From the NCBI GenBank assembly GCA_003573975.1, contig AP018533.1:744001-808000 (forward strand): DNA of 64,000 bases. The letters are read 5' to 3'. Shown piece after piece: positions 1 to 64,000 of this stretch. Position 1 is the first letter of the stretch, and the number at the start of each line of letters is the position of its first letter. Source of the DNA: Clostridiales bacterium CCNA10 (GTDB taxonomy: Bacteria; Bacillota; Clostridia; Oscillospirales; Oscillospiraceae). The notes beneath the pieces are model-generated. The model was given only the letters and a program-made list of their open reading frames with translations. It made no database searches and was not told the origin of the DNA. Position numbers and translations under genes: made by a program.

Positions 1-345
1 AAACGGATCGTGTTCAGTATGGCGGTATCCAATACTGACGACCATCTGCGCAACCATGGTTTCCTTCTGACGCCCACCGGCTGGCGGCTGGCCCCTCTCT
101 ATGATGTGAACCCAGTCCCCTCGGGGGACCGGCTTTCCCTCAATGTGAGTGAGTATGATAACACCATTGATTTGGATCTGGCGCTGGAAGTAGCCGATTA
201 TTTCGGCCTTGCCCCGCAGGAAGCGGAACAGGCTACAGAGGAGGTCTGCAAAACAGTATCCGGATACTGGGAACAGTTGGCCGGGCAATATGGTCTCAGC
301 CGAGGAGCGATAGAGTATATGCGCCCTGCCTTTTCCCTTCCATGA
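1..345 (+). CDS. HipA-family serine/threonine kinase, C-terminal part (5' end outside window)
   Basis: The reading frame is open from base 1, so this is the 3' portion of a longer gene. The visible residues contain the HipA kinase signature NTDDHLRNH followed by LAPLYDVNP, which correspond to the catalytic Asp/Asn loop and the metal-binding Asp of HipA-like kinases. Family members phosphorylate a cellular target (GltX for HipA itself) and are normally paired with an Xre-type HipB antitoxin encoded upstream, which would lie outside the window. The stop is followed at once by a strong hairpin. Family assignment is good; whether it acts as a toxin is unknown. Confidence 0.8.
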   Translation, partial: KRIVFSMAVSNTDDHLRNHGFLLTPTGWRLAPLYDVNPVPSGDRLSLNVSEYDNTIDLDLALEVADYFGLAPQEAEQATEEVCKTVSGYWEQLAGQYGLSRGAIEYMRPAFSLP

Positions 346-353
346 TAAGATTA

Positions 354-387
354 CAAACGGACGATTCCTGGTGGAACCGTCCGTTTG
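354..387. terminator. Bidirectional hairpin between convergent genes
   Basis: CAAACGGAC pairs with GTCCGTTTG around an inner TTCC/GGAA stem. It lies between the end of the HipA-like gene (plus) and the end of the ParB-like gene (minus), so it can terminate both. Confidence 0.75.
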
Positions 388-388
388 C

Positions 389-1258
389 TTATCCTTTGGC
401 GGTTCCCTCAAAAGAGTCCCCGTCCTCATCCTCGTCCATATCCGTATCAATGTCCAGTCCTTCATTGTTCCCAACATTCTTCTCGTAGAGCTTGGTCCAT
501 TTGAGCGGATATTTGCATTTGCGGTTATAGGCCAGAAGCATCGCCTCGGCATAGCCCATAGAACCGGGGCGTCGTTCCTTGGCTGTTCTCGAAAGCAACT
601 TGACCGACATTTCCCCCACTTTTTCCTTAAAGGTCTCATCTTTCAGGGCATCGCCGAACGTGTAGACCAATCTGGCGATTCCGTTGAGCATATTGGCGGA
701 CAGCGAATTCATATCGCCCTCCCAGGTACCTACGCAGAGTCTGAGTGTTCGATCAAGTACGTGGTAACCGAACCGCTCATATATATTTTCAAGCGTAGAG
801 ACAGCACAGACAACGCCATAGTTTCTGACCTGGCCAATGGAAAGAGAATAAGACTCTACCAGATCTTTGATCATAAGCTGCTCCTGATTCCCGGCTTCCA
901 CATTTGCCATAAACACTTCATAGGGACGGAGCGGTTTGACAAACTTCATCTGGTTGGCGAAGATATCTGCCTCGTGTTCGTAGTTTAGATCATCGTATAT
1001 CATGCACCAGACTGGCGTTTCACGAGAGCCGGAGGCCAGTGCGACGATCTCCACCGTGTGCTGGCCATTGAAGACATAGTTGACCCCATTTCGACGGCTT
1101 ACCTTCACAGGGTTGATCTGATACAGATCAAAGTGTGCCGCAGCATTCAGCACATGCTGTTCGGAAATATTCCTCTGGTACTCCTGATTGGATACGAGGT
1201 TCTTAATGGGAATCTGTTCAAAGTGAACATTGGGAACAAACATACTATAATCTTCCAT
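389..1258 (-). CDS. ParB-like nuclease-domain protein
   Basis: A 289-aa protein. The N-terminal half carries a ParB/sulfiredoxin-like fold pattern: EQIPIKNLVSNQEYQRN, then NPVKVSRRNG and FNGQHTVEIVAL, where the usual DGHHR-type box is NGQH. The acidic tail (DIDTDMDEDEDGD) suggests a flexible C-terminus. The start ATG overlaps the stop of the upstream ParB-like gene (TAATG), indicating translational coupling. It is the last gene of the minus-strand recombinase operon. Such single-domain ParB-like proteins are common on Clostridia mobile elements; the role here (DNA binding, nuclease or NTPase switch) is not shown by the sequence. Confidence 0.7.
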   Translation of the reverse strand: MEDYSMFVPNVHFEQIPIKNLVSNQEYQRNISEQHVLNAAAHFDLYQINPVKVSRRNGVNYVFNGQHTVEIVALASGSRETPVWCMIYDDLNYEHEADIFANQMKFVKPLRPYEVFMANVEAGNQEQLMIKDLVESYSLSIGQVRNYGVVCAVSTLENIYERFGYHVLDRTLRLCVGTWEGDMNSLSANMLNGIARLVYTFGDALKDETFKEKVGEMSVKLLSRTAKERRPGSMGYAEAMLLAYNRKCKYPLKWTKLYEKNVGNNEGLDIDTDMDEDEDGDSFEGTAKG

Positions 1259-1645
1259 TAGGATTCCCCCTCAATTGCATTGAGCATTTCCTGGATTTTT
1301 CCTTCTAATTCAGTCAACGCCGCCAAGAGGTTTTGTCTGGCAGCAGGTGAGATCGCTTCCAACTGTGCCATGGACTTTGTCCGGTCGATGGAGCTCATCC
1401 AGGAGGGGATCGTAAGAGTAAGTCCAGCAACTTCCGTATCCGGGTCATAGGCGGGCATCGTCTTGATTGTCGGCTGCTCTGCCGCCGCTGTGCCGAGCTT
1501 GGCAGAAGCGTCGGAATAAAGGCATCGTCTCGATTCACTGTAACGAGCGAAGGCATAGGGATTTTTTCCGATTTTTTTACTAAGTGCTTTCAATTCTTCG
1601 GGTTCCATTTCTGATAGAGCAACGATATTTTCGAAAGAAATCTTA

Positions 1646-2921
1646 GGTCGATTGTAAAATGAAGTTGGACACCTAAGAAAAAATCCATAGTGATTTTCCC
1701 CACATGGTAGAATGAAGTTTGCACACAACTTCTTCCAAGGGAGGGCAATCACTATGGACTGCCAAGATTATATCACAGAATCGGTAGAACGCAAGAAGGG
1801 ACAGCACTTACAGCGAGAGGAACGAGGCGCAATCCAGCATCTCAAGAACGCCGGCTACACGAACAGAGCCATTGCCAGAGCAATCGGATGTTCACCAACC
1901 ACCGTTGGGAACGAGCTAAAGCGCGGCACACCGCCCCGAAAGAGCAGCAAGGGCAGGAAACCCGGATACTCGGCAAGGCGTGGAGAAGCGGTCTACAAGG
2001 CGAACAGAAAGCGTTCTCGGAAACCACACCGAATCTGTCACTGCACTCGCTTCATTCGCTGGATAATTGAACAGGTCAAAGAACACAAGTGGTCTTTGGA
2101 TGCCTGCGTCGGCTATGCTCGTCTGCACAGGCTGTTTTCAGCAGAGGAGATGGTCTGCACCCACACGCTTTACAATGAGGTCTGGGCAGGCAGCCTTGAC
2201 TTGTCTGTGACAGAACTGCCCGAAACCATGAAACGCAAGCAGCACAAGGACTCCAAGCCCCGTGAACACAAGAAGAGCTTCGGCACAGACATTTCTCAGA
2301 GGCCTGAGATCGCAGCTCTGCGCATCGAGGAAGGTCATTGGGAAGATGACACCGTGGTCGGCAAGAGGGGCGGTAAAGAGGCTGTTGTCCTCTCCCTGTT
2401 GGAGAAGAAAACGGAGAACTATATTGCCATCCGGATTCCCGGCAAGGATGCAGACTCCGTTCTGAACGCCATGCAGTCACTCAGGGGAGAATTCGGAGAC
2501 AAGTTCTCACAGGTCTTCAAGACCATTACCGTGGACAACGGCTCGGAGTTCTCTGCGTTCAGTCAGGTCGAGAACTGGGGCTGTGCAGTCTACTTTGCGC
2601 ATCCCTACACCTCATGGGAACGTCCCCAAAACGAACGCCACAACGGGCTGTTTCGAACCTTTGTTCCGAAGGGCGTGTCCATTGAGGCTTTCTCTGCTGA
2701 GTATATCTTGGCTGCAGCTGATGAATTGAACGGACGGCCTCGCAAGAAGCTTGGCTACCGCACCCCGGAGGAACTGTTTGACGAGTTCCTCGACTCTGTT
2801 TACGCAGCCGAAGGCTGCGGCAGCATCGCCCAGGACGGAAGCCAGCGGCTTCCATCCTGACCGTCGCTCTGATTCACTAAGTTCTACCGTGCAGGTGTCC
2901 AACTTGCACTTGCAATTTGCG
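1646..2921 (+). mobile_element. IS30-family insertion sequence, copy 1 (1276 bp)
   Basis: The element starts GGTCGATTGTAAAAT and ends CTTGCAATTTGCG. The two ends share an imperfect inverted repeat whose inner part AAGTTGGACACCT is exact. It is flanked by a 13-bp direct repeat, GAAAGAAATCTTA, at 1633-1645 and 2922-2934. Two further 1276-bp copies lie at 15973-17248 and 23001-24276, each with its own 13-bp duplication. Copy 1 interrupts the ParB-like gene on the minus strand. Confidence 0.95.
1754..2860 (+). CDS. IS30-family transposase (copy 1)
   Basis: A 368-aa DDE transposase. ATG at 1754 is chosen because AAGGGAGGG precedes it by about 7 nt; the frame is also open upstream to 1712. Residues 15-60 hold a helix-turn-helix typical of IS30 (NRAIARAIGCSPTTVGNEL). 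The catalytic core shows GHWEDDTV, TVDNGSEF and the RPQNERHNGLFR region carrying the final Glu. Copies 2 and 3 read GHWEGDTV, so this copy has Gly to Asp immediately before the first catalytic Asp, which may affect activity. Otherwise the three proteins appear identical. Confidence 0.95.
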   Translation: MDCQDYITESVERKKGQHLQREERGAIQHLKNAGYTNRAIARAIGCSPTTVGNELKRGTPPRKSSKGRKPGYSARRGEAVYKANRKRSRKPHRICHCTRFIRWIIEQVKEHKWSLDACVGYARLHRLFSAEEMVCTHTLYNEVWAGSLDLSVTELPETMKRKQHKDSKPREHKKSFGTDISQRPEIAALRIEEGHWEDDTVVGKRGGKEAVVLSLLEKKTENYIAIRIPGKDADSVLNAMQSLRGEFGDKFSQVFKTITVDNGSEFSAFSQVENWGCAVYFAHPYTSWERPQNERHNGLFRTFVPKGVSIEAFSAEYILAAADELNGRPRKKLGYRTPEELFDEFLDSVYAAEGCGSIAQDGSQRLPS

Positions 2922-3480
2922 GAAAGAAATCTTATATGCCCCGGAAAGAATGTGCGGAACAAGTTCAGGAGCATTTTGTTCAATGGCATCTAATGCTGCA
3001 CTGTATTTCGCATATTTCTGTACGGTTGCGCCGGCCACATGATACTTCCTTCCCAGCCGGGCTGCTGTTCGCCGGCCACTCTCTTCATCTATTGGGCGGC
3101 CTCTCCCCACAGTGATGTTGGGATTCGGACGGTACTGATTATAGCCATTCCTACTTCGCTGTACTTTCTTTTCCGCTTCATATTGTTTCCCAATCAGATA
3201 TTTCCTGGTTTCTTCTGAGATGTTGCGGCGCCCAAGTTGGTTCGCACAGATCCAGGCGATGGCAGCATCTCTGCTTGGAAAATCCAGCTCCCTGACTCCA
3301 TAAGGAATGCGCATTTTATTGCATATTTCATAGCGATTATGACCGTCGAGAATGGTATCATTCCATGCAATGATATCTTCTCGGCATCCTTCCATGACCA
3401 GATTCAGCTCTAGTTGCCGGTATTCCTCCCGGCGAAGTGGACGAATCAAGTTTTTGAATTCCGGATCGATGTTAAGCTGC

Positions 3481-3879
3481 CTAAATGCTTTCTCTGTCAT
3501 GTAGCCTCCTGCGTTCCAGCTGTTTGACGGTTTTGAGGGAAAAATATGCGACCCGGTTGATTTGATCGATCTCACCGGTCAGCTGGTAATTAAATCTCAG
3601 GTCAAAGCCACCGAGCAGTTCGGAAAAGTTTTTTATAAGGATCGTACTATAGAATTCTATAGACTGCTGGGATGTGCTTGACATCCGAACCTTGTTTGCG
3701 GTCCCGCCTGAAATAGGTTTATCCGATCCGAGAACGGCGATATACAGTTCTTCAGGGTTTACCAGGAATTGCACATACGCAGGATTCTTCAAGAGACGAA
3801 TCGTTTGCCTGTGGATTCGAATCCGGTTTCGCGCAGGGTCCAGCGTTAAGTAAGCCTGCAATTGATTTTCATGATTCAT
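3481..3879 (-). CDS. 132-aa protein sharing a domain with the recombinase C-terminus
   Basis: The start at 3879 is set by GGGAGGACAAGGAC upstream; it overlaps the preceding gene by 11 bp and the following one by 20 bp. Residues about 25-50 (NPAYVQFLVNPEELYIAVLG) match DYVQVLVNQEGRILAIRP of the upstream 268-aa protein and HVELLVNPVEMKFAVRTV of the serine recombinase, followed in all three by a Lys/Ile-rich helix and a G-D/N-LRYxL-G strand (FDLRFNYQLTGEI here). No named family is recognised. It could be an accessory recombination factor or a DNA-binding subunit; that is inference from context and homology only. Confidence 0.65.
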   Translation of the reverse strand: MNHENQLQAYLTLDPARNRIRIHRQTIRLLKNPAYVQFLVNPEELYIAVLGSDKPISGGTANKVRMSSTSQQSIEFYSTILIKNFSELLGGFDLRFNYQLTGEIDQINRVAYFSLKTVKQLERRRLHDRESI

Positions 3880-4675
3880 GTCCTTGTCCTCCCAAAACGG
3901 ACTTACGATCAGTATCAGAGGCAGCCTCGTCTGACTGCTCTGATGCAGCAGGAGCGATGTTATCGCGCAACCCATATACAGCATATCCTTCAGAAATGTC
4001 AACCTGCATAGATTTCTGGTGTTCCCGGAACGGGAGTCCAAACTGCGTCTTCCAGCCCTCCGGAAACACGGGAGTTCGAGAAGACTTGGGCTTCTGGCCG
4101 TCTTTTTGCACCCGCTGATACACTTCGGTCGCTGTGAGATCAAATGCGATGAGCCACTCATCCTTGGCGTGGATTATCCGCCCGAGGAGTTTATATCGAT
4201 AGTCCAGATTCCAGCCCATCAGTGAAAACACTTTGGCGAAAAAAATCTTGCAGGTGATCTGTTTCGGTTTACGTCTGCCGGAGCCGTTGGTGCACCAGGC
4301 GCAGGCATCCCGATCTTCCGCCCGGCAGGGACGGATCGCCAAGATCCTGCCCTCTTGATTGACCAGTACCTGCACATAATCAACCTGTGGGAAGCGGTTT
4401 AGGCAGGCGGTATTTACATAAAATTTGTAATTGTTAAAAGTTACAGACGGCTCATTAATATGGGCGAAGAACTCACGGCGTACTACTTGGTAGCCATCGT
4501 AGTTAAAGTCACCGGCCATCTCCAGGACCTCATCACTACTGCTGTTTGCAGGAGAAACTGCCGGTTCCGCTTTTTCTAATTCAGCAGACGGAACAATATC
4601 CAAATGCCTGTCCTCCAGGGAACGAAGCATTCCGGCGATTACGCCGCCGGCATTTTCCCGACTTTCTTCGGACAT
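3869..4675 (-). CDS. 268-aa protein homologous to the recombinase C-terminal region
   Basis: ATG at 4675 directly abuts the stop of the recombinase gene, with GGAGGAATCC inside the recombinase tail as its SD. From about residue 50 it aligns with the recombinase extension: GDFNYDGYQVVRREFF against GDFDMRGFEIARSEFF, YVQVLVN against VELLVNP, LMGWNLDYRYKLLGRI against LFGWSPDLKYRIAGAL, and FPEGWKTQFGLPFREHQKS against VPEEWIGSFGKQYYLHQQS. It lacks the catalytic and zinc/coiled-coil recombinase domains. A Cys pair (ACAWC) is present. The function is unknown; a directionality factor or DNA-binding partner is plausible. Confidence 0.7.
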   Translation of the reverse strand: MSEESRENAGGVIAGMLRSLEDRHLDIVPSAELEKAEPAVSPANSSSDEVLEMAGDFNYDGYQVVRREFFAHINEPSVTFNNYKFYVNTACLNRFPQVDYVQVLVNQEGRILAIRPCRAEDRDACAWCTNGSGRRKPKQITCKIFFAKVFSLMGWNLDYRYKLLGRIIHAKDEWLIAFDLTATEVYQRVQKDGQKPKSSRTPVFPEGWKTQFGLPFREHQKSMQVDISEGYAVYGLRDNIAPAASEQSDEAASDTDRKSVLGGQGHES

Positions 4676-6556
4676 TTAGGATTCCTCCTTCCCGTGCTGA
4701 CCGAGTTCCTGACAGATGTAATCACGCAGCACATCAAATCCTGTCACGCGGAGTTTCTGCCCGGTTTCATACAGTTGGCCCTCCATGCGGATTTTCCAGT
4801 CTTCCTCACTCTGATCGCAAACGGGCGGGAAAGACTGTTGGTGGAGGTAATATTGCTTGCCAAAAGAGCCGATCCACTCCTCCGGGACAGCCCGCACCCG
4901 TTTGCCGGAGACAGAAAGGGGCTGTACAGGTTCCTTCGCCTGCTCCGTGCTTTTTGGGCCGGAAAGCAGGTACGATTTAATAAACGCTTCCGCATCATTG
5001 ACATCAAAAATATACGCAGATTCAGTTTCGGTTTGAAATAGCGCTCCGGCGATCCGGTATTTTAAATCCGGACTCCAGCCGAATAACTGAAAAAGCGTTT
5101 CTACATAGGCCGCACCGGCAATATCCCTGGGCTGATACTTTCCGTCTGACAGCTTGGAAAACACGACTGCGTTGCGGCTGCTTTTCGCCACTGTACGGAC
5201 GGCGAACTTCATCTCCACAGGGTTGACCAGCAGCTCCACATGGTTGTCTTTCCCAAAAGACCGAACACATGTGGTGCTGAACTTGATCCTCTTATCTTGA
5301 AACAGTACATAGGGACGGTGATAATTATCAAAGAATTCACTGCGGGCGATTTCAAAGCCTCTCATATCAAAATCTCCCGGAACCAATGTGATGCTCGAGG
5401 GCAGGGATGCATCCGCCTGCTGCTCATCGGGTGGATGGATACTGGCGGACGCTTGGTAATAATCCGACGGCTTGAATCCAGCCCAGCGGGGATTGATGGT
5501 CACAAACCCTCTGAGCAGACCGCTGTCGATTACCCGCAGCTCCGGGAGGATGGAGCGGTTGCCATACTTGGAGTTGTTCAGAAGATGCTGAACCGCAATG
5601 AAATCATCTCTGGAAACAATGCCCTCGTGGTGGTTCCGGTAAAGGCTCTGGGGCCTGTCCCCCCGATTCTTCCTGGCCTTGTGGTTCAGATAGTTGGGGG
5701 TGAATGTCTTCCGGGTCAGCACATCCCCGCAATGCCGCTCATTGCGAAGGACCTGGACAATGGAGTTGGATGTCCACTTGACGTTCCCCAGATAAGTCTT
5801 CCTGCCCAGCTCGGTGAGCGCCGCCGCAATGTCGGAGGTGGAATATCCGTACAGATACATATAGAAGATGAGTTTTACCGTGGGAGCTTCATCCGGGTTG
5901 ACGACCAGGTTTCCATCCGCATCGTGAGAATACCCCAGCAGCTTGGGCGTCAACGGCAGACCTCCGTCCAGCCGCATCCGCAAGGAGGTCTCCATGCTCC
6001 GGCTGCGGATATGAGACTCCTCCTGAGCCATGGTGGCTTGAAACGAAAGCGCCATCTGGGAATCGTCTTTGAGGGAGAAGATACATTCGCTCTCAAAGAA
6101 CACCCCGACAGGACTGGGTAGCTCCGCAAGCATTCGCACCATGCTGATACAGTCCACCACATTCCGGGCAAAGCGAGACACGCTTTTGGTAATGATCATA
6201 TCGATTTTCCCGCTGCGGCAATCGGCGATCATGCTGTTGAACTCGTCCCGATGAGCCAGAGAAGTCCCGCTGATTCCCTCATCTGCATAGATTTTGACCA
6301 ATGTCCAGTTGGGATGATGCACAACAAAATCCTCATAGTATTTCTTTTGCAGCTCATAGGAGGACGTCTGCTGGACATTGTCCGTGGAGACACGGGCATA
6401 CACGGCGACCCGCTGCCTTATATCATTGTCGTAATAGTCAATAGGCTTTTTGGCCGGAATGAATTCATAGTTCTCCGGGTCAACTTTTGTGTTGATGCGC
6501 CGGCGGACCCGTTCTTTTCGCTCCGCAAGCTGTTTTCGTGTGGACTTGTCAATCAT
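4676..6556 (-). CDS. Large serine recombinase
   Basis: A 626-aa protein. The resolvase N-terminal domain begins near residue 48 with AVYARVSTDN (catalytic Ser57), then YADEGISGTS and ITKSVSRFARN (conserved Arg cluster). The recombinase domain follows (TPKLLGYSHDADGNLVVNP, then IVQVLRNERHCGDVLT). The last roughly 230 residues replace the usual coiled-coil tail with a domain shared by the two downstream small proteins. Start 6556 has GGAGGGAAATGCTGC upstream and overlaps the preceding gene by 8 nt. It should catalyse integration or excision of the element; no attachment site for it was identified in the window. Confidence 0.92.
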   Translation of the reverse strand: MIDKSTRKQLAERKERVRRRINTKVDPENYEFIPAKKPIDYYDNDIRQRVAVYARVSTDNVQQTSSYELQKKYYEDFVVHHPNWTLVKIYADEGISGTSLAHRDEFNSMIADCRSGKIDMIITKSVSRFARNVVDCISMVRMLAELPSPVGVFFESECIFSLKDDSQMALSFQATMAQEESHIRSRSMETSLRMRLDGGLPLTPKLLGYSHDADGNLVVNPDEAPTVKLIFYMYLYGYSTSDIAAALTELGRKTYLGNVKWTSNSIVQVLRNERHCGDVLTRKTFTPNYLNHKARKNRGDRPQSLYRNHHEGIVSRDDFIAVQHLLNNSKYGNRSILPELRVIDSGLLRGFVTINPRWAGFKPSDYYQASASIHPPDEQQADASLPSSITLVPGDFDMRGFEIARSEFFDNYHRPYVLFQDKRIKFSTTCVRSFGKDNHVELLVNPVEMKFAVRTVAKSSRNAVVFSKLSDGKYQPRDIAGAAYVETLFQLFGWSPDLKYRIAGALFQTETESAYIFDVNDAEAFIKSYLLSGPKSTEQAKEPVQPLSVSGKRVRAVPEEWIGSFGKQYYLHQQSFPPVCDQSEEDWKIRMEGQLYETGQKLRVTGFDVLRDYICQELGQHGKEES

Positions 6557-7154
6557 GCAGCATTTCCCTCCGGGGTTCGTCATCAGGGAGTATCTTCCAA
6601 CCGGGATTTGGCAAAAAGTACAGGTCGTGCAGATCCTCTTGATAATAGGAAGCCAGCGTATAAATATCCTCCGAAACGAAGTAAACGCCCACTGGCTTTG
6701 GGAGTGCTGCCAAGAGGCGCGTACAGAAAGAGAGTTCGGAGAGTTTCTTCGAGATATTGCTTGCTTTCTGGGTAATGATCAGATCGACCTTTTCATCGTA
6801 GCAGTCTTGAAGAAGCCTTGACCACTCCGGGGCGCTCTCCATATTGGGCGCAGTGCTGCCCTCGTCCACATAGAAACCGACAAACATCCAGTTTGGGCAG
6901 AGAGCCAGTGTGTCAAGAAATTGCTTTTTATGAGCTGAGAGATAGTCCTCATAGCGGGTCTGGTTAAAGTAGCGGATGTATACCGCCACACGGTAATGTG
7001 TTTTGGGAAGCGGGCGTTCCCGCTTGATTTCCTTTAACCAGGCACGATGTTCCGCTAAAAGGATGTTTCGTTCCGTTTCCCTCTCCAGCAGGAAATCAAA
7101 TGAGGGCATAACTTCCTGCTCTGACTCTCTATTTTGAATGGTCAGATCTGACAT
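6549..7154 (-). CDS. Catalytically degenerate serine-recombinase-like protein
   Basis: A 201-aa protein whose resolvase-like domain aligns along its length with the next gene's catalytic domain: YRVAVYIRYFNQT against QRVAVYARVSTDN, CPNWMFVGFYVDEGS against HPNWTLVKIYADEGI, LIITQKASNISKKL against MIITKSVSRFARNV, and LPKPVGVYFVSEDIYTL against LPSPVGVFFESECIFSL. The catalytic Ser is Phe63 here and the SRFAR arginine motif is lost, so strand cleavage is not expected. ATG at 7154 (SD GGGGGAGC) is preferred over 7190. It is coupled to the active recombinase by an 8-nt overlap, suggesting a regulatory or heteromeric partner. Confidence 0.8.
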   Translation of the reverse strand: MSDLTIQNRESEQEVMPSFDFLLERETERNILLAEHRAWLKEIKRERPLPKTHYRVAVYIRYFNQTRYEDYLSAHKKQFLDTLALCPNWMFVGFYVDEGSTAPNMESAPEWSRLLQDCYDEKVDLIITQKASNISKKLSELSFCTRLLAALPKPVGVYFVSEDIYTLASYYQEDLHDLYFLPNPGWKILPDDEPRREMLHD

Positions 7155-7188
7155 ATTTGCTCCCCCTGTGTTATTTCTCTTCCAGGCC

Positions 7189-7217
7189 ATTATATAATCT
7201 GCAGACTAATAACAAAA
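7189..7217 (-). promoter_or_regulatory. Sigma-70-type promoter of the recombinase operon
   Basis: On the minus strand TTTTGT (7217-7212) and TATAAT (7194-7189) are 17 bp apart, 35 bp upstream of the ATG at 7154. The palindrome at 7217-7252 abuts the -35 box. Confidence 0.55.
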
Positions 7218-7252
7218 TCGACCAGAAGTCAACACCTTGACTTCTGGTCGAT
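7217..7252. promoter_or_regulatory. Perfect 16-bp palindrome, probable operator
   Basis: ATCGACCAGAAGTCAA is followed by CACC and then its exact reverse complement. It touches the -35 box of the recombinase operon and lies 46 bp beyond the stop of the minus-strand Xre gene. No T-run follows on either side, so an operator is more likely than a terminator. A degenerate relative lies at 8190-8226. Confidence 0.6.
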
Positions 7253-7298
7253 AGATGAGAAAAAAAGAAGCGAGCCGGCAATTCCAGCTCGCAATTTT

Positions 7299-7658
7299 TC
7301 AGGTATTGTCATCCCGTCTGGCCATAGTGGATTTCAACTCACGAACAATCTTCAGGATGGAATCCAGCTCCTTGGGAGAGCAGTCGGCCAGCAGCTCGTC
7401 AAACTCGCTCTGGTATAGGCTTCTCACCTCCGGCACATCGGGCCGAAGGAGGGAATCAGCAGATACTTGCAGGGCTTCGATGATTCGGATAAAAGTTTCC
7501 AACTTCATGCTCGTCTTGCCTTTTTCGATATTGCTGATATGCGGCAGCGAGATATTGGCCTTCGCTGCAAGATCGGCCTGGCTCATCCGGCGATTGATCC
7601 GCGCATCTCGAATACGGGAGCCGACTAACTGGCTCTCGGTCAAATCATGTTCCGTCAT
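7299..7658 (-). CDS. Xre-family transcriptional regulator
   Basis: A 119-aa protein with an N-terminal HTH_3 domain at about residues 12-67 (IRDARINRRMSQADLAAKANISLPHISNIEKGKTSM) and a C-terminal helical tail (FDELLADCSPKELDSILKIVRELKSTM). The start ATG has GGGGGGAAG upstream. It is divergent from a second Xre gene at 7799; their tails resemble each other (LLADCSPKELDSILKIVRELK against LLSDCSTYEMLILLDVIKSLK), so they are paralogues. Probably a repressor of the element's recombination or cargo operon. The partner of the truncated HipA is less likely because of the distance. Confidence 0.88.
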   Translation of the reverse strand: MTEHDLTESQLVGSRIRDARINRRMSQADLAAKANISLPHISNIEKGKTSMKLETFIRIIEALQVSADSLLRPDVPEVRSLYQSEFDELLADCSPKELDSILKIVRELKSTMARRDDNT

Positions 7659-7705
7659 CGGCTTCCCCCCTCAAATATATTCTCCAGATTATCTATTTCT
7701 AAGAG

Positions 7706-7754
7706 TATATCAACTTGAGGTGAAATTGATATAAGGCCGAGTTGATGATATAAT
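7706..7754 (+). promoter_or_regulatory. Promoter/operator between the two divergent Xre genes
   Basis: TTGATA (7726-7731) and TATAAT (7749-7754) with 17-bp spacing drive the plus-strand Xre gene. TATATCAA (7706-7713) and TTGATATA (7726-7733) form an inverted repeat overlapping the -35 box, a natural autorepression site. Confidence 0.65.
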
Positions 7755-7798
7755 CTAAACACTATAATAAGACTGCAAAATTTTTTGGAGGTCTTATT

Positions 7799-8176
7799 AT
7801 GAGCCTGAACTACAAAGTCATTGGAAAACACATCCGTGAAGTCCGCCAGCGCAACCACCTTTCGCAAGCGATGCTCTCTGAACTGGTGGATAAAACGCCA
7901 TCTTACATCAGCTACATAGAGAGCGGAATCAAGAGCATGAGCCTTGACACCTTTGTGCTTATCGCCAATGCCTTGGGAGTATCTCCCGACCGGCTTTTGA
8001 TGGAGCAAGTCACCAGCACTGAACGGTGCGCCAGCGAAGAAATCACTCTACTCCTTTCGGATTGCAGTACCTATGAGATGCTGATTCTCCTGGATGTTAT
8101 AAAATCGTTGAAAGCTTCCTTGAAAGAGCATCAAGGCAGATACGGTAAACCGGACAACTTTGATTTTACCGTCTGA
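7799..8176 (+). CDS. Xre-family transcriptional regulator (second paralogue)
   Basis: A 125-aa protein with an N-terminal HTH (IGKHIREVRQRNHLSQAMLSELVDKTPSYISYIESGIKSM) and a helical C-terminal part. The SD GGAGG lies 9 nt before the ATG. It is transcribed away from the first Xre gene and toward the plus-strand operon starting at 8336. The divergent Xre pair and the repeated palindromes around it suggest a two-repressor switch controlling the flanking operons; that is inference. Confidence 0.88.
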   Translation: MSLNYKVIGKHIREVRQRNHLSQAMLSELVDKTPSYISYIESGIKSMSLDTFVLIANALGVSPDRLLMEQVTSTERCASEEITLLLSDCSTYEMLILLDVIKSLKASLKEHQGRYGKPDNFDFTV

Positions 8177-8189
8177 ACCTGAGAAAGCA

Positions 8190-8226
8190 ATCAACCGGAA
8201 GTCACGAGCATTGACTGCCAGTCGAT
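8190..8226. promoter_or_regulatory. Imperfect palindrome related to 7217-7252
   Basis: ATCAACCGGAAGTCA, a 6-nt loop, then TTGACTGCCAGTCGAT. Both arms match the consensus ATCGAC-AGAAGTCAA of the 7217-7252 palindrome with a few changes. It lies just after the plus-strand Xre gene and upstream of the plus-strand operon. Confidence 0.5.
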
Positions 8227-8241
8227 CTATGCCAGTAAAGC

Positions 8242-8312
8242 TGGATATATTTTTGGAACAGTGGATATGTTTTTGGAAAGTCCCGGATATGGGTCTTCCG
8301 AGTTGGTATAAT
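8242..8312 (+). promoter_or_regulatory. Tandem direct repeats and -10 box upstream of the plus-strand operon
   Basis: TGGATATATTTTTGGAA (8242-8258) is repeated as TGGATATGTTTTTGGAA (8262-8278), a 20-bp period, with a third partial GGATAT at 8285-8290. TATAAT follows at 8307-8312. Repeats two helical turns apart on one DNA face are typical of an activator or repressor array. Confidence 0.55.
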
Positions 8313-8335
8313 GAAAAAGAAAGGTGGAATGACCA

Positions 8336-9055
8336 ATGATCTATTACACAGGTGATATCCACTGAGACCCCTATGAGGTCATACAGTTTTGCGACAGCAA
8401 GAAGCTGACAGAGCAGGATACTCTGGTTCTGCTTGGAGATGTAGGAGCGAACTACTACCGAAACCGGCGAGACACAGAGATGAAGAAAGTTCTTACCGCC
8501 GTAAAGCCGACGATGCTCTGCATCCACGGCAACCATGAGATCCGACCGGCCAGCCTCCCTTCCTATCGGACGAAGCAGTGGAACGGCGGGACAGTCTGGG
8601 TAGAGGAAGCCTTTCCCCGTCTGCTGTTTGCTATGGATGGTGAGATCTTTAATCTGGAAGGTCTCCGACACTTGGTCATCGGCGGAGCTTACAGCGTGGA
8701 CAAATTCTACCGGCTGGCCAGAGGTTGCGGCTGGTGGCCGGATGAGCAGCCTTCCCAGAAGATCAAGGACAAGGTTGTCCAGACACTGGATACCTGCGGG
8801 TGGCAGGTAGATACCGTCCTCTCCCACACCTGTCCCTATCCGTATGAGCCGCGGGAAGCCTTTCTTCCGATGATCGACCAGAGTACCGTGGACGACTCTA
8901 CCGAGAAATGGCTGGAGGAGATCGAGCGGAAACTCAAATACGGCCACTGGTTCTGTGGGCACTGGCATATCGACAAGCATATCGACCGGATGCACTTTCT
9001 CTTCCACAGCGTGGAGGCTGCGCCGCAGCTCTTGACGGGAGGGGACACATTATGA
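8336..9055 (+). pseudogene. Calcineurin-like metallophosphoesterase with in-frame TGA at codon 10
   Basis: The frame from ATG 8336 (SD AAGGTGG) reads MIYYTGDIH, then TGA (8363-8365), then DPYEVIQFC and on to the stop at 9055. The expected motif is GDIHGD, so a Gly codon GGA has become TGA. The rest of the enzyme is intact: LLGDVGANYY, CIHGNHEIRP, LSHTCPY and FCGHWHIDKH give the metal ligands of the family. Reinitiation at ATG 8480 would miss the first ligand motifs and GDVG. It overlaps the next gene by ATGA. It is either inactivated or rescued by readthrough. Confidence 0.8.
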
Positions 9056-9402
9056 CAGAGGAAGAAAGACCGGAGGCCAAGGAGCAGGAGGCGTGCTTTG
9101 CCGCAATCCGTGAGATCGTCCAGGAGATTTCCCGCCTAATGGACGCCGCATATCAGCAATACAGCCGTTTGGTAGAGCAGGTGTTGAACGGCAGTATCAC
9201 TGAGGAGCGGGAGATCGAGCGAATCATGGACGGGCTTGTGGACTTCGGAGATGATCCGAGGCTCCTTGAACTGTACAAAACCCTATGCCGCCATGTCTAT
9301 TACAAATACCCCGCTCTTGTGGGAGAGCACACTGCCCTCTTCCAGCTCCAGTTTGAGGAAACGGAGGATGGGGATACGGATACGGAGGAGGTGAAAACAT
9401 GA
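9052..9402 (+). CDS. Conserved hypothetical protein, 116 aa
   Basis: Start 9052 is set by GGGAGGGGACACATT and the ATGA overlap with the previous gene; the end overlaps the next gene by ATGA as well. The protein is charged and helical (IREIVQEISRLMDAAYQQYSRLVEQVLNG), with an acidic tail (EETEDGDTDTEEV). There is no signal peptide or membrane segment. I recognise no family. Tight coupling on both sides marks it as a genuine member of the plus-strand operon. Confidence 0.65.
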   Translation: MTEEERPEAKEQEACFAAIREIVQEISRLMDAAYQQYSRLVEQVLNGSITEEREIERIMDGLVDFGDDPRLLELYKTLCRHVYYKYPALVGEHTALFQLQFEETEDGDTDTEEVKT

Positions 9403-10643
9403 AAGCGCCGGAGATCAAGCACTACATCAACTGGCTGGGTCGGGTGGAATACCGAAACATCAACTGCTCCTTCACCTATGACGAGACATCCTATGCGGCC
9501 ATCGACCGGATCTTCAGCCTTCTCCACCGGCTGGAGCCAGGCCCGGAGAACACAAGCTGGGAACTATGGCTCCGTGCGGAGCGAGGTACCATCGAAGACT
9601 TCGGCAGCTTTGAGGAGCTGCGGGAGGACGGCCAGGTGGAGAACGTTGAGGAGTTTGAAACCTGGTGGCATTCCGAGTTCCCGGAGGAGGCAGCGTGGTT
9701 CCACTTTGCCGCCGGCGAGGATCAGGAGATCGGGTATCGGGCAATATTCTTGGGGCATCGGCATGTGCTGGAAGTAGATGGCCGCAGAGAACGTTCCTTC
9801 CCCAACGACATCTCCAAATTCACCGCTTGGCTGGAGGAGGCGGTACGGGACGCCGTTCAGATGGTGGAGACCGGCTCTTATCAGGGACTGGTGGAGCGGG
9901 AGCTGCCCATCTGGCATCGAACCGGAACCATCCTGCGCCGGGATCTGTGGAGGGTATTCCCTCAGTGGAAAGAGGAGTTCTTCCAGGACTTCTCCCAGCA
10001 GGAGATGGAGGAGTTTCTCACCTCGGCGGTGGGGTATCCTTTGGAAAAAAACAAGCGGCTTCCATCCATGACCGCAAACGACTTCTATCGCTTCTGTGCC
10101 CTGGGCTATCGGGCTATGGGTTACACCGGAACGGAGAAATCGGAAAAAGAGCAGTACGCCCTCCACGCCGATGGGCGGGACGAGGGACTGTCCAAGCTGG
10201 ACGGAGATTCCCCCGAAGCCTTTGCTCGGTGGCTGAAAGAGCGTCCCCGCACCGGTCACCCCTGGGAGGTATGCAGGGGCGGCAACAGCACCCACATCAA
10301 CTGCATCGTACACCGGGATGCACATGGCTACTATCTGGTGGTGGCCGATCTTGCGGAGACCCGGACGATTGAGGCGGTCCGTTTCTTCCTGGCACTTCAT
10401 CGGGCAGGCGTTCCCGTATGCATCCGAAACGCAGAGAAACTGAAGGCCCGCCTGACCGGAGCGGAGTCCATCGGCATCGTGCCGGAGGGAGTCTTTCCTG
10501 CTTACTGCCACGCCAGGTTTCCGGGAGAGGACATTGTCGATTTTATGAATCTGCCTCGGGAACATCAGGATGAGCTTGCAAAATACTGCCGATGGCAGCC
10601 AATCCCGGTTCCAAGGATGAAGAAAGAAGGTGAAACCCCATGA
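9399..10643 (+). CDS. Conserved hypothetical protein, 414 aa
   Basis: A soluble, Trp- and Glu-rich protein ([21 protein letters not shown]). No recognised catalytic motif, signal peptide or transmembrane segment is visible. A C-terminal part around [20 protein letters not shown] has a Cys/His-containing core, and the stretch [20 protein letters not shown] looks like a packed alpha/beta region. It is ATGA-coupled at both ends in the mobile-element operon. Its size and the lack of a known fold make it one of the least explained genes here. Confidence 0.65.
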
Positions 10644-11203
10644 TCTTCTTTACCTCTGACCTGCATCTCGGTCACGAAAACTGCATCCGCCTTTGCAACC
10701 GGCCCTTTTCCAGTATCGAGGAGATGGACGAAACCCTCATCGAAAACTGAAACCACAAGGTTACAGGGAAGGATACCGTCTATATCCTTGGCGACCTGAT
10801 CTACCGCAGCCAAAAGCCGCCGGAGGAATACCTGCGGCGGCTGCGGGGGAAGAAACATCTCATCCTTGGGAATCATGACAGGGGATGGATCAGGAGTTGT
10901 CAGACGGAACAGTTCTTTGAAAGTGTCAATAACCTATTGTATGTCGCAGATGGGAAGCGGCAGTACACACTCTGCCACTACCCCATGATGTCTTGGCCTC
11001 ACATCATGCGCTGCTACATGGTCTTTGGCCACATCCACGGCAACACCGACGCGGATTACTGGCCGCTCATCCAGGCAAACGAGAGAATGCTGAATGCCGG
11101 AGTGGATGTCAATCACTTCGAGCCGGTCACCTTTGAGGAGATGGAGGCCAACAATCTTCTGTATAAAGGTCAGTCAAAATCTGGGCTTGAGGTGCAGCCG
11201 TGA
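10640..11203 (+). pseudogene. Metallophosphoesterase with in-frame TGA at codon 37
   Basis: From ATG 10640 (ATGA overlap with the previous gene) the frame reads [17 protein letters not shown], continues through ETLIEN, then TGA (10748-10750), then NHKVTGKDTVYILGD and on to 11203. The family has IENWN at this point, so TGG (Trp) has become TGA. Downstream motifs are intact: ILGDL, LILGNHD, LCHYPM and GHIHGN. Reading through gives a 187-residue enzyme of normal size. No good internal start would preserve the first metal motif. It is the second TGA-broken phosphoesterase in the same operon. Confidence 0.8.
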
Positions 11204-12084
11204 GACATAAAAGAGGCTTTTATGAGGCAGCTCCTGTAGCCGGTTCCATCGCACGGCAGGACTGGAGGCACATGATGGAACGAGCCAAGCGAAACGGCCT
11301 CTCTCTCCAGTCCCAAAAAGGAAGCACCGGGCTGCTGTTCTCCGTGAGAATCCTCGCTCCCATTTTGGATGGAGGTCTGCGGCATATCGTTCTGGCATCG
11401 ATCCAGTACAGTCTGGGGCGGCACACCTATATGCCCACCATAGTCGCGGAATTCACCTGCCGGAACCTGCGCCGTCTGGACGAAGCTACCCGTTCAGCAG
11501 CTGTGGCAGAGATCAGCGCACATTTGAACCGATATGGTGAACAGGAGCCATATCCCCGAGTGTGGTATAGCCTGAGCCGGACGCTAACATCTGGCAAGAT
11601 TAAAGAAGACGATAGGAGGAAGAAAAGGATGCCGATTTTACAACCTCTGGAAAGCATGGAACGCATCTCACGCCAGGCACTGGCAGATGACCTGGACACC
11701 GTGTTGGAAAGGATAAGCCGCGAGAACATCGGGCTGGTGATCACCGAGAAAGGCAAAGATGACCTGGTTCTCTGCCCATCCTCCTGGTTCAATCTTGACT
11801 ATGTGGATGACTTTTCCTGTGTCATCAACAGCGCCCTCCACTATGCCATGCGCAATGAAGATGAGGAGAGTGCGGCGGTTGTCCAGTATCTTCGCCGCCA
11901 CTACCAGCTGTTCGATGAAAAGACGCTTTCGGTGGCTGTCGCCGATCTGGAGCGGGAACTGAACCAGCCGATAGTGACCCTCAAGCAGCCGCAGGTCTGG
12001 AAGGAGCTCCAGGAGCTGTTTCGGCAGCGACTGGACGAGTTGCGGCAGGAATCTCCGGAAGGAGAGGAAACGCACCATGGATGA
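11200..12084 (+). CDS. Hypothetical protein, 294 aa, apparently two fused modules
   Basis: The likely start is GTG at 11200, overlapping the previous stop as GTGA. Residues 1-140 form one module (RQDWRHMMERAKRNGLSLQ, LLFSVRILAP, SIQYSLGRHTYMP). Residues 143-294 form another beginning MPILQPLESMERISRQAL. The latter is preceded by a textbook SD (AGGAGGAAGAAAAGG) before an in-frame ATG at 11628, so it may also be made separately. The second module's start (ISRQALADDLDTVLERISRENIGLVITEKGKDDLVL) looks like a Phd/YefM-type antitoxin fold. The function of both parts is unproven. Confidence 0.6.
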   Translation: MRHKRGFYEAAPVAGSIARQDWRHMMERAKRNGLSLQSQKGSTGLLFSVRILAPILDGGLRHIVLASIQYSLGRHTYMPTIVAEFTCRNLRRLDEATRSAAVAEISAHLNRYGEQEPYPRVWYSLSRTLTSGKIKEDDRRKKRMPILQPLESMERISRQALADDLDTVLERISRENIGLVITEKGKDDLVLCPSSWFNLDYVDDFSCVINSALHYAMRNEDEESAAVVQYLRRHYQLFDEKTLSVAVADLERELNQPIVTLKQPQVWKELQELFRQRLDELRQESPEGEETHHG

Positions 12085-12301
12085 AAAGCGATATGAGCTC
12101 GTGGAAATCCAAGTAGATGCGGAGCTTCTGGAGCAACTGGAAGCGGTAATCGCCCCGATGGGGCTGACGCCAGAAATGTTGGCTGTGAAGTTCTTCGAGT
12201 TCTGCGTCGATCCCGCTACTCAGGAGTTGGCCATCTCCTTGCTTCTGAAATGGAAAGCCGAACAGGAAGCGGAGGGGGAGAATCTGGGAGGGGGACTTTA
12301 A
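12077..12301 (+). CDS. Small RHH-like (RelB/DinJ-like) protein, 74 aa
   Basis: The SD GGAAGGAGAGG precedes the ATG, which overlaps the end of the previous gene by 8 nt; its stop overlaps the next start as TAATG. The pattern VEIQVDAELLEQLEAVIAPMGLTPEMLAVKFFEFC, a beta strand followed by two helices, resembles ribbon-helix-helix antitoxins. No toxin of the RelE type is seen beside it, so it may be a DNA-binding protein. The family call is tentative. Confidence 0.5.
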   Translation: MDEKRYELVEIQVDAELLEQLEAVIAPMGLTPEMLAVKFFEFCVDPATQELAISLLLKWKAEQEAEGENLGGGL

Positions 12302-12612
12302 TGCTATCCAAGGAAACCTTCTGCGAAGCCCTGCGAAAGATCCAAGCGCAAAAGGATCGGGATGAACAGTTCAGTAAGGCACTCACTCTGATGGGAGACG
12401 GACATTTCGTATTTGAGGGCGGAGCGCCGCTTCTTGCCGCCTTGCTGGATGTACTGAAGGAAGCAGTCAACGACCAGTACGACTATATCAGCTGGTGGCT
12501 GTACGATGCCACCCCAGACTATGAAGTCTGGACCGATGATGAAAAAACTAAGTGGTGCCTGACGGAACCGGAAGCCCTGTATGATTTCATCCGGGATGAA
12601 TGTCAGGGCTGA
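12301..12612 (+). CDS. Conserved hypothetical protein of Clostridia mobile elements, 103 aa
   Basis: ATG 12301 overlaps the previous stop (TAATG). The C-terminal half, EAVNDQYDYISWWLYDATPDYEVW followed by EPEALYDFI, is of a type I associate with small proteins of Clostridia conjugative elements. It is soluble and acidic with no recognised catalytic motif. It is the last gene of the overlapping run that begins at 8336; a 42-bp gap separates it from the next gene. Confidence 0.6.
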   Translation: MLSKETFCEALRKIQAQKDRDEQFSKALTLMGDGHFVFEGGAPLLAALLDVLKEAVNDQYDYISWWLYDATPDYEVWTDDEKTKWCLTEPEALYDFIRDECQG

Positions 12613-12654
12613 GTGGTAGCGTCTTCCCAAATTCGTTCAAGGAGGTCAAATCAG

Positions 12655-13044
12655 ATGTCTAAGTGCTGCCTATACTGCCGGGTAGATGGAACGTCTACGG
12701 AAAGCAACCGTCTCGCCATAAACCAGCAGCTCACCGTACTCCGAAGCCTCGCCAGACAGCTTGGCTTTTCGATTTCCACCGAGATGCTCCAATATGAGAG
12801 CGGCTTGGACGCAAACCGCCAGAGCATTCGAACGCTGATCCGTGATGCACGACATGGAGTCTATGGCCGGGTACTGGTGATGAACGGCGACCGTCTGGCT
12901 CGTGACGCCGAAGGTTTGGCGGCGATTGGAGAAAAATTGACCGCAGCAGGAGTCCGGGTCTATTGCCCAGATGGCGAAGTTGATCTGGCCCCCGCATATT
13001 CTCATGGTTATTTCCGGGTGGCGACGATGGAACAGACTATGTGA
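12655..13044 (+). CDS. Resolvase-domain protein lacking the catalytic serine
   Basis: A 129-aa protein; ATG 12655 has AAGGAGGTCAAATC upstream. It is only the N-terminal serine-recombinase fold: CCLYCRVDGTSTESNRLAINQQL at residues 4-26 and VLVMNGDRLARDAEGL near residue 75. In active enzymes the motif is YxRVS; here Asp11 stands where Ser should be, while the Arg motif DRLARD is kept. There is no DNA-binding recombinase domain. It is probably a non-catalytic relative with a regulatory or structural role; the Ser at position 14 could in principle substitute. Confidence 0.7.
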   Translation: MSKCCLYCRVDGTSTESNRLAINQQLTVLRSLARQLGFSISTEMLQYESGLDANRQSIRTLIRDARHGVYGRVLVMNGDRLARDAEGLAAIGEKLTAAGVRVYCPDGEVDLAPAYSHGYFRVATMEQTM

Positions 13045-13161
13045 TTGGGAAAAGTTCCCGTCCCACCGCTCTTCCACGGCCAAAGAAAATGCGGTATAAT
13101 AAAGGAACCATATACACCAGACCGGGAAAGTCGGTCATTCCGGCAGGAAGGAGATGTTGCC

Positions 13162-13521
13162 ATGAGCTCATTCGAGGAAAAGAAAAGAGAGATTGAGAGG
13201 GGCCTTGGGGTATTCCAGAACTACATTGAAGGCTCTGAACTGCTCGATGTGGTCTATTCGAAAAAGTTCGGGTATGTTCTGCTTGGCCTGCCTGCGGCGG
13301 ATTCCATTGATGACTCCGATGTAACACGACTGGAAGATCCCGAAACATTGGTGAAAGAGATCTATCAGAATCTCGCATACGACTTTATGGAGCAGGAAGG
13401 GCACAGCGAGGATTACACGGAAGCCACCAATCTGGAAAAGCGAGCTATGCGGGAATGGATGAAAGAGTACACGGATCAGCTGCCGGAATACAACTACTTA
13501 CTGGACGAACTCCTTGGATGA
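13162..13521 (+). CDS. Hypothetical protein, 119 aa
   Basis: Start 13162 follows AGGAAGGAGATGTTGCC. A TATAAT box at 13095-13100 suggests its own promoter. The protein is highly acidic and helical (EEKKREIERGLGVFQNYIEGSELLDVVYSKKFGYVLLG, then YNYLLDELLG at the end). The open frame upstream of 13162 is in phase with the preceding resolvase-like gene, separated only by that gene's TGA, but the internal promoter and SD argue for a separate gene. No family is recognised. Confidence 0.6.
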   Translation: MSSFEEKKREIERGLGVFQNYIEGSELLDVVYSKKFGYVLLGLPAADSIDDSDVTRLEDPETLVKEIYQNLAYDFMEQEGHSEDYTEATNLEKRAMREWMKEYTDQLPEYNYLLDELLG

Positions 13522-13874
13522 TGTGTCCGATGAAGCAGGCGCTTCCCTCAGTCAATCTTTTGGCATGGATAAAGCGGACATCTTTTTTGGTCGAACACTA
13601 AAATTGACCCTCGGGTGGAAAATCCGCAGCCATCGCAGCGAAAACGGCAAAAAAATAATGGGTGAAGACCCGCAAAGCCTTGAAAATCATGGATTTCCGC
13701 AAATATCTCAATTGGTCTTACACTCCAACAAGCCGCTGAAATCGCATGATTTCAGCGGCTTCCTTCATTTTCCATTACTTTTCTGTTTAGTTTATTCTTG
13801 TACCTGCTGTTTGACCCATACGCCGACCCATACGGGAAATTTCAGCGGAAAGGGCTGGAGCATTTCAGAGAGGA
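13522..13874. other. Intergenic region with hairpin and integrase arm-type repeats
   Basis: No convincing gene. A perfect hairpin (AAGCCGCTGAAATC, loop GCAT, and its complement, 13730-13761) can terminate either side. At 13812-13835 two tandem 12-bp units, TGACCCATACGC and CGACCCATACGG, sit just beyond the integrase stop. Near-identical units recur at 24516-24539 close to the tRNA-Met fragment, as expected for integrase arm-binding sites at the two ends of an element. Confidence 0.55.
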
Positions 13875-15026
13875 TCAGAGACTGCCGGAGAGTACGTTCC
13901 CCATCGTCTGTGCCGCTTGTCTCTGAGCGGCGCTGGTCACATGGGCGTAGGTGTCTAGGGTGAACCCAGCCGAGAAGTGGCCCAGCATCCCGGACACCGT
14001 CTTGATGTCCACTCCGTTTTGCAGGGCCAGGGTGGCAAAGGTATGCCGGAGGTCATGAAACCTAACCTTAGGGAGTCCCGCCCGCTTCAGTACCCGGTGG
14101 AGCATGTGGAGGACACTGTCCGGCGAGATTGGCCCGCCGTTGGGTGAAGGAAAGACCCACGGGCTGCTCCCAACTTTTTTCTTCTGTTCTAACAGAACGC
14201 TTACCGTATCTTCTGCCAGCGGCAGGGTACGGTAGGCGTTCTTTGTTTTCAGGGGGGCCTCCACTACCTCTCCATTGATTCGAGATATCTGCCGCCGAAC
14301 CCGGAGGTCGCCCCGTTCCAAATCAATGTCCTCCCATTTGAGGCCCAGAAGCTCTCCCCTTCTCAGTCCAGTGGCCAGCTCCAGGTAGTAGAGTTCAAAT
14401 ACGCCGCTCTCCCTGGCTTCCCGCAGGAAGGATTGGAACTGCTCCACTGGCAGGGTCTTTATTTCTCTGTGTTCCACTTTCGGCAGGGCACAGCCCTCGG
14501 CAGGGTTGGTATGGAGGATCCGCTGCTCCTGGGCTAGCTTTAGGGCAGAGGATAGAATTTGATGGATGTTCCGCACTGTCTTGGCACTCAGGCCTTTGGG
14601 CTGTCCTTTGGCCTCCAGCCGGTCTACCCGGCCTTTGGTCAGCAGTTTCTTGTAGAGCTTCTGCAATTCCAGAGAGGTGATCTTTTCCAGCGGGATGTCT
14701 CCGATATTTGGATTGATGTGGTTGTCGATGTAGCCTCGGTAGGTTTGGTGGGAGGAGGGCCGGACCTTTATTTTGGCGTAGTCCTCAAACCATACCTCCA
14801 TCCACTCTCCTACGGTATACTTCCCGACCTTGGTCTGATCCAGAGATTGGGTTTCCTTAATGGTAGCCTTTAGTTTCTCCTTGACCTCAGCCTGGGTCCT
14901 GCCCAGCACATTTTTGTAAATGGCCTTGCCGGTCTCCGGATCATGCCCTGCCGTGTACCGTCCCTCCCAGCGGCCGTCCTTTCGTTTTCGGATACTCCCT
15001 TCGCCGTTGGCTCGTTTCTTAGCCAT
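13875..15026 (-). CDS. Tyrosine site-specific integrase
   Basis: A 383-aa phage-type integrase. The N-terminal AP2-like arm-binding domain starts ANGEGSIRKRKDGRWEGRY; a SAM-like core-binding domain covers about residues 70-165. The catalytic domain carries Arg in ATGLRRGELLGL, HDLRHTFAT (His-x-x-Arg), LGHFSAGFTLDTYAHV (His and nucleophilic Tyr). The second ATG (15026) is preferred because GGGAGG lies 9 nt upstream; the first ATG at 15032 is too close. It overlaps the preceding 105-aa gene. It probably belongs to the element ending at the tRNA-Met fragment near 24.65 kb. Confidence 0.92.
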   Translation of the reverse strand: MAKKRANGEGSIRKRKDGRWEGRYTAGHDPETGKAIYKNVLGRTQAEVKEKLKATIKETQSLDQTKVGKYTVGEWMEVWFEDYAKIKVRPSSHQTYRGYIDNHINPNIGDIPLEKITSLELQKLYKKLLTKGRVDRLEAKGQPKGLSAKTVRNIHQILSSALKLAQEQRILHTNPAEGCALPKVEHREIKTLPVEQFQSFLREARESGVFELYYLELATGLRRGELLGLKWEDIDLERGDLRVRRQISRINGEVVEAPLKTKNAYRTLPLAEDTVSVLLEQKKKVGSSPWVFPSPNGGPISPDSVLHMLHRVLKRAGLPKVRFHDLRHTFATLALQNGVDIKTVSGMLGHFSAGFTLDTYAHVTSAAQRQAAQTMGNVLSGSL

Positions 15027-15336
15027 CCCCATTCACCTCCCGTTCCATAATCTCACAGGCTCGCTGCTCTTCCTCCTTTTGGAAGGAATACAGACCATCC
15101 GCTTCCAGTTCCCTGGCAATCCCCCAGGCCAGCTTGAACCCGGCTGTAAAGCTGGCCAGAGAGGTTTCCTCCCGCAGCAGGTTTTGGGTATCCACCAGGT
15201 GCATCAGTCTGCGCCGCTGCATCTTATCCAGGCAATCCCGTACCTCCTGATGAGTCTGCTCGATTTCCTCCTCCAGTTCTGAGAAGTCTGGCTCCCGGTA
15301 GAACCGCTGGTGCAGAGCGGTCATGTAGTCATTCAT
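15019..15336 (-). CDS. Small helical protein upstream of integrase (DUF6809-like)
   Basis: A 105-aa protein; start 15336 has AAAAGGAGGCGACACACA upstream. The sequence is helical and charged: FSELEEEIEQTHQEVRDCL, then HLVDTQNLLREETSLASFTAGFKLAWGI. Proteins of this shape and motif order (ELEEEIEQTHQE, then SFTAGFKLAW) commonly sit beside tyrosine integrases in Firmicutes prophages and islands; DUF6809 is my best match from memory. It overlaps the integrase start by 8 nt, so the two are coupled. The function is unknown. Confidence 0.6.
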   Translation of the reverse strand: MNDYMTALHQRFYREPDFSELEEEIEQTHQEVRDCLDKMQRRRLMHLVDTQNLLREETSLASFTAGFKLAWGIARELEADGLYSFQKEEEQRACEIMEREVNGDG

Positions 15337-15959
15337 TGTGTGTCGCCTCCTTTTCAGCAACACACAATACCCTAACCAGCAGACAATAGCCAGGGCAAAC
15401 GAGCAGAGTTATCAGAACCTTAACAATTCGCCCTGCGCCTTATCATTGTTAACACCGTACTATTTTCTACGGCCCTTTTCTTTTGTTTTGCGGCGCAATT
15501 TTTGAGGTCTCTCCGCACCAACCCCGGAGCAAATCCCCCTGACACTAAGGACGCAGGGAATTACGACCCCGGAAGAGCAAAATTTTGTCCTTTACGACCC
15601 CGCCCCGCAGGGCCTGAAACTGCCCGCACTGCGGGCAGAAGTGGACGAGCCGGGGGCGTTTACGACCCCGGCTCTTTCTCCTGCTTTTTTTCACACCGGC
15701 CCTGCGCCTCGTCTTCGCAAGCGCCACATCCCTCGTTTCCGCCCAAATAGGCGAAACCTCGCTCATTCCGCTGCTCCGACTCTTCCCACCGAACCCGCTT
15801 CCGCTGGGCTTCGGCGGGAGCCCTCTTGTCTCCCACCGCCGGCCTCAATTTGCCTCGAAAACCCTTGTTGGGGCAGCTACTCTACCCAGCCTTCAAAGCG
15901 GCCACACAGGGGCTCACAGCGGGGATACTGCCTCTGCTGCCTTTTTCTTTGTATAGCGT
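15337..15959. other. Intergenic region with three TTACGACCCCG repeats
   Basis: No gene can be supported. The 11-mer TTACGACCCCG occurs at 15561-15571, 15592-15602 and 15660-15670, all in the same orientation. A short hairpin CTGCCCGC/GCGGGCAG lies between the second and third copies. A minus-strand open frame (15766-15545) has one CPQCGQF motif but no SD and biased composition, so it may be a decayed gene end or chance. Confidence 0.4.
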
Positions 15960-15972
15960 GTTAGTTTTTGAT

Positions 15973-17248
15973 CGCAAATTGCAAGTGCAAGTTGGACACC
16001 TGCACGGTAGAACTTAGTGAATCAGAGCGACGGTCAGGATGGAAGCCGCTGGCTTCCGTCCTGGGCGATGCTGCCGCAGCCTTCGGCTGCGTAAACAGAG
16101 TCGAGGAACTCGTCAAACAGTTCCTCCGGGGTGCGGTAGCCAAGCTTCTTGCGAGGCCGTCCGTTCAATTCATCAGCTGCAGCCAAGATATACTCAGCAG
16201 AGAAAGCCTCAATGGACACGCCCTTCGGAACAAAGGTTCGAAACAGCCCGTTGTGGCGTTCGTTTTGGGGACGTTCCCATGAGGTGTAGGGATGCGCAAA
16301 GTAGACTGCACAGCCCCAGTTCTCGACCTGACTGAACGCAGAGAACTCCGAGCCGTTGTCCACGGTAATGGTCTTGAAGACCTGTGAGAACTTGTCTCCG
16401 AATTCTCCCCTGAGTGACTGCATGGCGTTCAGAACGGAGTCTGCATCCTTGCCGGGAATCCGGATGGCAATATAGTTCTCCGTTTTCTTCTCCAACAGGG
16501 AGAGGACAACAGCCTCTTTACCGCCCCTCTTGCCGACCACGGTGTCACCTTCCCAATGACCTTCCTCGATGCGCAGAGCTGCGATCTCAGGCCTCTGAGA
16601 AATGTCTGTGCCGAAGCTCTTCTTGTGTTCACGGGGCTTGGAGTCCTTGTGCTGCTTGCGTTTCATGGTTTCGGGCAGTTCTGTCACAGACAAGTCAAGG
16701 CTGCCTGCCCAGACCTCATTGTAAAGCGTGTGGGTGCAGACCATCTCCTCTGCTGAAAACAGCCTGTGCAGACGAGCATAGCCGACGCAGGCATCCAAAG
16801 ACCACTTGTGTTCTTTGACCTGTTCAATTATCCAGCGAATGAAGCGAGTGCAGTGACAGATTCGGTGTGGTTTCCGAGAACGCTTTCTGTTCGCCTTGTA
16901 GACCGCTTCTCCACGCCTTGCCGAGTATCCGGGTTTCCTGCCCTTGCTGCTCTTTCGGGGCGGTGTGCCGCGCTTTAGCTCGTTCCCAACGGTGGTTGGT
17001 GAACATCCGATTGCTCTGGCAATGGCTCTGTTCGTGTAGCCGGCGTTCTTGAGATGCTGGATTGCGCCTCGTTCCTCTCGCTGTAAGTGCTGTCCCTTCT
17101 TGCGTTCTACCGATTCTGTGATATAATCTTGGCAGTCCATAGTGATTGCCCTCCCTTGGAAGAAGTTGTGTGCAAACTTCATTCTACCATGTGGGGAAAA
17201 TCACTATGGATTTTTTCTTAGGTGTCCAACTTCATTTTACAATCGACC
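15973..17248 (-). mobile_element. IS30-family insertion sequence, copy 2 (1276 bp, inverted)
   Basis: Same ends as copy 1 in reverse orientation (starts CGCAAATTGCAAGTG, ends ATTTTACAATCGACC). A 13-bp target duplication GTTAGTTTTTGAT flanks it at 15960-15972 and 17249-17261. It faces away from copy 3, and the two bracket the 17.25-23.0 kb island. Confidence 0.95.
16034..17140 (-). CDS. IS30-family transposase (copy 2)
   Basis: A 368-aa transposase with the same start context (AAGGGAGGG then ATG) as copy 1. It has the standard GHWEGDTV motif, where copy 1 has Asp in place of Gly, plus TVDNGSEF and NERHNGLFR. The frame is complete and the element ends are intact, so this copy is probably mobile. 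Confidence 0.95.
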   Translation of the reverse strand: MDCQDYITESVERKKGQHLQREERGAIQHLKNAGYTNRAIARAIGCSPTTVGNELKRGTPPRKSSKGRKPGYSARRGEAVYKANRKRSRKPHRICHCTRFIRWIIEQVKEHKWSLDACVGYARLHRLFSAEEMVCTHTLYNEVWAGSLDLSVTELPETMKRKQHKDSKPREHKKSFGTDISQRPEIAALRIEEGHWEGDTVVGKRGGKEAVVLSLLEKKTENYIAIRIPGKDADSVLNAMQSLRGEFGDKFSQVFKTITVDNGSEFSAFSQVENWGCAVYFAHPYTSWERPQNERHNGLFRTFVPKGVSIEAFSAEYILAAADELNGRPRKKLGYRTPEELFDEFLDSVYAAEGCGSIAQDGSQRLPS

Positions 17249-17506
17249 GTTAGTTTTTGATATGCCTGTTTTCTTCTTTTCCGCGCTTTTCATAAAAAGT
17301 AGATGCAGGTTTCTAACCACAAAAATATTTGGTAGGCACCGTTTCAAACTTAACACTCTGATCGTTACTTCGAAGAGTAATTGCATCCAATTTTTTTCTT
17401 GTTATTGGGTAAATATTGGTGACATACTCTATTCTTTCGTATTGTTATGTTCTGAGATAAGCAGACAGTATGAATTGATTATTCTACTTTTAATATGCTG
17501 AAACAG

Positions 17507-19435
17507 CTAGTTCGATCTTTTGGATAGCTTATTGTATAAGGTCGCGCGGCTCACTCCAAGAATTCTAGCAAGTTCGGCGACACTGCAGCTGTGCAATTTC
17601 TGATAATAATCCAGAATCCTCATCTCCGCACTATGGACATCAGCCAAATAATTACCGCTAATCTCAAAAGAACATTGTTCTTTCGACGAAACAGATAAAC
17701 TTTCAGTGCCAATACATTCACAAACCAACGCCCTTAAATAATTTTCATCCTTTGCGTATTCCGGTTCAAATAACGTACAAAATCGCTCCACAATACTGAC
17801 CAGTTCTCGGACATTGCCCGGGTAAGTGTATGCAAATGCGGGAGAAAATGCGGATAAAAAATGTGGTGAAATTTGTTCAAAAAGAGCCGGACTGTACTTT
17901 TTAATATAGTATTCGTACAACAGAGGAATATCACTTGCTCGATTGCGAAGGGGCGGTATCAAAAGGTTCAAGATATTGACACGAAAATACAGGTCGTTGC
18001 GGAACGTCCCTTCTTCCACCATTTTTCTAAGGTTTCGATTGGTAGCTACAATAAATCTTACATCAACGGGAATCGGTGCCTCGCCACCAATCCGAATAAT
18101 TTCGTGCTCCTGCATAACGCGCAGCAACTTCGATTGAAAGTTGGTTGAAAGTGCATCCACATCATCTAAAAAAACTGTTCCGTGATTGGCTCGCTCAATC
18201 AGGCCACTTTTCCCCTTACTTGATGCCCCTGTAAAGGAATTTGGCATATGGCCAAACAGTTCACTTTCGATTAGGGTGTCGGGAATAGAGGCACAATTGA
18301 TTGCCACAAATGGATATTGACTCCGCGACGAATGATTGTGAATGCTCTGTGCAAATAATTCTTTTCCGCTCCCAGTCTCTGCTGAAATCAATACAGTTGA
18401 ATTGCTGGCTGCAAAACGCTTGGCTTTGTCGATCGTCTTAAGTAGTTCTGTATCTTTTCCAATAATATCATAAAAGGAATATCGTGTATGAAACTTTTTT
18501 CGTTTATACTCCCGCTGAATCATGGCTTCGTATTCCAAAATATTTGAGGATTTCTCAAACATCAGGCAAATTCCAGGCGTATTATTACTTATACTTAGAG
18601 GAATTATATTTCCAATTACATCAACGCCGCACAAGGTAAATTGGATTTGAACTTCCGGGGTATTACGCTCTATGGTCTGTTGGATCAGTTTTTGAGGGAA
18701 CACATTTTTTAGCGGTTGCTGCAGCAGTTCGCTCGTTTTTCGCTCTAAAAATGCAAGAGCCGTGTTATTTATATATTTAATTAGAAAATCACTTCCACTT
18801 GTATAAATAACGCCGCATAATGTGTTTTCCAACAGCGTCGTTATTTCATTGATGTGATTCTGCTCACGTTTAAAATTTCGAATTAACTGGATAGCATTGC
18901 CAATGCCTTCCTCAACTGTTTTTTGCCCGTAAAAGTAATAACCCTTAATTCCATATTGCTTTGCTTGTGCAACAACAACTCGGTTGGATATGACCTCTTG
19001 ATAGCCCAGTGCAATTAGTTTCTCAATCAGTGCAGTTACTTTCTCAATCTTATCGTAGTAAAAAGTGTTATATTTGATTTTAAGGCAACTTTCCAGCACA
19101 CCAAAATCAATGGCATCTTTTCGGGACAAAACCACTGCGGTCTTACTATAATCAATAATTTGGTTATGGATCAGAAGAAAGTCTCGAATACTTGGATGTA
19201 TGGCGTAACATAGTATGTTCACATGGGGGGAAATTATCTCATGATCAAATGGCCCCAGAACCAGGCATTCTATTTTTTCCTTCCGAATGATATGTTTTGC
19301 TGCACGAATCATTTCATCCGATGTCCCATTATTTGATATATAGAACAACTGTACCTGAGGAAAAAGTTGCGTCTCTTTTATCTGTTGCGTGTATTCTTTA
19401 AAGCGGTCAGAACCTACGACAGCAATCTTATACAT
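17507..19435 (-). CDS. Sigma-54-dependent activator, PrpR-type sensor with PAS
   Basis: A 642-aa enhancer-binding protein; start 19435 has GGAAGGGA upstream, so the open frame to 19588 is not used. Residues 1-190 form a PrpR-like N-terminal sensor, about 195-300 a PAS domain, about 325-550 the AAA+ domain and 610-642 a Fis HTH (SVAELARILGVSRATLYNKL). Walker A is AETGSGKE (352-359) and Walker B VFLDDVD (421-427). The sigma-54 contact loop, normally GAFTGA, reads NSFTGA (399-404). It is divergent from the permease/opine-dehydrogenase operon, which has a -24/-12 promoter, so that operon is the obvious target. Confidence 0.9.
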   Translation of the reverse strand: MYKIAVVGSDRFKEYTQQIKETQLFPQVQLFYISNNGTSDEMIRAAKHIIRKEKIECLVLGPFDHEIISPHVNILCYAIHPSIRDFLLIHNQIIDYSKTAVVLSRKDAIDFGVLESCLKIKYNTFYYDKIEKVTALIEKLIALGYQEVISNRVVVAQAKQYGIKGYYFYGQKTVEEGIGNAIQLIRNFKREQNHINEITTLLENTLCGVIYTSGSDFLIKYINNTALAFLERKTSELLQQPLKNVFPQKLIQQTIERNTPEVQIQFTLCGVDVIGNIIPLSISNNTPGICLMFEKSSNILEYEAMIQREYKRKKFHTRYSFYDIIGKDTELLKTIDKAKRFAASNSTVLISAETGSGKELFAQSIHNHSSRSQYPFVAINCASIPDTLIESELFGHMPNSFTGASSKGKSGLIERANHGTVFLDDVDALSTNFQSKLLRVMQEHEIIRIGGEAPIPVDVRFIVATNRNLRKMVEEGTFRNDLYFRVNILNLLIPPLRNRASDIPLLYEYYIKKYSPALFEQISPHFLSAFSPAFAYTYPGNVRELVSIVERFCTLFEPEYAKDENYLRALVCECIGTESLSVSSKEQCSFEISGNYLADVHSAEMRILDYYQKLHSCSVAELARILGVSRATLYNKLSKRSN

Positions 19436-19633
19436 AGGTTTCTTTCTTCCCTTCCAATTGTATTGGCATATACAGTTTAACATAAAAGGTAGAGTGTGTA
19501 AATATTTATAGATTAATTCTAAAAAAATAGACACTTTAACAAGACGAATTACCATCTTGTCAAAGTTTTGCAATATAGTTTCTTTCATTAACCAACATAC
19601 TATGTTTTAATCGTTACTCAAATACATAAATAT

Positions 19634-19682
19634 GTCTTCAATATACGATCAAGCGGGGAAAACTTGTCTTTATCTTGAAGAC
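19634..19682. promoter_or_regulatory. Possible enhancer (UAS) inverted repeat
   Basis: GTCTTCA at 19634-19640 and TGAAGAC at 19676-19682 form an inverted repeat 64-112 bp upstream of the -24/-12 promoter, in the range used by sigma-54 activators. Binding is not demonstrated by the sequence. Confidence 0.35.
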
Positions 19683-19745
19683 GTTTGCCTTTTAATTTCG
19701 TTGTAATTAATTTTTTTACCTAGCTCTTTAAAACTTTATTCATTC

Positions 19746-19760
19746 TGGCATCAAAATTGC
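19746..19760 (+). promoter_or_regulatory. Sigma-54 (-24/-12) promoter
   Basis: TGGCAT-CAAAA-TTGC matches the consensus TGGCAC-N5-TTGC, with GG and GC exactly 10 nt apart and a T at the next position. Transcription would begin near 19772, leaving a leader of about 400 nt before the permease ATG at 20172. Confidence 0.8.
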
Positions 19761-19817
19761 TGAGTCTATATTGCAGATGTTTCACAACATCAAACTATGC
19801 ATTATTAGGAGGACAAT

Positions 19818-19889
19818 ATGAAAAAGAGAATTATTTCCATCTTGTTTAGTCTGTTTATGATTTATTCACCAGTATCTTGGAGCAGTTAG
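19818..19889 (+). CDS. 23-codon ORF resembling a truncated signal peptide
   Basis: ATG 19818 has a perfect SD (AGGAGGACAAT). The product, MKKRIISILFSLFMIYSPVS followed by WSS, is a basic n-region plus hydrophobic core with nothing after it. It lies in the leader between the sigma-54 promoter and the permease. Best read as the stump of a decayed secreted or binding-protein gene; a translated leader peptide is an alternative. Bases 19890-20171 hold no other recognisable gene. Confidence 0.45.
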   Translation: MKKRIISILFSLFMIYSPVSWSS

Positions 19890-20171
19890 CAAACATTCTC
19901 TCCTTCCAGCGACATTACAAATGGATACTATAACTAACCGCTTTATCTAATATGCTGTGTGCGGTTTGTAATCGGTGCTTGCATCAAAGGCTAGGACACA
20001 CAAACATAGATGTTAAGGGGGGGTGCAGCGCCAGTTCTATTGTTTATGAAAGGTTTTCTGCAAGTTCCTGCCTCTCACAAGAATCAAACCGACAACAAAA
20101 TCAAACTAGCTGAGAAAATTAAACAAAACTTGTACAGAATAACGAAATCGTTTTAAAAGGGAGTTGACTAC

Positions 20172-21503
20172 ATGGAATTGGGTTCTTGGGCGTTGATTTC
20201 TGCCCCTTCTATTTTAGGTTTATTGCCTCTTCTCCTGTTTATCGTTCTTGCACTGCGAGGAGTTGAAAATTTAAGCGCACTGATTATCAGCGTTGCTCTA
20301 GGCTCCATTCTTTTGGGGTGGGACCCAGGAATGCTGGCAGAGGCCTTCGAAGAGTCCCTCAGTTCCTCCCCTGCCTTGATTGCGTTAATCATGATGATGG
20401 GTGCAGGAATTGGCGCGCTGATGTCAGAGACCAAGGTTTCCAACGCATTGGTTTATTTTATTGTCGATCGTATTGGTGTAAACAGCCGCACAAAAGCGAA
20501 GATATCCCTGTGCGTCTGCTCCATTTTGGTTAGCGGACTGCTGGGAACTTCCTCTGGCGGAAACGCAGTGATTGCCCCCATCATGATTCCCATTATGGCT
20601 ACCCTTGGCGTTACTCCAACTGTAGTTGCCGCACTGTTTAAGGCTGCCGGTGAGATTGGTTTGATTTTGGGGCCCATCACCGGTGTTACTCTAATGACAT
20701 TGGAGGTGACGGGGCTCTCTTATGCAACCTATATGCTTCAGGCAGGGATTCCCTTCGCAACGGTCTGGTTAATTGGCACATGGATCGGCTGTATCCGCGC
20801 CCAAAAACGAACCGAAGGGTATGAGAGCTATGATGTAGGGGAAGGACTCAAAGACATATCGAGAGAATCGATTACTCCGAAACAGGTTCGCGCTACTATT
20901 GCTTTCTTATTGCTGTTCGTTGTATTAATTGCCTACGGCATTATTACAAAGCAAGGGAGCAACTATGTACTGGTAGTCATGGTACTCCTAGCCGCTGTAC
21001 TGGCATTTTTTTCCGGAACTAAGTTGGAGGCCGCTGTTTCCTGTGTAGTAAAAGGAGCTAAAAAACAGACCCAGGTGCTGTTTATTGCTCTGTGTATTAA
21101 TGTTCTACTGATGCAAGTCACTGCTGCCGGTGGCTTTGAGGCGTTTACCTCCTTAATTGAAGGCCTTGCTACCAGCGGAGGTCCTGCCGGTGTTATGCTA
21201 ATCGCTTCTTTGGTCGGCGGTTTCGGTATCGAATCTTCCGTAGTTGCTGAAATTCAGCTGATTGCTTCCATGTTCGGTGGAATGGCTGCGGAAGTAGGTC
21301 TGCCAGCAGGATGTATGGCTTTGATTCTCCTGGCTTCTACCCGTTTGACTGGCAACACCTATCCTACCACCAACTTTGTGGTACAAATGGGCATTAGCCA
21401 ATGCTCCAATACCAAAGAGGTACTTCAGGCACTTTGGTTTGGTGTTGGATTTTTAGTGATCTACTTAGTTATCATGGCTTTTGTTGGCCCAATTATTTTT
21501 TAA
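20172..21503 (+). CDS. NhaC-like ion-transporter-superfamily permease (island copy)
   Basis: A 443-aa integral membrane protein with about 11-12 hydrophobic segments. Conserved features are GGGNAVIAPIM-like SSGGNAVIAPIM near residue 133, GVTPTVVAALFKAAGEIG and the C-terminal mirror STRLTGNTYPTTNF, a repeat arrangement typical of NhaC/IT-superfamily carriers. SD AAGGGAG precedes the ATG. It is followed by an opine-dehydrogenase-type gene and is under a sigma-54 promoter, so it probably imports an organic substrate with Na+ or H+ rather than acting in pH homeostasis. A same-length paralogue at 45672 is encoded with a D-aminoacylase. Confidence 0.75.
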   Translation: MELGSWALISAPSILGLLPLLLFIVLALRGVENLSALIISVALGSILLGWDPGMLAEAFEESLSSSPALIALIMMMGAGIGALMSETKVSNALVYFIVDRIGVNSRTKAKISLCVCSILVSGLLGTSSGGNAVIAPIMIPIMATLGVTPTVVAALFKAAGEIGLILGPITGVTLMTLEVTGLSYATYMLQAGIPFATVWLIGTWIGCIRAQKRTEGYESYDVGEGLKDISRESITPKQVRATIAFLLLFVVLIAYGIITKQGSNYVLVVMVLLAAVLAFFSGTKLEAAVSCVVKGAKKQTQVLFIALCINVLLMQVTAAGGFEAFTSLIEGLATSGGPAGVMLIASLVGGFGIESSVVAEIQLIASMFGGMAAEVGLPAGCMALILLASTRLTGNTYPTTNFVVQMGISQCSNTKEVLQALWFGVGFLVIYLVIMAFVGPIIF

Positions 21504-21667
21504 TCGCTGACTATCTAACAATTTACTAGCTTTATAAATCCACATAAAAAACCGAGTATACAGGAAGAGGCGTACAGACAATATAAAATCTATATCTATA
21601 GATTTTATATACCAGTCTTCCCAATATTTGAGCAAACAAATTTTGATGTTAATGGAGGTTTTACATT

Positions 21668-22777
21668 ATGGAAAAAGTAACTGTTATTGGCGGTGGAAAC
21701 GGCGGATTTGCAACCGCAGCGGATCTTACCATCCGCGGTCATCAGGTAACACTGTTTGAACTGCCTCAGTTTTCCAGTGGGCTGTCCGAAGTGATTAAAC
21801 GCGGCGGCATCGATATGGAAGCCTATGCAAATAACGGCCTCCAGGGAGGCTTTGCCAAGCTTCATAAAATTACCACTAATATTTCCGAAGCCATTGCAGA
21901 ATCTGACATTATTTTCGTGGTGGTCCCCGCTTACTCCATGAATACCATTGCCTCTATGTGTGCTCCGCACCTGAGAGACGGACAAATTGTTGTATTGACT
22001 CCCGCGAACTTTGGCGGTTCTCTCTATTTTCACAATGTGATGAAACAGCAGGGCTGCACTGCACAGGTCACGTTAGCTGAGTTTTCCTGCATGATGTATG
22101 CCTGCCGGAAGAAATCTCCCAGTTCTGTTTGGGTAAGAGGATATAAGCACAACATGGGCGTAGCCTGTTTCCCTGCTGCACATACTGATGAGGTAGTCGC
22201 AAAATTAAAAGTTCTTTATCCCTACCTGATCAAATATAATAATATTCTTGAGACTGCACTATCGAATATTAATACCACCTTGCACACTTCCCTTATGCTC
22301 CTGAACGCCGCGAATATTGATAATGAAGAAGACCGTCTGTTTTATCGCGAATGCTGCACTAAGTCCTTGGACAATCTTCTGGATGCGTTGGATGTGGAAC
22401 GCCGTAACATTAATGTTCTGGAGAATACCGAAGTCCGCCACCTAAACAATATCGTTCTCGAGTGGTATGAACATCAGGGGGCCAAAGGAGAGACTGTGTC
22501 CGAAATTCAAAAATCTCTGGAACACTTTGGTTACAGTCCTATGCCTAAGACCATGGACTACCGTTATGTTACAGAAGATGTGCCGTACGGCCTGATTCCC
22601 AGTGTGGAATTTTTTAAGCAGTTCGGCTTCCCTTACACCGTTCACAAGGCGCTTGTGGATGTCCTGTGCGCTGTTTGCGCACGCGACTTCTACAAAGAGG
22701 CTCGCACAATGGAGGAGCTTGGTATTGCCGGCATGAACCGCGAAGAACTCATGCGCTACCTGGAAACCGGAGGCTAA
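21668..22777 (+). CDS. NAD/NADP octopine/nopaline (opine) dehydrogenase family protein
   Basis: A 369-aa protein. The N-terminal Rossmann fold is KVTVIGGGNGGFATAADL (GxGxxG variant at residues 8-13), with FVVVPAYSM at the end of the nucleotide domain. The C-terminal helical domain has the family pattern of an N-S/I-NTTLHTSLMLLNAANI stretch with the catalytic-type His. SD GGAGG lies 8 nt from the ATG. Family members interconvert an opine (an N-carboxyalkyl amino acid) with an amino acid and a 2-oxo acid. With the adjoining permease this suggests catabolism of an imported opine-like compound; the substrate is unknown. Confidence 0.85.
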   Translation: MEKVTVIGGGNGGFATAADLTIRGHQVTLFELPQFSSGLSEVIKRGGIDMEAYANNGLQGGFAKLHKITTNISEAIAESDIIFVVVPAYSMNTIASMCAPHLRDGQIVVLTPANFGGSLYFHNVMKQQGCTAQVTLAEFSCMMYACRKKSPSSVWVRGYKHNMGVACFPAAHTDEVVAKLKVLYPYLIKYNNILETALSNINTTLHTSLMLLNAANIDNEEDRLFYRECCTKSLDNLLDALDVERRNINVLENTEVRHLNNIVLEWYEHQGAKGETVSEIQKSLEHFGYSPMPKTMDYRYVTEDVPYGLIPSVEFFKQFGFPYTVHKALVDVLCAVCARDFYKEARTMEELGIAGMNREELMRYLETGG

Positions 22778-23000
22778 ACTCTCTGCTGTTAAAAAATAAT
22801 GGTGTAGACTTTGCCGACTCATTAAAAAGCCGACTAAAATTTCCATTGTCTGAAATATTAGGAACATTACATACGTTAAAAATGCATTACTATTGACTAC
22901 ATCATTACCCACTATACTTCTGCACAGACCTAGTTGCCAAGTCCAGTTTAGGGAGGCTATATTAACGCCATTTTTATGGCATATGGAGTGTATAATTAAT

Positions 23001-24276
23001 GGTCGATTGTAAAATGAAGTTGGACACCTAAGAAAAAATCCATAGTGATTTTCCCCACATGGTAGAATGAAGTTTGCACACAACTTCTTCCAAGGGAGGG
23101 CAATCACTATGGACTGCCAAGATTATATCACAGAATCGGTAGAACGCAAGAAGGGACAGCACTTACAGCGAGAGGAACGAGGCGCAATCCAGCATCTCAA
23201 GAACGCCGGCTACACGAACAGAGCCATTGCCAGAGCAATCGGATGTTCACCAACCACCGTTGGGAACGAGCTAAAGCGCGGCACACCGCCCCGAAAGAGC
23301 AGCAAGGGCAGGAAACCCGGATACTCGGCAAGGCGTGGAGAAGCGGTCTACAAGGCGAACAGAAAGCGTTCTCGGAAACCACACCGAATCTGTCACTGCA
23401 CTCGCTTTATTCGCTGGATAATTGAACAGGTCAAAGAACACAAGTGGTCTTTGGATGCCTGCGTCGGCTATGCTCGTCTGCACAGGCTGTTTTCAGCAGA
23501 GGAGATGGTCTGCACCCACACGCTTTACAATGAGGTCTGGGCAGGCAGCCTTGACTTGTCTGTGACAGAACTGCCCGAAACCATGAAACGCAAGCAGCAC
23601 AAGGACTCCAAGCCCCGTGAACACAAGAAGAGCTTCGGCACAGACATTTCTCAGAGGCCTGAGATCGCAGCTCTGCGCATCGAGGAAGGTCATTGGGAAG
23701 GTGACACCGTGGTCGGCAAGAGGGGCGGTAAAGAGGCTGTTGTCCTTTCCCTGTTGGAGAAGAAAACGGAGAACTATATTGCCATCCGGATTCCCGGCAA
23801 GGATGCAGACTCCGTTCTGAACGCCATGCAGTCACTCAGGGGAGAATTCGGAGACAAGTTCTCACAGGTCTTCAAGACCATTACCGTGGACAACGGCTCG
23901 GAGTTCTCTGCGTTCAGTCAGGTCGAGAACTGGGGCTGTGCAGTCTACTTTGCGCATCCCTACACCTCATGGGAACGTCCCCAAAACGAACGCCACAACG
24001 GGCTGTTTCGAACCTTTGTTCCGAAGGGCGTGTCCATTGAGGCTTTCTCTGCTGAGTATATCTTGGCTGCAGCTGATGAATTGAACGGACGGCCTCGCAA
24101 GAAGCTTGGCTACCGCACCCCGGAGGAACTGTTTGACGAGTTCCTCGACTCTGTTTACGCAGCCGAAGGCTGCGGCAGCATCGCCCAGGACGGAAGCCAG
24201 CGGCTTCCATCCTGACCGTCGCTCTGATTCACTAAGTTCTACCGTGCAGGTGTCCAACTTGCACTTGCAATTTGCG
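23001..24276 (+). mobile_element. IS30-family insertion sequence, copy 3 (1276 bp)
   Basis: Same ends and length as copies 1 and 2. The 13-bp target duplication GTGTATAATTAAT flanks it at 22988-23000 and 24277-24289. It lies 220 bp after the opine-dehydrogenase gene. All three targets are AT-rich 13-mers without obvious shared sequence. Confidence 0.95.
23109..24215 (+). CDS. IS30-family transposase (copy 3)
   Basis: A 368-aa transposase whose protein appears identical to copy 2 (GHWEGDTV form). Only scattered silent changes separate the DNA copies, such as CGCTTTATT for CGCTTCATT and CTTTCC for CTCTCC, so the three insertions are recent. The element ends and frame are intact. Confidence 0.95.
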   Translation: MDCQDYITESVERKKGQHLQREERGAIQHLKNAGYTNRAIARAIGCSPTTVGNELKRGTPPRKSSKGRKPGYSARRGEAVYKANRKRSRKPHRICHCTRFIRWIIEQVKEHKWSLDACVGYARLHRLFSAEEMVCTHTLYNEVWAGSLDLSVTELPETMKRKQHKDSKPREHKKSFGTDISQRPEIAALRIEEGHWEGDTVVGKRGGKEAVVLSLLEKKTENYIAIRIPGKDADSVLNAMQSLRGEFGDKFSQVFKTITVDNGSEFSAFSQVENWGCAVYFAHPYTSWERPQNERHNGLFRTFVPKGVSIEAFSAEYILAAADELNGRPRKKLGYRTPEELFDEFLDSVYAAEGCGSIAQDGSQRLPS

Positions 24277-24347
24277 GTGTATAATTAATTAGAAATTTTT
24301 TGTAAAGTAGGCTTCCCTGTTAAAAAAGTTATGTGCGGAGGCATTAT

Positions 24348-24461
24348 ATGTGTAGTTCCAACTCGCACGGCACAGGTATTTTTCCTAGGTTTGGGTGCGA
24401 AGAGAAAACCGTTTGGCTGGCCGTGCAACTGTTAGAACCACCCTCAAAAGAATATATCTAA
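24348..24461 (+). CDS. Possible 37-aa ORF
   Basis: ATG 24348 has GGAGG 7 nt upstream and the frame runs 37 codons (MCSSNSHGTG start, EPPSKEYI end). No family resemblance. It could be a fragment left by rearrangement at the island border. The rest of 24290-24515 shows nothing else. Confidence 0.25.
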   Translation: MCSSNSHGTGIFPRFGCEEKTVWLAVQLLEPPSKEYI

Positions 24462-24515
24462 GATTTTTCAATCGGTTATTCCGTACTTCTCTATTCTATC
24501 AGGACAACTAATGTC

Positions 24516-24539
24516 TGACCCAAACCGTGACCCATACGG
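24516..24539 (+). repeat. Integrase arm-type tandem repeats
   Basis: TGACCCAAACCG followed by TGACCCATACGG. The second unit differs by one base from CGACCCATACGG at 13824-13835 next to the integrase gene, and both pairs have a 12-bp period in the same orientation. Confidence 0.55.
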
Positions 24540-24650
24540 GGTTCGGACTGGACGGAACCAACGGAGCAAAGAGGCTCAAATCGTATTTTAGTCCCCGACA
24601 GAAAGGGCGCAAAAGCCCTCAAAGGAGCGGAAAGTCCATCCAGGCCGCAG

Positions 24651-24695
24651 CTCATAACCCGGAGGTCGGAGGTTCGAGTCCTCCTCCCGCAACCA
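24651..24695 (+). tRNA. 3' half of a tRNA-Met (CAT) gene, probable attachment site
   Basis: The sequence CTCATAACCCGG gives an anticodon loop with CAT and the 3' anticodon stem. It continues into a variable loop, the T-arm GGAGG-TTCGAGT-CCTCC, the acceptor 3' strand TCCCGCA and ACCA. The expected 5' partners (CCGGG before CTCATAA, and an upstream TGCGGGA) are absent, so it is not a functional tRNA. A cut at the anticodon loop is the classic scar of tyrosine-integrase insertion into a tRNA gene. Confidence 0.8.
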
Positions 24696-24697
24696 GA

Positions 24698-24729
24698 AAT
24701 CCGCTGGAATCACCTGATTCCAGCGGATT
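24698..24729 (+). terminator. Hairpin following the tRNA remnant
   Basis: AATCCGCTGGAATCA, loop CC, and its exact complement form a 15-bp stem directly after the CCA end, as a tRNA terminator would; the following bases are ATTG rather than a strong T-run. Confidence 0.65.
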
Positions 24730-25248
24730 ATTGTCATCCAAAACCACTTACTAGGCGAGTGGTTCAAAAAAGCCTACGGCGATGCAAATGACAAAACCCC
24801 CTTTGCTAGGCAAGTTCCAGAAAGGGACTGCATAGCCATTGCCCGTAATGCCGGTGGAGTATACAATCACCAGTTCTTTTTCAATGGCATGTGCCCGGAT
24901 GGAAAAAAAGCGCCCTCGGGCGCTTTAGCGGTGGACATCAACCGCCGGTTTGGTTCCCTGAACGCTTTTCGGGAGAAATTTACAGAAATGGCGTTGTCCG
25001 TTTTCGGCTCGGGGTATGTTTGGCTGTTCAATGGCAAGCAAGGGCTTTGTCTCGTGACCACCGCCAATCAGGAAACTCCGGCGGGTGTTGTAATGCCGCT
25101 TCTTAATTTAGATGTGTGGGAACACGCCTATTATTTAAAACACTATAACAAGAGAGTGGACTATATCAACGATTGGTGGAACGTGGTGAAGTGGGATCTA
25201 GTGGAGCAAAAGTACGGGTGCAGCTGCGTTTCGTTGAGAGGTAAATAA
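24730..25248 (+). pseudogene. Fe/Mn superoxide dismutase, 5'-truncated
   Basis: The frame can be read from about 24730 (QNHLLGEWFKKAYG, then CIAIARNAGGVYNHQFFF) to 25248. Second-domain hallmarks are present: NHQFFFNGM with a metal His, GSGYVWLF, and LDVWEHAYYLKH with the metal Asp and His. The first helical hairpin with the first metal His is missing; upstream lies the tRNA remnant, so the 5' end appears to have been lost during island integration. No SD-preceded start preserves an active enzyme. Normal family length is about 200 residues. Confidence 0.75.
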
Positions 25249-25313
25249 ATATCGTCTTATATCCTGCTTAAAAGCGGACAATAGACAAAAGTCCCTCTTG
25301 GCTTAATAAATTG

Positions 25314-25341
25314 GGCGGCTCCTGGAAAACCAGGAGCCGCC
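25314..25341. terminator. Hairpin between SOD remnant and TctC-like gene
   Basis: GGCGGCTCCTGG, loop AAAA, CCAGGAGCCGCC; convergent genes end on both sides. Confidence 0.7.
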
Positions 25342-25387
25342 TGCATTCTCTTGAATACTTAGGTAATTCCATTCTTTCGCAAAAGGA

Positions 25388-26407
25388 TCATTCCGATTCC
25401 AAAAGCCCCACTTCTTCCAGCAGAACCGCGTATTCCTCATTCACATCGGCAAGGAACGACTCAAACTCCTCACGCCCCAGATAGTCCATGTCCCAGCCGT
25501 ATCGTTTGCAGGTATCTGTCCACTCCTGGGTCTGGACCAAATCGGACAACGTGCTCTCCCAGAACTCCAGAGCCTCCTCCGGCATATCCTTCGGACCGAA
25601 GATACCTCTCCAGTTATAGAAGGTCGCGTCGATCCCCTGCTCGATACAGGTGGGCATCTCCGCCACGATACCGCTGCCGACCCGCTGTTCCGCCGTGATC
25701 CCCAGTACGCGCACGTCGCCGCTCTCAACCAGGCCGACCACATCGCCGATCCCTGCCGAGACAATGTCAACATGTCCCCCCAGAAGCTGGGCCAGTACCC
25801 GGCCGTCCTCAAATCCGGTGTAGGAGAGCTGATCCAAGGCTTCGATCCCAGCGGCCTGAGCCACCTTGAGAAATTGAACGTGATCCATGGAGCCTACCGA
25901 AGATGTTCCACCCACGCGCACAGAACCTGGATCTTCCCGCAGCGCCTCCATTACCTGATTCAAATTCTGATAGGGGGAGTTGGACGCCACAGCGAAGCAG
26001 CCGTAGTCGGTGACCAGCTTGGCGATGGGCGTGGTATTCTCATGATAGCTCAAAGGAGTGCTGCCGTTCAGATGGATCAGGCAGACCGGCGGCGAGAAAA
26101 CGGCCAGCGCATCGTCCGCACCAATATGCTCATTCAAATAATCCAACGCGAGTCCTCCGCCATTTCCGGGCCGGTTTGTGACAGGTAACGGTACATCAAC
26201 AAGGCCTGCATCCCGCAGGCACTGGGCCACGGAGCGGAGCGTCAGGTCGGAGCCGCTGCGTACTCCGGCGGGGGCGATCAACTCTACCGACTGCCTGGGA
26301 TAAGGGGATACCGCTTCCGCAGACTTCGCCTGACGTTGGCTGCAGCCTGAATTGAGGGACAGGACCAGTGCAGAGGCAAGCAGGATCAGATATTTTCCGC
26401 GAATCAT
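25388..26407 (-). CDS. TctC/Bug-type substrate-binding lipoprotein
   Basis: A 339-aa protein with a lipoprotein signal (ILLASALVLSLNSGC, lipidated Cys about residue 22). It has the tripartite tricarboxylate binding-protein fold: VELIAPAGVRSGSDLTLR near the N-terminus, VTNRPGNGGGLALDYL, and RVGGTSSVGSMDHVQF mid-protein. Start 26407 is 10 bp after the stop of the hybrid kinase, so the two are co-transcribed. No TctA/TctB membrane genes are nearby, so this protein is more likely a periplasmic-type ligand sensor feeding the kinase than part of a transporter. Confidence 0.85.
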   Translation of the reverse strand: MIRGKYLILLASALVLSLNSGCSQRQAKSAEAVSPYPRQSVELIAPAGVRSGSDLTLRSVAQCLRDAGLVDVPLPVTNRPGNGGGLALDYLNEHIGADDALAVFSPPVCLIHLNGSTPLSYHENTTPIAKLVTDYGCFAVASNSPYQNLNQVMEALREDPGSVRVGGTSSVGSMDHVQFLKVAQAAGIEALDQLSYTGFEDGRVLAQLLGGHVDIVSAGIGDVVGLVESGDVRVLGITAEQRVGSGIVAEMPTCIEQGIDATFYNWRGIFGPKDMPEEALEFWESTLSDLVQTQEWTDTCKRYGWDMDYLGREEFESFLADVNEEYAVLLEEVGLLESE

Positions 26408-26417
26408 AGGCACAACC

Positions 26418-28658
26418 TCACTTATCTGATGTTTCTTCGGACAGCAGACGGACGATCGTCCCGGACAAGGCCTCAAACTCTACAGGTTTCGTCAGAATTT
26501 CATCAATCTGCCGCTCCGCATGCAGGCGTATGGCGCTGTCTCCCACCAATCCAGTCACAAGGATGACACGCAGGTCGTGGTTGTGCTGCTTCATGTACTG
26601 CAGGAGTGCCGTCCCTCTCAGCTTTGGCATGGCCTCATCCACAATTAGCAGGTCCCAATGCTCCGGCGTCCGCTTAAATGTGTTCAGCGCCTCCTCCGGG
26701 TCGGTAAACGCGTCCACTTGATACCCCAGATGGAGCAGCCTGCGTTTGAAATATCGGACCACCCGAAGTTCATCGTCTACTAATAAAATGGAACCCATTC
26801 CTGTGCGGCCGCTCTTTTTTCCCTCTTGGATGCTTACGTTGGGCAGCTGATTGGTGATGGGGAGATAGACCAGAAAACGGCTGCCCTGGCCCAATGTGCT
26901 TTTCGCCTCGATGAAGCCGCCGTGGCTGATCAAAATGTTTTGTACTACAGACAGGCCTAACCCCGTACCGTCTCCCGCCGCCTTGGTGGTGAAAAATGGG
27001 TCGAAAATCTGGGAGAGCATCTCGGAAGGAATCCCACAGCCAGTATCCGATACCTCGATCTGAACAAATTCTCCTTCTGACACGGGGTGGAACTGCTGCG
27101 GCAGCTGATCCTGGGAGATCCGCCGGGTGGCGACGGTGAGCGTTCCCCCCGCAGGCTCCATGGCTTGGCACGCATTGGTGCATAGGTTCAGCAGTATCTG
27201 ATGGATCTGAGTGGCGCTGCCGTAAACATTGATGGGGCCGTTGTAGGGCTTTACCACCAGCCGGACACTGGAGGTGAGCAGCATCCGCACCATTTTCAGG
27301 GCATCCCAGATGACGGCGTTGAGGTTGACCACATTGTACTGGGAAGAATCGGTCTCCCGCCGGCTGAAGGGGAGGATCTGATCCACGATCTCCTTGGCCC
27401 GGCTGCCCGCCTTATAGATCTCGTCAATATCCTCATAGTACTCGTTTTCCGGGCCCAGCTGATGCTTCAAAAACTCCGAGTAGCCCATGATCGGAGTCAG
27501 CAGGTTGTTAAATTCGTGGACGATTCCTCCAGCCAGGGCGCCAATGGTCTGCAGCTTCTGGTAGTGGCGCACCTGCTCCCGGCTCTCATGGAGTTCCTCT
27601 AACGTGCGGTTCATATCCCGAAGATAGCGCGCTTCGATTTTCAGTTTCTGCCGGTTTTTCTGAAGTCCGTATATAATCAGAATGCTTGACGCGATCAAGA
27701 TAAAGATAACCGTAACCAAAAATGCGAAGCGGTTCAGGTTTTCATTGACCATCTGGACCACCTGGGAATAGGGCATGACCGCGGAAATATACCAGGAGGT
27801 CCCGTTTAAGTTCATCCGGGAGAAGGCGGATATCTCCTCCCGCTCCGGAAGAATACCGCTGGAGTAGGAGCGGTAGATTGCAACGCCCTCCTCCTGGCTA
27901 TATTGGAGCTGGAGCATATTCCAAAGGCTCTCATATTCCGGCAGGGTGTCTAGATCTGGAATGTCCCCAAAGTAATTGAACGCGAGCATCTCCGACTCTG
28001 GGTGCATGATGATGGTCCCCCGCTCATTTTTGACAATGAGATCCACCGTTCCCTGCAGCTGGAGCGGGACCATATACTGCTGGTAAAGGGCCTCCATGTC
28101 TAACACGGAGACGACAGCCCCCAGATAATCGTTTCCGTCCGTAATGCTGTTGACCAGAGTGAGTCCATAGTGCTGTGGGCTGATTCGGAATGCGGAGCCA
28201 AGTCCCGTCTGGCGGTCCTCCACCAGACGGTCCAGATGAAGAACCGACTCGTCAAAGGCTTCCAGGAAGGGGTACTGGTTATAGCGAAAGACCTCATTTC
28301 CGTTTTGATCCAGTAGATAGATCCGGGAGATCCCCTGATTTTGGGAGAGCATATAGGACAGTATGTGCTCCTTCAGCCCCTTTTGCTCCCCACTCACATA
28401 GTATGTGTGGAACTGATTCAGAAACCCGGGAGTCTGGGTCAAAATCTCCACGTTCCGGATCTGCTCTGAGAGATAGAGGGACAGATTTTGAGAAGCTGCC
28501 CGGGCGGTGATCAGGAGGTGCTGCTGCTGTTGGGCAATCATCATCTGCGTGTAGGCGTCATAGGTATTGTATACCGCAAAAGACAGAACGATCAGCAGGC
28601 AGACCATCAGAGCCGCAATCAGCATTTTCATGGCTTTTCCCCATTTGAATCTCGTCAT
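26418..28658 (-). CDS. dCache hybrid histidine kinase with C-terminal receiver
   Basis: A 746-aa membrane kinase. Start 28658 has GGAGGGCAGAGT upstream. A transmembrane helix near residues 8-32 and another near 310-335 bracket an extracellular dCache-like sensor. The dimerisation domain carries the phospho-acceptor in GGIVHEFNNLLTPIMGYSEF. The ATPase domain has NLCTNACQAM, DTGCGIP and GTGLGLSVV. The C-terminal receiver has LLIVDEAMP (phospho-Asp) and LTKP (Lys). It lies in an operon with a TctC-like lipoprotein and divergent from a response regulator. It probably senses a carboxylate, alone or through the lipoprotein. Confidence 0.92.
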   Translation of the reverse strand: MTRFKWGKAMKMLIAALMVCLLIVLSFAVYNTYDAYTQMMIAQQQQHLLITARAASQNLSLYLSEQIRNVEILTQTPGFLNQFHTYYVSGEQKGLKEHILSYMLSQNQGISRIYLLDQNGNEVFRYNQYPFLEAFDESVLHLDRLVEDRQTGLGSAFRISPQHYGLTLVNSITDGNDYLGAVVSVLDMEALYQQYMVPLQLQGTVDLIVKNERGTIIMHPESEMLAFNYFGDIPDLDTLPEYESLWNMLQLQYSQEEGVAIYRSYSSGILPEREEISAFSRMNLNGTSWYISAVMPYSQVVQMVNENLNRFAFLVTVIFILIASSILIIYGLQKNRQKLKIEARYLRDMNRTLEELHESREQVRHYQKLQTIGALAGGIVHEFNNLLTPIMGYSEFLKHQLGPENEYYEDIDEIYKAGSRAKEIVDQILPFSRRETDSSQYNVVNLNAVIWDALKMVRMLLTSSVRLVVKPYNGPINVYGSATQIHQILLNLCTNACQAMEPAGGTLTVATRRISQDQLPQQFHPVSEGEFVQIEVSDTGCGIPSEMLSQIFDPFFTTKAAGDGTGLGLSVVQNILISHGGFIEAKSTLGQGSRFLVYLPITNQLPNVSIQEGKKSGRTGMGSILLVDDELRVVRYFKRRLLHLGYQVDAFTDPEEALNTFKRTPEHWDLLIVDEAMPKLRGTALLQYMKQHNHDLRVILVTGLVGDSAIRLHAERQIDEILTKPVEFEALSGTIVRLLSEETSDK

Positions 28659-28726
28659 ACTCTGCCCTCCTCTCAAAATATCATACCACGCTGGCGTGAA
28701 GAAAAAAACAGCTTTTTTATTGTGAT

Positions 28727-28760
28727 GCAAGCGGGACCGGAGTTTCCCGGTTCCGCTTGC
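28727..28760 (-). terminator. Hairpin between the DHp-like gene and the kinase
   Basis: GCAAGCGG/CCGCTTGC stem extended by CCGG pairs, in the 243-bp gap 28659-28901. It separates the small upstream gene from the kinase operon. Confidence 0.55.
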
Positions 28761-28901
28761 ACTGAGTATTCATTTGATATTACCGTGTCGGACAGATCCG
28801 CTCTCTTTCGCAGGGGTTCTCTTGGTCGGGGCATCGTCTGCGGAGGGCGGACAAAACAGGCAGATGGAGTTTGGAAACCGGGCTTATGATTTGGCTGGAT
28901 C

Positions 28902-29195
28902 TCACCTTTCCCCAAATTTCTCCGGCAGTTTGGAGGGGAGATCGCCTTGGCGTACGTTGGTTGCTGCGCGGTCCTTGCCGCCGACGGGTCCGTGATGGGA
29001 GAAAATCTCCTGAAATAATGCCTGAAGCTGACCGGCGGCAAGTTCAATTTCATGCGCATCCTGGCTCAGTTCACTTTCCGGACCCAGCTGCATCTGTAAA
29101 AATTCCGCATATCCCAGAATGGGGGGCAGCAGATCGTTGAATTTTTCCTCCAACAGGATCCACTCATGTTCGGTGAACCTCTTTTTCTGCCGCAA
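28902..29195 (-). CDS. Stand-alone DHp-like protein without the phospho-acceptor His
   Basis: A 97-aa protein. A TTG start at 29195 is favoured because AAGGAGGG sits 6 nt upstream. The core, LEEKFNDLLPPILGYAEFLQMQLGPESE, aligns with IVHEFNNLLTPIMGYSEFLKHQLGPENE of the neighbouring hybrid kinase, and the second helix also matches (DAHEIELAAGQLQ against DIDEIYKAGSRAK). The kinase's His-Glu-Phe is Glu-Lys-Phe here, so it cannot be phosphorylated at that site, and no ATPase domain follows. It could dimerise with the kinase or titrate the response regulator. Confidence 0.65.
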   Translation of the reverse strand: MRQKKRFTEHEWILLEEKFNDLLPPILGYAEFLQMQLGPESELSQDAHEIELAAGQLQALFQEIFSHHGPVGGKDRAATNVRQGDLPSKLPEKFGER

Positions 29196-29332
29196 AGATA
29201 TCCCTCCTTTCGTATCTGCCCCCATTTCTCTTCTCTCATATTGTACCAAAGGCTCCTTAACTGAAGGTGGCGGTTTCCCTTAAAATTTCGTAAGACTCCT
29301 AAAAAGTTTTTGTGCTATTTGACAATATATGA

Positions 29333-29338
29333 TATAAT
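29333..29338 (+). promoter_or_regulatory. -10 box of the response-regulator gene
   Basis: TATAAT in an AT-rich stretch (29310-29345) that includes TTGACA at 29319-29324, too close for a pair; TTGTGC at 29310 is at 17 bp. The region also serves the divergent DHp-like gene. Confidence 0.45.
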
Positions 29339-29407
29339 AAAAAGTGTTTTTCTCTCTTTCCCAGCGACATCAAATAGAAAATGAATTTTCTGACGGAGGC
29401 GACCACT

Positions 29408-30094
29408 TTGGACGCAGCGAAAATATTGATTGTGGATGATGAAAAATTTGTGCGCAGGACGATTTCCAGGGTCTTGTCCAGCGAGGGATTTGCTACCTTT
29501 GAAGCGTCAAACGGTCCGGACGCCCTTCGTATGGCCCAGGAACAGTCCTTCGACCTGATGCTTCTGGACATCGTCATGGATGGCATGGACGGGTTCCAGG
29601 TTATTCGGACTCTCCGTGACCTGGGGATTCTGCTGCCCGTCTTTGTGCTCAGCGGGCGGCAGGCGGATAACGACAAGATCCTGGCGCTTGGCATCGGCGC
29701 CGACGACTACATCACAAAGCCTTTTTCCACCACAGTGCTGTGCGCCAAGGTAAAGGCCTGCCTGCGGCGTATGGGGTTGTCCAGCCGGCAGAGAGAGAGT
29801 ATTCTCTCGCTGGGGCCGTTCCGCTACGTCTGCGACGAAATGCGGCTGTTCCGAGAGGGCACGGAGATCCCCCTGTCCAGCAAAGAGAGCCTGCTCATCA
29901 AGTATTTTTTCAACAACCCCAACAAGATCTTGAGTAAAGAACAAATTTATCGCAATGTATGGGGAAACGATGTGGTGGACGACAACACGATTATGGTACA
30001 TATTCGGCACCTGCGGGTCAAAATCGAAGCGGACGCCACACGACCGAATTATTTGAGGACGATTCGCGGAGTGGGGTATCAGTTTGTCATTTAA
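29408..30094 (+). CDS. OmpR/PhoB-family response regulator
   Basis: A 228-aa protein. A TTG start at 29408 is suggested by GGAGG 9 nt upstream; the upstream ATG at 29381 lacks an SD, so the N-terminus is uncertain by nine residues. The receiver has ILIVDDE, LMLLDIVMDGMDG (phospho-Asp) and DYITKPF (Lys). The winged-helix C-terminal domain ends IMVHIRHLRVKIEADATRPNYLRTIRGVGYQF, the standard OmpR ending. It is divergent from the kinase and DHp-like genes and is the obvious output of that locus. A terminator follows at 30151. Confidence 0.92.
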   Translation: MDAAKILIVDDEKFVRRTISRVLSSEGFATFEASNGPDALRMAQEQSFDLMLLDIVMDGMDGFQVIRTLRDLGILLPVFVLSGRQADNDKILALGIGADDYITKPFSTTVLCAKVKACLRRMGLSSRQRESILSLGPFRYVCDEMRLFREGTEIPLSSKESLLIKYFFNNPNKILSKEQIYRNVWGNDVVDDNTIMVHIRHLRVKIEADATRPNYLRTIRGVGYQFVI

Positions 30095-30150
30095 GGGATC
30101 GATTTCTGATAAAATAGTTCCGCCCAGTTTTACCTGTTTCAGATGCAAGA

Positions 30151-30198
30151 ACTCCTGGCAGTGTGACCATTGAGCTTTGGGTCGCAGTTGCCAGGAGT
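30151..30198 (+). terminator. Terminator of the response-regulator gene
   Basis: ACTCCTGGCA pairs with TGCCAGGAGT around an inner stem, followed by TTTTAT. It also separates the convergent citX-citG gene. Confidence 0.75.
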
Positions 30199-30223
30199 TT
30201 TATCGTCGTTTGGGTGTTACCGT

Positions 30224-31591
30224 TCACATAGCACTGTTTTGGGACAAGAAATGGAGAAAATAGGTGACAGCCAGCAGGTCGGCGCATCCGCCGGGGGAGA
30301 GGTTCCTTCGGATCATCTCCCGGTCCAGGGCCTCCACCGCCTCCAGAGCGGGGAGGGGGCTCTGGGCCAGCAGCTCCGCCGCCTGTGCCGCGGCCCAGCG
30401 CTGTCCCTCCGGCCCGCCCCGGGCGATGAGGTTGGTATCCGACGTCCGGGCCATCAGGGCCAGGAGGACGGAGATACCGGCCCGCTCCAGGCTGACGCCC
30501 TCCCGCAGCAGGGCGCGGAGGGTGGGCAGACCGGTTTCCAGGACGGAGGGGAAGCCGCCGGCCACCTCGCCCCGGATCCCCCGCAGTCCGGTTTCCAGAT
30601 ACAGCCGGGCCCCGAAGGTGCGGGCGGTTTCCGGGGTGAGGGCGGAGAAGGCTTCCTCTGCTGCACTGGCGGACATCAGGGCGCACTCCGCCAGCAGGCG
30701 CGCGGCGTCCCGGCAGGGCCCCTCCGGGGTCCACAGCCGCCCGGCGGCCCCCAGGACGCAGCCCAGAGAGAAAACGGCCCCCTTGTGGGTGTTTACCCCG
30801 CCGGTGGCACGGAACATGGCCCGCTCCGCCGCCAGCCCGGCCTCCCGGAGGCGGGCAAAGGTTTCCTCCGGGAGGAGGCCGGCGGTCTCCTGGCCGATGG
30901 AGACCGCCTGATGCCAATAGGGGAGCAGGGCGGTGGTGCTGTCCAGGAAGGTGAACAGGTCCATATCCCTGTGGCTGCCGTTGTTGTGCCGGTCCACCAG
31001 CCCGGGCTTGGGGGTGGTGCACACCTCGTACATCAGGGCGCGGGCGGCCTGTCCGGCCAGGGCCTCCCGGTCCTGCCGGGCAAAGAAGCCCGTTAAAATC
31101 TCACGGGTCTTCTCCTGGAGCTCCTCCACCGAGTGGAGCCGCCGGGAGGCGCAGCCTTTTCCCTCCCTGCCGCAGACCAGGCAGCGCCGGGGAGACAGCC
31201 CCAGGTCCTCCCGGCTCCACCCGCCCTGCTCCGGGTCCAGCACATCCAGGTCGAACAGCCGCCCAAGGGGATCCCGGTCCTCGATGGCGGCGCACAGCTC
31301 CTTGATCTGACGCCCGGGGCCCCGGACGGCCCACAGGGCTTCGCAGCCCGTGGGGAGGTCGATCTCTTCCCGGGAGACGACGCCCAGGCCGGGGGCGTCC
31401 AGGGCGGCGTCCAGGCGGAGCAGTCCCTCCCGGAAGGCGCGCCGGATCACCGGTCCGTTTTTCACCGGGCCTGGGATATTCATGGTGAAGGAGACCACTG
31501 GACAGCTCAGGCAGTCCAGCAGCTCCCGCTGGCGGCGGGCTCTGGCCTCCCGGGCCTCCAGCATCTCCATCAACGTGACCTCCTGCTCCAT
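30224..31591 (-). CDS. citXG: Fused CitX-CitG: citrate lyase prosthetic-group transferase and synthase
   Basis: A 455-aa bifunctional protein. Residues 1-160 are CitX (holo-ACP synthase): VSFTMNIPGPVKNGP and RRCLVCGREGKGCASRRLHS. Residues about 175-455 are CitG (triphosphoribosyl-dephospho-CoA synthase): ALMYEVCTTPKPGLVDRHNNGSH, then GGVNTHKGAVFSLG and RTSDTNLIARGG. CitG builds the cofactor precursor from dephospho-CoA and ATP, and CitX attaches it to the CitD Ser. ATG 31591 with GGAGGTG upstream is preferred to GTG 31603. It is the last gene of citDEFC-citXG. Confidence 0.92.
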   Translation of the reverse strand: MEQEVTLMEMLEAREARARRQRELLDCLSCPVVSFTMNIPGPVKNGPVIRRAFREGLLRLDAALDAPGLGVVSREEIDLPTGCEALWAVRGPGRQIKELCAAIEDRDPLGRLFDLDVLDPEQGGWSREDLGLSPRRCLVCGREGKGCASRRLHSVEELQEKTREILTGFFARQDREALAGQAARALMYEVCTTPKPGLVDRHNNGSHRDMDLFTFLDSTTALLPYWHQAVSIGQETAGLLPEETFARLREAGLAAERAMFRATGGVNTHKGAVFSLGCVLGAAGRLWTPEGPCRDAARLLAECALMSASAAEEAFSALTPETARTFGARLYLETGLRGIRGEVAGGFPSVLETGLPTLRALLREGVSLERAGISVLLALMARTSDTNLIARGGPEGQRWAAAQAAELLAQSPLPALEAVEALDREMIRRNLSPGGCADLLAVTYFLHFLSQNSAM

Positions 31592-31610
31592 GGCGGGAAG
31601 CACCTCCGTT

Positions 31611-32654
31611 TCAATAGTGGATCACCTCTGCCTCCCGCTGGATAGCGGCGCAGACGGACGCGCCCCGGGGGCCGGTGAAGAAGTCATAGGTGCTTGCGGG
31701 CACCCAGTCCCGGATGCGCTCCGGCTGGCCGTCGTGGATGGCCTGGCGCACCGCGCTGGCGCTGATGGCGGCCCCGTCCCGGGTCAGGCGGGGGATCTCG
31801 ACGCACTGGATCCCCGCTTCAGGCAGCTTTTGGCACATGACCTCGTTATAGAGACGGGTGACATGGCTGCTGCGCTCCTGCCCCACATAGCGCCTTTGGA
31901 TCCCCAGCCGCCGGGCGATCTGACAGAAGATCCGCAGGTCCAGCTCCGCCTGGGTCCGAATGACCGTATCGGAGTCCTTCAGAAAGTAGCTGGGGAAGGT
32001 GGCGGAGCTGATGAGGTAGGGGCCGGTGGCGTGGCAGAACACGTTGGGCAGGTCCCGAACGCCCTGTTCCACCAGCTCACGCCGGACGGCGGAGGGGATG
32101 GGACCGGCCTCCTCGGAGAGAACGAAGAGGTGGACAACGTCGTTTTCACGGGCCGCCCGCTCCACCAGATGCCGGTGCCCCAGGGTGAAGGGGTTGGCGT
32201 TCATCACCACGCCGGCGGTGGACTGCCCCTCCTGGGGCTTTGGGGACAGGGACGCGCAGTACCGGTCAAAGCCGCCCCGCCGGTTCTCCATGAACACCAG
32301 GGAGCCGGGCACACGGACGATCTCATAAAAGCCCAGGTCGGACAGGTATTGGGCGCTGTCCGGCTTGGTATAGAGGAACAGGTGGGCGCTGCCCCGGGCC
32401 AGCTGCACCTCCACCAGGTGGCTGACGATCTGATTGAGCAGCCCCTCCCCCCGGTGGCGGCCGGAGACGGCCAGACAGCGGATGGTATTGCCGAAGCAGC
32501 TCCCGGTGGCGGCCAACTCCCAGTCATCGTTAAAGATGCCGCAGGTATAGTCCAGGTTCCCGTCCCGGCGGATGCCCTCCTGCTCCAGCAGGTTGCGGAC
32601 TTGGGCCATACCGCGGTGGTCGTCCGGATGGATCTCAGACAGGGTGTAGGACAT
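31611..32654 (-). CDS. citC: [Citrate (pro-3S)-lyase] ligase
   Basis: A 347-aa enzyme that acetylates the CitD prosthetic group using acetate and ATP, activating citrate lyase. The N-terminal GNAT-like domain is about residues 10-130 (LAVSGRHRGEGLLNQIV). The nucleotidyltransferase domain follows, with the HxGH-type motif in MNANPFTLGHRHLVE and the late ISASAVR motif. It is separated from citF by about 95 bp and from citXG by 19 bp, all on the minus strand. Confidence 0.95.
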   Translation of the reverse strand: MSYTLSEIHPDDHRGMAQVRNLLEQEGIRRDGNLDYTCGIFNDDWELAATGSCFGNTIRCLAVSGRHRGEGLLNQIVSHLVEVQLARGSAHLFLYTKPDSAQYLSDLGFYEIVRVPGSLVFMENRRGGFDRYCASLSPKPQEGQSTAGVVMNANPFTLGHRHLVERAARENDVVHLFVLSEEAGPIPSAVRRELVEQGVRDLPNVFCHATGPYLISSATFPSYFLKDSDTVIRTQAELDLRIFCQIARRLGIQRRYVGQERSSHVTRLYNEVMCQKLPEAGIQCVEIPRLTRDGAAISASAVRQAIHDGQPERIRDWVPASTYDFFTGPRGASVCAAIQREAEVIHY

Positions 32655-32748
32655 GGGGGTACCTCCAAAATACAGTCAGGGGCCGCCGCAGCCGCGGCGG
32701 CCCCGTTGACGCTATGGTATCACAGATGAGAGCAAATAGGAAACAAAA

Positions 32749-34314
32749 TCAGCTGTTTTCCGGATCGTAGGGCTTGATTTTTCGCACCACGTCCAGGATG
32801 GTGCCGTCCCGGGCCTCCAGCACGGCGACCACCTGGTCCTCCCACTGCAAATCCTCCGGGCGGCCCACCAGGGAGTAGGCCTTCTCCTTCAGTGTCTCGA
32901 TGGGCACATGGGGGATGCCGGCCTGATCCAGGCAGGCGATCAGGTCAGGACGCAGGGGATTGACCGCGATGCCGTAGTCAGTGACCAGCACATCCACGCA
33001 GTCGCCGGGGGTGGTGACGGTGACCACGTGCTCGCACACGGTGGCCATCCGGCCGCGGGTCAGGGGGGTGACGATGATGCAGCACTTGCTGCCTGCCGCC
33101 GTGTCCGGGTGTCCGCCGGGCGCGCCCCGCAGGACGCCGTCCGAGCCGGTGAGCACGTTGACATTGAAGTCCGTGTCCACCTCCAGGGCGGCCAGCACCA
33201 CAAAGTCCAGCTTGTTGACAAACGCCCCCTTGTTGGCGGGATTGGCGTACTGGCTGGCGCTCATTTCAAAGTGGTTGGGGGTCTGGTGGATGGAGTTCAC
33301 CGCGTCCAGGTCAAAGTCCTGCACATCGATGACCTTGCCCACCTTGCCCTTTTTCAGCAGTTCCACCATGGGGCCGCAGATGCCGCCGATGGCCCAGCCC
33401 ATTTTGATGTTCCGCTCATCCATATACTGCTCCAGGAACAGGTTGGCGGCCAGGGAGGGGCCTCCCACGCCGGTCTGGAAGGAGAAGCCGTCCTTGAAAT
33501 AGGGGGTGGAGGCGATGACCTTGGCCACGTTCTCCGCCATCATCAGATCCCGGGGATTCTGGGAGATGCGGGCGGCGGCGGATGCGATCTTCTTGGGATT
33601 GCCGATGGAGTCCACCACCACCACGGCGTCCACGTCGATGGCCTCTACGCTGGCCGGGAAGTTGGGAAAGTCCACCAGGCAGTCGGTGACCACCACCACA
33701 TGGTCGGCGTACTTGGCGTCGGTCATGGCGTAGCCCAGGGAGCCGCAGTCGCTCTTGCCGCCCACGCCCCGGCAGTTGCCTACGCAGTCGCTGGTGGGGG
33801 CGGCCACGAAAGCGATGTCGATGTGGACCTCTCCGGCCTCAATGGCCCGGGGGCGTCCGCCGTGGCTGCGGATGACGGCGGGGGTCTTGAGCTTGCCCGC
33901 GGACACCACCTCGCCCATTCTGCCCCGGATGCCCGAGGTCTGGATGCCGACCACCTTGCCCTGCTCGATGTAGTCGGCGATGGGGTCGTGGGCGGAGCCC
34001 AGGCTGGTGGCCGCGATGGTCAAATCTTTCAGGCCCAGCTCCTCGATGGCGGCGGCCATCACCAGGTTGACCACATAGTCCCCGTCGCGCAGGTGGTGGT
34101 GGAAGGAGAAGGTCATGCCGCTCCGGGCGCCGCACTGGCGCAGGGCCTGCGCCAGACTGTCCACCAGCTTGCTCTCCTGGGGCTTTTCATACCGCCGGGT
34201 GCGGGGAGAGGCCTTCTGAATATATTTGCCGTCCATATAGTTTTTGCCCTGATAGACCTCCCGGCCTTCGGTCAGGAGGTAATCCGGGATCTCACGTCCT
34301 ACTGCGTTTTTCAT
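32749..34314 (-). CDS. citF: Citrate lyase alpha subunit
   Basis: A 521-aa acetyl-ACP:citrate ACP-transferase subunit. Family features include NAVGREIPDYL at the N-terminus, GMTFSFHHHLRDGDYVVNLV, GIQTSGIRGRMGEVVS, the glycine-rich FQTGVGGPSLA and LTGSDGVLRGAPGGHPDTA. It overlaps the end of citE by 4 nt (ATGA), as usual for the subunits of this complex. It acts in the cytoplasm on anaerobically imported citrate, giving acetate and oxaloacetate with CitE. Confidence 0.96.
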   Translation of the reverse strand: MKNAVGREIPDYLLTEGREVYQGKNYMDGKYIQKASPRTRRYEKPQESKLVDSLAQALRQCGARSGMTFSFHHHLRDGDYVVNLVMAAAIEELGLKDLTIAATSLGSAHDPIADYIEQGKVVGIQTSGIRGRMGEVVSAGKLKTPAVIRSHGGRPRAIEAGEVHIDIAFVAAPTSDCVGNCRGVGGKSDCGSLGYAMTDAKYADHVVVVTDCLVDFPNFPASVEAIDVDAVVVVDSIGNPKKIASAAARISQNPRDLMMAENVAKVIASTPYFKDGFSFQTGVGGPSLAANLFLEQYMDERNIKMGWAIGGICGPMVELLKKGKVGKVIDVQDFDLDAVNSIHQTPNHFEMSASQYANPANKGAFVNKLDFVVLAALEVDTDFNVNVLTGSDGVLRGAPGGHPDTAAGSKCCIIVTPLTRGRMATVCEHVVTVTTPGDCVDVLVTDYGIAVNPLRPDLIACLDQAGIPHVPIETLKEKAYSLVGRPEDLQWEDQVVAVLEARDGTILDVVRKIKPYDPENS

Positions 34315-35225
34315 ACCAAATCCCCCTCGTACATACCGCAGGCCCGGGCCAGCTTCAGGGTGCGCTCCGCCCCGGGAATGAATGCGATGTCGATCATCTT
34401 GCCGTCCACGGTGAACACGCCCACACCGGCGGCGGACTGCTCCCGGTAGGCCCGGATGATCTTCTCCGCCTGGCGGACCTCCTTCTCCGTGGGGGCGAAT
34501 ACCTGGTGGACGAAGCGGATCTGCTTGGGGTTGATGAGGCTCTTGCCGTCAAAGCCCATGGCCTTGTTTTGCAGGACCTCGGCCCGGAAGCCCTCCTCAT
34601 CGTCCAGGTTGGTGAACACCGTGTCAAAGCACTGGATCCCGGCGGCCCGGGCGGCCAGCAGCATCTGTCCACGGGCGGCCAGCATATCCACGCCGTCAGG
34701 CTGGGGCACGGTCTGCATACACTTGCGGAAGTCGCCGCCGGAGATGGCCACGCCGAACATCCGGTCCGAGGCCGCACAGATCTCATAGGCGTTCAAAATG
34801 CCCTTGGGGCTCTCCAGGGCGGCCATGAGCAGGGTGCGGCCCTGCTCCACGCCGAACTCCTCCTCGGCGGCCTCCACAGCGCGCTCCACGGTCAGCACGT
34901 CCCGGGCGCTCTCGCACTTGGCGATGCGGATGCCGTCGGCTCCGCCGGCCACGCACACCCGGACGTCCTCCTGCCAGTGGGGGGTGTCCAGGCCATTGAT
35001 GCGCACGATGACCTCGGTGTCGCCGTAGTCGATGGTCTTCAGAGCGTGGTACAGGGAGAAGCGGGCGGCGTCCTTCTGGTTCTCCGCCACCGCGTCCTCC
35101 AGGTCCAGCATAATGGAGTCGCAGCCGTAGATATAGGCGTCCTTGATCAGGCCCGGCTTCTGGGCATTCATAAACATCATGGTCCGGCGCAGCCGGAACC
35201 GTTCCGGTCTGGGACGAGGGATCAT
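34311..35225 (-). CDS. citE: Citrate lyase beta subunit
   Basis: A 304-aa HpcH/HpaI-type aldolase-fold protein. It has FRLRRTMMFMNAQKP at the N-terminus, DSIMLDLEDAV (acidic metal site), VIVRINGLDTPHWQEDV, GIRIAKCESA and LMAALESPKGILNAYEI. CitE cleaves citryl-ACP to acetyl-ACP and oxaloacetate. ATG 35225 overlaps the citD stop by 4 nt. The large unrelated open frame upstream to 35603 is only the shadow of citD in another phase. Confidence 0.96.
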   Translation of the reverse strand: MIPRPRPERFRLRRTMMFMNAQKPGLIKDAYIYGCDSIMLDLEDAVAENQKDAARFSLYHALKTIDYGDTEVIVRINGLDTPHWQEDVRVCVAGGADGIRIAKCESARDVLTVERAVEAAEEEFGVEQGRTLLMAALESPKGILNAYEICAASDRMFGVAISGGDFRKCMQTVPQPDGVDMLAARGQMLLAARAAGIQCFDTVFTNLDDEEGFRAEVLQNKAMGFDGKSLINPKQIRFVHQVFAPTEKEVRQAEKIIRAYREQSAAGVGVFTVDGKMIDIAFIPGAERTLKLARACGMYEGDLV

Positions 35226-35524
35226 CGCACCACACCTCCCCAGGGAATATTTTGGGCGGACTGCCCGCAGGAGCGGAACACCGCGCACTCCACACGGGCC
35301 TTCAGGGTGCAGTCCAGGGCCCCCTTGTCCACCACGGTCACCTGGGCGTCGGTGACGCCCAGCCGCTCCAGCGTCTCCAGCACCGTGGCCCGGATCTGGC
35401 GGCCGTACTGGTTCATCACGCTGCTGCTCAGCTCCAGCTGGACCCCGCCGGCCCCAGGCTCTACCGTCACCTGGGCGTCGCTGGATTCCAGAGTGCCTGC
35501 CACGGCAGCTTTTTGGATCTCCAT
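35222..35524 (-). CDS. citD: Citrate lyase acyl carrier (gamma) subunit
   Basis: A 100-aa acyl carrier protein; start 35524 follows AAAAGGAGGAGTTTAC. The motif AGTLESSDAQVTV near residue 12 contains the Ser that carries the phosphoribosyl-dephospho-CoA group. The rest (RATVLETLERLGV, VTVVDKGALDCTLKARVE) matches CitD. It is the first gene of the citDEFC-citXG operon. The 170-bp region upstream is AT-rich and includes the palindrome TTTTATATAAAA near 35610, a possible operator. Confidence 0.95.
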   Translation of the reverse strand: MEIQKAAVAGTLESSDAQVTVEPGAGGVQLELSSSVMNQYGRQIRATVLETLERLGVTDAQVTVVDKGALDCTLKARVECAVFRSCGQSAQNIPWGGVVR

Positions 35525-35650
35525 GTAAACTCCTCCTTTTGTCGATCGGCAGTATGCTTCTGATGAGAACCTTATCACAGGATTTAATATAGGTCAAATA
35601 CAATTTATTTTATATAAAACATAAGTAAAAAGTTATGAGATGAAAAGACG

Positions 35651-35683
35651 CCCCTGGAGAAGCACAGCCTGCTTCCCCAGGGG
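35651..35683 (-). terminator. Terminator downstream of the M20 amidohydrolase gene
   Basis: CCCCTGGAGAAGCA pairs with TGCTTCCCCAGGGG (one mismatch); on the minus strand it is followed by CGTCTTTT. Confidence 0.75.
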
Positions 35684-35695
35684 TAGGAGCGTTCG

Positions 35696-36865
35696 TTAGT
35701 TATGAACAGCCTGATTCTGATGGAACTCCTCCTGGATCGCGGCCAGCTTGGCCTCGTCCTCGATCAGGTCCAGGCCGGTTCCGGCCAGTACCTTGGCGGC
35801 CACCATGACCGCCTCGTGAGCCTCGTCGGTCTTGCCGGCATTGAGGAACTCGATGGAGTGGGAGGAGGTCCCGGCGGGGACCATAGCCACCCGGATGCAG
35901 CTGCCGGGCAGCTGGTACATCACGTTGCTGAAGTCGCTGGAGCCGGTCTTTTCCCGGGGAGGGCTGATGCGGGGGGCGCCCACCAGGCGGGCGTTCTCCA
36001 TCAGCAGGTCGTTGAGCTTCAGCACGGGGATCTTGTTGGCCAGACGGTCCCCCTCCTTGATGTCAAAGGTCACGTCGGACATCAGAGCCGCGCCCTGGAT
36101 GATCTTCAGGAAGCGCTCCACCACGCCGTCCAGCTTCTGCCGGGAGTAGGAACGCAGGGAAAAGACGCCCACGGCGGTGTCAGGCACCACGTTGACCGGG
36201 CCAGGGGACTGGGAGATGGTGTAGTGCATCCGGGTATCCTCGGGCACATGCTCCCGGAGGAACTCCACCGCCTGGAAGGCCAGGAGCAGGGCGTCCAGGG
36301 CGCTGCGGCCGGCCTCCGGCTTCAGGGCGGCATGGGACTTCTTTCCGTGGAAGGTGACGGTAAATTTGGACATGGCCATGGACTTGACATCTACGGTGGT
36401 GGTGGGGGAGCCGTGCATCATCAGAGCCACGTCGATGTCCTGGAAGCAGCCCTTTTCCAGCATCCGCAGCTTGCCGTGGGCGGTCTCCTCCGCGGGGGTG
36501 CCGTACACTACAACGGAGAAGGGGCGGTCTCCGGCACAGTCCTTCAGCGCCTTGGCGGCCCCAACGATGGCGGGACCCTGCATATGGTGGCCGCAGGCGT
36601 GGCCCAGGCCCTCCAGGGCGTCATATTCACACAGAAGACCGATGCGGGGGCCGCCCTGGCCGTTGCGGAACTCGGCCCGGAAGGCGGTCTCCACCCCGCC
36701 GGTGCCGGTCTCCACCTGGAAGCCGCTCTGGGTCAGGTAGTCGGTCAGTTTTTTCTGGGCGTGGAACTCCTGAAAGCCCAGCTCGGGGTCGTCGAAAATA
36801 CTGTCCGCCATAGCGGTCAGCGTGGTGCGCTGTGCTTCCACAGCTTGGAACAGATGCTCTTTCAA
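35696..36865 (-). CDS. M20-family metallopeptidase/amidohydrolase (M20D type)
   Basis: A 389-aa zinc hydrolase of the amidohydrolase/AbgB-like M20 branch. It shows IGLLCEYDALEGLGHACGHHMQGP near residue 75, GTPAEETAHGK, FHGKKSHAALKPEAGRSALDAL (dimerisation-domain His) and AMVPAGTSSHS. It removes an acyl, aminobenzoyl or similar group from an amino acid or peptide; the substrate is not evident. It is the second gene of a minus-strand operon after the YfcC-type permease (69 bp apart), suggesting uptake followed by hydrolysis. Confidence 0.88.
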   Translation of the reverse strand: MKEHLFQAVEAQRTTLTAMADSIFDDPELGFQEFHAQKKLTDYLTQSGFQVETGTGGVETAFRAEFRNGQGGPRIGLLCEYDALEGLGHACGHHMQGPAIVGAAKALKDCAGDRPFSVVVYGTPAEETAHGKLRMLEKGCFQDIDVALMMHGSPTTTVDVKSMAMSKFTVTFHGKKSHAALKPEAGRSALDALLLAFQAVEFLREHVPEDTRMHYTISQSPGPVNVVPDTAVGVFSLRSYSRQKLDGVVERFLKIIQGAALMSDVTFDIKEGDRLANKIPVLKLNDLLMENARLVGAPRISPPREKTGSSDFSNVMYQLPGSCIRVAMVPAGTSSHSIEFLNAGKTDEAHEAVMVAAKVLAGTGLDLIEDEAKLAAIQEEFHQNQAVHN

Positions 36866-36934
36866 AGGGATTCCTCCTTATAATAGTCCTCCGCCCCGGG
36901 GCGGGGCGGAGGGAGTTGGATGTGTGGAACAGGG

Positions 36935-38350
36935 TCAGGCCAGGTGGATGAACTGGGCAATGGCGACCAGGATACAGCCAATCAAGACCCAGACCAGGAA
37001 GATCTTTCCGATGAAGCGCATCCAGCGGTCATAAGGGATGTTGGCTGCACCGATCAGGCCCATCAGCGCGGTAGAGGTGGGGAAGATATAGTTGCCGAAG
37101 CCGTCGCCGAAGTTGAAGGCCAGGATGACGGTCTGACGGGTCATGCCAACCAGATCGGCCACAGGCAGGAGCAGGGGCATCATCACAGCGGCCTGCCCAG
37201 AGCCGGAAGCCATAAAGACGTTGAACACAGTGCAGATCAGGAACATAGCCGGAGCCTGCAGCACGGTGGGGACCAGATCCAGACCGCCGGCCAGCACATG
37301 GACAATGGTGTCCATGACGCCGCCGTCCGTCAGGATCAGGGCGATGGAACGGGCGGAGCCCACGATCATGACCGCGCCCAGCATAGTTTTGCTGCCGGCC
37401 ACGATGCCCTTGGCGATGTCAGAGAAGCTTTTGCCGGCCAGCAGGCCCACTACGATGCCCAGCCACAGGAACATGGCCGCGAATTCCGCCATATCCCAGT
37501 CCAGCTTCAATCCGCCATAGACAATGATGCTCAAGGTGATGACCAGGGCGGCCAGGATGGCGATCCGGCGTCCGGTCAGCTCGCCGAAGGAGGACAGGTC
37601 GGTGGTGGAAGCCTTCATCTCGCTTTGAAGATCCAGATCGTACATGGGGCTGAGCTGTGGATTTTTCTTGATCTTCATGGCGTAGCGGATGAGGAACAGG
37701 TTGGTGACAACCCAGAACACCACCAGGCAGATGGCGCGGTACCAGATCCCGGAGAAGGGGACCAGACCCGCGATCTCCTGGGCCAGCAGGGTGGTGCTGG
37801 TCTGCAGCGTGCCGGTCGAAAAGCCCACAGCGCCGCCCAGCAGAATGATGGACACACCCACCAGGGAGTCAAGCCCCAGGGCGAAGGACAGCATGACGGT
37901 GATGGGGACGAAGGGGATAAACAGGTTCACGCCCTGATTGGTGGCGATCAGAGTAAAGATCAGGGTGAGCATGGGGATGAAGATATAGAAGCGGTTGGAG
38001 AATTTCCGGGCCACCTTGGCGATGGACGCCTGGAGGGCGCCGCTCTCGGTAATCAGGTGGAATGCGCCGCCCGCGAACATCAGCATGAAAATCAGGTCAG
38101 CGGCGTCCATGAAGCCGTCGATGACATAGTTCATAATCTTCAGGGGGTTGACTGGCGTGTTTTCGACATAGTGGAAGCTCTCCGGATCGATCAGATTCCG
38201 TCCGGTGACTGCGTCCTCAAAACGCACATAGGCGCCGGACGGCACGACCCAGGTAAACAGGACCGCCGCAAAAATGATCATAAAAATAATGACCAGTGTA
38301 TGCGGCATTTTAAACGCTTTCTTTTTGGTCAGTTCTTTTGCCTCTCCCAT
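36935..38350 (-). CDS. YfcC-family membrane transporter
   Basis: A 471-aa permease with about 12 hydrophobic segments. ATG 38350 is chosen because AAGAGGAGGAACC precedes it; the open frame to 38524 is not used. Features include FKMPHTLVIIFMIIFAAVLFTWVVPSGAY at the N-terminus, TNQGVNLFIPFVP and the repeated MASGSGQAAVMMPLL with FGDGFGNYIFPTS, typical of the YfcC/DcuC-like carboxylate and peptide carriers. It is divergent from a LysR gene at 38575, the likely regulator. It probably imports the substrate of the M20 enzyme. Confidence 0.85.
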   Translation of the reverse strand: MGEAKELTKKKAFKMPHTLVIIFMIIFAAVLFTWVVPSGAYVRFEDAVTGRNLIDPESFHYVENTPVNPLKIMNYVIDGFMDAADLIFMLMFAGGAFHLITESGALQASIAKVARKFSNRFYIFIPMLTLIFTLIATNQGVNLFIPFVPITVMLSFALGLDSLVGVSIILLGGAVGFSTGTLQTSTTLLAQEIAGLVPFSGIWYRAICLVVFWVVTNLFLIRYAMKIKKNPQLSPMYDLDLQSEMKASTTDLSSFGELTGRRIAILAALVITLSIIVYGGLKLDWDMAEFAAMFLWLGIVVGLLAGKSFSDIAKGIVAGSKTMLGAVMIVGSARSIALILTDGGVMDTIVHVLAGGLDLVPTVLQAPAMFLICTVFNVFMASGSGQAAVMMPLLLPVADLVGMTRQTVILAFNFGDGFGNYIFPTSTALMGLIGAANIPYDRWMRFIGKIFLVWVLIGCILVAIAQFIHLA

Positions 38351-38574
38351 CAGTTGGTTCCTCCTCTTGTTTTGGATCGCCCGCAGCAGGGCCGGATGGC
38401 TGCTGCGGACCTCCCCGGTCAAGTATGCCCGCTCCGGCTGCAGCCTGGATCGGGAGCAGGGGGCTTGCCGGCTTGTCTGTGGTTTAGTATAATGGAGGAC
38501 AATGGGAAAGTAAAATTGAGGCATGTTAGAAATGATATAAGAAAAACTTATGGATACGCGAGGGGAGATGACCC

Positions 38575-39537
38575 ATGAATCTGAAGGAACAGCAGTATAT
38601 CGTGACCCTGGCCGGCTGCGGAAGCATGACCCAGGCGGCCAAAAAGCTGAACATCACACAGCCAGCCCTATCCTCCTATCTGGCCGGGGTGGAGAACAGC
38701 CTGGGCTATCCCCTGTTTGAGCGGACGGGAAAGGCGCTGCGCCCAACCTATTTGGGCGAGCTCTATCTGGAGAAGGCCAGAAAGATCCTGGCGCTGGGGG
38801 AGGAGTTCCAGCAGCAGCGGGAACAGGTCCTCCACGGCTATCAGGGCCGGATCCGGGTGGGGATCCCGATCCGCCGCTCGCCCCACCTGATCCCCTCCGC
38901 GCTGAAGATCTTCCGCAGCCGCTTCCCCAATGTGGAGGTGGTCGTTCAGGAGGGCAATCAGCGGGCCATGACTGAGATGCTTCGGGAGGATCAGCTGGAC
39001 CTGATGCTGTGCAACCTAGTCAACCAGGAGGGCGAGCTGGAGTATGAGCATCTCTGCTGGGATCCGGTGATCTTTTTGGTCCAGAGCGCACATCCCTGCT
39101 GCCGGTATGCCCGGTACCGGGATACATTTTACCATCCCTGGATCGATTTGCGGGAGTTTGAACAGGAAATTTTTATTTTGCAGCACCAGGGCCAAAGCCT
39201 GCGCCAGTACTCCGATCAGCTGCTGGAGGAGGCGGGACTGTCTCCCCAGCGGATCACCCAGATCCGGAACATCGAGACTGCGGCACAGATGGCTGCCAAT
39301 GGGCTGGGGGTGTCCTTCTGCCTCGAGAGCTATTTCCGGCATATGATGTTCATTCAGCCGCCCTACCGCTTCTCTGTAGGTGAACGCCAGCTGGCGGCTG
39401 ATTTCTCCGCTGCCTACCGGCGGGGCAGGCAGCTTCCGGAGTATACCGTGCAGTTCATACACCTGCTGAAAAACCTTATGGAGATGGAAGTGGGACGAAT
39501 GGTCGAAATGGATAAAAGTGTGAATAAAAATTTGTGA
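38575..39537 (+). CDS. LysR-family transcriptional regulator (first of tandem pair)
   Basis: A 320-aa regulator. The winged HTH is at residues 1-60 (GSMTQAAKKLNITQPALSSYLAGVENSLG) and the effector domain from about 92 (GRIRVGIPIRRSPHLIP). SD GAGGGGAGATGACCC precedes the ATG. It is divergent from the YfcC permease/M20 operon with a 224-bp shared intergenic region, the classic LysR arrangement. The effector is presumably the imported substrate or its product. Confidence 0.92.
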   Translation: MNLKEQQYIVTLAGCGSMTQAAKKLNITQPALSSYLAGVENSLGYPLFERTGKALRPTYLGELYLEKARKILALGEEFQQQREQVLHGYQGRIRVGIPIRRSPHLIPSALKIFRSRFPNVEVVVQEGNQRAMTEMLREDQLDLMLCNLVNQEGELEYEHLCWDPVIFLVQSAHPCCRYARYRDTFYHPWIDLREFEQEIFILQHQGQSLRQYSDQLLEEAGLSPQRITQIRNIETAAQMAANGLGVSFCLESYFRHMMFIQPPYRFSVGERQLAADFSAAYRRGRQLPEYTVQFIHLLKNLMEMEVGRMVEMDKSVNKNL

Positions 39538-39654
39538 GAAACAGAGAGGGGAATTGGGCGGATCTTGTATGCTGGGGCTGTGGTTGTGCGGTATGAATAA
39601 GAAAATGGCACGGCGGAGGCGGGAAATGGATAGATCGAACGGAGGCGGTCGGCG

Positions 39655-40530
39655 GTGAATGTGAGACAGGCGCTGTATATTCGAACCATTGCGGAGGAGA
39701 AGGGGGTGACCGCGGCAGCAAAAAAACTCCACATCTCCCAGCCCTCCCTGAGCCAGATGCTGCGCCAGATCGAGGAGGAGGCCGGCACGCCGCTGTTTGA
39801 GCGCGGGACCCAGGTGTTTCATCCCACTTACGCCGGCGAGCGCTATCTCCATGCAGCGGAGGTGATCCTGAACACCAATGAGATTTTGGAGAACGAGCTG
39901 CGGGAGATCCGTGGGGAGGAGCGGGGCAGGCTGCGTCTGGGGATCAGCGTACAGCGGTCCATCCAGCTGCTGCCAAAGGTCCTGCCGGAGTTTACCCGGC
40001 TGTATCCCAAGGTGGAGTTCCGCCTCCGTGAGGCGGGAAGCGCCCATCTGGAACAGATGGTCCAGAGCGGACAGGTGGATCTGGCCTTGGCCTCAGTGGA
40101 GCCGGCCAGTCCGCAGCTGGAGTACCGGCTGATCCACCGGGAGCGCATCGGGATCCTCACCGGGCCGGGCAGCCCTCTGGCACAGAGGGTCCCGTCCGGG
40201 TCCAGCATTCCCCTGTCCGAGGCCATGGACGCGCCCTTTGTGACGCTGCGGTCAGGACACAGCGCCCGGATCGTCCAGGAGCGTCTGTTCCGGGAGCAGG
40301 GTCTGCACCCACAGGTCTTTCTGGAGACGGACATCATGGAGGCGGCCCGGCAGATCGCGGTCCGGTGCGGCTATTATATAGTGTGCGCGGACAGCTATCT
40401 GCCCAACGGAGTGTGCTTTTATCCCCTGGAGGGCTATGAGAACCGCAGGCACTTTTACGCCTGCCTCCGAAAAGGGGAGCCCGTCGCCCACTATGTGGAC
40501 GCGCTGATCCGGATGGTGGGGGAGGTGTAG
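39655..40530 (+). CDS. LysR-family transcriptional regulator (second of tandem pair)
   Basis: A 291-aa regulator starting at GTG 39655 (SD GGAGGCGG). The HTH is at residues 1-60 (GVTAAAKKLHISQPSLSQMLRQIEEEAG), with the effector domain from GRLRLGISVQRSIQLLP. It resembles the preceding LysR gene in the HTH and at the start of the effector domain, so the two are tandem paralogues, but its effector pocket sequence diverges. Possible targets are the YfcC/M20 operon or the citrate lyase operon; nothing in the sequence decides. Confidence 0.9.
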   Translation: MNVRQALYIRTIAEEKGVTAAAKKLHISQPSLSQMLRQIEEEAGTPLFERGTQVFHPTYAGERYLHAAEVILNTNEILENELREIRGEERGRLRLGISVQRSIQLLPKVLPEFTRLYPKVEFRLREAGSAHLEQMVQSGQVDLALASVEPASPQLEYRLIHRERIGILTGPGSPLAQRVPSGSSIPLSEAMDAPFVTLRSGHSARIVQERLFREQGLHPQVFLETDIMEAARQIAVRCGYYIVCADSYLPNGVCFYPLEGYENRRHFYACLRKGEPVAHYVDALIRMVGEV

Positions 40531-40581
40531 ACTGGAGCGGGGGATCCCAAAACAAATTGCGGATTTGATGAGACTGCACCC

Positions 40582-40610
40582 TTGAGAAACAAGAAGGGCT
40601 ATGTTACAAT
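40582..40610 (+). promoter_or_regulatory. Promoter of ychF
   Basis: TTGAGA (40582-40587) and TACAAT (40605-40610) with a 17-bp spacer. The leader has a hairpin AGCCCAT/ATGGGCT at 40626-40647 before the ATG at 40749. Confidence 0.65.
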
Positions 40611-40748
40611 GTGGTTTACTGTATAAGCCCATGCCGAGAAATGGGCTGGGGGCTGGCAGACGGCGGAGCAGCAAGGCTTGGGTTGATTAAGCCCACTGAA
40701 TTGGCGGAAAGCCGGAAACCCTTGAAAATAAAGGAGATATAGGAAACT

Positions 40749-41837
40749 ATGAAATTAGGAATCGTGGGTCTGCCCAATGTGGGCAAGAGCACCCTGTTCA
40801 ACGCCATCACCAACGCCGGCGCGGAGAGCGCCAACTATCCCTTCTGCACCATCGACCCTAATGTGGGTATGGTGGCCGTCCCCGACCACCGGCTGGACAA
40901 GCTTGCTGAGATGTACCACCCGAAAAAAACCACTCCGGCGGTCATTGAGTTTGTGGATATTGCCGGTCTGGTGAAGGGAGCCAGCAGGGGCGAGGGCCTG
41001 GGCAACAAGTTTTTGGGCAACATCCGCATGACCGACGCCATCGTCCATGTGGTGCGCTGCTTTGACGATGACAACGTGATCCATGTGGAGGGCTCCACCG
41101 ATCCTGTCCGGGACATGGACACCATCGACCTGGAACTGGTCATGGCCGACCTGGAGATGGTGGAGCGCCGCATCGACAAGGCGAAGAAGGCCGCCAAGGG
41201 GGACAAGAAGTTCCTTCAGGAGGCCGCCGACTTTGAGGGACTGCGGGATTGGCTCAACGACGGAAAATCTGCCCGCTCCTATGAGGACGTGGACATCGCC
41301 GCGGAGTACCCGGACTGCGAACTGCTGTCCCTCAAGCCGGTGATCTACGCCGCCAATCTGGACGAGGATGGGTTCTCCAACCCGGAGAGTGTGTCCTACT
41401 ACTGTCAGGTGGAGCAGCGGGCCAAAGAGCAGGGCGCCCAGGTCATCCCTGTGTGCGCCAAGCTGGAGGCAGAGATCGCCGAGCTGGACGGCGAGGAGAA
41501 GAAGATGTTCCTGGACGATTTGGGAGTAGCCGAATCCGGTCTGGACCGGCTGGTGAAGGCCAGCTATACCCTGCTGGGCCTGATCTCCTACCTCACCTCC
41601 GGCGAGGACGAGTGCCGGGCCTGGACCATCAAAAAGGGGACCAAGGCCCCGCAGGCCGCCGGGAAGATCCACTCCGACTTTGAGCGGGGCTTTATCCGGG
41701 CCGAGGTGGTGTCCTATGAGGATCTGATGGCCTGCGGCACCATGGCCGCAGCCCGGGAAAAGGGCCTGATCCGCTCCGAGGGTAAGGAATATGTGGTCCA
41801 GGATGGCGATATTATCCTGTTCCGCTTCAATGTGTAA
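40749..41837 (+). CDS. ychF: Redox-regulated/ribosome-associated ATPase YchF (OLA1 family)
   Basis: A 362-aa universally conserved P-loop NTPase. G1 is GLPNVGKST (residues 7-15), G3 is DIAG (67-70) in [22 protein letters not shown], and the G4 region reads YAANLDE rather than NKxD, which explains the family's ATP preference. The C-terminal TGS-like domain begins about residue 278 and ends [29 protein letters not shown] is upstream. It acts on the ribosome and in stress responses. Single gene with its own promoter. Confidence 0.97.
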
Positions 41838-42023
41838 GGGGTTTGTTCCCTGTCGGTGAACGGAAAGTCATCCGCCTGGACCACATGGGAGCAAAGCGAC
41901 CCGCGCCTTTTGGCGCGTCAATTCCCCGCAGAGCGGATGTGGATAATCCCATAAAATGATTGTAATTTTAAATAAAATCATGTACACTATGGACAACCGA
42001 AGAAGATGAAGGAGGTTCCATCT

Positions 42024-42194
42024 ATGAAAGTTGCGCGTTTTGTGCTGAAGATCGTGGCCCTGTCTCTGGCGGCTGCGGCTGCGGTGTGTGCTGTGATCGC
42101 CTATTGGGATAAGTTGAGCGAGCTGGGGGGCTGTGCCAAGGCCCGGCTCCAGCAGAAGGCCTGCGCCTCGGAGTATGAGGATTACGAGGAGTAA
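42024..42194 (+). CDS. Small single-pass membrane protein, 56 aa
   Basis: Start 42024 is set by GAAGGAGGTTCCATCT. The N-terminal part, FVLKIVALSLAAAAAVCAVIA, is one transmembrane segment; the rest is a short soluble tail with two Cys and an acidic end (SEYEDYEE). I know small proteins of this form from related gut Clostridia but no function. A hairpin GACCCGCGCC/GGCGCGTC (41898-41920) in the gap after ychF probably ends that transcript. Confidence 0.6.
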   Translation: MKVARFVLKIVALSLAAAAAVCAVIAYWDKLSELGGCAKARLQQKACASEYEDYEE

Positions 42195-42217
42195 GACTGC
42201 GGAATGATGGTATGAAC

Positions 42218-42255
42218 GGCCCCCCGGTGCGGATCTGGATCCGCACCGGGGGGCC
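42218..42255. terminator. Bidirectional hairpin between the small gene and ldh
   Basis: GGCCCCCCGGTGCGGATC, loop TG and its exact complement give an 18-bp stem between convergent genes. Confidence 0.75.
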
Positions 42256-42285
42256 TGCACATTCTTCTGGAGGATCGGAGCCGGA

Positions 42286-43230
42286 TCAAAGGCCGGCGTC
42301 CCGGATGACCGCCTTCAGACGGGCTGCGGAGTCCAGCAGCGCCTGGCGCTCTCCGGGGTCCAGAGGGATCTCCAGCACCGACTCCACCCCGTTCCGGCCC
42401 ACGATGGCGGGGATGCTGAGACAGAGACCGTCCAGCCCGTACTGGCCCTGGAGCAGGACAGAGACGGGGAGCATGGCCCGCTCATCCCGGACGATGCACT
42501 CGGCGATTCGGGCCACAGCCATGGCGATCCCGTAGTAGGTGGCCCCCTTACGGCGGATGATCTCATAGGCGCTGTCCCGCACCTCGCGGTAGATGCGGTC
42601 CAGCCCAGCCCGGTCCGGACGGCCCCGCAGCTGGCAGAAGCGGTCCAGATCGATGCTGGAGATGTTGGCGCTGCTCCATACCGCCAGCTCACTATCTCCG
42701 TGTTCACCGAGAATGGCGGCGTGGACGTTGCGGCTGTCCACGCCCAGCTCCTGTCCCAGCAGATATTTCAGGCGGGCGGTATCCAGCACCGTGCCGGAGC
42801 CGAACACCTGTCCGGCCGGAAGTCCGGACAGCCGCCAGGCGGCGTAGGTGAGCACATCCACCGGATTGGATACCACCAGAAGGATGCCTTGAAATCCACG
42901 GCCGGTGAGCTCGGGCAGGATGCGCCTGAGAATGGCGGTGTTCCGCCCGATGAGATCCAAGCGGGTCTCGCCCGGTTTCTGGCTGGCTCCGGCAGCGAGG
43001 ATGACCATGGAGCAGTCGGCTGTATCGTCATAGGTCCCGGCATAAATCTGCATGGAGGCGGCGTATGGGAGGCCGTGGCTCAGGTCCATGGCTTCCCCCG
43101 CGGCCTTCTCCCGGTCAGAGTCGATGAGTACCAGCTCGGAGTATAGTCCGCGCTGCATCAGGCTGAAGGCGATGGAGGCCCCCACAAAGCCGCAGCCGAT
43201 AATGGCTGCCTTTCTCACGTCGATCATCAT
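42286..43230 (-). CDS. ldh: L-lactate dehydrogenase
   Basis: A 314-aa NAD-dependent enzyme of the LDH/MDH family. The Rossmann motif is AAIIGCGFVGASIAFSL near residue 8, followed by VLIDSDREKAAGEAMDL and VILAAGASQKPGETRLDL. The substrate region GASQKPGETR contains the Gln and catalytic-loop Arg of lactate dehydrogenases, and ILGEHGDSEL carries the proton-relay His. It regenerates NAD+ by reducing pyruvate. Monocistronic, starting ATGATG; the first ATG is annotated. Confidence 0.92.
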   Translation of the reverse strand: MMIDVRKAAIIGCGFVGASIAFSLMQRGLYSELVLIDSDREKAAGEAMDLSHGLPYAASMQIYAGTYDDTADCSMVILAAGASQKPGETRLDLIGRNTAILRRILPELTGRGFQGILLVVSNPVDVLTYAAWRLSGLPAGQVFGSGTVLDTARLKYLLGQELGVDSRNVHAAILGEHGDSELAVWSSANISSIDLDRFCQLRGRPDRAGLDRIYREVRDSAYEIIRRKGATYYGIAMAVARIAECIVRDERAMLPVSVLLQGQYGLDGLCLSIPAIVGRNGVESVLEIPLDPGERQALLDSAARLKAVIRDAGL

Positions 43231-43477
43231 TTACACGCTCCCTTCCACCATAGTCTGCCCGGCTTTTCGGCGGGGGATACCAACGACTGCTGGGTGAGAT
43301 GGGAGAGAGTGATTTTGCATGTTTCTTAGAATTGATCTGTCAGGAGAGGAAACTCGGGACTGGGATAACTGCACATATTTCCTTTAAAAATCATGGAGAA
43401 AATATTTATACAGCCGATTAATTGGTGAAAAATAGCCGAACAACAACTAAAAAACTGTGGATCCCACAATGTTTTTC
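43231..43477. other. Intergenic region upstream of the DUF3870 gene
   Basis: AT-rich stretch between the divergent ldh and DUF3870 genes. No gene or RNA recognised; it must carry the ldh promoter on the minus strand. Confidence 0.5.
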
Positions 43478-43506
43478 TTGACAATCTGCAAGGTATATAG
43501 TACATT
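43478..43506 (+). promoter_or_regulatory. Promoter of the DUF3870/D-aminoacylase/permease cluster
   Basis: TTGACA (43478-43483), 17-bp spacer, TACATT (43501-43506). Unlike the paralogous island cluster at 20 kb, no -24/-12 element is seen here. Confidence 0.65.
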
Positions 43507-43542
43507 ATATTCAAATTGAAACAGAAAGAGAGGGGAGACAGT

Positions 43543-43890
43543 GTGGGACAATGGCTTCCGGGCAAGCATATTTGTGTCGTCGGGACGGCCAGACCGGAAC
43601 AGCGGAATCCAATCTATCTGACCCATGAGCTGATCGTGTTGATCCTTGTGGTGGAACGGGAGACTGGGGTGATTGTGGGATGCGACATCAATATGGTCTG
43701 CTCCCTGACGCGTGAATTTATCAAGTCTGTATTTGAGGGGAAAAATCTGATTCGCGACATTGAAGAAATTAGGGAGAGCATCCAGGAAAATTATTTTGGA
43801 GCCTCGGCCAAGACGGTGGTGATGGCAGCCAGATCAGCACGAATGAAGCTGTTGGACTGTCTCGAAAACAGGAAAAATGAACATCAGTAG
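43543..43890 (+). CDS. DUF3870-family protein
   Basis: A 115-aa protein with a GTG start at 43543, chosen for the SD GAGAGGGGAGAC. The pattern GKHICVVGTARPEQRNPI, then VVERETGVIVGCDINMVCSLTREFIKSVFEGKNL matches the DUF3870 family, small soluble proteins often encoded beside carrier and amidohydrolase genes in Firmicutes. There is a 136-bp gap before the D-aminoacylase gene, with possible readthrough. Biochemical function is not known. Confidence 0.7.
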   Translation: MGQWLPGKHICVVGTARPEQRNPIYLTHELIVLILVVERETGVIVGCDINMVCSLTREFIKSVFEGKNLIRDIEEIRESIQENYFGASAKTVVMAARSARMKLLDCLENRKNEHQ

Positions 43891-44026
43891 TTTGCTATGA
43901 GGTTGAAAGTTGACTTGTCCTTTTGACTTATTTAGTAGTAAGATGCACTGATCTTGACGGATCGTAGGATCCGGCGGGATGCAGTGCCTTTTTTTATGAC
44001 AATTCAAAAAGGAGGCTGCTGTAACA

Positions 44027-45685
44027 ATGTATGATCTGATTCTGAAAAACGGCCTTGTGGCAGATGGGAGCCGGGCAAAGCCTTACCGGGCGGACGTCTG
44101 CATTCAAAACGGCTGCGTTGCCAAGATTACCAGGCAGCTGGACGAGACGGCAAACACAGTGCTGGATGTGGCGGGCTTAGTGGTAGCGCCAGGGTTTATT
44201 GATATACACAGCCACTCAGATGCCTGTCCTCTGGTGGATTATCCTGTGGAGAGCAAGCTGTATCAAGGTATTACCACTGAAATCACAGGAAATTGCGGTA
44301 TTTCCATTCTACCCAATACACCGGAGGGCTGGAGGTCCAATCAGGAGTATTTTTTCAATCAGCTGGAACTGCCCACGGGTGATCTGTCGCTGGAGGGGCT
44401 TTATGATTTGAACGATTATTCTAGTGCGGTGACGGCTCACGGCTGTATAGGAAACTATGGGCAGCTGATTGGACACGGTACATTGAGAGGCGCAGTGATG
44501 GGGTTTGTGGATCGGGATCCCACGCCGGAGGAAATGGAGCGGCTGAAGGCCCTTCTGCGTCGGGAACTGGAGGCGGGCGCCTTTGGAATGTCTCTGGGAC
44601 TGATTTATCCGCCGAGTTCTTTCTGTAAAACCGAGGAACTGGTGGAACTGGCCAAGGTCTTAAAGGAATATGATGCGCTGCTGACGGTACATATGAGAAG
44701 TGAAGGGCCGAGAGTATTCCAGGCGGTGGATGAGATGCTGGAGATCACACGGCGTTCCGGGGTCCATCTTCAGATTTCCCACTTGAAGCTGATGGGTAAG
44801 CCGCAATGGGGGCGTGCAGATGAACTGCTGGCAAAGATCCAGGCGGCCCGGGATGAGGGACTGACCATCACCTGTGATCAGTATCCCTACACAGCGACTT
44901 CGACCTCTATGACGGCACTGCTGCCGCACTGGGCCCATGACGGCGGTGTTCCGGCGCTGATTCAGCGGCTGAAGGAGCCGACCCAGAAGTTGAAGGATGA
45001 GACCGGAGAAGAAATGGAAAACCGGGGAGGTCCTGCCAGCATCCTGGTCTCCAGTACCCACGGATATCATCCGGAATGGGAAGGTAAAACAGTGGAGCAG
45101 TTGTCTCAGGAATTTCAGATGGATCCAGTGGATACTGTGATCCAGGTTTTGGAGCAGTGCGACAGTTCAGTAGCCTGCATCTATTTTTGTATCAATGAGG
45201 CAGATATGCTCCGCATCATGTCGGATATGAATATCTGCGTGGGGAGTGATGGCTACAACTTTTCCTATGACCGAACCATTACCTGTACAGATCCACACCC
45301 GCGCAGCTTTGGCACCTTCCCGAGATTCCTCCGACTGGTGCGGGAGCATGAACTGATGCCGCTGGAGGATGCTGTGTATAAGATTACCGGACTGCCGGCT
45401 CAGATTCTGGGCCTGACAGATCGGGGGATTCTGAGGGAGGGCGCGGTAGCTGATATTACTGTGTTCGATCCTGAGGCCATACGGGACTGTTCTGAATTTA
45501 CGGATTCAGTGAAGAAGCCAGAGGGAATCCGCTATGTACTGGTGGGAGGCAATGTGGTTTTGCAGAATGGAATTTCAACAGGAAGTAGAACGGGAGGTGT
45601 GCTGAAAAAAGGTAAGGCGGACCTGTTTGGGAGATCAAATGTGATCCAAATACAGAAGGGAGAAAACAAGTATGGAACTTGGTAG
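44027..45685 (+). CDS. D-aminoacylase (N-acyl-D-amino-acid deacylase)
   Basis: A 552-aa amidohydrolase-superfamily enzyme. Metal ligands are in VVAPGFIDIHSHSDA (HxH) with ITTEITGNCGIS following (Cys ligand); further ligands are in LLTVHMRSEG and GVHLQISHLKLMG, and the late Asp in ICVGSDGYNF. The C-terminal beta-sandwich contains VADITVFDPEAI. It hydrolyses N-acyl-D-amino acids, or related N-acyl compounds. The permease gene starts 14 nt inside its 3' end, linking uptake of the substrate to deacylation. SD AAAAAGGAGG is upstream. Confidence 0.92.
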   Translation: MYDLILKNGLVADGSRAKPYRADVCIQNGCVAKITRQLDETANTVLDVAGLVVAPGFIDIHSHSDACPLVDYPVESKLYQGITTEITGNCGISILPNTPEGWRSNQEYFFNQLELPTGDLSLEGLYDLNDYSSAVTAHGCIGNYGQLIGHGTLRGAVMGFVDRDPTPEEMERLKALLRRELEAGAFGMSLGLIYPPSSFCKTEELVELAKVLKEYDALLTVHMRSEGPRVFQAVDEMLEITRRSGVHLQISHLKLMGKPQWGRADELLAKIQAARDEGLTITCDQYPYTATSTSMTALLPHWAHDGGVPALIQRLKEPTQKLKDETGEEMENRGGPASILVSSTHGYHPEWEGKTVEQLSQEFQMDPVDTVIQVLEQCDSSVACIYFCINEADMLRIMSDMNICVGSDGYNFSYDRTITCTDPHPRSFGTFPRFLRLVREHELMPLEDAVYKITGLPAQILGLTDRGILREGAVADITVFDPEAIRDCSEFTDSVKKPEGIRYVLVGGNVVLQNGISTGSRTGGVLKKGKADLFGRSNVIQIQKGENKYGTW

Positions 45686-47003
45686 TTGGTCTTTGATTAC
45701 TGCACCGTCACTGCTGGCACTCATTCCGCTGATCGTTATGATCGTGTTGGTATTCCGTGGAAAGAGCAATGTTTCTGGCATGATGGTTGGCATCATCCTG
45801 GGCGCACTGATGATGGGCCAGGATCTTGGTGCGTTGGCGAAAGCGTTTTCTGCATCCCTGGGATCTACCACAGCTCTGATTGGTGTTATTATTATGACGG
45901 GAGCTGGCCTGGGTGTTTTGATGACAGAGACTGGCGTGACTCACACGCTGGTCTATTGGATCGTCAAGCGAATCGGTGTCAATACTCCGACAAAAGGTAA
46001 GCTGGCATTGGTAGTCTGCTCCATCCTGATCTGCGGCCTGCTGGGTACTTTAGGCGGCGGAAATGCAGTCATTGCCCCCATTATGCTTCCAATTTTGGCG
46101 TCTTTGGGTGTTACCCCTACCGTGGTGGCCACGCTCTTCAAGGTGGCCGGTGAGATCGGTCTGATGGTAGGCCCTCTGACCGGTGTGACACTGATCACCA
46201 TGGAAGTGACTGGCCTGTCTTATGGCCAGCTGATGCTCCAGGCGGTCTTGCCCTTCAGCTGCTTTTGGCTGGTGGGCGCTTGGATCGGATGCAACCGGGC
46301 ACAGAAGCGTACCCTGGGGAAAGAATCCTATTCCGTGGACGACGACATCAAGCATTTGGATTCTATCGTGATCACACCCAGGCAGAAGAGAACAACGGCC
46401 GCGTTCCTGGTGGCCTTCGTGCTGCTGGTGGTGTACGGGATCCTGACAAAGCAGGGCACCTCTTACGCCTTGATCGTGATGATCGCATTGGCGGTTGTGG
46501 TGACGCTATTCTCCTGGACGGACATCGATACAGCGGTTTCCTGTGTGACCAAGGGTGTGGCCTCTCAGGCGAATATGTTCCTGATCTTCATTACCATTGA
46601 TGTTCTGCTGAATCTGGTCACCTTGGGCGGCGGTTTTGATGCGATCTCCAATCTGCTGGGCGGTCTAGCCAAGGGCGGAGGAGCCACCGGTGTGATGCTG
46701 GCGGCCTCTATCGTAGGCGGATTTGGCATTGAGGCGGCCGCTGTGGCTGAGATCAAGATCATTGCGGAGATGTTCGGAGGTCTTGCTGCCGAGGTGGGTC
46801 TGCCCATGGGGTGCTTTGCGGTGTCCATCCTGGCGGCGACTCGTCTGACTGGATCCATGTATCCCACCACAAATTTTGCTGGCCAGCTGGGTACTGCACA
46901 GTGCGAGAATACTAAGGAGGCCCTTCAGGCCTGCTGGGTCAGTGTGGCCTTTGCGTGGGTGTTTGTTGCGGCGTACTCGTTGATTGGCCCCGTGATCCTG
47001 TGA
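45672..47003 (+). CDS. NhaC-like permease (second copy, with D-aminoacylase)
   Basis: A 443-aa membrane carrier that aligns without gaps over long stretches with the island permease at 20172 (both start MELGSW and have GGNAVIAPIM, GVTPTVVA and TRLTG-YPTTNF). It has about 11-12 hydrophobic segments. It overlaps the D-aminoacylase gene by 14 nt, so an N-acyl amino acid or related compound is the likely substrate rather than only Na+/H+ exchange. The paralogue's partner is an opine-dehydrogenase-type enzyme, so the two carriers probably handle related N-substituted amino acids. Confidence 0.78.
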   Translation: MELGSWSLITAPSLLALIPLIVMIVLVFRGKSNVSGMMVGIILGALMMGQDLGALAKAFSASLGSTTALIGVIIMTGAGLGVLMTETGVTHTLVYWIVKRIGVNTPTKGKLALVVCSILICGLLGTLGGGNAVIAPIMLPILASLGVTPTVVATLFKVAGEIGLMVGPLTGVTLITMEVTGLSYGQLMLQAVLPFSCFWLVGAWIGCNRAQKRTLGKESYSVDDDIKHLDSIVITPRQKRTTAAFLVAFVLLVVYGILTKQGTSYALIVMIALAVVVTLFSWTDIDTAVSCVTKGVASQANMFLIFITIDVLLNLVTLGGGFDAISNLLGGLAKGGGATGVMLAASIVGGFGIEAAAVAEIKIIAEMFGGLAAEVGLPMGCFAVSILAATRLTGSMYPTTNFAGQLGTAQCENTKEALQACWVSVAFAWVFVAAYSLIGPVIL

Positions 47004-47192
47004 GATCGTGACGGGATAGCGTGAAGCATTGGGCGTGTGTCCCTTCTCTGCGGAACGGCAGAGAAGGGACACATCAAGTTTATGGGAGAAGTGAATCCCG
47101 CTGCTCTGCTCTTGAAATTTATCCTTCCGCCTGATAAAATAAGGTAAATTTTCTCCGCTTCGGCGGAGGCGCGCAAAGGAGAGCGAACCGCT

Positions 47193-47564
47193 ATGATCCG
47201 TTTTAACCATTTTAACTTCAATGTCGTGGACCTGGACCGGAGCCTGACCTTCTACCGGGATGCCCTGGGCCTGGAGCCGGTGCGGCGCAAGACCGCGTCA
47301 GATGGCTCCTTCCAGCTGGTGTACCTGGGAGATGGAGAGACCGATTTTCAGCTGGAGCTGACCTGGCTGCGGGATCGGGGCGCAAAGCCCTACGATCTGG
47401 GGGAGTGTGAGTTCCACCTGGCTTTTGTCACAGACCAGTACGACGCCCTCTATGCCAAGCACAAGGAGATGGGCTGCGTGTGCTTTGAAAATCCCGCCAT
47501 GGGGATCTATTTCATCTCCGATCCGGATGGCTACTGGATCGAGATCGTGCCGGTGAAGGACTGA
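47193..47564 (+). CDS. VOC-superfamily protein (glyoxalase I-like)
   Basis: A 123-aa single-module VOC protein. FNHFNFNVVDLDRSLTFYRDALGL starts the first beta-alpha-beta unit with a metal His; the second half has FHLAFVTDQYDALYA and the terminal YFISDPDGYWIEIV with the metal Glu. It fits lactoylglutathione-lyase-type or related enzymes; the substrate is unresolved. The stop overlaps the next start (TGATG), so the two genes are coupled. Confidence 0.85.
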   Translation: MIRFNHFNFNVVDLDRSLTFYRDALGLEPVRRKTASDGSFQLVYLGDGETDFQLELTWLRDRGAKPYDLGECEFHLAFVTDQYDALYAKHKEMGCVCFENPAMGIYFISDPDGYWIEIVPVKD

Positions 47565-48613
47565 TGGCCGGCGGACACAGCGGCAGCTGGCCCGGATTTT
47601 TCCGGGTCTTTGCCGTTTTTGCGGCCCTGATGCTGCTCCTGGCCCAGGGCGCCCAGGAGCTGGTCCCTCCCACCAGTGGGGCGTGGCAGGTCCTTTCCGT
47701 CTATGAAGGGCTGACCCGCTGGTCCATCCCCGCCCTGTTCCTCCTGTGGGGGATGTCCACTCTGGAGGGCGGCGGCCGGGGCGGGCTGTCCGGCGCTCTG
47801 CTGGGGCGGGTCCTGCCTGCCTTCTGTATGCTGGTGTTCTGGGGGGCGGCCTATGCAGTGGCGGCCCATCTGCTGGGCGGCGGGGCGCTGAGCTGGAGCG
47901 GGATCGGCTCCGCCCTGCTGTCCGCCGCCCGGGGGGACACCTATTTTCACCTCTGGCCGCTGTACCCCCTGGTGGGCCTGTATCTCATCCAGCCTCTGCT
48001 GGCCCGGTTCACCGCCTCCGCCAGCCGGAACGAGGTGCTGTACCTGCTGGGGCTCTCGTTCCTCATGGCCAGCCTGCTGCCCCTGTGGGCCGCCTTCCAC
48101 CCCAACCACGCCCTTGTGGTCCTGCTGGACCGCTTTCAGATCCACGCTGTACTGGGATGGGTGGGCTATTACCTGGCGGGCTGGTACCTGCACCACTATA
48201 TGATCGGACGTATCCCGGAGTTTTTGATCTACCTTCTGGGGATCCTTGGCGTGGTCCTCACCCTGGCGGGCCCCAGGCTTATCGGCGGCGGGCGGGAGCT
48301 GTGGTACAGCTATACCGCCCCCGGCGTGGCCTGCACCGCCGTGGCGCTGTGCGTCCTGTTCCGCTATGTCCTGGGAGTCAGCGAGGAGCGCTCCCGCCGC
48401 AGCGCGGTGTACGCCCTGGGGGAGTGTGTATTCGGCATCTATCTGATCCACCAGCTCTGGGTCCTGGTGTTCCGGTGGTTCGGAGTGTCGCCTCTGGCCT
48501 TCGGGGCGGCCCTCTCTGTGCCGGTATTTGCCGGGATCTATTTTCTGCTGTCCCTCCCCTTTGCCTGGCTGATCGCCCGTATTCCGGGGGTGGGCCGGTG
48601 GCTGACGGGGTGA
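47564..48613 (+). CDS. Acyltransferase-3-like integral membrane protein
   Basis: A 349-aa membrane protein with about 10 hydrophobic segments. The layout fits the acyltransferase_3/OafA superfamily: FFRVFAVFAALMLLLAQ at the start, PALFLLWGMS, HLWPLYPLVGLYLIQPLL (the family's FHLWFLYxLIGLYLLxPxL motif) and a late GIYLIHQLWV. It probably modifies a surface glycan or lipid with an acyl group. It is coupled to the VOC gene; a hydrolase or glycan gene cluster is not nearby. Confidence 0.75.
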   Translation: MAGGHSGSWPGFFRVFAVFAALMLLLAQGAQELVPPTSGAWQVLSVYEGLTRWSIPALFLLWGMSTLEGGGRGGLSGALLGRVLPAFCMLVFWGAAYAVAAHLLGGGALSWSGIGSALLSAARGDTYFHLWPLYPLVGLYLIQPLLARFTASASRNEVLYLLGLSFLMASLLPLWAAFHPNHALVVLLDRFQIHAVLGWVGYYLAGWYLHHYMIGRIPEFLIYLLGILGVVLTLAGPRLIGGGRELWYSYTAPGVACTAVALCVLFRYVLGVSEERSRRSAVYALGECVFGIYLIHQLWVLVFRWFGVSPLAFGAALSVPVFAGIYFLLSLPFAWLIARIPGVGRWLTG

Positions 48614-48677
48614 ACGCCTCCTGTCATATCCCCGCCCCCTGTCCCATACAATGGGAAAAAACAAAGGAGTGGGGTCC

Positions 48678-48968
48678 ATGGGATATGATGAAGGCCGCCT
48701 GACGCCGGAGGCGGCGCACCACATACTGCTGGAGGGGCGGGAGCAGCTCACCGTCTCCGGTGTGGAGGAGGTGGAGAGCTTCGACGAGAACACCATCGTG
48801 ATGGTGACCGCCAAGGGGACGCTGGTGGTGCGGGGAGAGGACCTGCACATTGAAAAGCTGTCCCTGGACGGCGGAGATCTGAAGGTGGAGGGGGCGGTGG
48901 ACGCCCTCTCCTATGAAGATGACCGCGGGGGGCGGGGCGGACTGCTCTCCCGCCTGTTCGGCGGATGA
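48678..48968 (+). CDS. yabP: Sporulation protein YabP
   Basis: A 96-aa protein; ATG 48678 (SD AAAGGAGTGGGGTCC) is preferred to the ATG at 48651. HHILLEGREQLTVSGVEEVESFDENTIVMVTAKGTLVVRGEDLHIEKLSLDGGDLKVEG is the YabP/YqfC family core, a beta-rich domain. It is needed for spore coat or cortex development in Bacillus. The ATGA overlap with yabQ and the following divIC reproduce the conserved yabP-yabQ-divIC order of endospore formers. Confidence 0.92.
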   Translation: MGYDEGRLTPEAAHHILLEGREQLTVSGVEEVESFDENTIVMVTAKGTLVVRGEDLHIEKLSLDGGDLKVEGAVDALSYEDDRGGRGGLLSRLFGG

Positions 48969-49657
48969 CGGTGGACATCGCCGCCCAGCAGGCGGCGCTG
49001 CTCCAGGCGGCGGTCCTGGGCCTGGCCGCCGGACTGCTGTACGACCTGTTCCGCATCCTGCGCTGCCGGGTGCGTCTTCCCCTGCTGGGCCCGGCGCTGG
49101 ACCTGCTGTTCTGGCTGGTGCTGACCGGGGTGCTGTTCCTCTGGTCCCAGTGGGCCTGGGGCGGCCCGGTGCGGCTGTACGGGGTGGTGTTTCTCTTTCT
49201 GGGCGGGGTGATCTACTTCCGGCTGTTCAGCCGGTGGATGCTGTTTTTGGGCTACCGTATCGCCGATTTGACCACCTTTTTGCTGGGGATTCTGGCCCTT
49301 CCGTTGTTTGCACTAAATCGGCTGTTCAAAAAACTCAAAAAACTTGCAAAAAATATCTTCCTTTCTTCTGGGAAATGGTATAGAATAAATCAGATAACTC
49401 AAGAAATGGAGTCCACGGCCCGCCGTCGCGCGGACCGGGAGAGAGGGGGAGGGGCCAATGCGTCTGAAACGAGCCAGTCTGTTGACAAAGCTGGTGATTA
49501 CGGTGCTTCTGATCTATATGGCCACCTCCCTTCTGGATCTGTGGGGGCAGATCCAGTCTGCCCAGAGTCAGAGAGAGGAGCTGGCCATTCAGGTAGAACA
49601 GCAGCGCCTGGCCAATCAGGAGCTGCGGGACGCCATCGAAAACAGCGACGATCCTGA
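48965..49657 (+). CDS. yabQ: Spore cortex biosynthesis protein YabQ, with abnormal C-terminal extension
   Basis: The frame gives 230 aa. Residues 1-125 have four hydrophobic segments (LQAAVLGLAAGLLYDLFRILR, LLFWLVLTGVLFLW and others) matching YabQ, a membrane protein required for spore cortex. The part after about residue 165 is low-complexity and runs out of phase through the first 200 bp of divIC, so it is probably not part of the ancestral protein; either a stop was lost or the overlap is real. It overlaps yabP by ATGA. Confidence 0.8.
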   Translation: MTVDIAAQQAALLQAAVLGLAAGLLYDLFRILRCRVRLPLLGPALDLLFWLVLTGVLFLWSQWAWGGPVRLYGVVFLFLGGVIYFRLFSRWMLFLGYRIADLTTFLLGILALPLFALNRLFKKLKKLAKNIFLSSGKWYRINQITQEMESTARRRADRERGGGANASETSQSVDKAGDYGASDLYGHLPSGSVGADPVCPESERGAGHSGRTAAPGQSGAAGRHRKQRRS

Positions 49658-49733
49658 CACGCTGGAGCGGGTCGCCCGGGAGAAGGGGTATGTCAAGCAG
49701 GGAGAGACTCTGTACATCGACGTGGCGGGCTGA
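49458..49733 (+). CDS. divIC: Septum formation initiator (DivIC/FtsB family)
   Basis: A 91-aa bitopic membrane protein. A short basic N-terminus is followed by a transmembrane segment (LTKLVITVLLIYMATSLLDL), a coiled coil (residues 32-62, QSQREELAIQVEQQRLANQEL) and the ending VAREKGYVKQGETLYID, typical of the family. It functions in the divisome with DivIB/FtsQ and FtsL. SD AGAGGGGGAGGGG precedes ATG 49458. Its first 200 bp are overlapped by the yabQ frame. Confidence 0.9.
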   Translation: MRLKRASLLTKLVITVLLIYMATSLLDLWGQIQSAQSQREELAIQVEQQRLANQELRDAIENSDDPDTLERVAREKGYVKQGETLYIDVAG

Positions 49734-49828
49734 CTGCCTCCATTGGGGCTGCGGGGCCCCGGTCCATGCCCGGCATGAGCGGGCGCGGCTTCGAGGGGAA
49801 ATTTACAAGGAGGATATTTTAGGAGATT

Positions 49829-50317
49829 ATGGAGTTTGGTGTTGGGTCCATTTTGGACGGTAAGGTAACGGGAATCACAAAGTTCGGCGCGTTTGTGGCG
49901 CTTCCGGAGGGGCGCTCCGGTCTGGTCCACATTTCGGAGATCGCCTATTCCTATGTCAACGAGGTTTCCGATTACCTCAAGGAGGGGCAGGAGGTCAAGG
50001 TCAAGGTCATTGGGATCGATCAGACCAACCGGATCAATTTGTCCATCAAAAAGGTGAACGATCCCCCTCAGCGGCCCCAAGGCGGCTTTCAGGGCAGCCG
50101 TCCGCCCCGTCAGGGAGGGGCGCCCCGCTCCGGTGGCGGTCCCCGCACAGGCGGCCCACGTTCCGGCGGATTTGCGCCCCGGCCTGCAGCCAAGGAGCCG
50201 GCGGACTTTGAGGACCGTCTCCGCCAGTTCATGCAGGCATCCGACAGCAAGCTCTCTGAGCTCCGTTATCTGGAGAAGAAGGGCGGGAACCGCCGGGGCG
50301 GCGGTCGCCGCTCCTGA
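49829..50317 (+). CDS. S1 RNA-binding domain protein (YabR-like)
   Basis: A 162-aa protein. Residues 1-72 form one S1 OB-fold domain: VGSILDGKVTGITKFGAFVALPEGRSGLVHISEIA, then GQEVKVKVIGIDQTNRINLSIKK. The rest is a Pro/Gly/Arg-rich linker and a short helix (DFEDRLRQFMQASDSKLSELRYLEKK) followed by a basic tail. It matches the general stress protein YabR, encoded after divIC in many Firmicutes, which binds RNA or the ribosome. A terminator follows at 50337. Confidence 0.88.
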   Translation: MEFGVGSILDGKVTGITKFGAFVALPEGRSGLVHISEIAYSYVNEVSDYLKEGQEVKVKVIGIDQTNRINLSIKKVNDPPQRPQGGFQGSRPPRQGGAPRSGGGPRTGGPRSGGFAPRPAAKEPADFEDRLRQFMQASDSKLSELRYLEKKGGNRRGGGRRS

Positions 50318-50336
50318 TTGGACGGATCCGTTCCAA

Positions 50337-50365
50337 GGCCGTGGGGCTCTGCCCCACGGCCTTTT
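50337..50365 (+). terminator. Rho-independent terminator after the S1-domain gene
   Basis: GGCCGTGGGGC, loop TCT, GCCCCACGGCC, then TTTT. Confidence 0.9.
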
Positions 50366-50540
50366 GTCTCATATCGGCTCCCAGCATAAAAAAAGCGCCC
50401 CTTAGGGGCGCACCGCCGCCAGGCCACGGGTGCCTGCGGCGCAGGATACTGGTTGAGCTGCAAGTGCAGAATACCATAAAATAACAGTTGCGTCAACGGA
50501 AAGTTTTGTCGGATCCGGCCTTTCCGGGAAAGGAAATGAA

Positions 50541-51707
50541 ATGTTGATTATCAACGGAACGGTCCATACCATGGAGGGCCTCACCATCCCTGGAGGATAT
50601 GTGGAGATCCGGGGGAACAAGATCGCCGGCTTCGGGCCCATGGAGGAGTGTCCCAAGCAATGGGAGGGAGAGGTGTTCGACGCCCAGGGCGGGCACATCC
50701 AGCCCGGCTTTGTGGACGCCCACTGCCATCTGGGGATGTTCGGGGATGCAGTGGGTGTGGAGGGGGATGACGGCAACGAGGCCACTGATCCCTGCACCCC
50801 CCATCTGCGGGCGGTGGACGCCATCAACCCCATGGACCGCTGCTTTCAGGAGGCCCGGGAGGCGGGGGTGACCACCGTTCTCACCGGCCCGGGCAGCGCC
50901 AACCCCATCAGCGGCCAGTTTGCCGCCATCAAGACCAACGGTCGCTGGGTGGACGCCATGGTGCTTCAGGCGCCGGCTGCCATGAAGCTGGCCCTGGGGG
51001 AGAACCCCAAGCTTACCTACCACGAGCGCCGGGAGACCCCCACCACCCGCATGGCCACCGCCGCGGTGATCCGGGAGAATCTGGCCAAGGCGGAGGAGTA
51101 CCGGGAGAAGCTGGAGCGGGCCCTGGAGGACGAGGAGGAGGAGAAGCCCGAATATGACGCCAAGCTGGAGGCGCTGCTCCCTGTCCTTCGGGGGGAACTT
51201 CCCGTCCACATCCACGCCCACCGGGCGGACGACATCGTCACCGGGATACGGATCTGCAAGGAGTTTCACCTGCGCTATGTGATCGTCCACGGCACAGAGG
51301 GGCACCTGATCCCGGATCTTCTGGCGGAGGAGGGGGCGGGAGTCATCACCGGCCCCTGTTTGGGGGACCGCTCCAAGCCGGAGCTGGCCAACCAGTCTTT
51401 GGAGACCCCCGCCATCCTCCAGCGCCACGGCGTCAAAACGGCCATCTGCACCGACCATCCGGAGACCCCCATCCAGTACCTCCCCCTGTGTGCCGCTATG
51501 GCCGTCCGGGGTGGGATGGACCCGGAGAGCGCGCTGGCCTGCATCACCATCCGGGCCGCGGAGCTGGCCGGGGTGGCCCACAGGGTGGGGTCCCTGGCCC
51601 CGGGGAAGGACGCGGACCTCACCGTCACCAGCAGCCACCCCCTGAACTGGCTGAGCCGCGTCCGGCTTGTGGTGATGGACGGCAAGGTGGTCGTCAGCAG
51701 CCTGTAA
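50541..51707 (+). CDS. Amidohydrolase (imidazolonepropionase-like)
   Basis: A 388-aa metal-dependent hydrolase of the amidohydrolase superfamily. Ligand motifs are IQPGFVDAHCHLGM (HxH variant with Cys between), VHIHAHRADD, YVIVHGTEGH and AICTDHPETP. The ending LAPGKDADLTVTSSHPLN is the usual composite beta domain. Members of this cluster hydrolyse cyclic amides or similar; the true substrate is not evident. SD AAAGGAAATGAA precedes ATG 50541. Monocistronic. Confidence 0.85.
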   Translation: MLIINGTVHTMEGLTIPGGYVEIRGNKIAGFGPMEECPKQWEGEVFDAQGGHIQPGFVDAHCHLGMFGDAVGVEGDDGNEATDPCTPHLRAVDAINPMDRCFQEAREAGVTTVLTGPGSANPISGQFAAIKTNGRWVDAMVLQAPAAMKLALGENPKLTYHERRETPTTRMATAAVIRENLAKAEEYREKLERALEDEEEEKPEYDAKLEALLPVLRGELPVHIHAHRADDIVTGIRICKEFHLRYVIVHGTEGHLIPDLLAEEGAGVITGPCLGDRSKPELANQSLETPAILQRHGVKTAICTDHPETPIQYLPLCAAMAVRGGMDPESALACITIRAAELAGVAHRVGSLAPGKDADLTVTSSHPLNWLSRVRLVVMDGKVVVSSL

Positions 51708-51748
51708 ACAGCATTTTGTGCCGTTTATAAAATTTTCACAAAAAACAG

Positions 51749-51776
51749 TGGATATTTTCAAGAGTTGTGGTATAAT
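51749..51776 (+). promoter_or_regulatory. Promoter of hpf
   Basis: TATAAT at 51771-51776 with TGGATA at 51749-51754 (16-bp spacer), 87 bp before the hpf start. Confidence 0.5.
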
Positions 51777-51862
51777 AAAACCATCGGAGGGGGACGGCCT
51801 CTCCCAGATATGTCTGGCTCCCTCCCACTCATGCCCCCTCGGGGGCGAAAGGAGCGACAGTT

Positions 51863-52414
51863 ATGAAGTTTGTGTTTACAGACAAAAAGGTGAACCTGCC
51901 CAACTACATCCACAACTATGCGGAGAAGAAGGTTGGCAAGTTAGACCGTTTCTTTAAGGAGGACGCCACCGCTGCGCTCACCTTTAGTATAGAAAAGGAC
52001 CGGAACCAGGTGGAGGTCACCATCCGGTCCAGCGGGACCATCTTCCGCGTCTCTGAGAGCACCGCCGATATGCGCGCCTCCATCGATGCCGCCGTGGCCT
52101 CTCTGGAGCGTCAGATTCGGAAGAATAAGACCCGCCTGGAGAAGCGGCTGCGCCAGGGCGCTTTCGAGCGCACGGTGGACGCCGCCGCGGAGATCTCCTC
52201 CTTCGTCCCCGACGAGCCGGAGGAGGGGGAGTACAAGGTGGTCCGCACCAAGACCTTCGCCATCAAGCCCATGACCCGGGACGAGGCCATTCTCCAGATG
52301 AACCTGCTGAACCACAGCTTCTTCGCCTTTAAGAACGAGGACGCCGGCGGCGCCTTTGCCGTGGTCTACCGCCGCAACGACGGCGGCTATGGCCTGATCG
52401 AGGATGAGACTTGA
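51863..52414 (+). CDS. hpf: Ribosome hibernation promoting factor, long form
   Basis: A 183-aa protein. The N-terminal domain (residues 1-100) is the HPF/RaiA fold: YIHNYAEKKVGKLDRFF, then VEVTIRSSGTIFRVSE and SIDAAVASLERQIRKNKTRL. The C-terminal dimerisation domain is about residues 128-183 (VVRTKTFAIKPMTRDEAILQMNLLNHSFFAFKNE). The long form of Firmicutes makes 100S ribosome dimers in stationary phase. SD AAAGGAGCGACAGTT precedes the start. A strong terminator follows at 52436. Confidence 0.96.
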   Translation: MKFVFTDKKVNLPNYIHNYAEKKVGKLDRFFKEDATAALTFSIEKDRNQVEVTIRSSGTIFRVSESTADMRASIDAAVASLERQIRKNKTRLEKRLRQGAFERTVDAAAEISSFVPDEPEEGEYKVVRTKTFAIKPMTRDEAILQMNLLNHSFFAFKNEDAGGAFAVVYRRNDGGYGLIEDET

Positions 52415-52435
52415 ACTGCATCGTAATAGAATAAG

Positions 52436-52467
52436 AACGGAGCCGGCCCCGCGGGGCCGGCTCCGTT
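52436..52467. terminator. Bidirectional terminator between hpf and the ABC transporter
   Basis: AACGGAGCCGGCCCC, loop GC, GGGGCCGGCTCCGTT: a 15-bp perfect stem between convergent genes. Confidence 0.85.
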
Positions 52468-52493
52468 CCTGTATGGGATGATTTGGTCATAAC

Positions 52494-53294
52494 TCACTGC
52501 CCGCTGACAGAACTCTCCTCATAGCGGGAGAGGAACTGCCGGGTGCGCTCCTCCCGGGGATGCTCGATGACCTGGCGGGCGTCTCCCTGCTCCACGATGA
52601 TGCCGCCGTCCATGAAGATGACCTGATCGGCCACATCCCGGGCGAAGGCCATCTCGTGGGTGACAATGATCATGGTGGTCTTTTGCTCCGCCAGACCCCG
52701 GATGACCTTGAGCACCTCGCCGGTGAGCTCCGGGTCCAGGGCGGAGGTGGGCTCATCAAAGCAGAGGATGTCCGGGGACAGGGCCAGGGCCCGGGCGATG
52801 GCGACCCGCTGCTGCTGGCCGCCGGAGAGCTGGTGGGGGTAGTGTCCCGCCCGCTCTGCCAGCCCCATTTTGGACAGTAGCGCGCGCCCCTCCGCCTCGA
52901 TCCCCTCCAGGATCGCCTTTTTGTTCTGCTTGAAATCGGGCCGCTCCTGGGCCAGAAGCTCCTTGGCCAGGGTGACATTTTTCAGCGCCGTGTACTGGGG
53001 GAACAGGTTGAAGGACTGGAACACCATGCCAAAGTGGAGACGCTTTTTGCGGATCTCGCTCTCCCGCTGGGTTGCGGGGTCGCCCGCGTCAAAGAGGACC
53101 TTGTCCCGGACCAGGATCCGGCCCCGGTCGGGGGTCTCCAAAAAGTTCAGGCAGCGCAGCAGCGTCGTCTTTCCGCTGCCGGAGGAGCCGATGATGGCCA
53201 GGGCCTGCCCCTGCTCCAGCTCAAAGCTGATGTCCTCCAGCACCCGGGTGTCGCCGAAATGCTTCTCAATGTGTTGGACCTGTAAAATAGACAT
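52494..53294 (-). CDS. Polar amino acid ABC transporter ATPase (GlnQ/HisP type)
   Basis: A 266-aa ATPase. Walker A is IIGSSGSGKTTLL (residues 35-47), the Q-loop is in GMVFQSFNLFPQYTALKNV, the signature is LSGGQQQRVAIARAL, Walker B is DILCFDEPTSALDPE and the switch His is in IIVTHEMAFA. It is the last gene of a three-gene operon (binding protein, permease, ATPase), 12 bp after the permease. It has a slightly longer helical insert (AQERPDFKQNKKAILEGIEAEG) than typical GlnQ. Confidence 0.94.
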   Translation of the reverse strand: MSILQVQHIEKHFGDTRVLEDISFELEQGQALAIIGSSGSGKTTLLRCLNFLETPDRGRILVRDKVLFDAGDPATQRESEIRKKRLHFGMVFQSFNLFPQYTALKNVTLAKELLAQERPDFKQNKKAILEGIEAEGRALLSKMGLAERAGHYPHQLSGGQQQRVAIARALALSPDILCFDEPTSALDPELTGEVLKVIRGLAEQKTTMIIVTHEMAFARDVADQVIFMDGGIIVEQGDARQVIEHPREERTRQFLSRYEESSVSGQ

Positions 53295-53306
53295 TTCGCC
53301 GCCTCC

Positions 53307-53951
53307 TTATTTGAAGTAGCTCAGCTTCCGCTCGAACCACCCCAGGGCCAGGGTGAGCGCGCCGCTGAACAGTAAGTAGAACACCATGCAGTAGAAGAGG
53401 GGCCAGATCATGCCCTTCTTGATGAAGGACTCGCCCACCCAGATGATCTCATACACGGAGATGACCCGCACCAGGGAGGTGTCCTTCACCAGAGTGATGA
53501 ACTCGTTGCCCATGGGGGGGACGATGCGCTTGACAACCTGGAGCAGGGTGACCTTGAAGAAGATCTGACTTTTGGTCATGCCTAGCACCTGGCCGGCCTC
53601 CTGCTGGCCCTTGGGCACGCCCTGGATGCCGCCCCGGTAGATCTCGGAGAAATAGCAGGCGTAGTTGATCACAAAGGTCACCAGGGCCGCCGTGAAGCGG
53701 GGCAGGGCCTTCCAGCCGAACAGCAGGCCGGGGCCGTAAAACACAATGAGGATCTGGAGCATCAGCGGTGAGCCGCGGATGATCCACACAAAGGTCTTGG
53801 TCAGCCACCGGAGGGGGGAGAAACGGCTCATAGACCCGAAGGAGATGATCAGGCCCAGAGGCAGAGCGAAGAGCAGCGTCAGAACGAACATCTGCAGTGT
53901 GGTCACCGAGCCCTCCAGCATGGCGACATTTACGTCCCAGAATGAATACAT
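53307..53951 (-). CDS. Polar amino acid ABC transporter permease
   Basis: A 214-aa HisM/GlnP-family permease with about five transmembrane segments. It starts in VNVAMLEGSVTTLQMFVLTLLFALPLG, has the EAA loop in YRGGIQGVPKGQQEAGQVLGMTKSQIFFKVTLLQ and ends FERKLSYFK. As only one permease is encoded it probably works as a homodimer. It lies 98 bp downstream of the binding-protein gene. Confidence 0.93.
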   Translation of the reverse strand: MYSFWDVNVAMLEGSVTTLQMFVLTLLFALPLGLIISFGSMSRFSPLRWLTKTFVWIIRGSPLMLQILIVFYGPGLLFGWKALPRFTAALVTFVINYACYFSEIYRGGIQGVPKGQQEAGQVLGMTKSQIFFKVTLLQVVKRIVPPMGNEFITLVKDTSLVRVISVYEIIWVGESFIKKGMIWPLFYCMVFYLLFSGALTLALGWFERKLSYFK

Positions 53952-54049
53952 CGCAGGTTCACCTCAACGGAAATTTTGGTCAGTGCAGGGCAGAGGGCGC
54001 TTCCGGCCCTCTGCCCTGTCAGAAATGGAATGGGATTTGGTGCGGGAGA

Positions 54050-54901
54050 TCACTTCTCAATCACGGACTCCTGGACGCCGTAGGTCTTGGCAGTCTCCAT
54101 CACAGTACCGGCGTCATAGGCCTCTTTCCAGAAGTTGTTGAAGGCCTCTGCCAGGTCGGAGCCCTTGCGGAAGCCCACGCCGTACTCCTCGCTGTTGAGC
54201 TGCACCGTATAGGTCAGGTCGGGATAGCTGGTGCCCTCGCCGATCATGGCGCCCGCCATGAGCAGATCGATGATGGCGGCGTCAGAGGTGCCGGAGGCGA
54301 CCTCCATCAGGGCCTTGGCCTGGGTGTCCATGGCCACATAGTCCAGGCCGGCGGCCTCGGCCTGCTCCATGCCGGCGGAGCCGTTCTCCACCGCGAAGCT
54401 CAACCCGGACAGGCTCTCCACGGTCTGATACTGGTCGGCCACGTCGGCGGCCAGAACCACAACCTGGCCATTCAGGCAGTAGGGCTCGGAGGTGGCCATC
54501 AGGGCCTTGACGTCGTCTGTGAGGGTCATGCCGTTCCACACGGCGTCCACGCCCTTGTTCTCCAGCTCCAGGGCCTTGTTGTCCCAGTTGATCTCCAGGA
54601 ACTCGACCTCCACGCCCAAGCTCTCGGCAAAGGCCTTGGCCATGTCGGCGTCAAAGCCGATCCACTCGTCGCTGCCCTCCGCCTTGTAGTCCATGGGGGC
54701 GAAGTCGGTCATGCCGACGACCAGGGTCCCCTTTTCCTTCACATAGTCCACATCGCTGGCGGCCGCCTGGCTGCCGGAGGCGGAAGAACCGGAAGTCCCG
54801 GCAGAAGAGCCGGAAGTGCTGGCGCTGCCCTTGGGGCCGCAGGCGGCCAGAGACAGGCACATGGAGAGGGCAAGCATCGTTGCAAACATCTTTTTCATCA
54901 T
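54050..54901 (-). CDS. Amino acid ABC transporter substrate-binding lipoprotein
   Basis: A 283-aa SBP_bac_3 protein. The lipoprotein signal ends LSLAACGPK (lipid Cys about residue 21), then a Ser/Gly/Ala-rich linker. The binding domain has GTLVVGMTDFAPMDYKAEG, WIGFDADMAKAFAESLGVEVEFLEI and DAVWNGMTLTDD, the standard layout for polar amino acid binding proteins. First gene of the operon with a good promoter at 54960-54988; the 99-bp gap to the permease may allow higher expression of the binding protein. Confidence 0.94.
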   Translation of the reverse strand: MMKKMFATMLALSMCLSLAACGPKGSASTSGSSAGTSGSSASGSQAAASDVDYVKEKGTLVVGMTDFAPMDYKAEGSDEWIGFDADMAKAFAESLGVEVEFLEINWDNKALELENKGVDAVWNGMTLTDDVKALMATSEPYCLNGQVVVLAADVADQYQTVESLSGLSFAVENGSAGMEQAEAAGLDYVAMDTQAKALMEVASGTSDAAIIDLLMAGAMIGEGTSYPDLTYTVQLNSEEYGVGFRKGSDLAEAFNNFWKEAYDAGTVMETAKTYGVQESVIEK

Positions 54902-54959
54902 TCAGTTACCTCCATTCCGGCGGCACGGCCATCCAAACCGCACCCCCTGGTACTTTCGT

Positions 54960-54988
54960 ATTTTAGCACGCTAATGTAATATTGTAAA
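54960..54988 (-). promoter_or_regulatory. Promoter of the amino acid ABC transporter operon
   Basis: On the minus strand TTTACA (54988-54983), 17-bp spacer, TAAAAT (54965-54960), 59 bp before the binding-protein start. Confidence 0.75.
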
Positions 54989-55114
54989 GAAATATTTTTC
55001 TCTCCCTTACATTTTTCTATTTTTACTAAATTAGAAGATCTATTTTTGTGGGAACAGCTAAAAAAGACGGTCCGTATCCCACGAGTGAGGCAACTCCCCT
55101 ATTTTAGCAGAAAG

Positions 55115-55221
55115 AGCCGGGTATTGCCACCCCCTGGGGAAGGAAAACTGTCACGGGCGCTGGAGTCTGCTCCGGCTCCAACTGACAGCGCTCCCTCCCA
55201 TGGGGGATGGAATACCCGGCT
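55115..55221. ncRNA. Unidentified long structured hairpin (candidate structured RNA)
   Basis: AGCCGGGTATT at 55115-55125 is perfectly complementary to AATACCCGGCT at 55211-55221. Inside it, CCA/TGG, CCCCC/GGGGG, TGGG/CCCA, CTGTCA/TGACAG and GCTGGAG/CTCCGGC pair in register, giving an irregular rod of about 107 nt with bulges and a large internal loop. It lies in the 360-bp gap 54902-55262 and downstream of the SASP gene on the minus strand. It is too long and interrupted for a simple terminator. A 6S-like or other ncRNA is possible; I do not recognise the family or the transcribed strand. Confidence 0.45.
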
Positions 55222-55262
55222 GCGGCTACCTACTCAGAAAAGGCCAAATGCGTTGGGACAGG

Positions 55263-55469
55263 TTACTTCAGGCCGTTCTCGTAGGACTCGATCATCTTCT
55301 TGACCATCTGGCCGCCCACAGAGCCGGCCTGCTTGCTGGTCAGGTCACCGTTGTAGCCCTGCTTCAGGTTGACGCCTACCTCATTGGCGGCCTCCATCTT
55401 GAACTTGTTCATGGCCTCGCGGGCGCTGGGCACGACCAGCTTGTTGCTGCTATTGCTGTTACTGGACAT
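55263..55469 (-). CDS. Alpha/beta-type small acid-soluble spore protein
   Basis: A 68-aa SASP. LVVPSAREAMNKFKMEAANEVGV contains the germination-protease recognition region (MEAANEVG), and GYNGDLTSKQAGSVGGQMVKKMIESYENGL is the conserved DNA-binding second half. These proteins coat spore DNA and protect it from UV and heat. Start 55469 follows AAAAAGGAGAGACAACAAA. Presence of this gene supports an endospore-forming host. Transcribed alone. Confidence 0.96.
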   Translation of the reverse strand: MSSNSNSSNKLVVPSAREAMNKFKMEAANEVGVNLKQGYNGDLTSKQAGSVGGQMVKKMIESYENGLK

Positions 55470-55651
55470 TTTGTTGTCTCTCCTTTTTGTTTTGTTTTTT
55501 TCTGTTTGCTTTGGATGATCGTCTTGGATGGAACATCCGCAGCTATCTTGCGTCCGGGCGGAGCCTTCTATACCCGGGGCGGATTTCCTGTTTCCGTTAT
55601 TTTTCCATGTGCTTCCACTGGCTGGTTCAAGGGGATAGCTGCAATTCGGGG

Positions 55652-55679
55652 TTGCAATTTGGGCGGATCTGAGTATAAT
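55652..55679 (+). promoter_or_regulatory. Promoter of the FMN-riboswitch/ribU transcript
   Basis: TTGCAA (55652-55657), 16-bp spacer, TATAAT (55674-55679), about 25 bp before the aptamer. Confidence 0.65.
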
Positions 55680-55703
55680 AGGGATTGGACAACTGAATGA
55701 ACG

Positions 55704-55836
55704 GTCTTCAGGGCGGGGTGTGATTCCCCACTGGCGGTATAGTCCGCGACCGGGCGCGATTTCAGCAAGTTGATATTGTGCCCGCTGACCCGGTGAAACT
55801 CCGGGACCAACGGTAATAGTCCGGATGGAAGAAGAT
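55704..55836 (+). promoter_or_regulatory. FMN riboswitch (RFN element)
   Basis: The characteristic conserved blocks appear in order: TCTTCAGGGCGGGGTG, ATTCCCCACTGGCGGTA, GTCCGCGACC, CTGACCCGGTGAAACTCCGGG, CCAACGGTAATAGTCCGGATG and GAAGAAG closing the P1 stem with TCTTC. It controls the downstream riboflavin transporter gene; with FMN bound, expression should fall. Confidence 0.95.
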
Positions 55837-55951
55837 GTGTGAAAACAATGGAACGGCTGCGGGACCCGCAGGCGTTCAGCGCACCTCCTTATTGTTTTGC
55901 ACCTGGAAGACTTGTGCTTTCTGGTGTACCAAAACAAAAGGAGTGTTTTTT

Positions 55952-56647
55952 ATGTCTATGTCAAATTCCCCTGCCGTCCGGTCCAAGGCCCGCAGCGCCT
56001 GGGACACCAAAACTCTGGTCAGTATGGCCATGCTCACCGGGATCGCCTATATCGTGATGCTGGTGTCCAAGCTGATGCCCAGCGTGATGTTCCTGGACTT
56101 TGATTTCAAGGATGTGGTGATCTGCATCGGCGGCTTTACCTTCGGCCCCCTGGCTGCCGCGGTCATCTCCATTCTGGTGGCATTTATTGAGATGATCACC
56201 ATCAGCACCACCGGCCCCATCGGCTTCATTATGAACGCCCTGGCCACCTGCGCCTTCTGCTGCACCGCCTCCTACCTCTACAAAAAAATGCACACCAAGA
56301 AGGGCGCGGTGCTGGGTCTGGCCTGCGGCGTGGTGTGTCTGGTTGCAGTGATGCTGCTGTGGAACTACCTCATTACCCCCCTGTACATGACCAACTTCTC
56401 CCGGGCGGATGTGGCTGCCCTTCTGCCCACCCTGTTTCTCCCCTTCAACCTGGCTAAGGGAGGGATGAACATGGCGGCCACCCTGCTGCTCTATCCTCCG
56501 GTGGTGGGCGCGCTGCGCCGGGCCGGCGTAGTGCCTCCCTCTCAGAGCGGGCAGGGCAAGACCCTCAACGCCGGGTTTCTGCTGTTTGCCCTGGCGCTGC
56601 TGGCCACCTTTGTGGCCTTCGCGCTGGTGCTGGCCGGGGTCATTTGA
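55952..56647 (+). CDS. ribU: Riboflavin ECF transporter substrate-binding subunit RibU
   Basis: A 231-aa S component with about six membrane segments. ATG 55952 (SD AAAAGGAGTG) is chosen over the longer frame from 55835. Family features are MAMLTGIAYIVMLV, MFLDFDFKDVVICIGGFTFGPLAAAVISILVAFIE and TTGPIGFIMNALATCAFC. It binds riboflavin and works with the shared EcfA/A'/T module encoded elsewhere. The upstream FMN riboswitch confirms the role. A terminator follows at 56676. Confidence 0.95.
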   Translation: MSMSNSPAVRSKARSAWDTKTLVSMAMLTGIAYIVMLVSKLMPSVMFLDFDFKDVVICIGGFTFGPLAAAVISILVAFIEMITISTTGPIGFIMNALATCAFCCTASYLYKKMHTKKGAVLGLACGVVCLVAVMLLWNYLITPLYMTNFSRADVAALLPTLFLPFNLAKGGMNMAATLLLYPPVVGALRRAGVVPPSQSGQGKTLNAGFLLFALALLATFVAFALVLAGVI

Positions 56648-56675
56648 ATTGGAATAAATTAAGATGGTGAAACGA

Positions 56676-56710
56676 ACAGATAGCCGCCGGCTGAGCCGGC
56701 GGCTATCTGT
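56676..56710. terminator. Bidirectional terminator between ribU and the PPTase gene
   Basis: ACAGATAGCCGCCGGC, loop TGA, GCCGGCGGCTATCTGT, then TTTTCG. The PPTase stop codon lies inside the stem. Confidence 0.88.
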
Positions 56711-57281
56711 TTTCGTTCAGAGCATCTGCCTCGATCCAAACAATATCCGGGGGCGGAAGTTCCAGGCCGCAGGCGGCTCCCACCCAGCCGTCGCCGAAGT
56801 AGAAGCGGAGGAACCGCCCCTGGGAGAGGTAGACCTCCCCTGGGTCGAAGGGGGCGCCCGGCGGGGGCAGCGGGACAGCTAGCCGGGCAGGGGGATAGGG
56901 CAGGCCGCCGCCGCTCTGCTTGCCCAGGCACTCCTTGGCGGCCCACAGGGCGGCAAATTCCTCCAGGCGGTCCTGACGGGAGCGCAGCCAGGCCCGCTCC
57001 CCGGGGGTGCAGGACCGGTCCATCAGGCTGTCCCGCCAGGCGGGGCGGACCACCTGGATGTCCACCCCCACAGGGCGGTCTGAGAGGGCGCACAGGGCCA
57101 GGGTACCGCTGTGGGACAGATTGAATTGACGGCGGGGGAGATGGGAAAAATAGGGCTTGCCCCGCTCCCACAGGGTCAGCTCCGGCAGGGGGGCCAGCCC
57201 CCAGTGCCGCCGGACTGACCAGGCCAGCAGCTGCCGGGCCTGGTCCCGGTGGGTGAGCTCCCGGAAACCGAACAGGACCAT
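56703..57281 (-). CDS. 4'-phosphopantetheinyl transferase (Sfp type)
   Basis: A 192-aa enzyme. ATG 57281 is chosen as GGAGG lies 6 nt upstream; the ATG at 57287 abuts the SD. Key motifs are FNLSHSGTLALCALSDRPVGVDIQVV (Mg-binding GVDIE-like region, here DIQ) and FAALWAAKECLGKQSGGGL (the W-xx-KE motif). It transfers phosphopantetheine from CoA to carrier proteins. No PKS/NRPS genes are nearby, so it may serve the acyl carrier protein or a remote pathway. It ends within the shared terminator. Confidence 0.88.
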   Translation of the reverse strand: MVLFGFRELTHRDQARQLLAWSVRRHWGLAPLPELTLWERGKPYFSHLPRRQFNLSHSGTLALCALSDRPVGVDIQVVRPAWRDSLMDRSCTPGERAWLRSRQDRLEEFAALWAAKECLGKQSGGGLPYPPARLAVPLPPPGAPFDPGEVYLSQGRFLRFYFGDGWVGAACGLELPPPDIVWIEADALNENR

Positions 57282-57343
57282 ACGCATCCTCCTCTCTGAT
57301 CTGTGCCTCCAGTATAGCAGAGGCGGAACGGAAAGGGAAGGGG

Positions 57344-57859
57344 TCAAAGGGGATGGGAGATCCAGGTACGGACGCCGGACAGGTCCCAAAAGAGGGGGGC
57401 GTCCGGGGGATACAGGGTGAACACTGCCAGCAGGAGGCCCAGGCCTGCGGCGGCGGCCAGAGGGAGTTGCCACCGCAGGCCGCGGAACGGCCCGGAGAAG
57501 CGCAGAGGCAGTCCGAAGCCCAGCAGCAGGGTCAGGAGGTGGAGGGCCAGATCAAAGGTCAGGCTTTCGCCCCCCAGAGCGATGTGGTAGACATAGCCCA
57601 GGGAGAGCAGCAGTCCGCACATCAGCAGAAGGGACAGCAGCCAGGCGCGCAGGGCGGTGGGGCGGCCCCGGCAGATCCAAAGCGCGGCGGCCAGATAGGG
57701 CCAGAAGAGGAGTTTGATATGCTCCCACAGGCTCTCCCGCACGGGGGAGAACAGGGCGGTGAGGGCGTTGGGGCAGAGCCTGTACAGGGCGTGCAGGCCT
57801 ATCCCGGCCAGCAGCGTCAGGCAGAAAACCGGGATCAGCTGCTTTTTTTCATATACCAT
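57344..57859 (-). CDS. DUF6512-like integral membrane protein
   Basis: A 171-aa protein with five or so hydrophobic segments. SPVRESLWEHIKLLFWPYLAAAL near residue 38 matches the V-x-E-S-x-W-E-H-x-K-L-x-F-x-P core I associate with DUF6512. No signal peptide and no catalytic motif. It lies 62 bp upstream of the PPTase gene on the same strand but no functional link is clear. Confidence 0.65.
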   Translation of the reverse strand: MVYEKKQLIPVFCLTLLAGIGLHALYRLCPNALTALFSPVRESLWEHIKLLFWPYLAAALWICRGRPTALRAWLLSLLLMCGLLLSLGYVYHIALGGESLTFDLALHLLTLLLGFGLPLRFSGPFRGLRWQLPLAAAAGLGLLLAVFTLYPPDAPLFWDLSGVRTWISHPL

Positions 57860-58014
57860 TTCATATCCACACCTTTCCGGCTGGGCCGGAGGTCTGTCCA
57901 GCCTGTTCCACTGTATGCCGGGTCTGTCCAGGTCATGCGGCGCGCATGATTTTTTCGGAATTGGGCATACTGGAGAGCATCACTCCGCCTGAGGCGGGAA
58001 TGGGGGAACCGGAA

Positions 58015-58458
58015 ATGGATCTGAGTAATCAGGAGTATGACGCACTGGTGCGCAGCAAGGCGAAGCCCTCTCCTCTGTGGAAGGACCTGGCGTGGGCCTT
58101 TTGCGTGGGGGGTGGGATCTGCGTTGTAGGGCAGGGGCTGATGGAGTGGTACCAGAGCCTGGGATTAGAGCAGGAGCAGGCAGGGACTGCTGTCTCAGTG
58201 ACGCTGGTCCTGGCGGCGGCGCTGCTCACCGGCCTGGGGCTGTTTGACAAGGTGGCCAAGCGGGCGGGGGCAGGCACGCTGGTGCCCATCACTGGCTTTG
58301 CAAACGCTATGGTCTCGCCGGCGCTGGAATTCAAAAGCGAGGGACTCATCACCGGAACGGCGGCCAAGCTGTTCGTGGTGGCCGGGCCGGTGCTGGTGTT
58401 CGGCATCAGCGCCAGCGTGATTTATGGACTGATTCTGGTTCTTCTTGGACAGGGCTGA
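58015..58458 (+). CDS. spoVAC: Stage V sporulation protein AC
   Basis: A 147-aa membrane protein. Start 58015 is preferred because MDLSNQEYDALVRSKAKPSP is the expected SpoVAC N-terminus, though ATG 58000 also has a GAGG nearby. Core features: LAWAFCVGGGICVVGQGLMEWY, LLTGLGLFDKVAKRAGAGTLVPITGFANAMVSPALEFKSEG, then a final membrane segment. It forms part of the channel for dipicolinic acid uptake into the spore. Usually followed by spoVAD and spoVAE; here these are absent and a decayed gene lies downstream. Confidence 0.92.
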   Translation: MDLSNQEYDALVRSKAKPSPLWKDLAWAFCVGGGICVVGQGLMEWYQSLGLEQEQAGTAVSVTLVLAAALLTGLGLFDKVAKRAGAGTLVPITGFANAMVSPALEFKSEGLITGTAAKLFVVAGPVLVFGISASVIYGLILVLLGQG

Positions 58459-58489
58459 GGGCCGGATGCAGTCCAATACAGAGGGAAAA

Positions 58490-58526
58490 GCGCCAGCCTG
58501 ATCCATAATGTAGGTCAGGCTGGCGC
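58490..58526 (-). terminator. Hairpin terminator between spoVAC and the DUF2871 remnant
   Basis: GCGCCAGCCTGA pairs with TCAGGCTGGCGC (12 bp); on the minus strand it continues CTTTTCCC, so it terminates leftward transcription and can also end spoVAC. Confidence 0.75.
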
Positions 58527-58529
58527 AGA

Positions 58530-58808
58530 TGCTGTAAGGGGAGGACAGGGGGCAGGACCTGGGTCACCCTGGGACCACAAGCATCCCACAGGTCCGTAAA
58601 CGGCCAGGATCCGGCCTGCCTCCTCCCAGCAAAGGCAAAGTGCTTCTCCAGCAGGAGCAGCAGGAGGCACAGAACCATCTTTATGAGGGAATAGTGGATG
58701 TGGGCTGCGGAGAGGGCGGTTTTCCCGGTAAATGCCATTTGGTGAATTCCTGGTAAAATACTCCGCAGGCCATCGCCAGCAAGGTATAGACTGGGGCAGC
58801 GTTTTCAA
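58530..58808 (-). pseudogene. DUF2871-family membrane protein, frameshifted
   Basis: Two phases carry consecutive pieces of one protein. One reads YTLLAMACGVFYQEFTKWH down to about 58722. After a one-base shift the other continues FTGKTALSAAHIHYSLIKMV, then LLLLLLEKHFAFAG. Further on, MLVVPG and VTQVL occur in different phases, so there is at least one more shift. Together they match the DUF2871 order (FYREFTK, TALSAxHxHY, LLLEKxF, RGVTQVL). It is a recent but multiply broken gene, ending at the hairpin 58490-58526. Confidence 0.65.
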
Positions 58809-59515
58809 CCGTACATACAGCGGACGCAGGACTGGGTACCCCGGAACACGGTTCTGCCCTCAGGGGCGTGAAAGATTTCCTGCCAGACGCTTTCTTCGGT
58901 GGCGGCTGCCAAGTCGAAATGGTGATGGAGCGACCCAACAGATACGCCACAGATACGCCGTGGGCCGCTGTCTGCTGCTCTGTATCGGCTGCACTGCCTT
59001 TGGCCGGTTCCGTCGTGTGGCCCTTGGCCCAGGAGTGCATGGAATTGGCGCCGAAAGACGGGTTTACTCCTCCGTGTCATTTAGAAGCAGCAAAAAGCGT
59101 TCCACGAACTTGTTCGGTCCCTTCTTTTCCTTCTCTGTTAAGGGTCTTCCCAGGCTTTCCGCTGATGCTCGCTGAAAGCCCTCTGCCACTTTCGTTTTTA
59201 TTCACCCTTGCTGTCTTCCTTCAAAGAATTTCTTGTTGCACCCATTGTATCATCGGCGCTCTCTCATTGCAGGAACCTTGTCTACCGGGCCACAGACTCC
59301 AGCACCAAGACAGTCAGGGTATTTTTGCGCCCCAGGATCCGGGCCAAAGGGTGGCTTGCGGGATAGCCAGGGAAATATTAAGGAAAACTTAACATTGACC
59401 TGCTGGGTCCTGTGCTATACTACAAAAAGACATGCTACGTCTATCGGAAGGGCACAGCAGGAAAAAATGAAATACAGCTTTGGCGTAAATAGGAAGAAAT
59501 ACGGCGAAATAATAG
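58809..59515. other. Gene-poor region with a possible TetR remnant
   Basis: No intact gene is supported. On the minus strand, 58956-58912 encodes GVSVGSLHHHFDL, similar to the recognition helix of TetR regulators, but no start, no continuous frame and no C-terminal domain accompany it. TTGACC (59395) and TATACT (59416) form a weak plus-strand promoter candidate with a 15-bp spacer. Confidence 0.35.
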
Positions 59516-59544
59516 TTGAAAACCGCCGCATGAGCCGTTATAAT
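59516..59544 (+). promoter_or_regulatory. Promoter of the mreB-type gene
   Basis: TTGAAA (59516-59521), 17-bp spacer, TATAAT (59539-59544), 77 bp before ATG 59622. Confidence 0.75.
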
Positions 59545-59621
59545 GAAAAATAGCAGCGATATAACAAGGGACCGGCCCGGGATCACCAGGCCGGGAATGA
59601 AAATAGATAAGGTGGAAGGCT

Positions 59622-60656
59622 ATGTTTAATCTGTTCAGTAAGGACATTGGGATCGATCTGGGTACTGCTTCCGTTCTGGTATACATCAAAGGCAAGGGCG
59701 TGGTCCTGCGGGAACCCTCGGTGGTGGCTATGGATAAGAATACCGGCAAGCTGCTGAAGGTAGGCACCGACGCCCAGGCAATGCTGGGCCGCACCCCTGG
59801 GAATATCGTGGCCATGCGCCCTCTGCGGGAGGGTGTGATCTCCGACTATGACATGACGGAGCGGATGCTGAAGGAGTTTATTAAGAAGGTGACTACCTTC
59901 TCTCTGTTTAAGCCCCGCCTGCTCATCTGCGTGCCCTCCGGCATCACCGAGGTAGAGGAGCGCGCTGTGGTGGACGCCGGCATCCAGGCGGGCGCCCGCC
60001 GGGCCTATCTGATCGAGGAGCCCGTGGCCGCCGCCATTGGCGCCGGCATCGACATCACCAAGCCGGACGGACACATGGTGGTGGACATCGGCGGCGGCAC
60101 CGCCGACATCGCGGTGATCTCCCTGGGCGGCGTGGTGGAGTCCGCCTCCATCAAGATCGCCGGCGACAAGTTTGACGAGGCTGTGGTCAAGTATATCCGC
60201 AAAAAGCACAATGTCCTCATCGGCGACCGCACTGCTGAGGAGCTGAAGATGTCCATCGGCTGCGTGTTCCCCCGGCCGGAGGAGGTCACCATGGAGATCA
60301 AGGGCCGCTGCCTGATGACCGGCCTGCCCCGGGTGTTCTCTGTCTCCTCCAGTGAAATGATCGAGGCCTTTGAAGAGGTCTCCAGCCGGATCCTGGAGGC
60401 CATCCACGGGGTGCTGGAGCGCACGCCCCCGGAGCTGGTGGCCGACATCTCCACCAACGGCATCGTGATGACGGGCGGCGGTTCTCTGCTGTGGGGCTTT
60501 GACAAGCTGATCGAGTCCCACACCGGAATTGAGACCCATGTGGCGGAAGACGCCATCTCCTGTGTGGCCGAGGGTACCGGCAAGAGCCTGGACAGCCTGG
60601 ACCAGATGCAGGACGGGACTATGAACCTGTCCCGGCGCAAGCAGATGAATTACTGA
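59622..60656 (+). CDS. mreB: MreB/Mbl-type rod-shape actin homologue
   Basis: A 344-aa bacterial actin. Phosphate 1 is KDIGIDLGTASVLVYIKGKGVVLREPS (residues 7-33), the connecting region is LICVPSGITEVEERAVVDAGIQAGA, phosphate 2 is VVDIGGGTADIAVISLGG and the adenosine motif is VMTGGGSLLWGFDKL. It directs lateral cell wall synthesis on the inner membrane face. It is not accompanied by mreC/mreD, so it is more likely an Mbl/MreBH-like paralogue; MreB versus Mbl cannot be settled by eye. Confidence 0.93.
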   Translation: MFNLFSKDIGIDLGTASVLVYIKGKGVVLREPSVVAMDKNTGKLLKVGTDAQAMLGRTPGNIVAMRPLREGVISDYDMTERMLKEFIKKVTTFSLFKPRLLICVPSGITEVEERAVVDAGIQAGARRAYLIEEPVAAAIGAGIDITKPDGHMVVDIGGGTADIAVISLGGVVESASIKIAGDKFDEAVVKYIRKKHNVLIGDRTAEELKMSIGCVFPRPEEVTMEIKGRCLMTGLPRVFSVSSSEMIEAFEEVSSRILEAIHGVLERTPPELVADISTNGIVMTGGGSLLWGFDKLIESHTGIETHVAEDAISCVAEGTGKSLDSLDQMQDGTMNLSRRKQMNY

Positions 60657-60664
60657 TCCGACCC

Positions 60665-60694
60665 GGGCTCCGGCGTGTTGCCGGAGCCCTTTTT
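60665..60694 (+). terminator. Terminator after mreB
   Basis: GGGCTCCGGC, loop GTGTT, GCCGGAGCCC, TTTTT. Confidence 0.92.
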
Positions 60695-60711
60695 GACAGG
60701 AGGAGACAAAT

Positions 60712-61056
60712 ATGCTGTTTATCTGTTACCCCAAATGCACCACCTGCCAGAAGGCCAGAAAGTGGCTGGATCAGCAGGGGGTGTCCTACACGCTGAGGGA
60801 CATCAAGGAGGACCGCCCCACCCGGGAAGAGCTGAGCGCGTGGTGGAAGGCCAGCGGACTGCCGCTGAAAAAGTTTTTCAATACCTCCGGGCAGCTGTAT
60901 AAGTCCCTGGGACTGAAGGACCGCTTGAAAGATATGACGGAGGAGGAGCAGCTGACCCTGCTGGCCACGGACGGGATGCTGGTCAAGCGGCCGGTCCTGG
61001 TGGACGGGGACCGGGTTCTGGTGGGCTTCCGGCCAGAAGAATGGGAGAAAAAATAA
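60712..61056 (+). CDS. ArsC/Spx-family protein
   Basis: A 114-aa thioredoxin-fold protein. MLFICYPKCTTCQKARKWLDQQG gives a CTTC motif at residues 9-12 near the N-terminus, and KDRLKDMTEEEQLTLLATDGMLVKRPVLVDGDRVLVGFRPEEW is the conserved second half with the RP motif. This subgroup (YffB/Spx/MgsR-like) includes regulators as well as reductases; without the triad of true arsenate reductases I call only the family. SD AGGAGGAG is upstream. Monocistronic between terminators. Confidence 0.88.
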   Translation: MLFICYPKCTTCQKARKWLDQQGVSYTLRDIKEDRPTREELSAWWKASGLPLKKFFNTSGQLYKSLGLKDRLKDMTEEEQLTLLATDGMLVKRPVLVDGDRVLVGFRPEEWEKK

Positions 61057-61105
61057 AAGAGCTGCCTGCCACACAGAAGAGGAAATTGGATAATATGAAT
61101 AAAAG

Positions 61106-61142
61106 GAGCGCGGCCCCTGCAAAAACAGGACCGCGCTCTTTT
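61106..61142 (+). terminator. Terminator after the ArsC/Spx-family gene
   Basis: GAGCGCGG pairs with CCGCGCTC, with an inner CCTG/CAGG stem, followed by TTTT. Confidence 0.88.
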
Positions 61143-61450
61143 GAACGTTGAATAGGAAAAATGTTTTTTGACCACAGAACAGCGGTTCCGGTCCGCAGGT
61201 GGGCGGTTTTGAGGGAGTAGGTCCGGCGGCAGAGGGGCGGCGGGCCCGGAAGGAACAGGAGCCGGGGACCGGCCGGAGGATAGCAGATATAGGGCTGGAC
61301 AGGAAAAATGAATAATTATGCTAAAATTATTAATAATTTTGCAACAAAATTTTTTGCAATTTTCCCTTTCTTTTTTTTCAATTTTATGGTATGATTGGCT
61401 AAACGAAACAAAGAAAGTCGGAAGGCTTCTGTGCAGTTGTGACATGATGC
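61143..61450. other. Intergenic region without recognised gene
   Basis: A GC-rich half (61180-61290) then a very AT-rich half (61310-61400) between two convergent transcripts. Nothing further recognised. Confidence 0.5.
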
Positions 61451-62356
61451 TCAAAATGAGGCGCTGATTCCCCCCTTGCATGGAAGGTTTTCCCTGGCCC
61501 ACTGCTTGGCGTGTTCAACGAATAACCGTGTAATAGTCGAGGGCGGAACGTCTTTCTTGACTGCGATCCCAATGTCCCGCACCTGCGGGATGTCGAATTT
61601 TTTGGGGCAGATGTGATAGCGGTTTGGGTGGAGCATCAGCTCATGGACCACGCTGATCCCCAGTCCGCACTCCACCATGGACAGGATGGCATAATCGTTG
61701 CTGACCTCATACCGGATGTTGGGTTTCTGCTGAAGATGGTCCAGGAACTTGGTGATCTCATAGTCCTGCTCCTCCTTCAGGTTGATGAAGTCCTCGCTGG
61801 ACAACCGCTCAATGGGATAGACCGGGGCGTCGGCCAGCGGGTGGTCCTCCGGAAGGATGGCTACCAGGGTGTCTTGAAGCAGGAAGGAGGCGTCCAGGTC
61901 GTTGGCGGCCGGCAGGCTGACAAAACCGCAGTCCACCAGGCCCCGCCTCAGCCAGTTGGTGATCTGGTTGTACTCCCCGTTGATGAGCTGAAAGTCGATG
62001 TGGGGGTACTGTTCATGGAAGGCTTTGATCATCTGGGGCAGGCGGCCGCTGGAGATGCTGGAGAAGGCCCCTACCCGGATGGAGCCGGAGCTGAGTCCGT
62101 GGAGCTCTGAGATGGCGTAGTTGAGATCCTCGTAGTCCTTGCAGATGGCCTGTAGCTTGGGGAGAATGGTGAGGCCCTCGGAGCTGATCTCGATCCCGGA
62201 GCGGTTTCGGGTCAGCAGCGTGACCCCCCAGGAGTCCTCCAGATCGGCAATCATCCGGCTGATGGCGGACTGGGTGTAGCCAAGCTGAGAGGCGGCGTGG
62301 GTGATGCTTCCGGTCTCAATGGTTTTGAGATAGGCGATGTATTTTCGGATGCTCAT
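61451..62356 (-). CDS. LysR-family regulator divergent from argC
   Basis: A 301-aa regulator. ATG 62356 is preferred to the frame start at 62404; AAGGAG lies about 11 nt upstream. The HTH is at residues 1-60 (GSITHAASQLGYTQSAISRMIADLEDSWG); the effector domain starts near 90 (GSIRVGAFSSISSGRLPQMI). It is divergent from argC with 240 bp between, and repeats in that interval could be its sites. The effector is unknown; control of arginine biosynthesis by a LysR protein, instead of ArgR, is suggested only by position. Confidence 0.9.
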   Translation of the reverse strand: MSIRKYIAYLKTIETGSITHAASQLGYTQSAISRMIADLEDSWGVTLLTRNRSGIEISSEGLTILPKLQAICKDYEDLNYAISELHGLSSGSIRVGAFSSISSGRLPQMIKAFHEQYPHIDFQLINGEYNQITNWLRRGLVDCGFVSLPAANDLDASFLLQDTLVAILPEDHPLADAPVYPIERLSSEDFINLKEEQDYEITKFLDHLQQKPNIRYEVSNDYAILSMVECGLGISVVHELMLHPNRYHICPKKFDIPQVRDIGIAVKKDVPPSTITRLFVEHAKQWARENLPCKGGISASF

Positions 62357-62439
62357 AGTGATAACAAATCTCCTTGTGTGATAGGATGGACAGGAACAGA
62401 ACATTCCGGAATGGAATGAGAAGCAGAAAAAAGAATTTC

Positions 62440-62468
62440 TTGTACAATCTGCCTATTGATTATATAAT
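62440..62468 (+). promoter_or_regulatory. Promoter of argC
   Basis: TTGTAC (62440-62445), 17-bp spacer, TATAAT (62463-62468). GGAATGGAAT is present upstream at 62408-62417, following the palindrome ATTCCGGAAT, and again in the leader at 62541-62550. Confidence 0.75.
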
Positions 62469-62596
62469 ATGACTCAAGAAAATTCAACAGAATCCATACC
62501 GGATATTCAAAAAAGTTTTAGAATTCCGATGTAGATTGCTGGAATGGAATCTCGCGCAAGTAGTATAGGCCAATAACAAAAAGGAGGAATCGTGTC

Positions 62597-63670
62597 ATGA
62601 TCCGTTTTTCCATCTGTGGTGCCGCCAGCTATGCCTGTGGTGAACTGCTCCGCCTTATGGTGAACCATCCCGAGACCCAGGTCGCCCACCTGGCCGACAG
62701 CTTCGCCGCCGGCCGCAGGATTCAGGATGAGCATCCCGCGCTGATGGGCTTCTACGATCAGGAGATCCTGCCCCTCAACGACGAGACCATCGCCCAGATC
62801 GTAGAGGACAGCGACGTGGTCTTTACCGCTGTGGACGCTGGTACCGTGTGCGGCATTGCGGAGAAGGTCCTGGCCGGCGGAAAGAAGTTCATCGACTTTG
62901 GCGCGGATATCCGCTTCCGTGACGCGAAGGTGTGGGAGAAGTGGTACCATCTGGATCACCCCAACTATGAGATGACCAAGGAGGCTGTCTACTGCATCCC
63001 CGAGATCCAGCGCGATCTGGCCAAGGGCAAGAGCCTGATCTCCAACCCCGGCTGCTATCCCACCGCCACCACTCTGGGCCTGTACCCCGCCCTGAAGGAG
63101 GGGCTGGTGGTGGAGAACACCATCGTCGTGGACGCCAAGAGCGGCTACACCGGCGCCGGCCGCCGTCCCGCCCCCAACAAGCTCCTGGCTGAGGCCAGCA
63201 ACAGCTTCTGCGCCTATGCTCTGGGCGGCAGCCACCGCCACACCCCCGAGATCGAGCAGAACATCGCCTACCTCACCGGCAAGGATCTGATGAAGTCCGA
63301 GACCTGGCAGTTCATCAACTTCCAGCCCCACCTGACTCCCCAGATCCGCGGTATTGAGGTCACCATCTATGCCACCCTGAACAAGGACGTCACCAACGAC
63401 GAGCTGTACGAGATCTATCAGCGCTACTACAAGGACGAGTACTTTGTCCGCGTGTTCCCCGCCAGCAAGCCCGTCCAGACCAAGTGGACCGCCGGCACCA
63501 ACCTGTGCTGCATGACGCCCACCTACGACGCCCGCACCAAGCGCCTGCTGGTCAGTTCTGTCATCGACAACATCGGTAAGGGCGCCGCCGGTCAGGCCAT
63601 CCAGAACCTGAACATCATCTTCGGCCTGGATGAGACCACCGGCCTGAAGATCGCCCCCATGTATCCCTGA
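62597..63670 (+). CDS. argC: N-acetyl-gamma-glutamyl-phosphate reductase
   Basis: A 357-aa NADPH-dependent dehydrogenase of arginine/ornithine biosynthesis. The nucleotide domain starts FSICGAASYACGELLRLMVNHPE; the active Cys is in SNPGCYPTATTLGLYPAL near residue 152. VDAKSGYTGAGRRP and YALGGSHRHTPEIEQ (catalytic His) follow, then GTNLCCMTP. SD AAAAGGAGGAATCGTGTC precedes the ATG. It is 73 bp upstream of argJ, forming the start of an arg operon. Confidence 0.97.
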   Translation: MIRFSICGAASYACGELLRLMVNHPETQVAHLADSFAAGRRIQDEHPALMGFYDQEILPLNDETIAQIVEDSDVVFTAVDAGTVCGIAEKVLAGGKKFIDFGADIRFRDAKVWEKWYHLDHPNYEMTKEAVYCIPEIQRDLAKGKSLISNPGCYPTATTLGLYPALKEGLVVENTIVVDAKSGYTGAGRRPAPNKLLAEASNSFCAYALGGSHRHTPEIEQNIAYLTGKDLMKSETWQFINFQPHLTPQIRGIEVTIYATLNKDVTNDELYEIYQRYYKDEYFVRVFPASKPVQTKWTAGTNLCCMTPTYDARTKRLLVSSVIDNIGKGAAGQAIQNLNIIFGLDETTGLKIAPMYP

Positions 63671-63743
63671 TCCCTCCGGGAGGATTTCAGTCACCCTGTG
63701 AGAACTGCCCGTCCGGTCTGGACGGAAGAAAGGAAGGACATTT

Positions 63744-64000
63744 ATGGCATATAAACTGATCGAGGGCGGCGGCGTTACCACACCCCAGGGCTTTCTGGCA
63801 GGAGCCTGCTATGTGGGCGTAAAGAGCCGGAAGAGTGAGAAGCCTGACGTGGCCATCATTTATTCTGAGCAGCCCGCTTCCTGCGCGGCCATGTTCACCA
63901 CCAATAAATTCTGCGCCGCTCCGGTCATTCTGGACCGTGAGATCCTGAAGAAGGGTAAGGCCCGCGCCGTGGTCATCAACAGCGGCAACGCCAACGCCGC
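63744..64000 (+). CDS. argJ: Bifunctional ornithine acetyltransferase/N-acetylglutamate synthase, N-terminal part
   Basis: The frame starts at ATG 63744 (SD AAGGAAGGACATTT) and runs off the window. GGVTTPQGFLAGACYVGVK, then AAMFTTNKFCAAPVILDRE and AVVINSGNANA match the ArgJ N-terminal domain. ArgJ transfers the acetyl group between N-acetylornithine and glutamate. The autoproteolytic Thr region lies beyond the window. Confidence 0.95.
   Translation, partial: MAYKLIEGGGVTTPQGFLAGACYVGVKSRKSEKPDVAIIYSEQPASCAAMFTTNKFCAAPVILDREILKKGKARAVVINSGNANA

Follow-up and report, generated by a model that had tools for sequence, protein, structure and literature searches.

The window analysed here, a stretch of 64,000 nucleotides from Clostridiales bacterium CCNA10, carries on its minus strand six open reading frames (ORFs) that overlap or abut in the order P0006-P0005-P0004-P0003-P0002-P0001, running from 7154 down to 389. 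P0006 (R; 6549..7154, 201 aa) is a predicted pseudo-recombinase with a resolvase domain only, and P0005 (RC; 4676..6556, 626 aa) is a large serine recombinase ending in a domain that we call C. From the ORFs and family comparison, P0004 (C1; 3869..4675, 268 aa) is a C domain plus extensions and P0003 (C2; 3481..3879, 132 aa) is a C domain standing alone. The last two genes, P0002 (B1) and P0001 (B2; 389..1258, 289 aa), encode putative ParB-like proteins. Five of the six genes are intact in the window; the fifth, B1, is split into a 5' portion (2922..3500, minus strand) and a 3' portion (1258..1645, minus strand; recognized by its ORF end and its matches to intact relatives) by an insertion at 1646..2921, which we take to belong to the IS30 family. 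This insertion, on the plus strand, is flanked by a 13-bp direct repeat (1633-1645 and 2922-2934) and encodes a transposase (1712-2860, plus strand) with an HTH_38 match and a weak rve match in Pfam. B1 is unbroken in relatives. The junctions are an 8-nt overlap (P0006/P0005), an abutment (P0005/P0004), overlaps of 11 nt (P0004/P0003) and 20 nt (P0003/P0002, with P0002 starting at 3500), and a TAATG in which the start of P0001 overlaps the stop of the split B1. An ORF check of the window confirms these six ORFs and five junctions as an earlier, sequence-only reading had described them; the starts used are those which that reading implied, and longer ones are possible for P0006 (at 7190) and P0005 (at 6583). 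The unit as it was then drawn omits the HTH gene upstream (7299-7658).

The same six genes occur in the same order in 7 of 7 genome relatives. Among viral loci anchored on P0001 and having enough upstream DNA, 55 of 56 keep the order recombinase, C, C, ParB-like 1, ParB-like 2, which makes the gene order fixed beyond chance. Viral loci anchored on C1 keep it in 75 of 76 cases downstream and 65 of 65 upstream, and those anchored on P0006 in 36 of 37 (the three anchored sets share contigs). P0004 is matched by twenty phage records, and the four that were examined are all labelled Ca. Heliusvirales (a related paper, PMC9226167, concerns the Heliusviridae). Distant relatives behave differently: in some genomes ParB-like pairs and recombinase-C sets are found apart, and recombinase-C sets without ParB-like genes occur in G029, G189 and G220. 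The sequence-only reading had named independent occurrence of the genes in most other genomes as the finding that would speak against a common system; the neighbourhood survey shows such independence in part at low identity, but close viral relatives almost never separate the genes. No description of the six-gene operon was found in the literature searched.

A promoter for the operon lies on the minus strand at 7189..7217, with a perfect -10 (TATAAT, 7189-7194) and a poor -35; it is absent from the sites returned by a simple promoter scan of the window. Its support comes from comparison: of 24 loci picked for carrying a dyad, 22 have a -10-like hexamer that begins 21-23 nt past it, against about 6% per 5-nt bin in shuffled sequence. 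This comparison across loci and the fixed gene order together support the earlier claim of a single unit with one promoter. The dyad, 36 bp long (7217..7252, on the -35 side of the promoter), is a candidate regulatory site, variable in sequence and adjoining the promoter in many loci. A palindrome test leaves 21 of 41 loci without a dyad, at least four of those 21 having weaker matches. The dyad model, at a score of 12, has no match in 21 of another 22 loci; its sole, weak match is in L056, which like L057 belongs to a full-module genome (L060 is a rearranged set, and the remaining loci hold sets that are separated or partial). As a possible parS-like site for the ParB-like proteins, the dyad is a candidate only.

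Upstream lie HTHa (7299..7658, minus strand, 119 aa), a Cro/C1-type HTH regulator (PF01381, E 1.5e-13), and the divergent HTH regulator HTHb (7799..8176, plus strand, 125 aa; PF01381, E 7.5e-15); an upstream HTH match is present in 51 of 54 loci. A sequence scan places a terminator-like hairpin after HTHa (7270..7292, minus strand). We do not take the window's dyad for a terminator, since HTHa is followed by this separate hairpin and the promoter sits at a fixed distance past the dyad. Several loci have two dyads flanking the HTH pair, the second about 1 kb further upstream, past the divergent genes; in the window a possible degenerate second copy beyond HTHb (8197..8226) was noticed by eye only, and pattern scans and a PSSM scan of the window miss it. 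A pair of flanking dyads could mean that P0005 inverts the HTH segment between them as a genetic switch. Strand usage in loci with a single HTH match (17 on the operon's strand, 7 on the opposite one) and an inverted alignment of 123 nt between L042 and L080 that covers the HTH gene would fit inversion, but that alignment is the only inverted one among 54 loci, and all 27 of 27 two-HTH loci (some of them near-duplicates) show the same arrangement. The evidence for inversion of the HTH segment is slight, and we regard such a switch as very unlikely.

P0005 matches both the resolvase N-terminal domain (PF00239, E 1.1e-23) and the Recombinase domain (PF07508, E 6e-22) in Pfam, and its catalytic Ser and Arg residues are invariant across 38 aligned sequences. 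In P0006 the catalytic site has no Ser in any of 24 sequences, and an invariant Asn replaces the Arg of the SR motif. Judged by its residues, P0006 is a conserved pseudo-recombinase whose catalytic function appears to have been lost, and the "recombinase pair" proposed earlier holds for P0005 but not for P0006. P0006 is missing from 23 of 50 viral loci (roughly half of the copies in viruses keep it), and it was undetected in the four Ca. Heliusvirales phages examined. Retention of an inactive recombinase, together with a dyad at the promoter and in some loci a second past the HTH pair, would suit an operon that mainly regulates lysogeny, its proteins binding DNA at the dyads and recombining it little, if at all. 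We consider this unlikely, as the catalytic residues kept in all 38 P0005 sequences would be needless for a pure regulator.

One unnamed domain, C, is common to the C-terminus of P0005, P0004 and P0003. The two domain-sharing proteins of the sequence-only reading, P0004 and P0003, do share it, but that account was incomplete, since the tail of P0005 has the domain too. A PDB sequence search with the C family gives no significant match. In a structure search with the P0004 model, all matches have E above 0.001 and TM-scores near 0.1, and the top of the list is mostly DNA sliding clamps from rank 3 on, ranks 1 and 2 being a mismatch repair complex; the P0003 model places PCNA clamps first (best E 0.046). 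On these models "clamp-like" is a lead only for what the C domain may be. Against viral models, the P0003 model has three matches at E <= 0.001, all without assigned function and led by gp105 of Lactococcus phage KSY1 (TM 0.65). The gp105 gene adjoins an RNase H gene in that phage.

For the last two genes, the description as two ParB-like proteins is plausible without being firm. P0001 matches DUF6551 in Pfam (E 1.4e-30) and the ParB-like phrog_1033 (E 4.4e-14); in its family (P0001 and 36 relatives) 37 of 37 sequences have DUF6551 and none of the 37 matches the Pfam ParB domain. The assignment of P0002 comes from some of its relatives, 10 of 44 matching phrog_2159 and 8 of 44 matching phrog_4715, both ParB-like, but again no Pfam ParB match is found among the 44 sequences. 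Profile comparison detects no similarity between the P0002 and P0001 families, and PDB sequence searches with the B1 and B2 families give no significant match. Pfam finds no ParA family match in the six operon proteins; elsewhere, ParB-like pairs have ParA and ParB genes for neighbours in G270, and PemK-type genes in G203 and G213. CTP or ATP is bound by phage proteins that combine DUF6551 with a ParB-CTPase fold (PMC12704722). Defence or anti-defence roles have been suggested there for some phage ParB-fold fusions, and the present module is phage-borne. None of the six proteins has a PADLOC match at E 0.01, however, and we hold a defence or anti-defence module to be highly improbable.

Many copies of the operon have another recombinase close by. 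In viral loci with at least 4.5 kb of downstream DNA, 38 of 52 contain a further recombinase ORF (350 aa or longer); the other 14 show none in the available DNA, and in these P0005 itself could act as the integrase. The window copy adjoins a recombinase triad whose first gene has an in-frame stop, and the triad may therefore not work in this genome. It is possible, though doubtful, that P0005 with the C proteins forms the element's primary integrase/excisionase and that the neighbouring set is a second, independent system. The intact active site of P0005, the 14 loci without a second recombinase, the broken triad gene and the recombinase-C sets that lack ParB-like genes all fit such a role. 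Against it, most of the 52 loci do have another recombinase, one follows the recombinase-C set in G029 and G189 as well, and inspection by eye revealed no clear repeat at the edges of the shared 20-kb block by which an attachment site could be placed. Where a neighbouring set is present, it is the likelier primary integrase. Because such sets adjoin many copies, the integration suggested earlier is no more than a possible role for the operon. The alternative of transfer finds no backing: PHROGs and Pfam identify no relaxase or transfer family among 10 block proteins, and the module is phage-borne. (What we take to be a relaxase-like gene in G085 lies outside the block.) The same searches find no phage structural genes among the 10, four of which have no PHROG match; other ORFs were judged by reading.

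Our preferred reading, held tentatively and with somewhat less than even confidence, is that the operon serves the element carrying it as an accessory module of phage type, for site-specific recombination and for the maintenance of that element. The accessory operon usually adjoins a separate recombinase set, and how it works we infer as follows. HTH regulators or ParB-like proteins would act at the dyad and control the operon. Once the operon is on, P0005 would cut and rejoin element DNA; P0006 would be its non-catalytic partner, the C proteins possible accessory subunits alongside it, and the ParB-like proteins, loaded on DNA close by, might hold copies of the element together or sort them. 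Circular or multimeric element DNA could in this way be resolved and kept in a lysogenic or excised state. Counting for the accessory module are the fixed order, the intact P0005 active site, its loss in P0006, the neighbouring recombinases, the phrog_1033 match, the nucleotide binding of phage DUF6551 fusions, the ParA, ParB and PemK-type genes next to ParB-like pairs, and the dyad with its promoter. Counting against it are the lack of ParA in the operon and of Pfam ParB matches in both ParB-like families, the viral loci without P0006 (23/50) or another recombinase (14/52), the loci without a dyad (21/41), the broken triad gene beside the window copy, and a C domain without a significant PDB match. 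A bolder proposal, which we think unlikely, is a new recombination machine in which an active large serine recombinase, an inactive subunit and free C domains would be positioned by two ParB-like nucleotide-switch proteins.

Serine recombinases are valued because a single protein makes a simple tool. In this widespread gut-phage operon an active recombinase is joined by detached copies of its own domain, by ParB-like proteins and often by an inactive twin, a combination that suggests a natural machine of greater complexity. The operon also offers a concrete setting in which ParB-like proteins that lack a ParA can be tested, and its regulation can be tested directly through the dyad and promoter.

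Large serine recombinases, such as the serine integrases of phiC31 and Bxb1, resemble P0005, which likewise has a resolvase and a recombinase domain and keeps the active-site residues. A C-terminal zinc ribbon is common but not universal among them, and Pfam finds no match to one in P0005. Unlike them, P0005 has as its C-terminal part an unnamed domain found also in two separate proteins, and its gene is often adjoined by that of a conserved inactive paralogue. The best NCBIfam matches of P0005 are the SCC cassette recombinases CcrA, CcrB and CcrC, but the scores fall far under the curated cut-offs (best 79.1 of 900 bits) and the partner genes differ. As in the window, the four examined Ca. 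Heliusvirales phages have an HTH gene upstream of the module and, downstream of it, recombinase genes on the opposite strand; in contrast to theirs, the window copy is chromosomal, in a block without recognized structural genes. P0001 is like the DUF6551 ParB-fold proteins (PMC12704722) in matching DUF6551 and a ParB-like PHROG. It differs from them in that it and its 36 relatives lack the Pfam ParB domain, and in that two ParB-like genes here follow a recombinase, without ParA.

The operon of six minus-strand ORFs at 389-7154 encodes, in transcription order, the recombinase-like P0006 (201 aa), the recombinase P0005 (626 aa, "recombinase-C"), P0004 (C1, 268 aa), P0003 (C2, 132 aa) and two ParB-like proteins, P0002 (B1) and P0001 (B2, 289 aa); the ORFs, their coordinates and their overlaps agree with the sequence-only reading. 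All seven relatives from named genomes have the six genes in one order, with protein identities of 73-100%. B1 is interrupted in the window by an IS30-family insertion element with a 13-bp direct repeat, longer than is usual for that family; the three relatives inspected at this gene each have an uninterrupted B1. Near-identical IS30-family transposase genes lie at 1712-2860 (the copy in the operon), 16034-17182 and 23067-24215, and at 12495-13643 of the extracted locus L010.

The unit is genuine, keeps a fixed form and recurs widely across gut viral contigs. A scan of viral contigs anchored on P0001 confirmed 82 relatives, of which 80 loci were kept; counted only over loci with sufficient DNA, B1 lies upstream of the P0001 relative in 77/77, two C ORFs are present in 68/68 and recombinase-C in 56/56, and gene order is exact in 55/56, the exception having extra, fragmented C ORFs (L130). 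A P0006-like ORF occurs in 27 of 50. Two further scans took C1 (107 confirmed, 80 kept) and P0006 (40 confirmed, 39 loci) as anchors; many contigs are common to the scans, the samples not being independent. With C1 as anchor, C, B1 and B2 lie downstream in 75/76 and recombinase-C upstream in 65/65; with P0006 as anchor, the complete order is present in 36/37. Searching annotated phages with P0004 returned 20 records. The four opened are labeled Ca. Heliusvirales; in all of them the module is preceded by an HTH gene and followed by recombinase genes that lie on the opposite strand. P0006 was not detected in these four, and BLAST with P0003 found no match in one (L041), where an ORF of similar size stands at the expected place.

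Among 295 genomes of the order, matches were found to P0004 in 17, P0001 in 17, P0002 in 20 and P0006 in nine (the last at E 1e-30). The view that the genes belong together holds for close relatives: eight of the nine genomes with a P0001 relative of at least 68% identity also have a P0004 relative of at least 56%, the ninth (G082) having a remnant. It does not extend to low-identity parts, which stand apart in some genomes. B1-B2 pairs without the rest of the module occur in G203 (two), G213, G293 and G270, recombinase-C sets in G029, G189 and G220 show no ParB-like genes alongside, and G098 has every module gene except P0006 in a different order. It looks as if two units of older origin were fused to give the operon.

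P0005, with matches to PF00239 and PF07508, is a large serine recombinase; 38 aligned sequences show no variation in the residues around its catalytic Ser and SR..R motif. P0006 is a resolvase domain and nothing else; its catalytic position is Ser in none of 24 aligned sequences and an invariant Asn replaces the Arg of the SR motif, so that catalytic loss has been maintained across wide divergence. P0003, P0004 and the C-terminal end of P0005 have a single domain in common; P0004 relatives gave no meaningful Pfam match, and the predicted structure of P0003 is confident (pLDDT 88). An AAA_25 ATPase gene precedes recombinase-C sets without ParB-like genes at L059 6763-7737 and L062 2446-3483.

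The P0001 family matches DUF6551 in 37/37 aligned sequences, and P0001 also matches phrog_1033, named ParB-like; the P0002 family matches phrog_2159 (10/44) and phrog_4715 (8/44), both so named. Yet the Pfam ParB domain was found in none of the 37, nor at E 0.01 in any of the 44, and the earlier description of both proteins as ParB-like is therefore likely, by sequence match, rather than proven. Distant DUF6551 relatives occur in phages of other hosts (e.g. Mycobacterium, Gordonia), and phage proteins with DUF6551 fused to a ParB-CTPase fold are reported to bind CTP or ATP (2025, PMC12704722). At L156 6693-10903 a ParB-like pair comes after genes for a ParA-type ATPase and for a ParB protein matching PF02195; at L152 8680-9848 and L154 8692-9861 such pairs adjoin PemK-type toxin-antitoxin genes.

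The module lies in a block common to G035 and G085 (20,098 alignment columns, 97.8% identity), together with a triad of recombinase genes, an HTH gene paired with HipA, two metallophosphoesterases and match-less genes. Ten proteins of the region searched against PHROGs and Pfam gave no structural or transfer families (four lacked a PHROG match), and inspection by eye found no clear attachment repeat at the block edges. A metallophosphoesterase gene at 8336-9055 of the window has an early in-frame stop; its L003 copy is intact. The middle triad gene (301 aa; L010 16190-17095, L003 14292-15197) has Recombinase and zinc-ribbon domains and no catalytic domain in the L003 copy searched; like P0006, its product resembles a recombinase but lacks an active site. 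The first triad gene (L010 14631-16172) has an in-frame stop in CCNA10 and is intact in L003. Another recombinase is present in 38 of 52 viral loci with at least 4.5 kb downstream, and 14 show none, which bears on whether P0005 and the C proteins are the element's primary integrase/excisionase, a less probable reading. Since a second recombinase set is usually present and the ParB-like genes are tied to the operon, we tentatively prefer an accessory recombination-and-maintenance role; our confidence in it is below even, and is reduced because DUF6551 is itself not an established ParB fold and the neighboring triad is broken in CCNA10.

In many loci, phage and chromosomal, a 36-bp dyad (7217-7252 in the window) precedes the first operon gene by about 95 bp. 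Its arms, which co-vary between loci, reach at least 13/15 paired positions within 230 bp in 20 of 41 loci, with 0 of 820 shuffled controls reaching 13; the other 21 fall below this, at least four with weaker matches. In 22 of 24 loci, selected for carrying the dyad, a -10-like hexamer starts 21-23 nt past it. Where 1200 nt or more of upstream DNA was available (54 loci), 51 loci have an HTH match there. It is conceivable, if improbable, that the operon is mainly a lysogeny regulator acting at the dyads. Several loci have a second, weaker dyad copy about 1 kb further upstream (in the window a possible copy at 8197-8226, seen by eye only and missed by scans). Inversion by P0005 of the HTH segment between two dyads, as a genetic switch, seems very remote. 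Against it, where two HTH matches occur (27/54) their arrangement is identical in 27/27; in its favor, single matches (24/54) lie on the operon strand in 17 and the opposite strand in seven. The accessory role remains our preferred reading. The literature searched gave no description of the operon. There is a slim chance that it is a new recombination machine, joining an active serine recombinase to an inactive subunit, free C domains and two ParB-like proteins.
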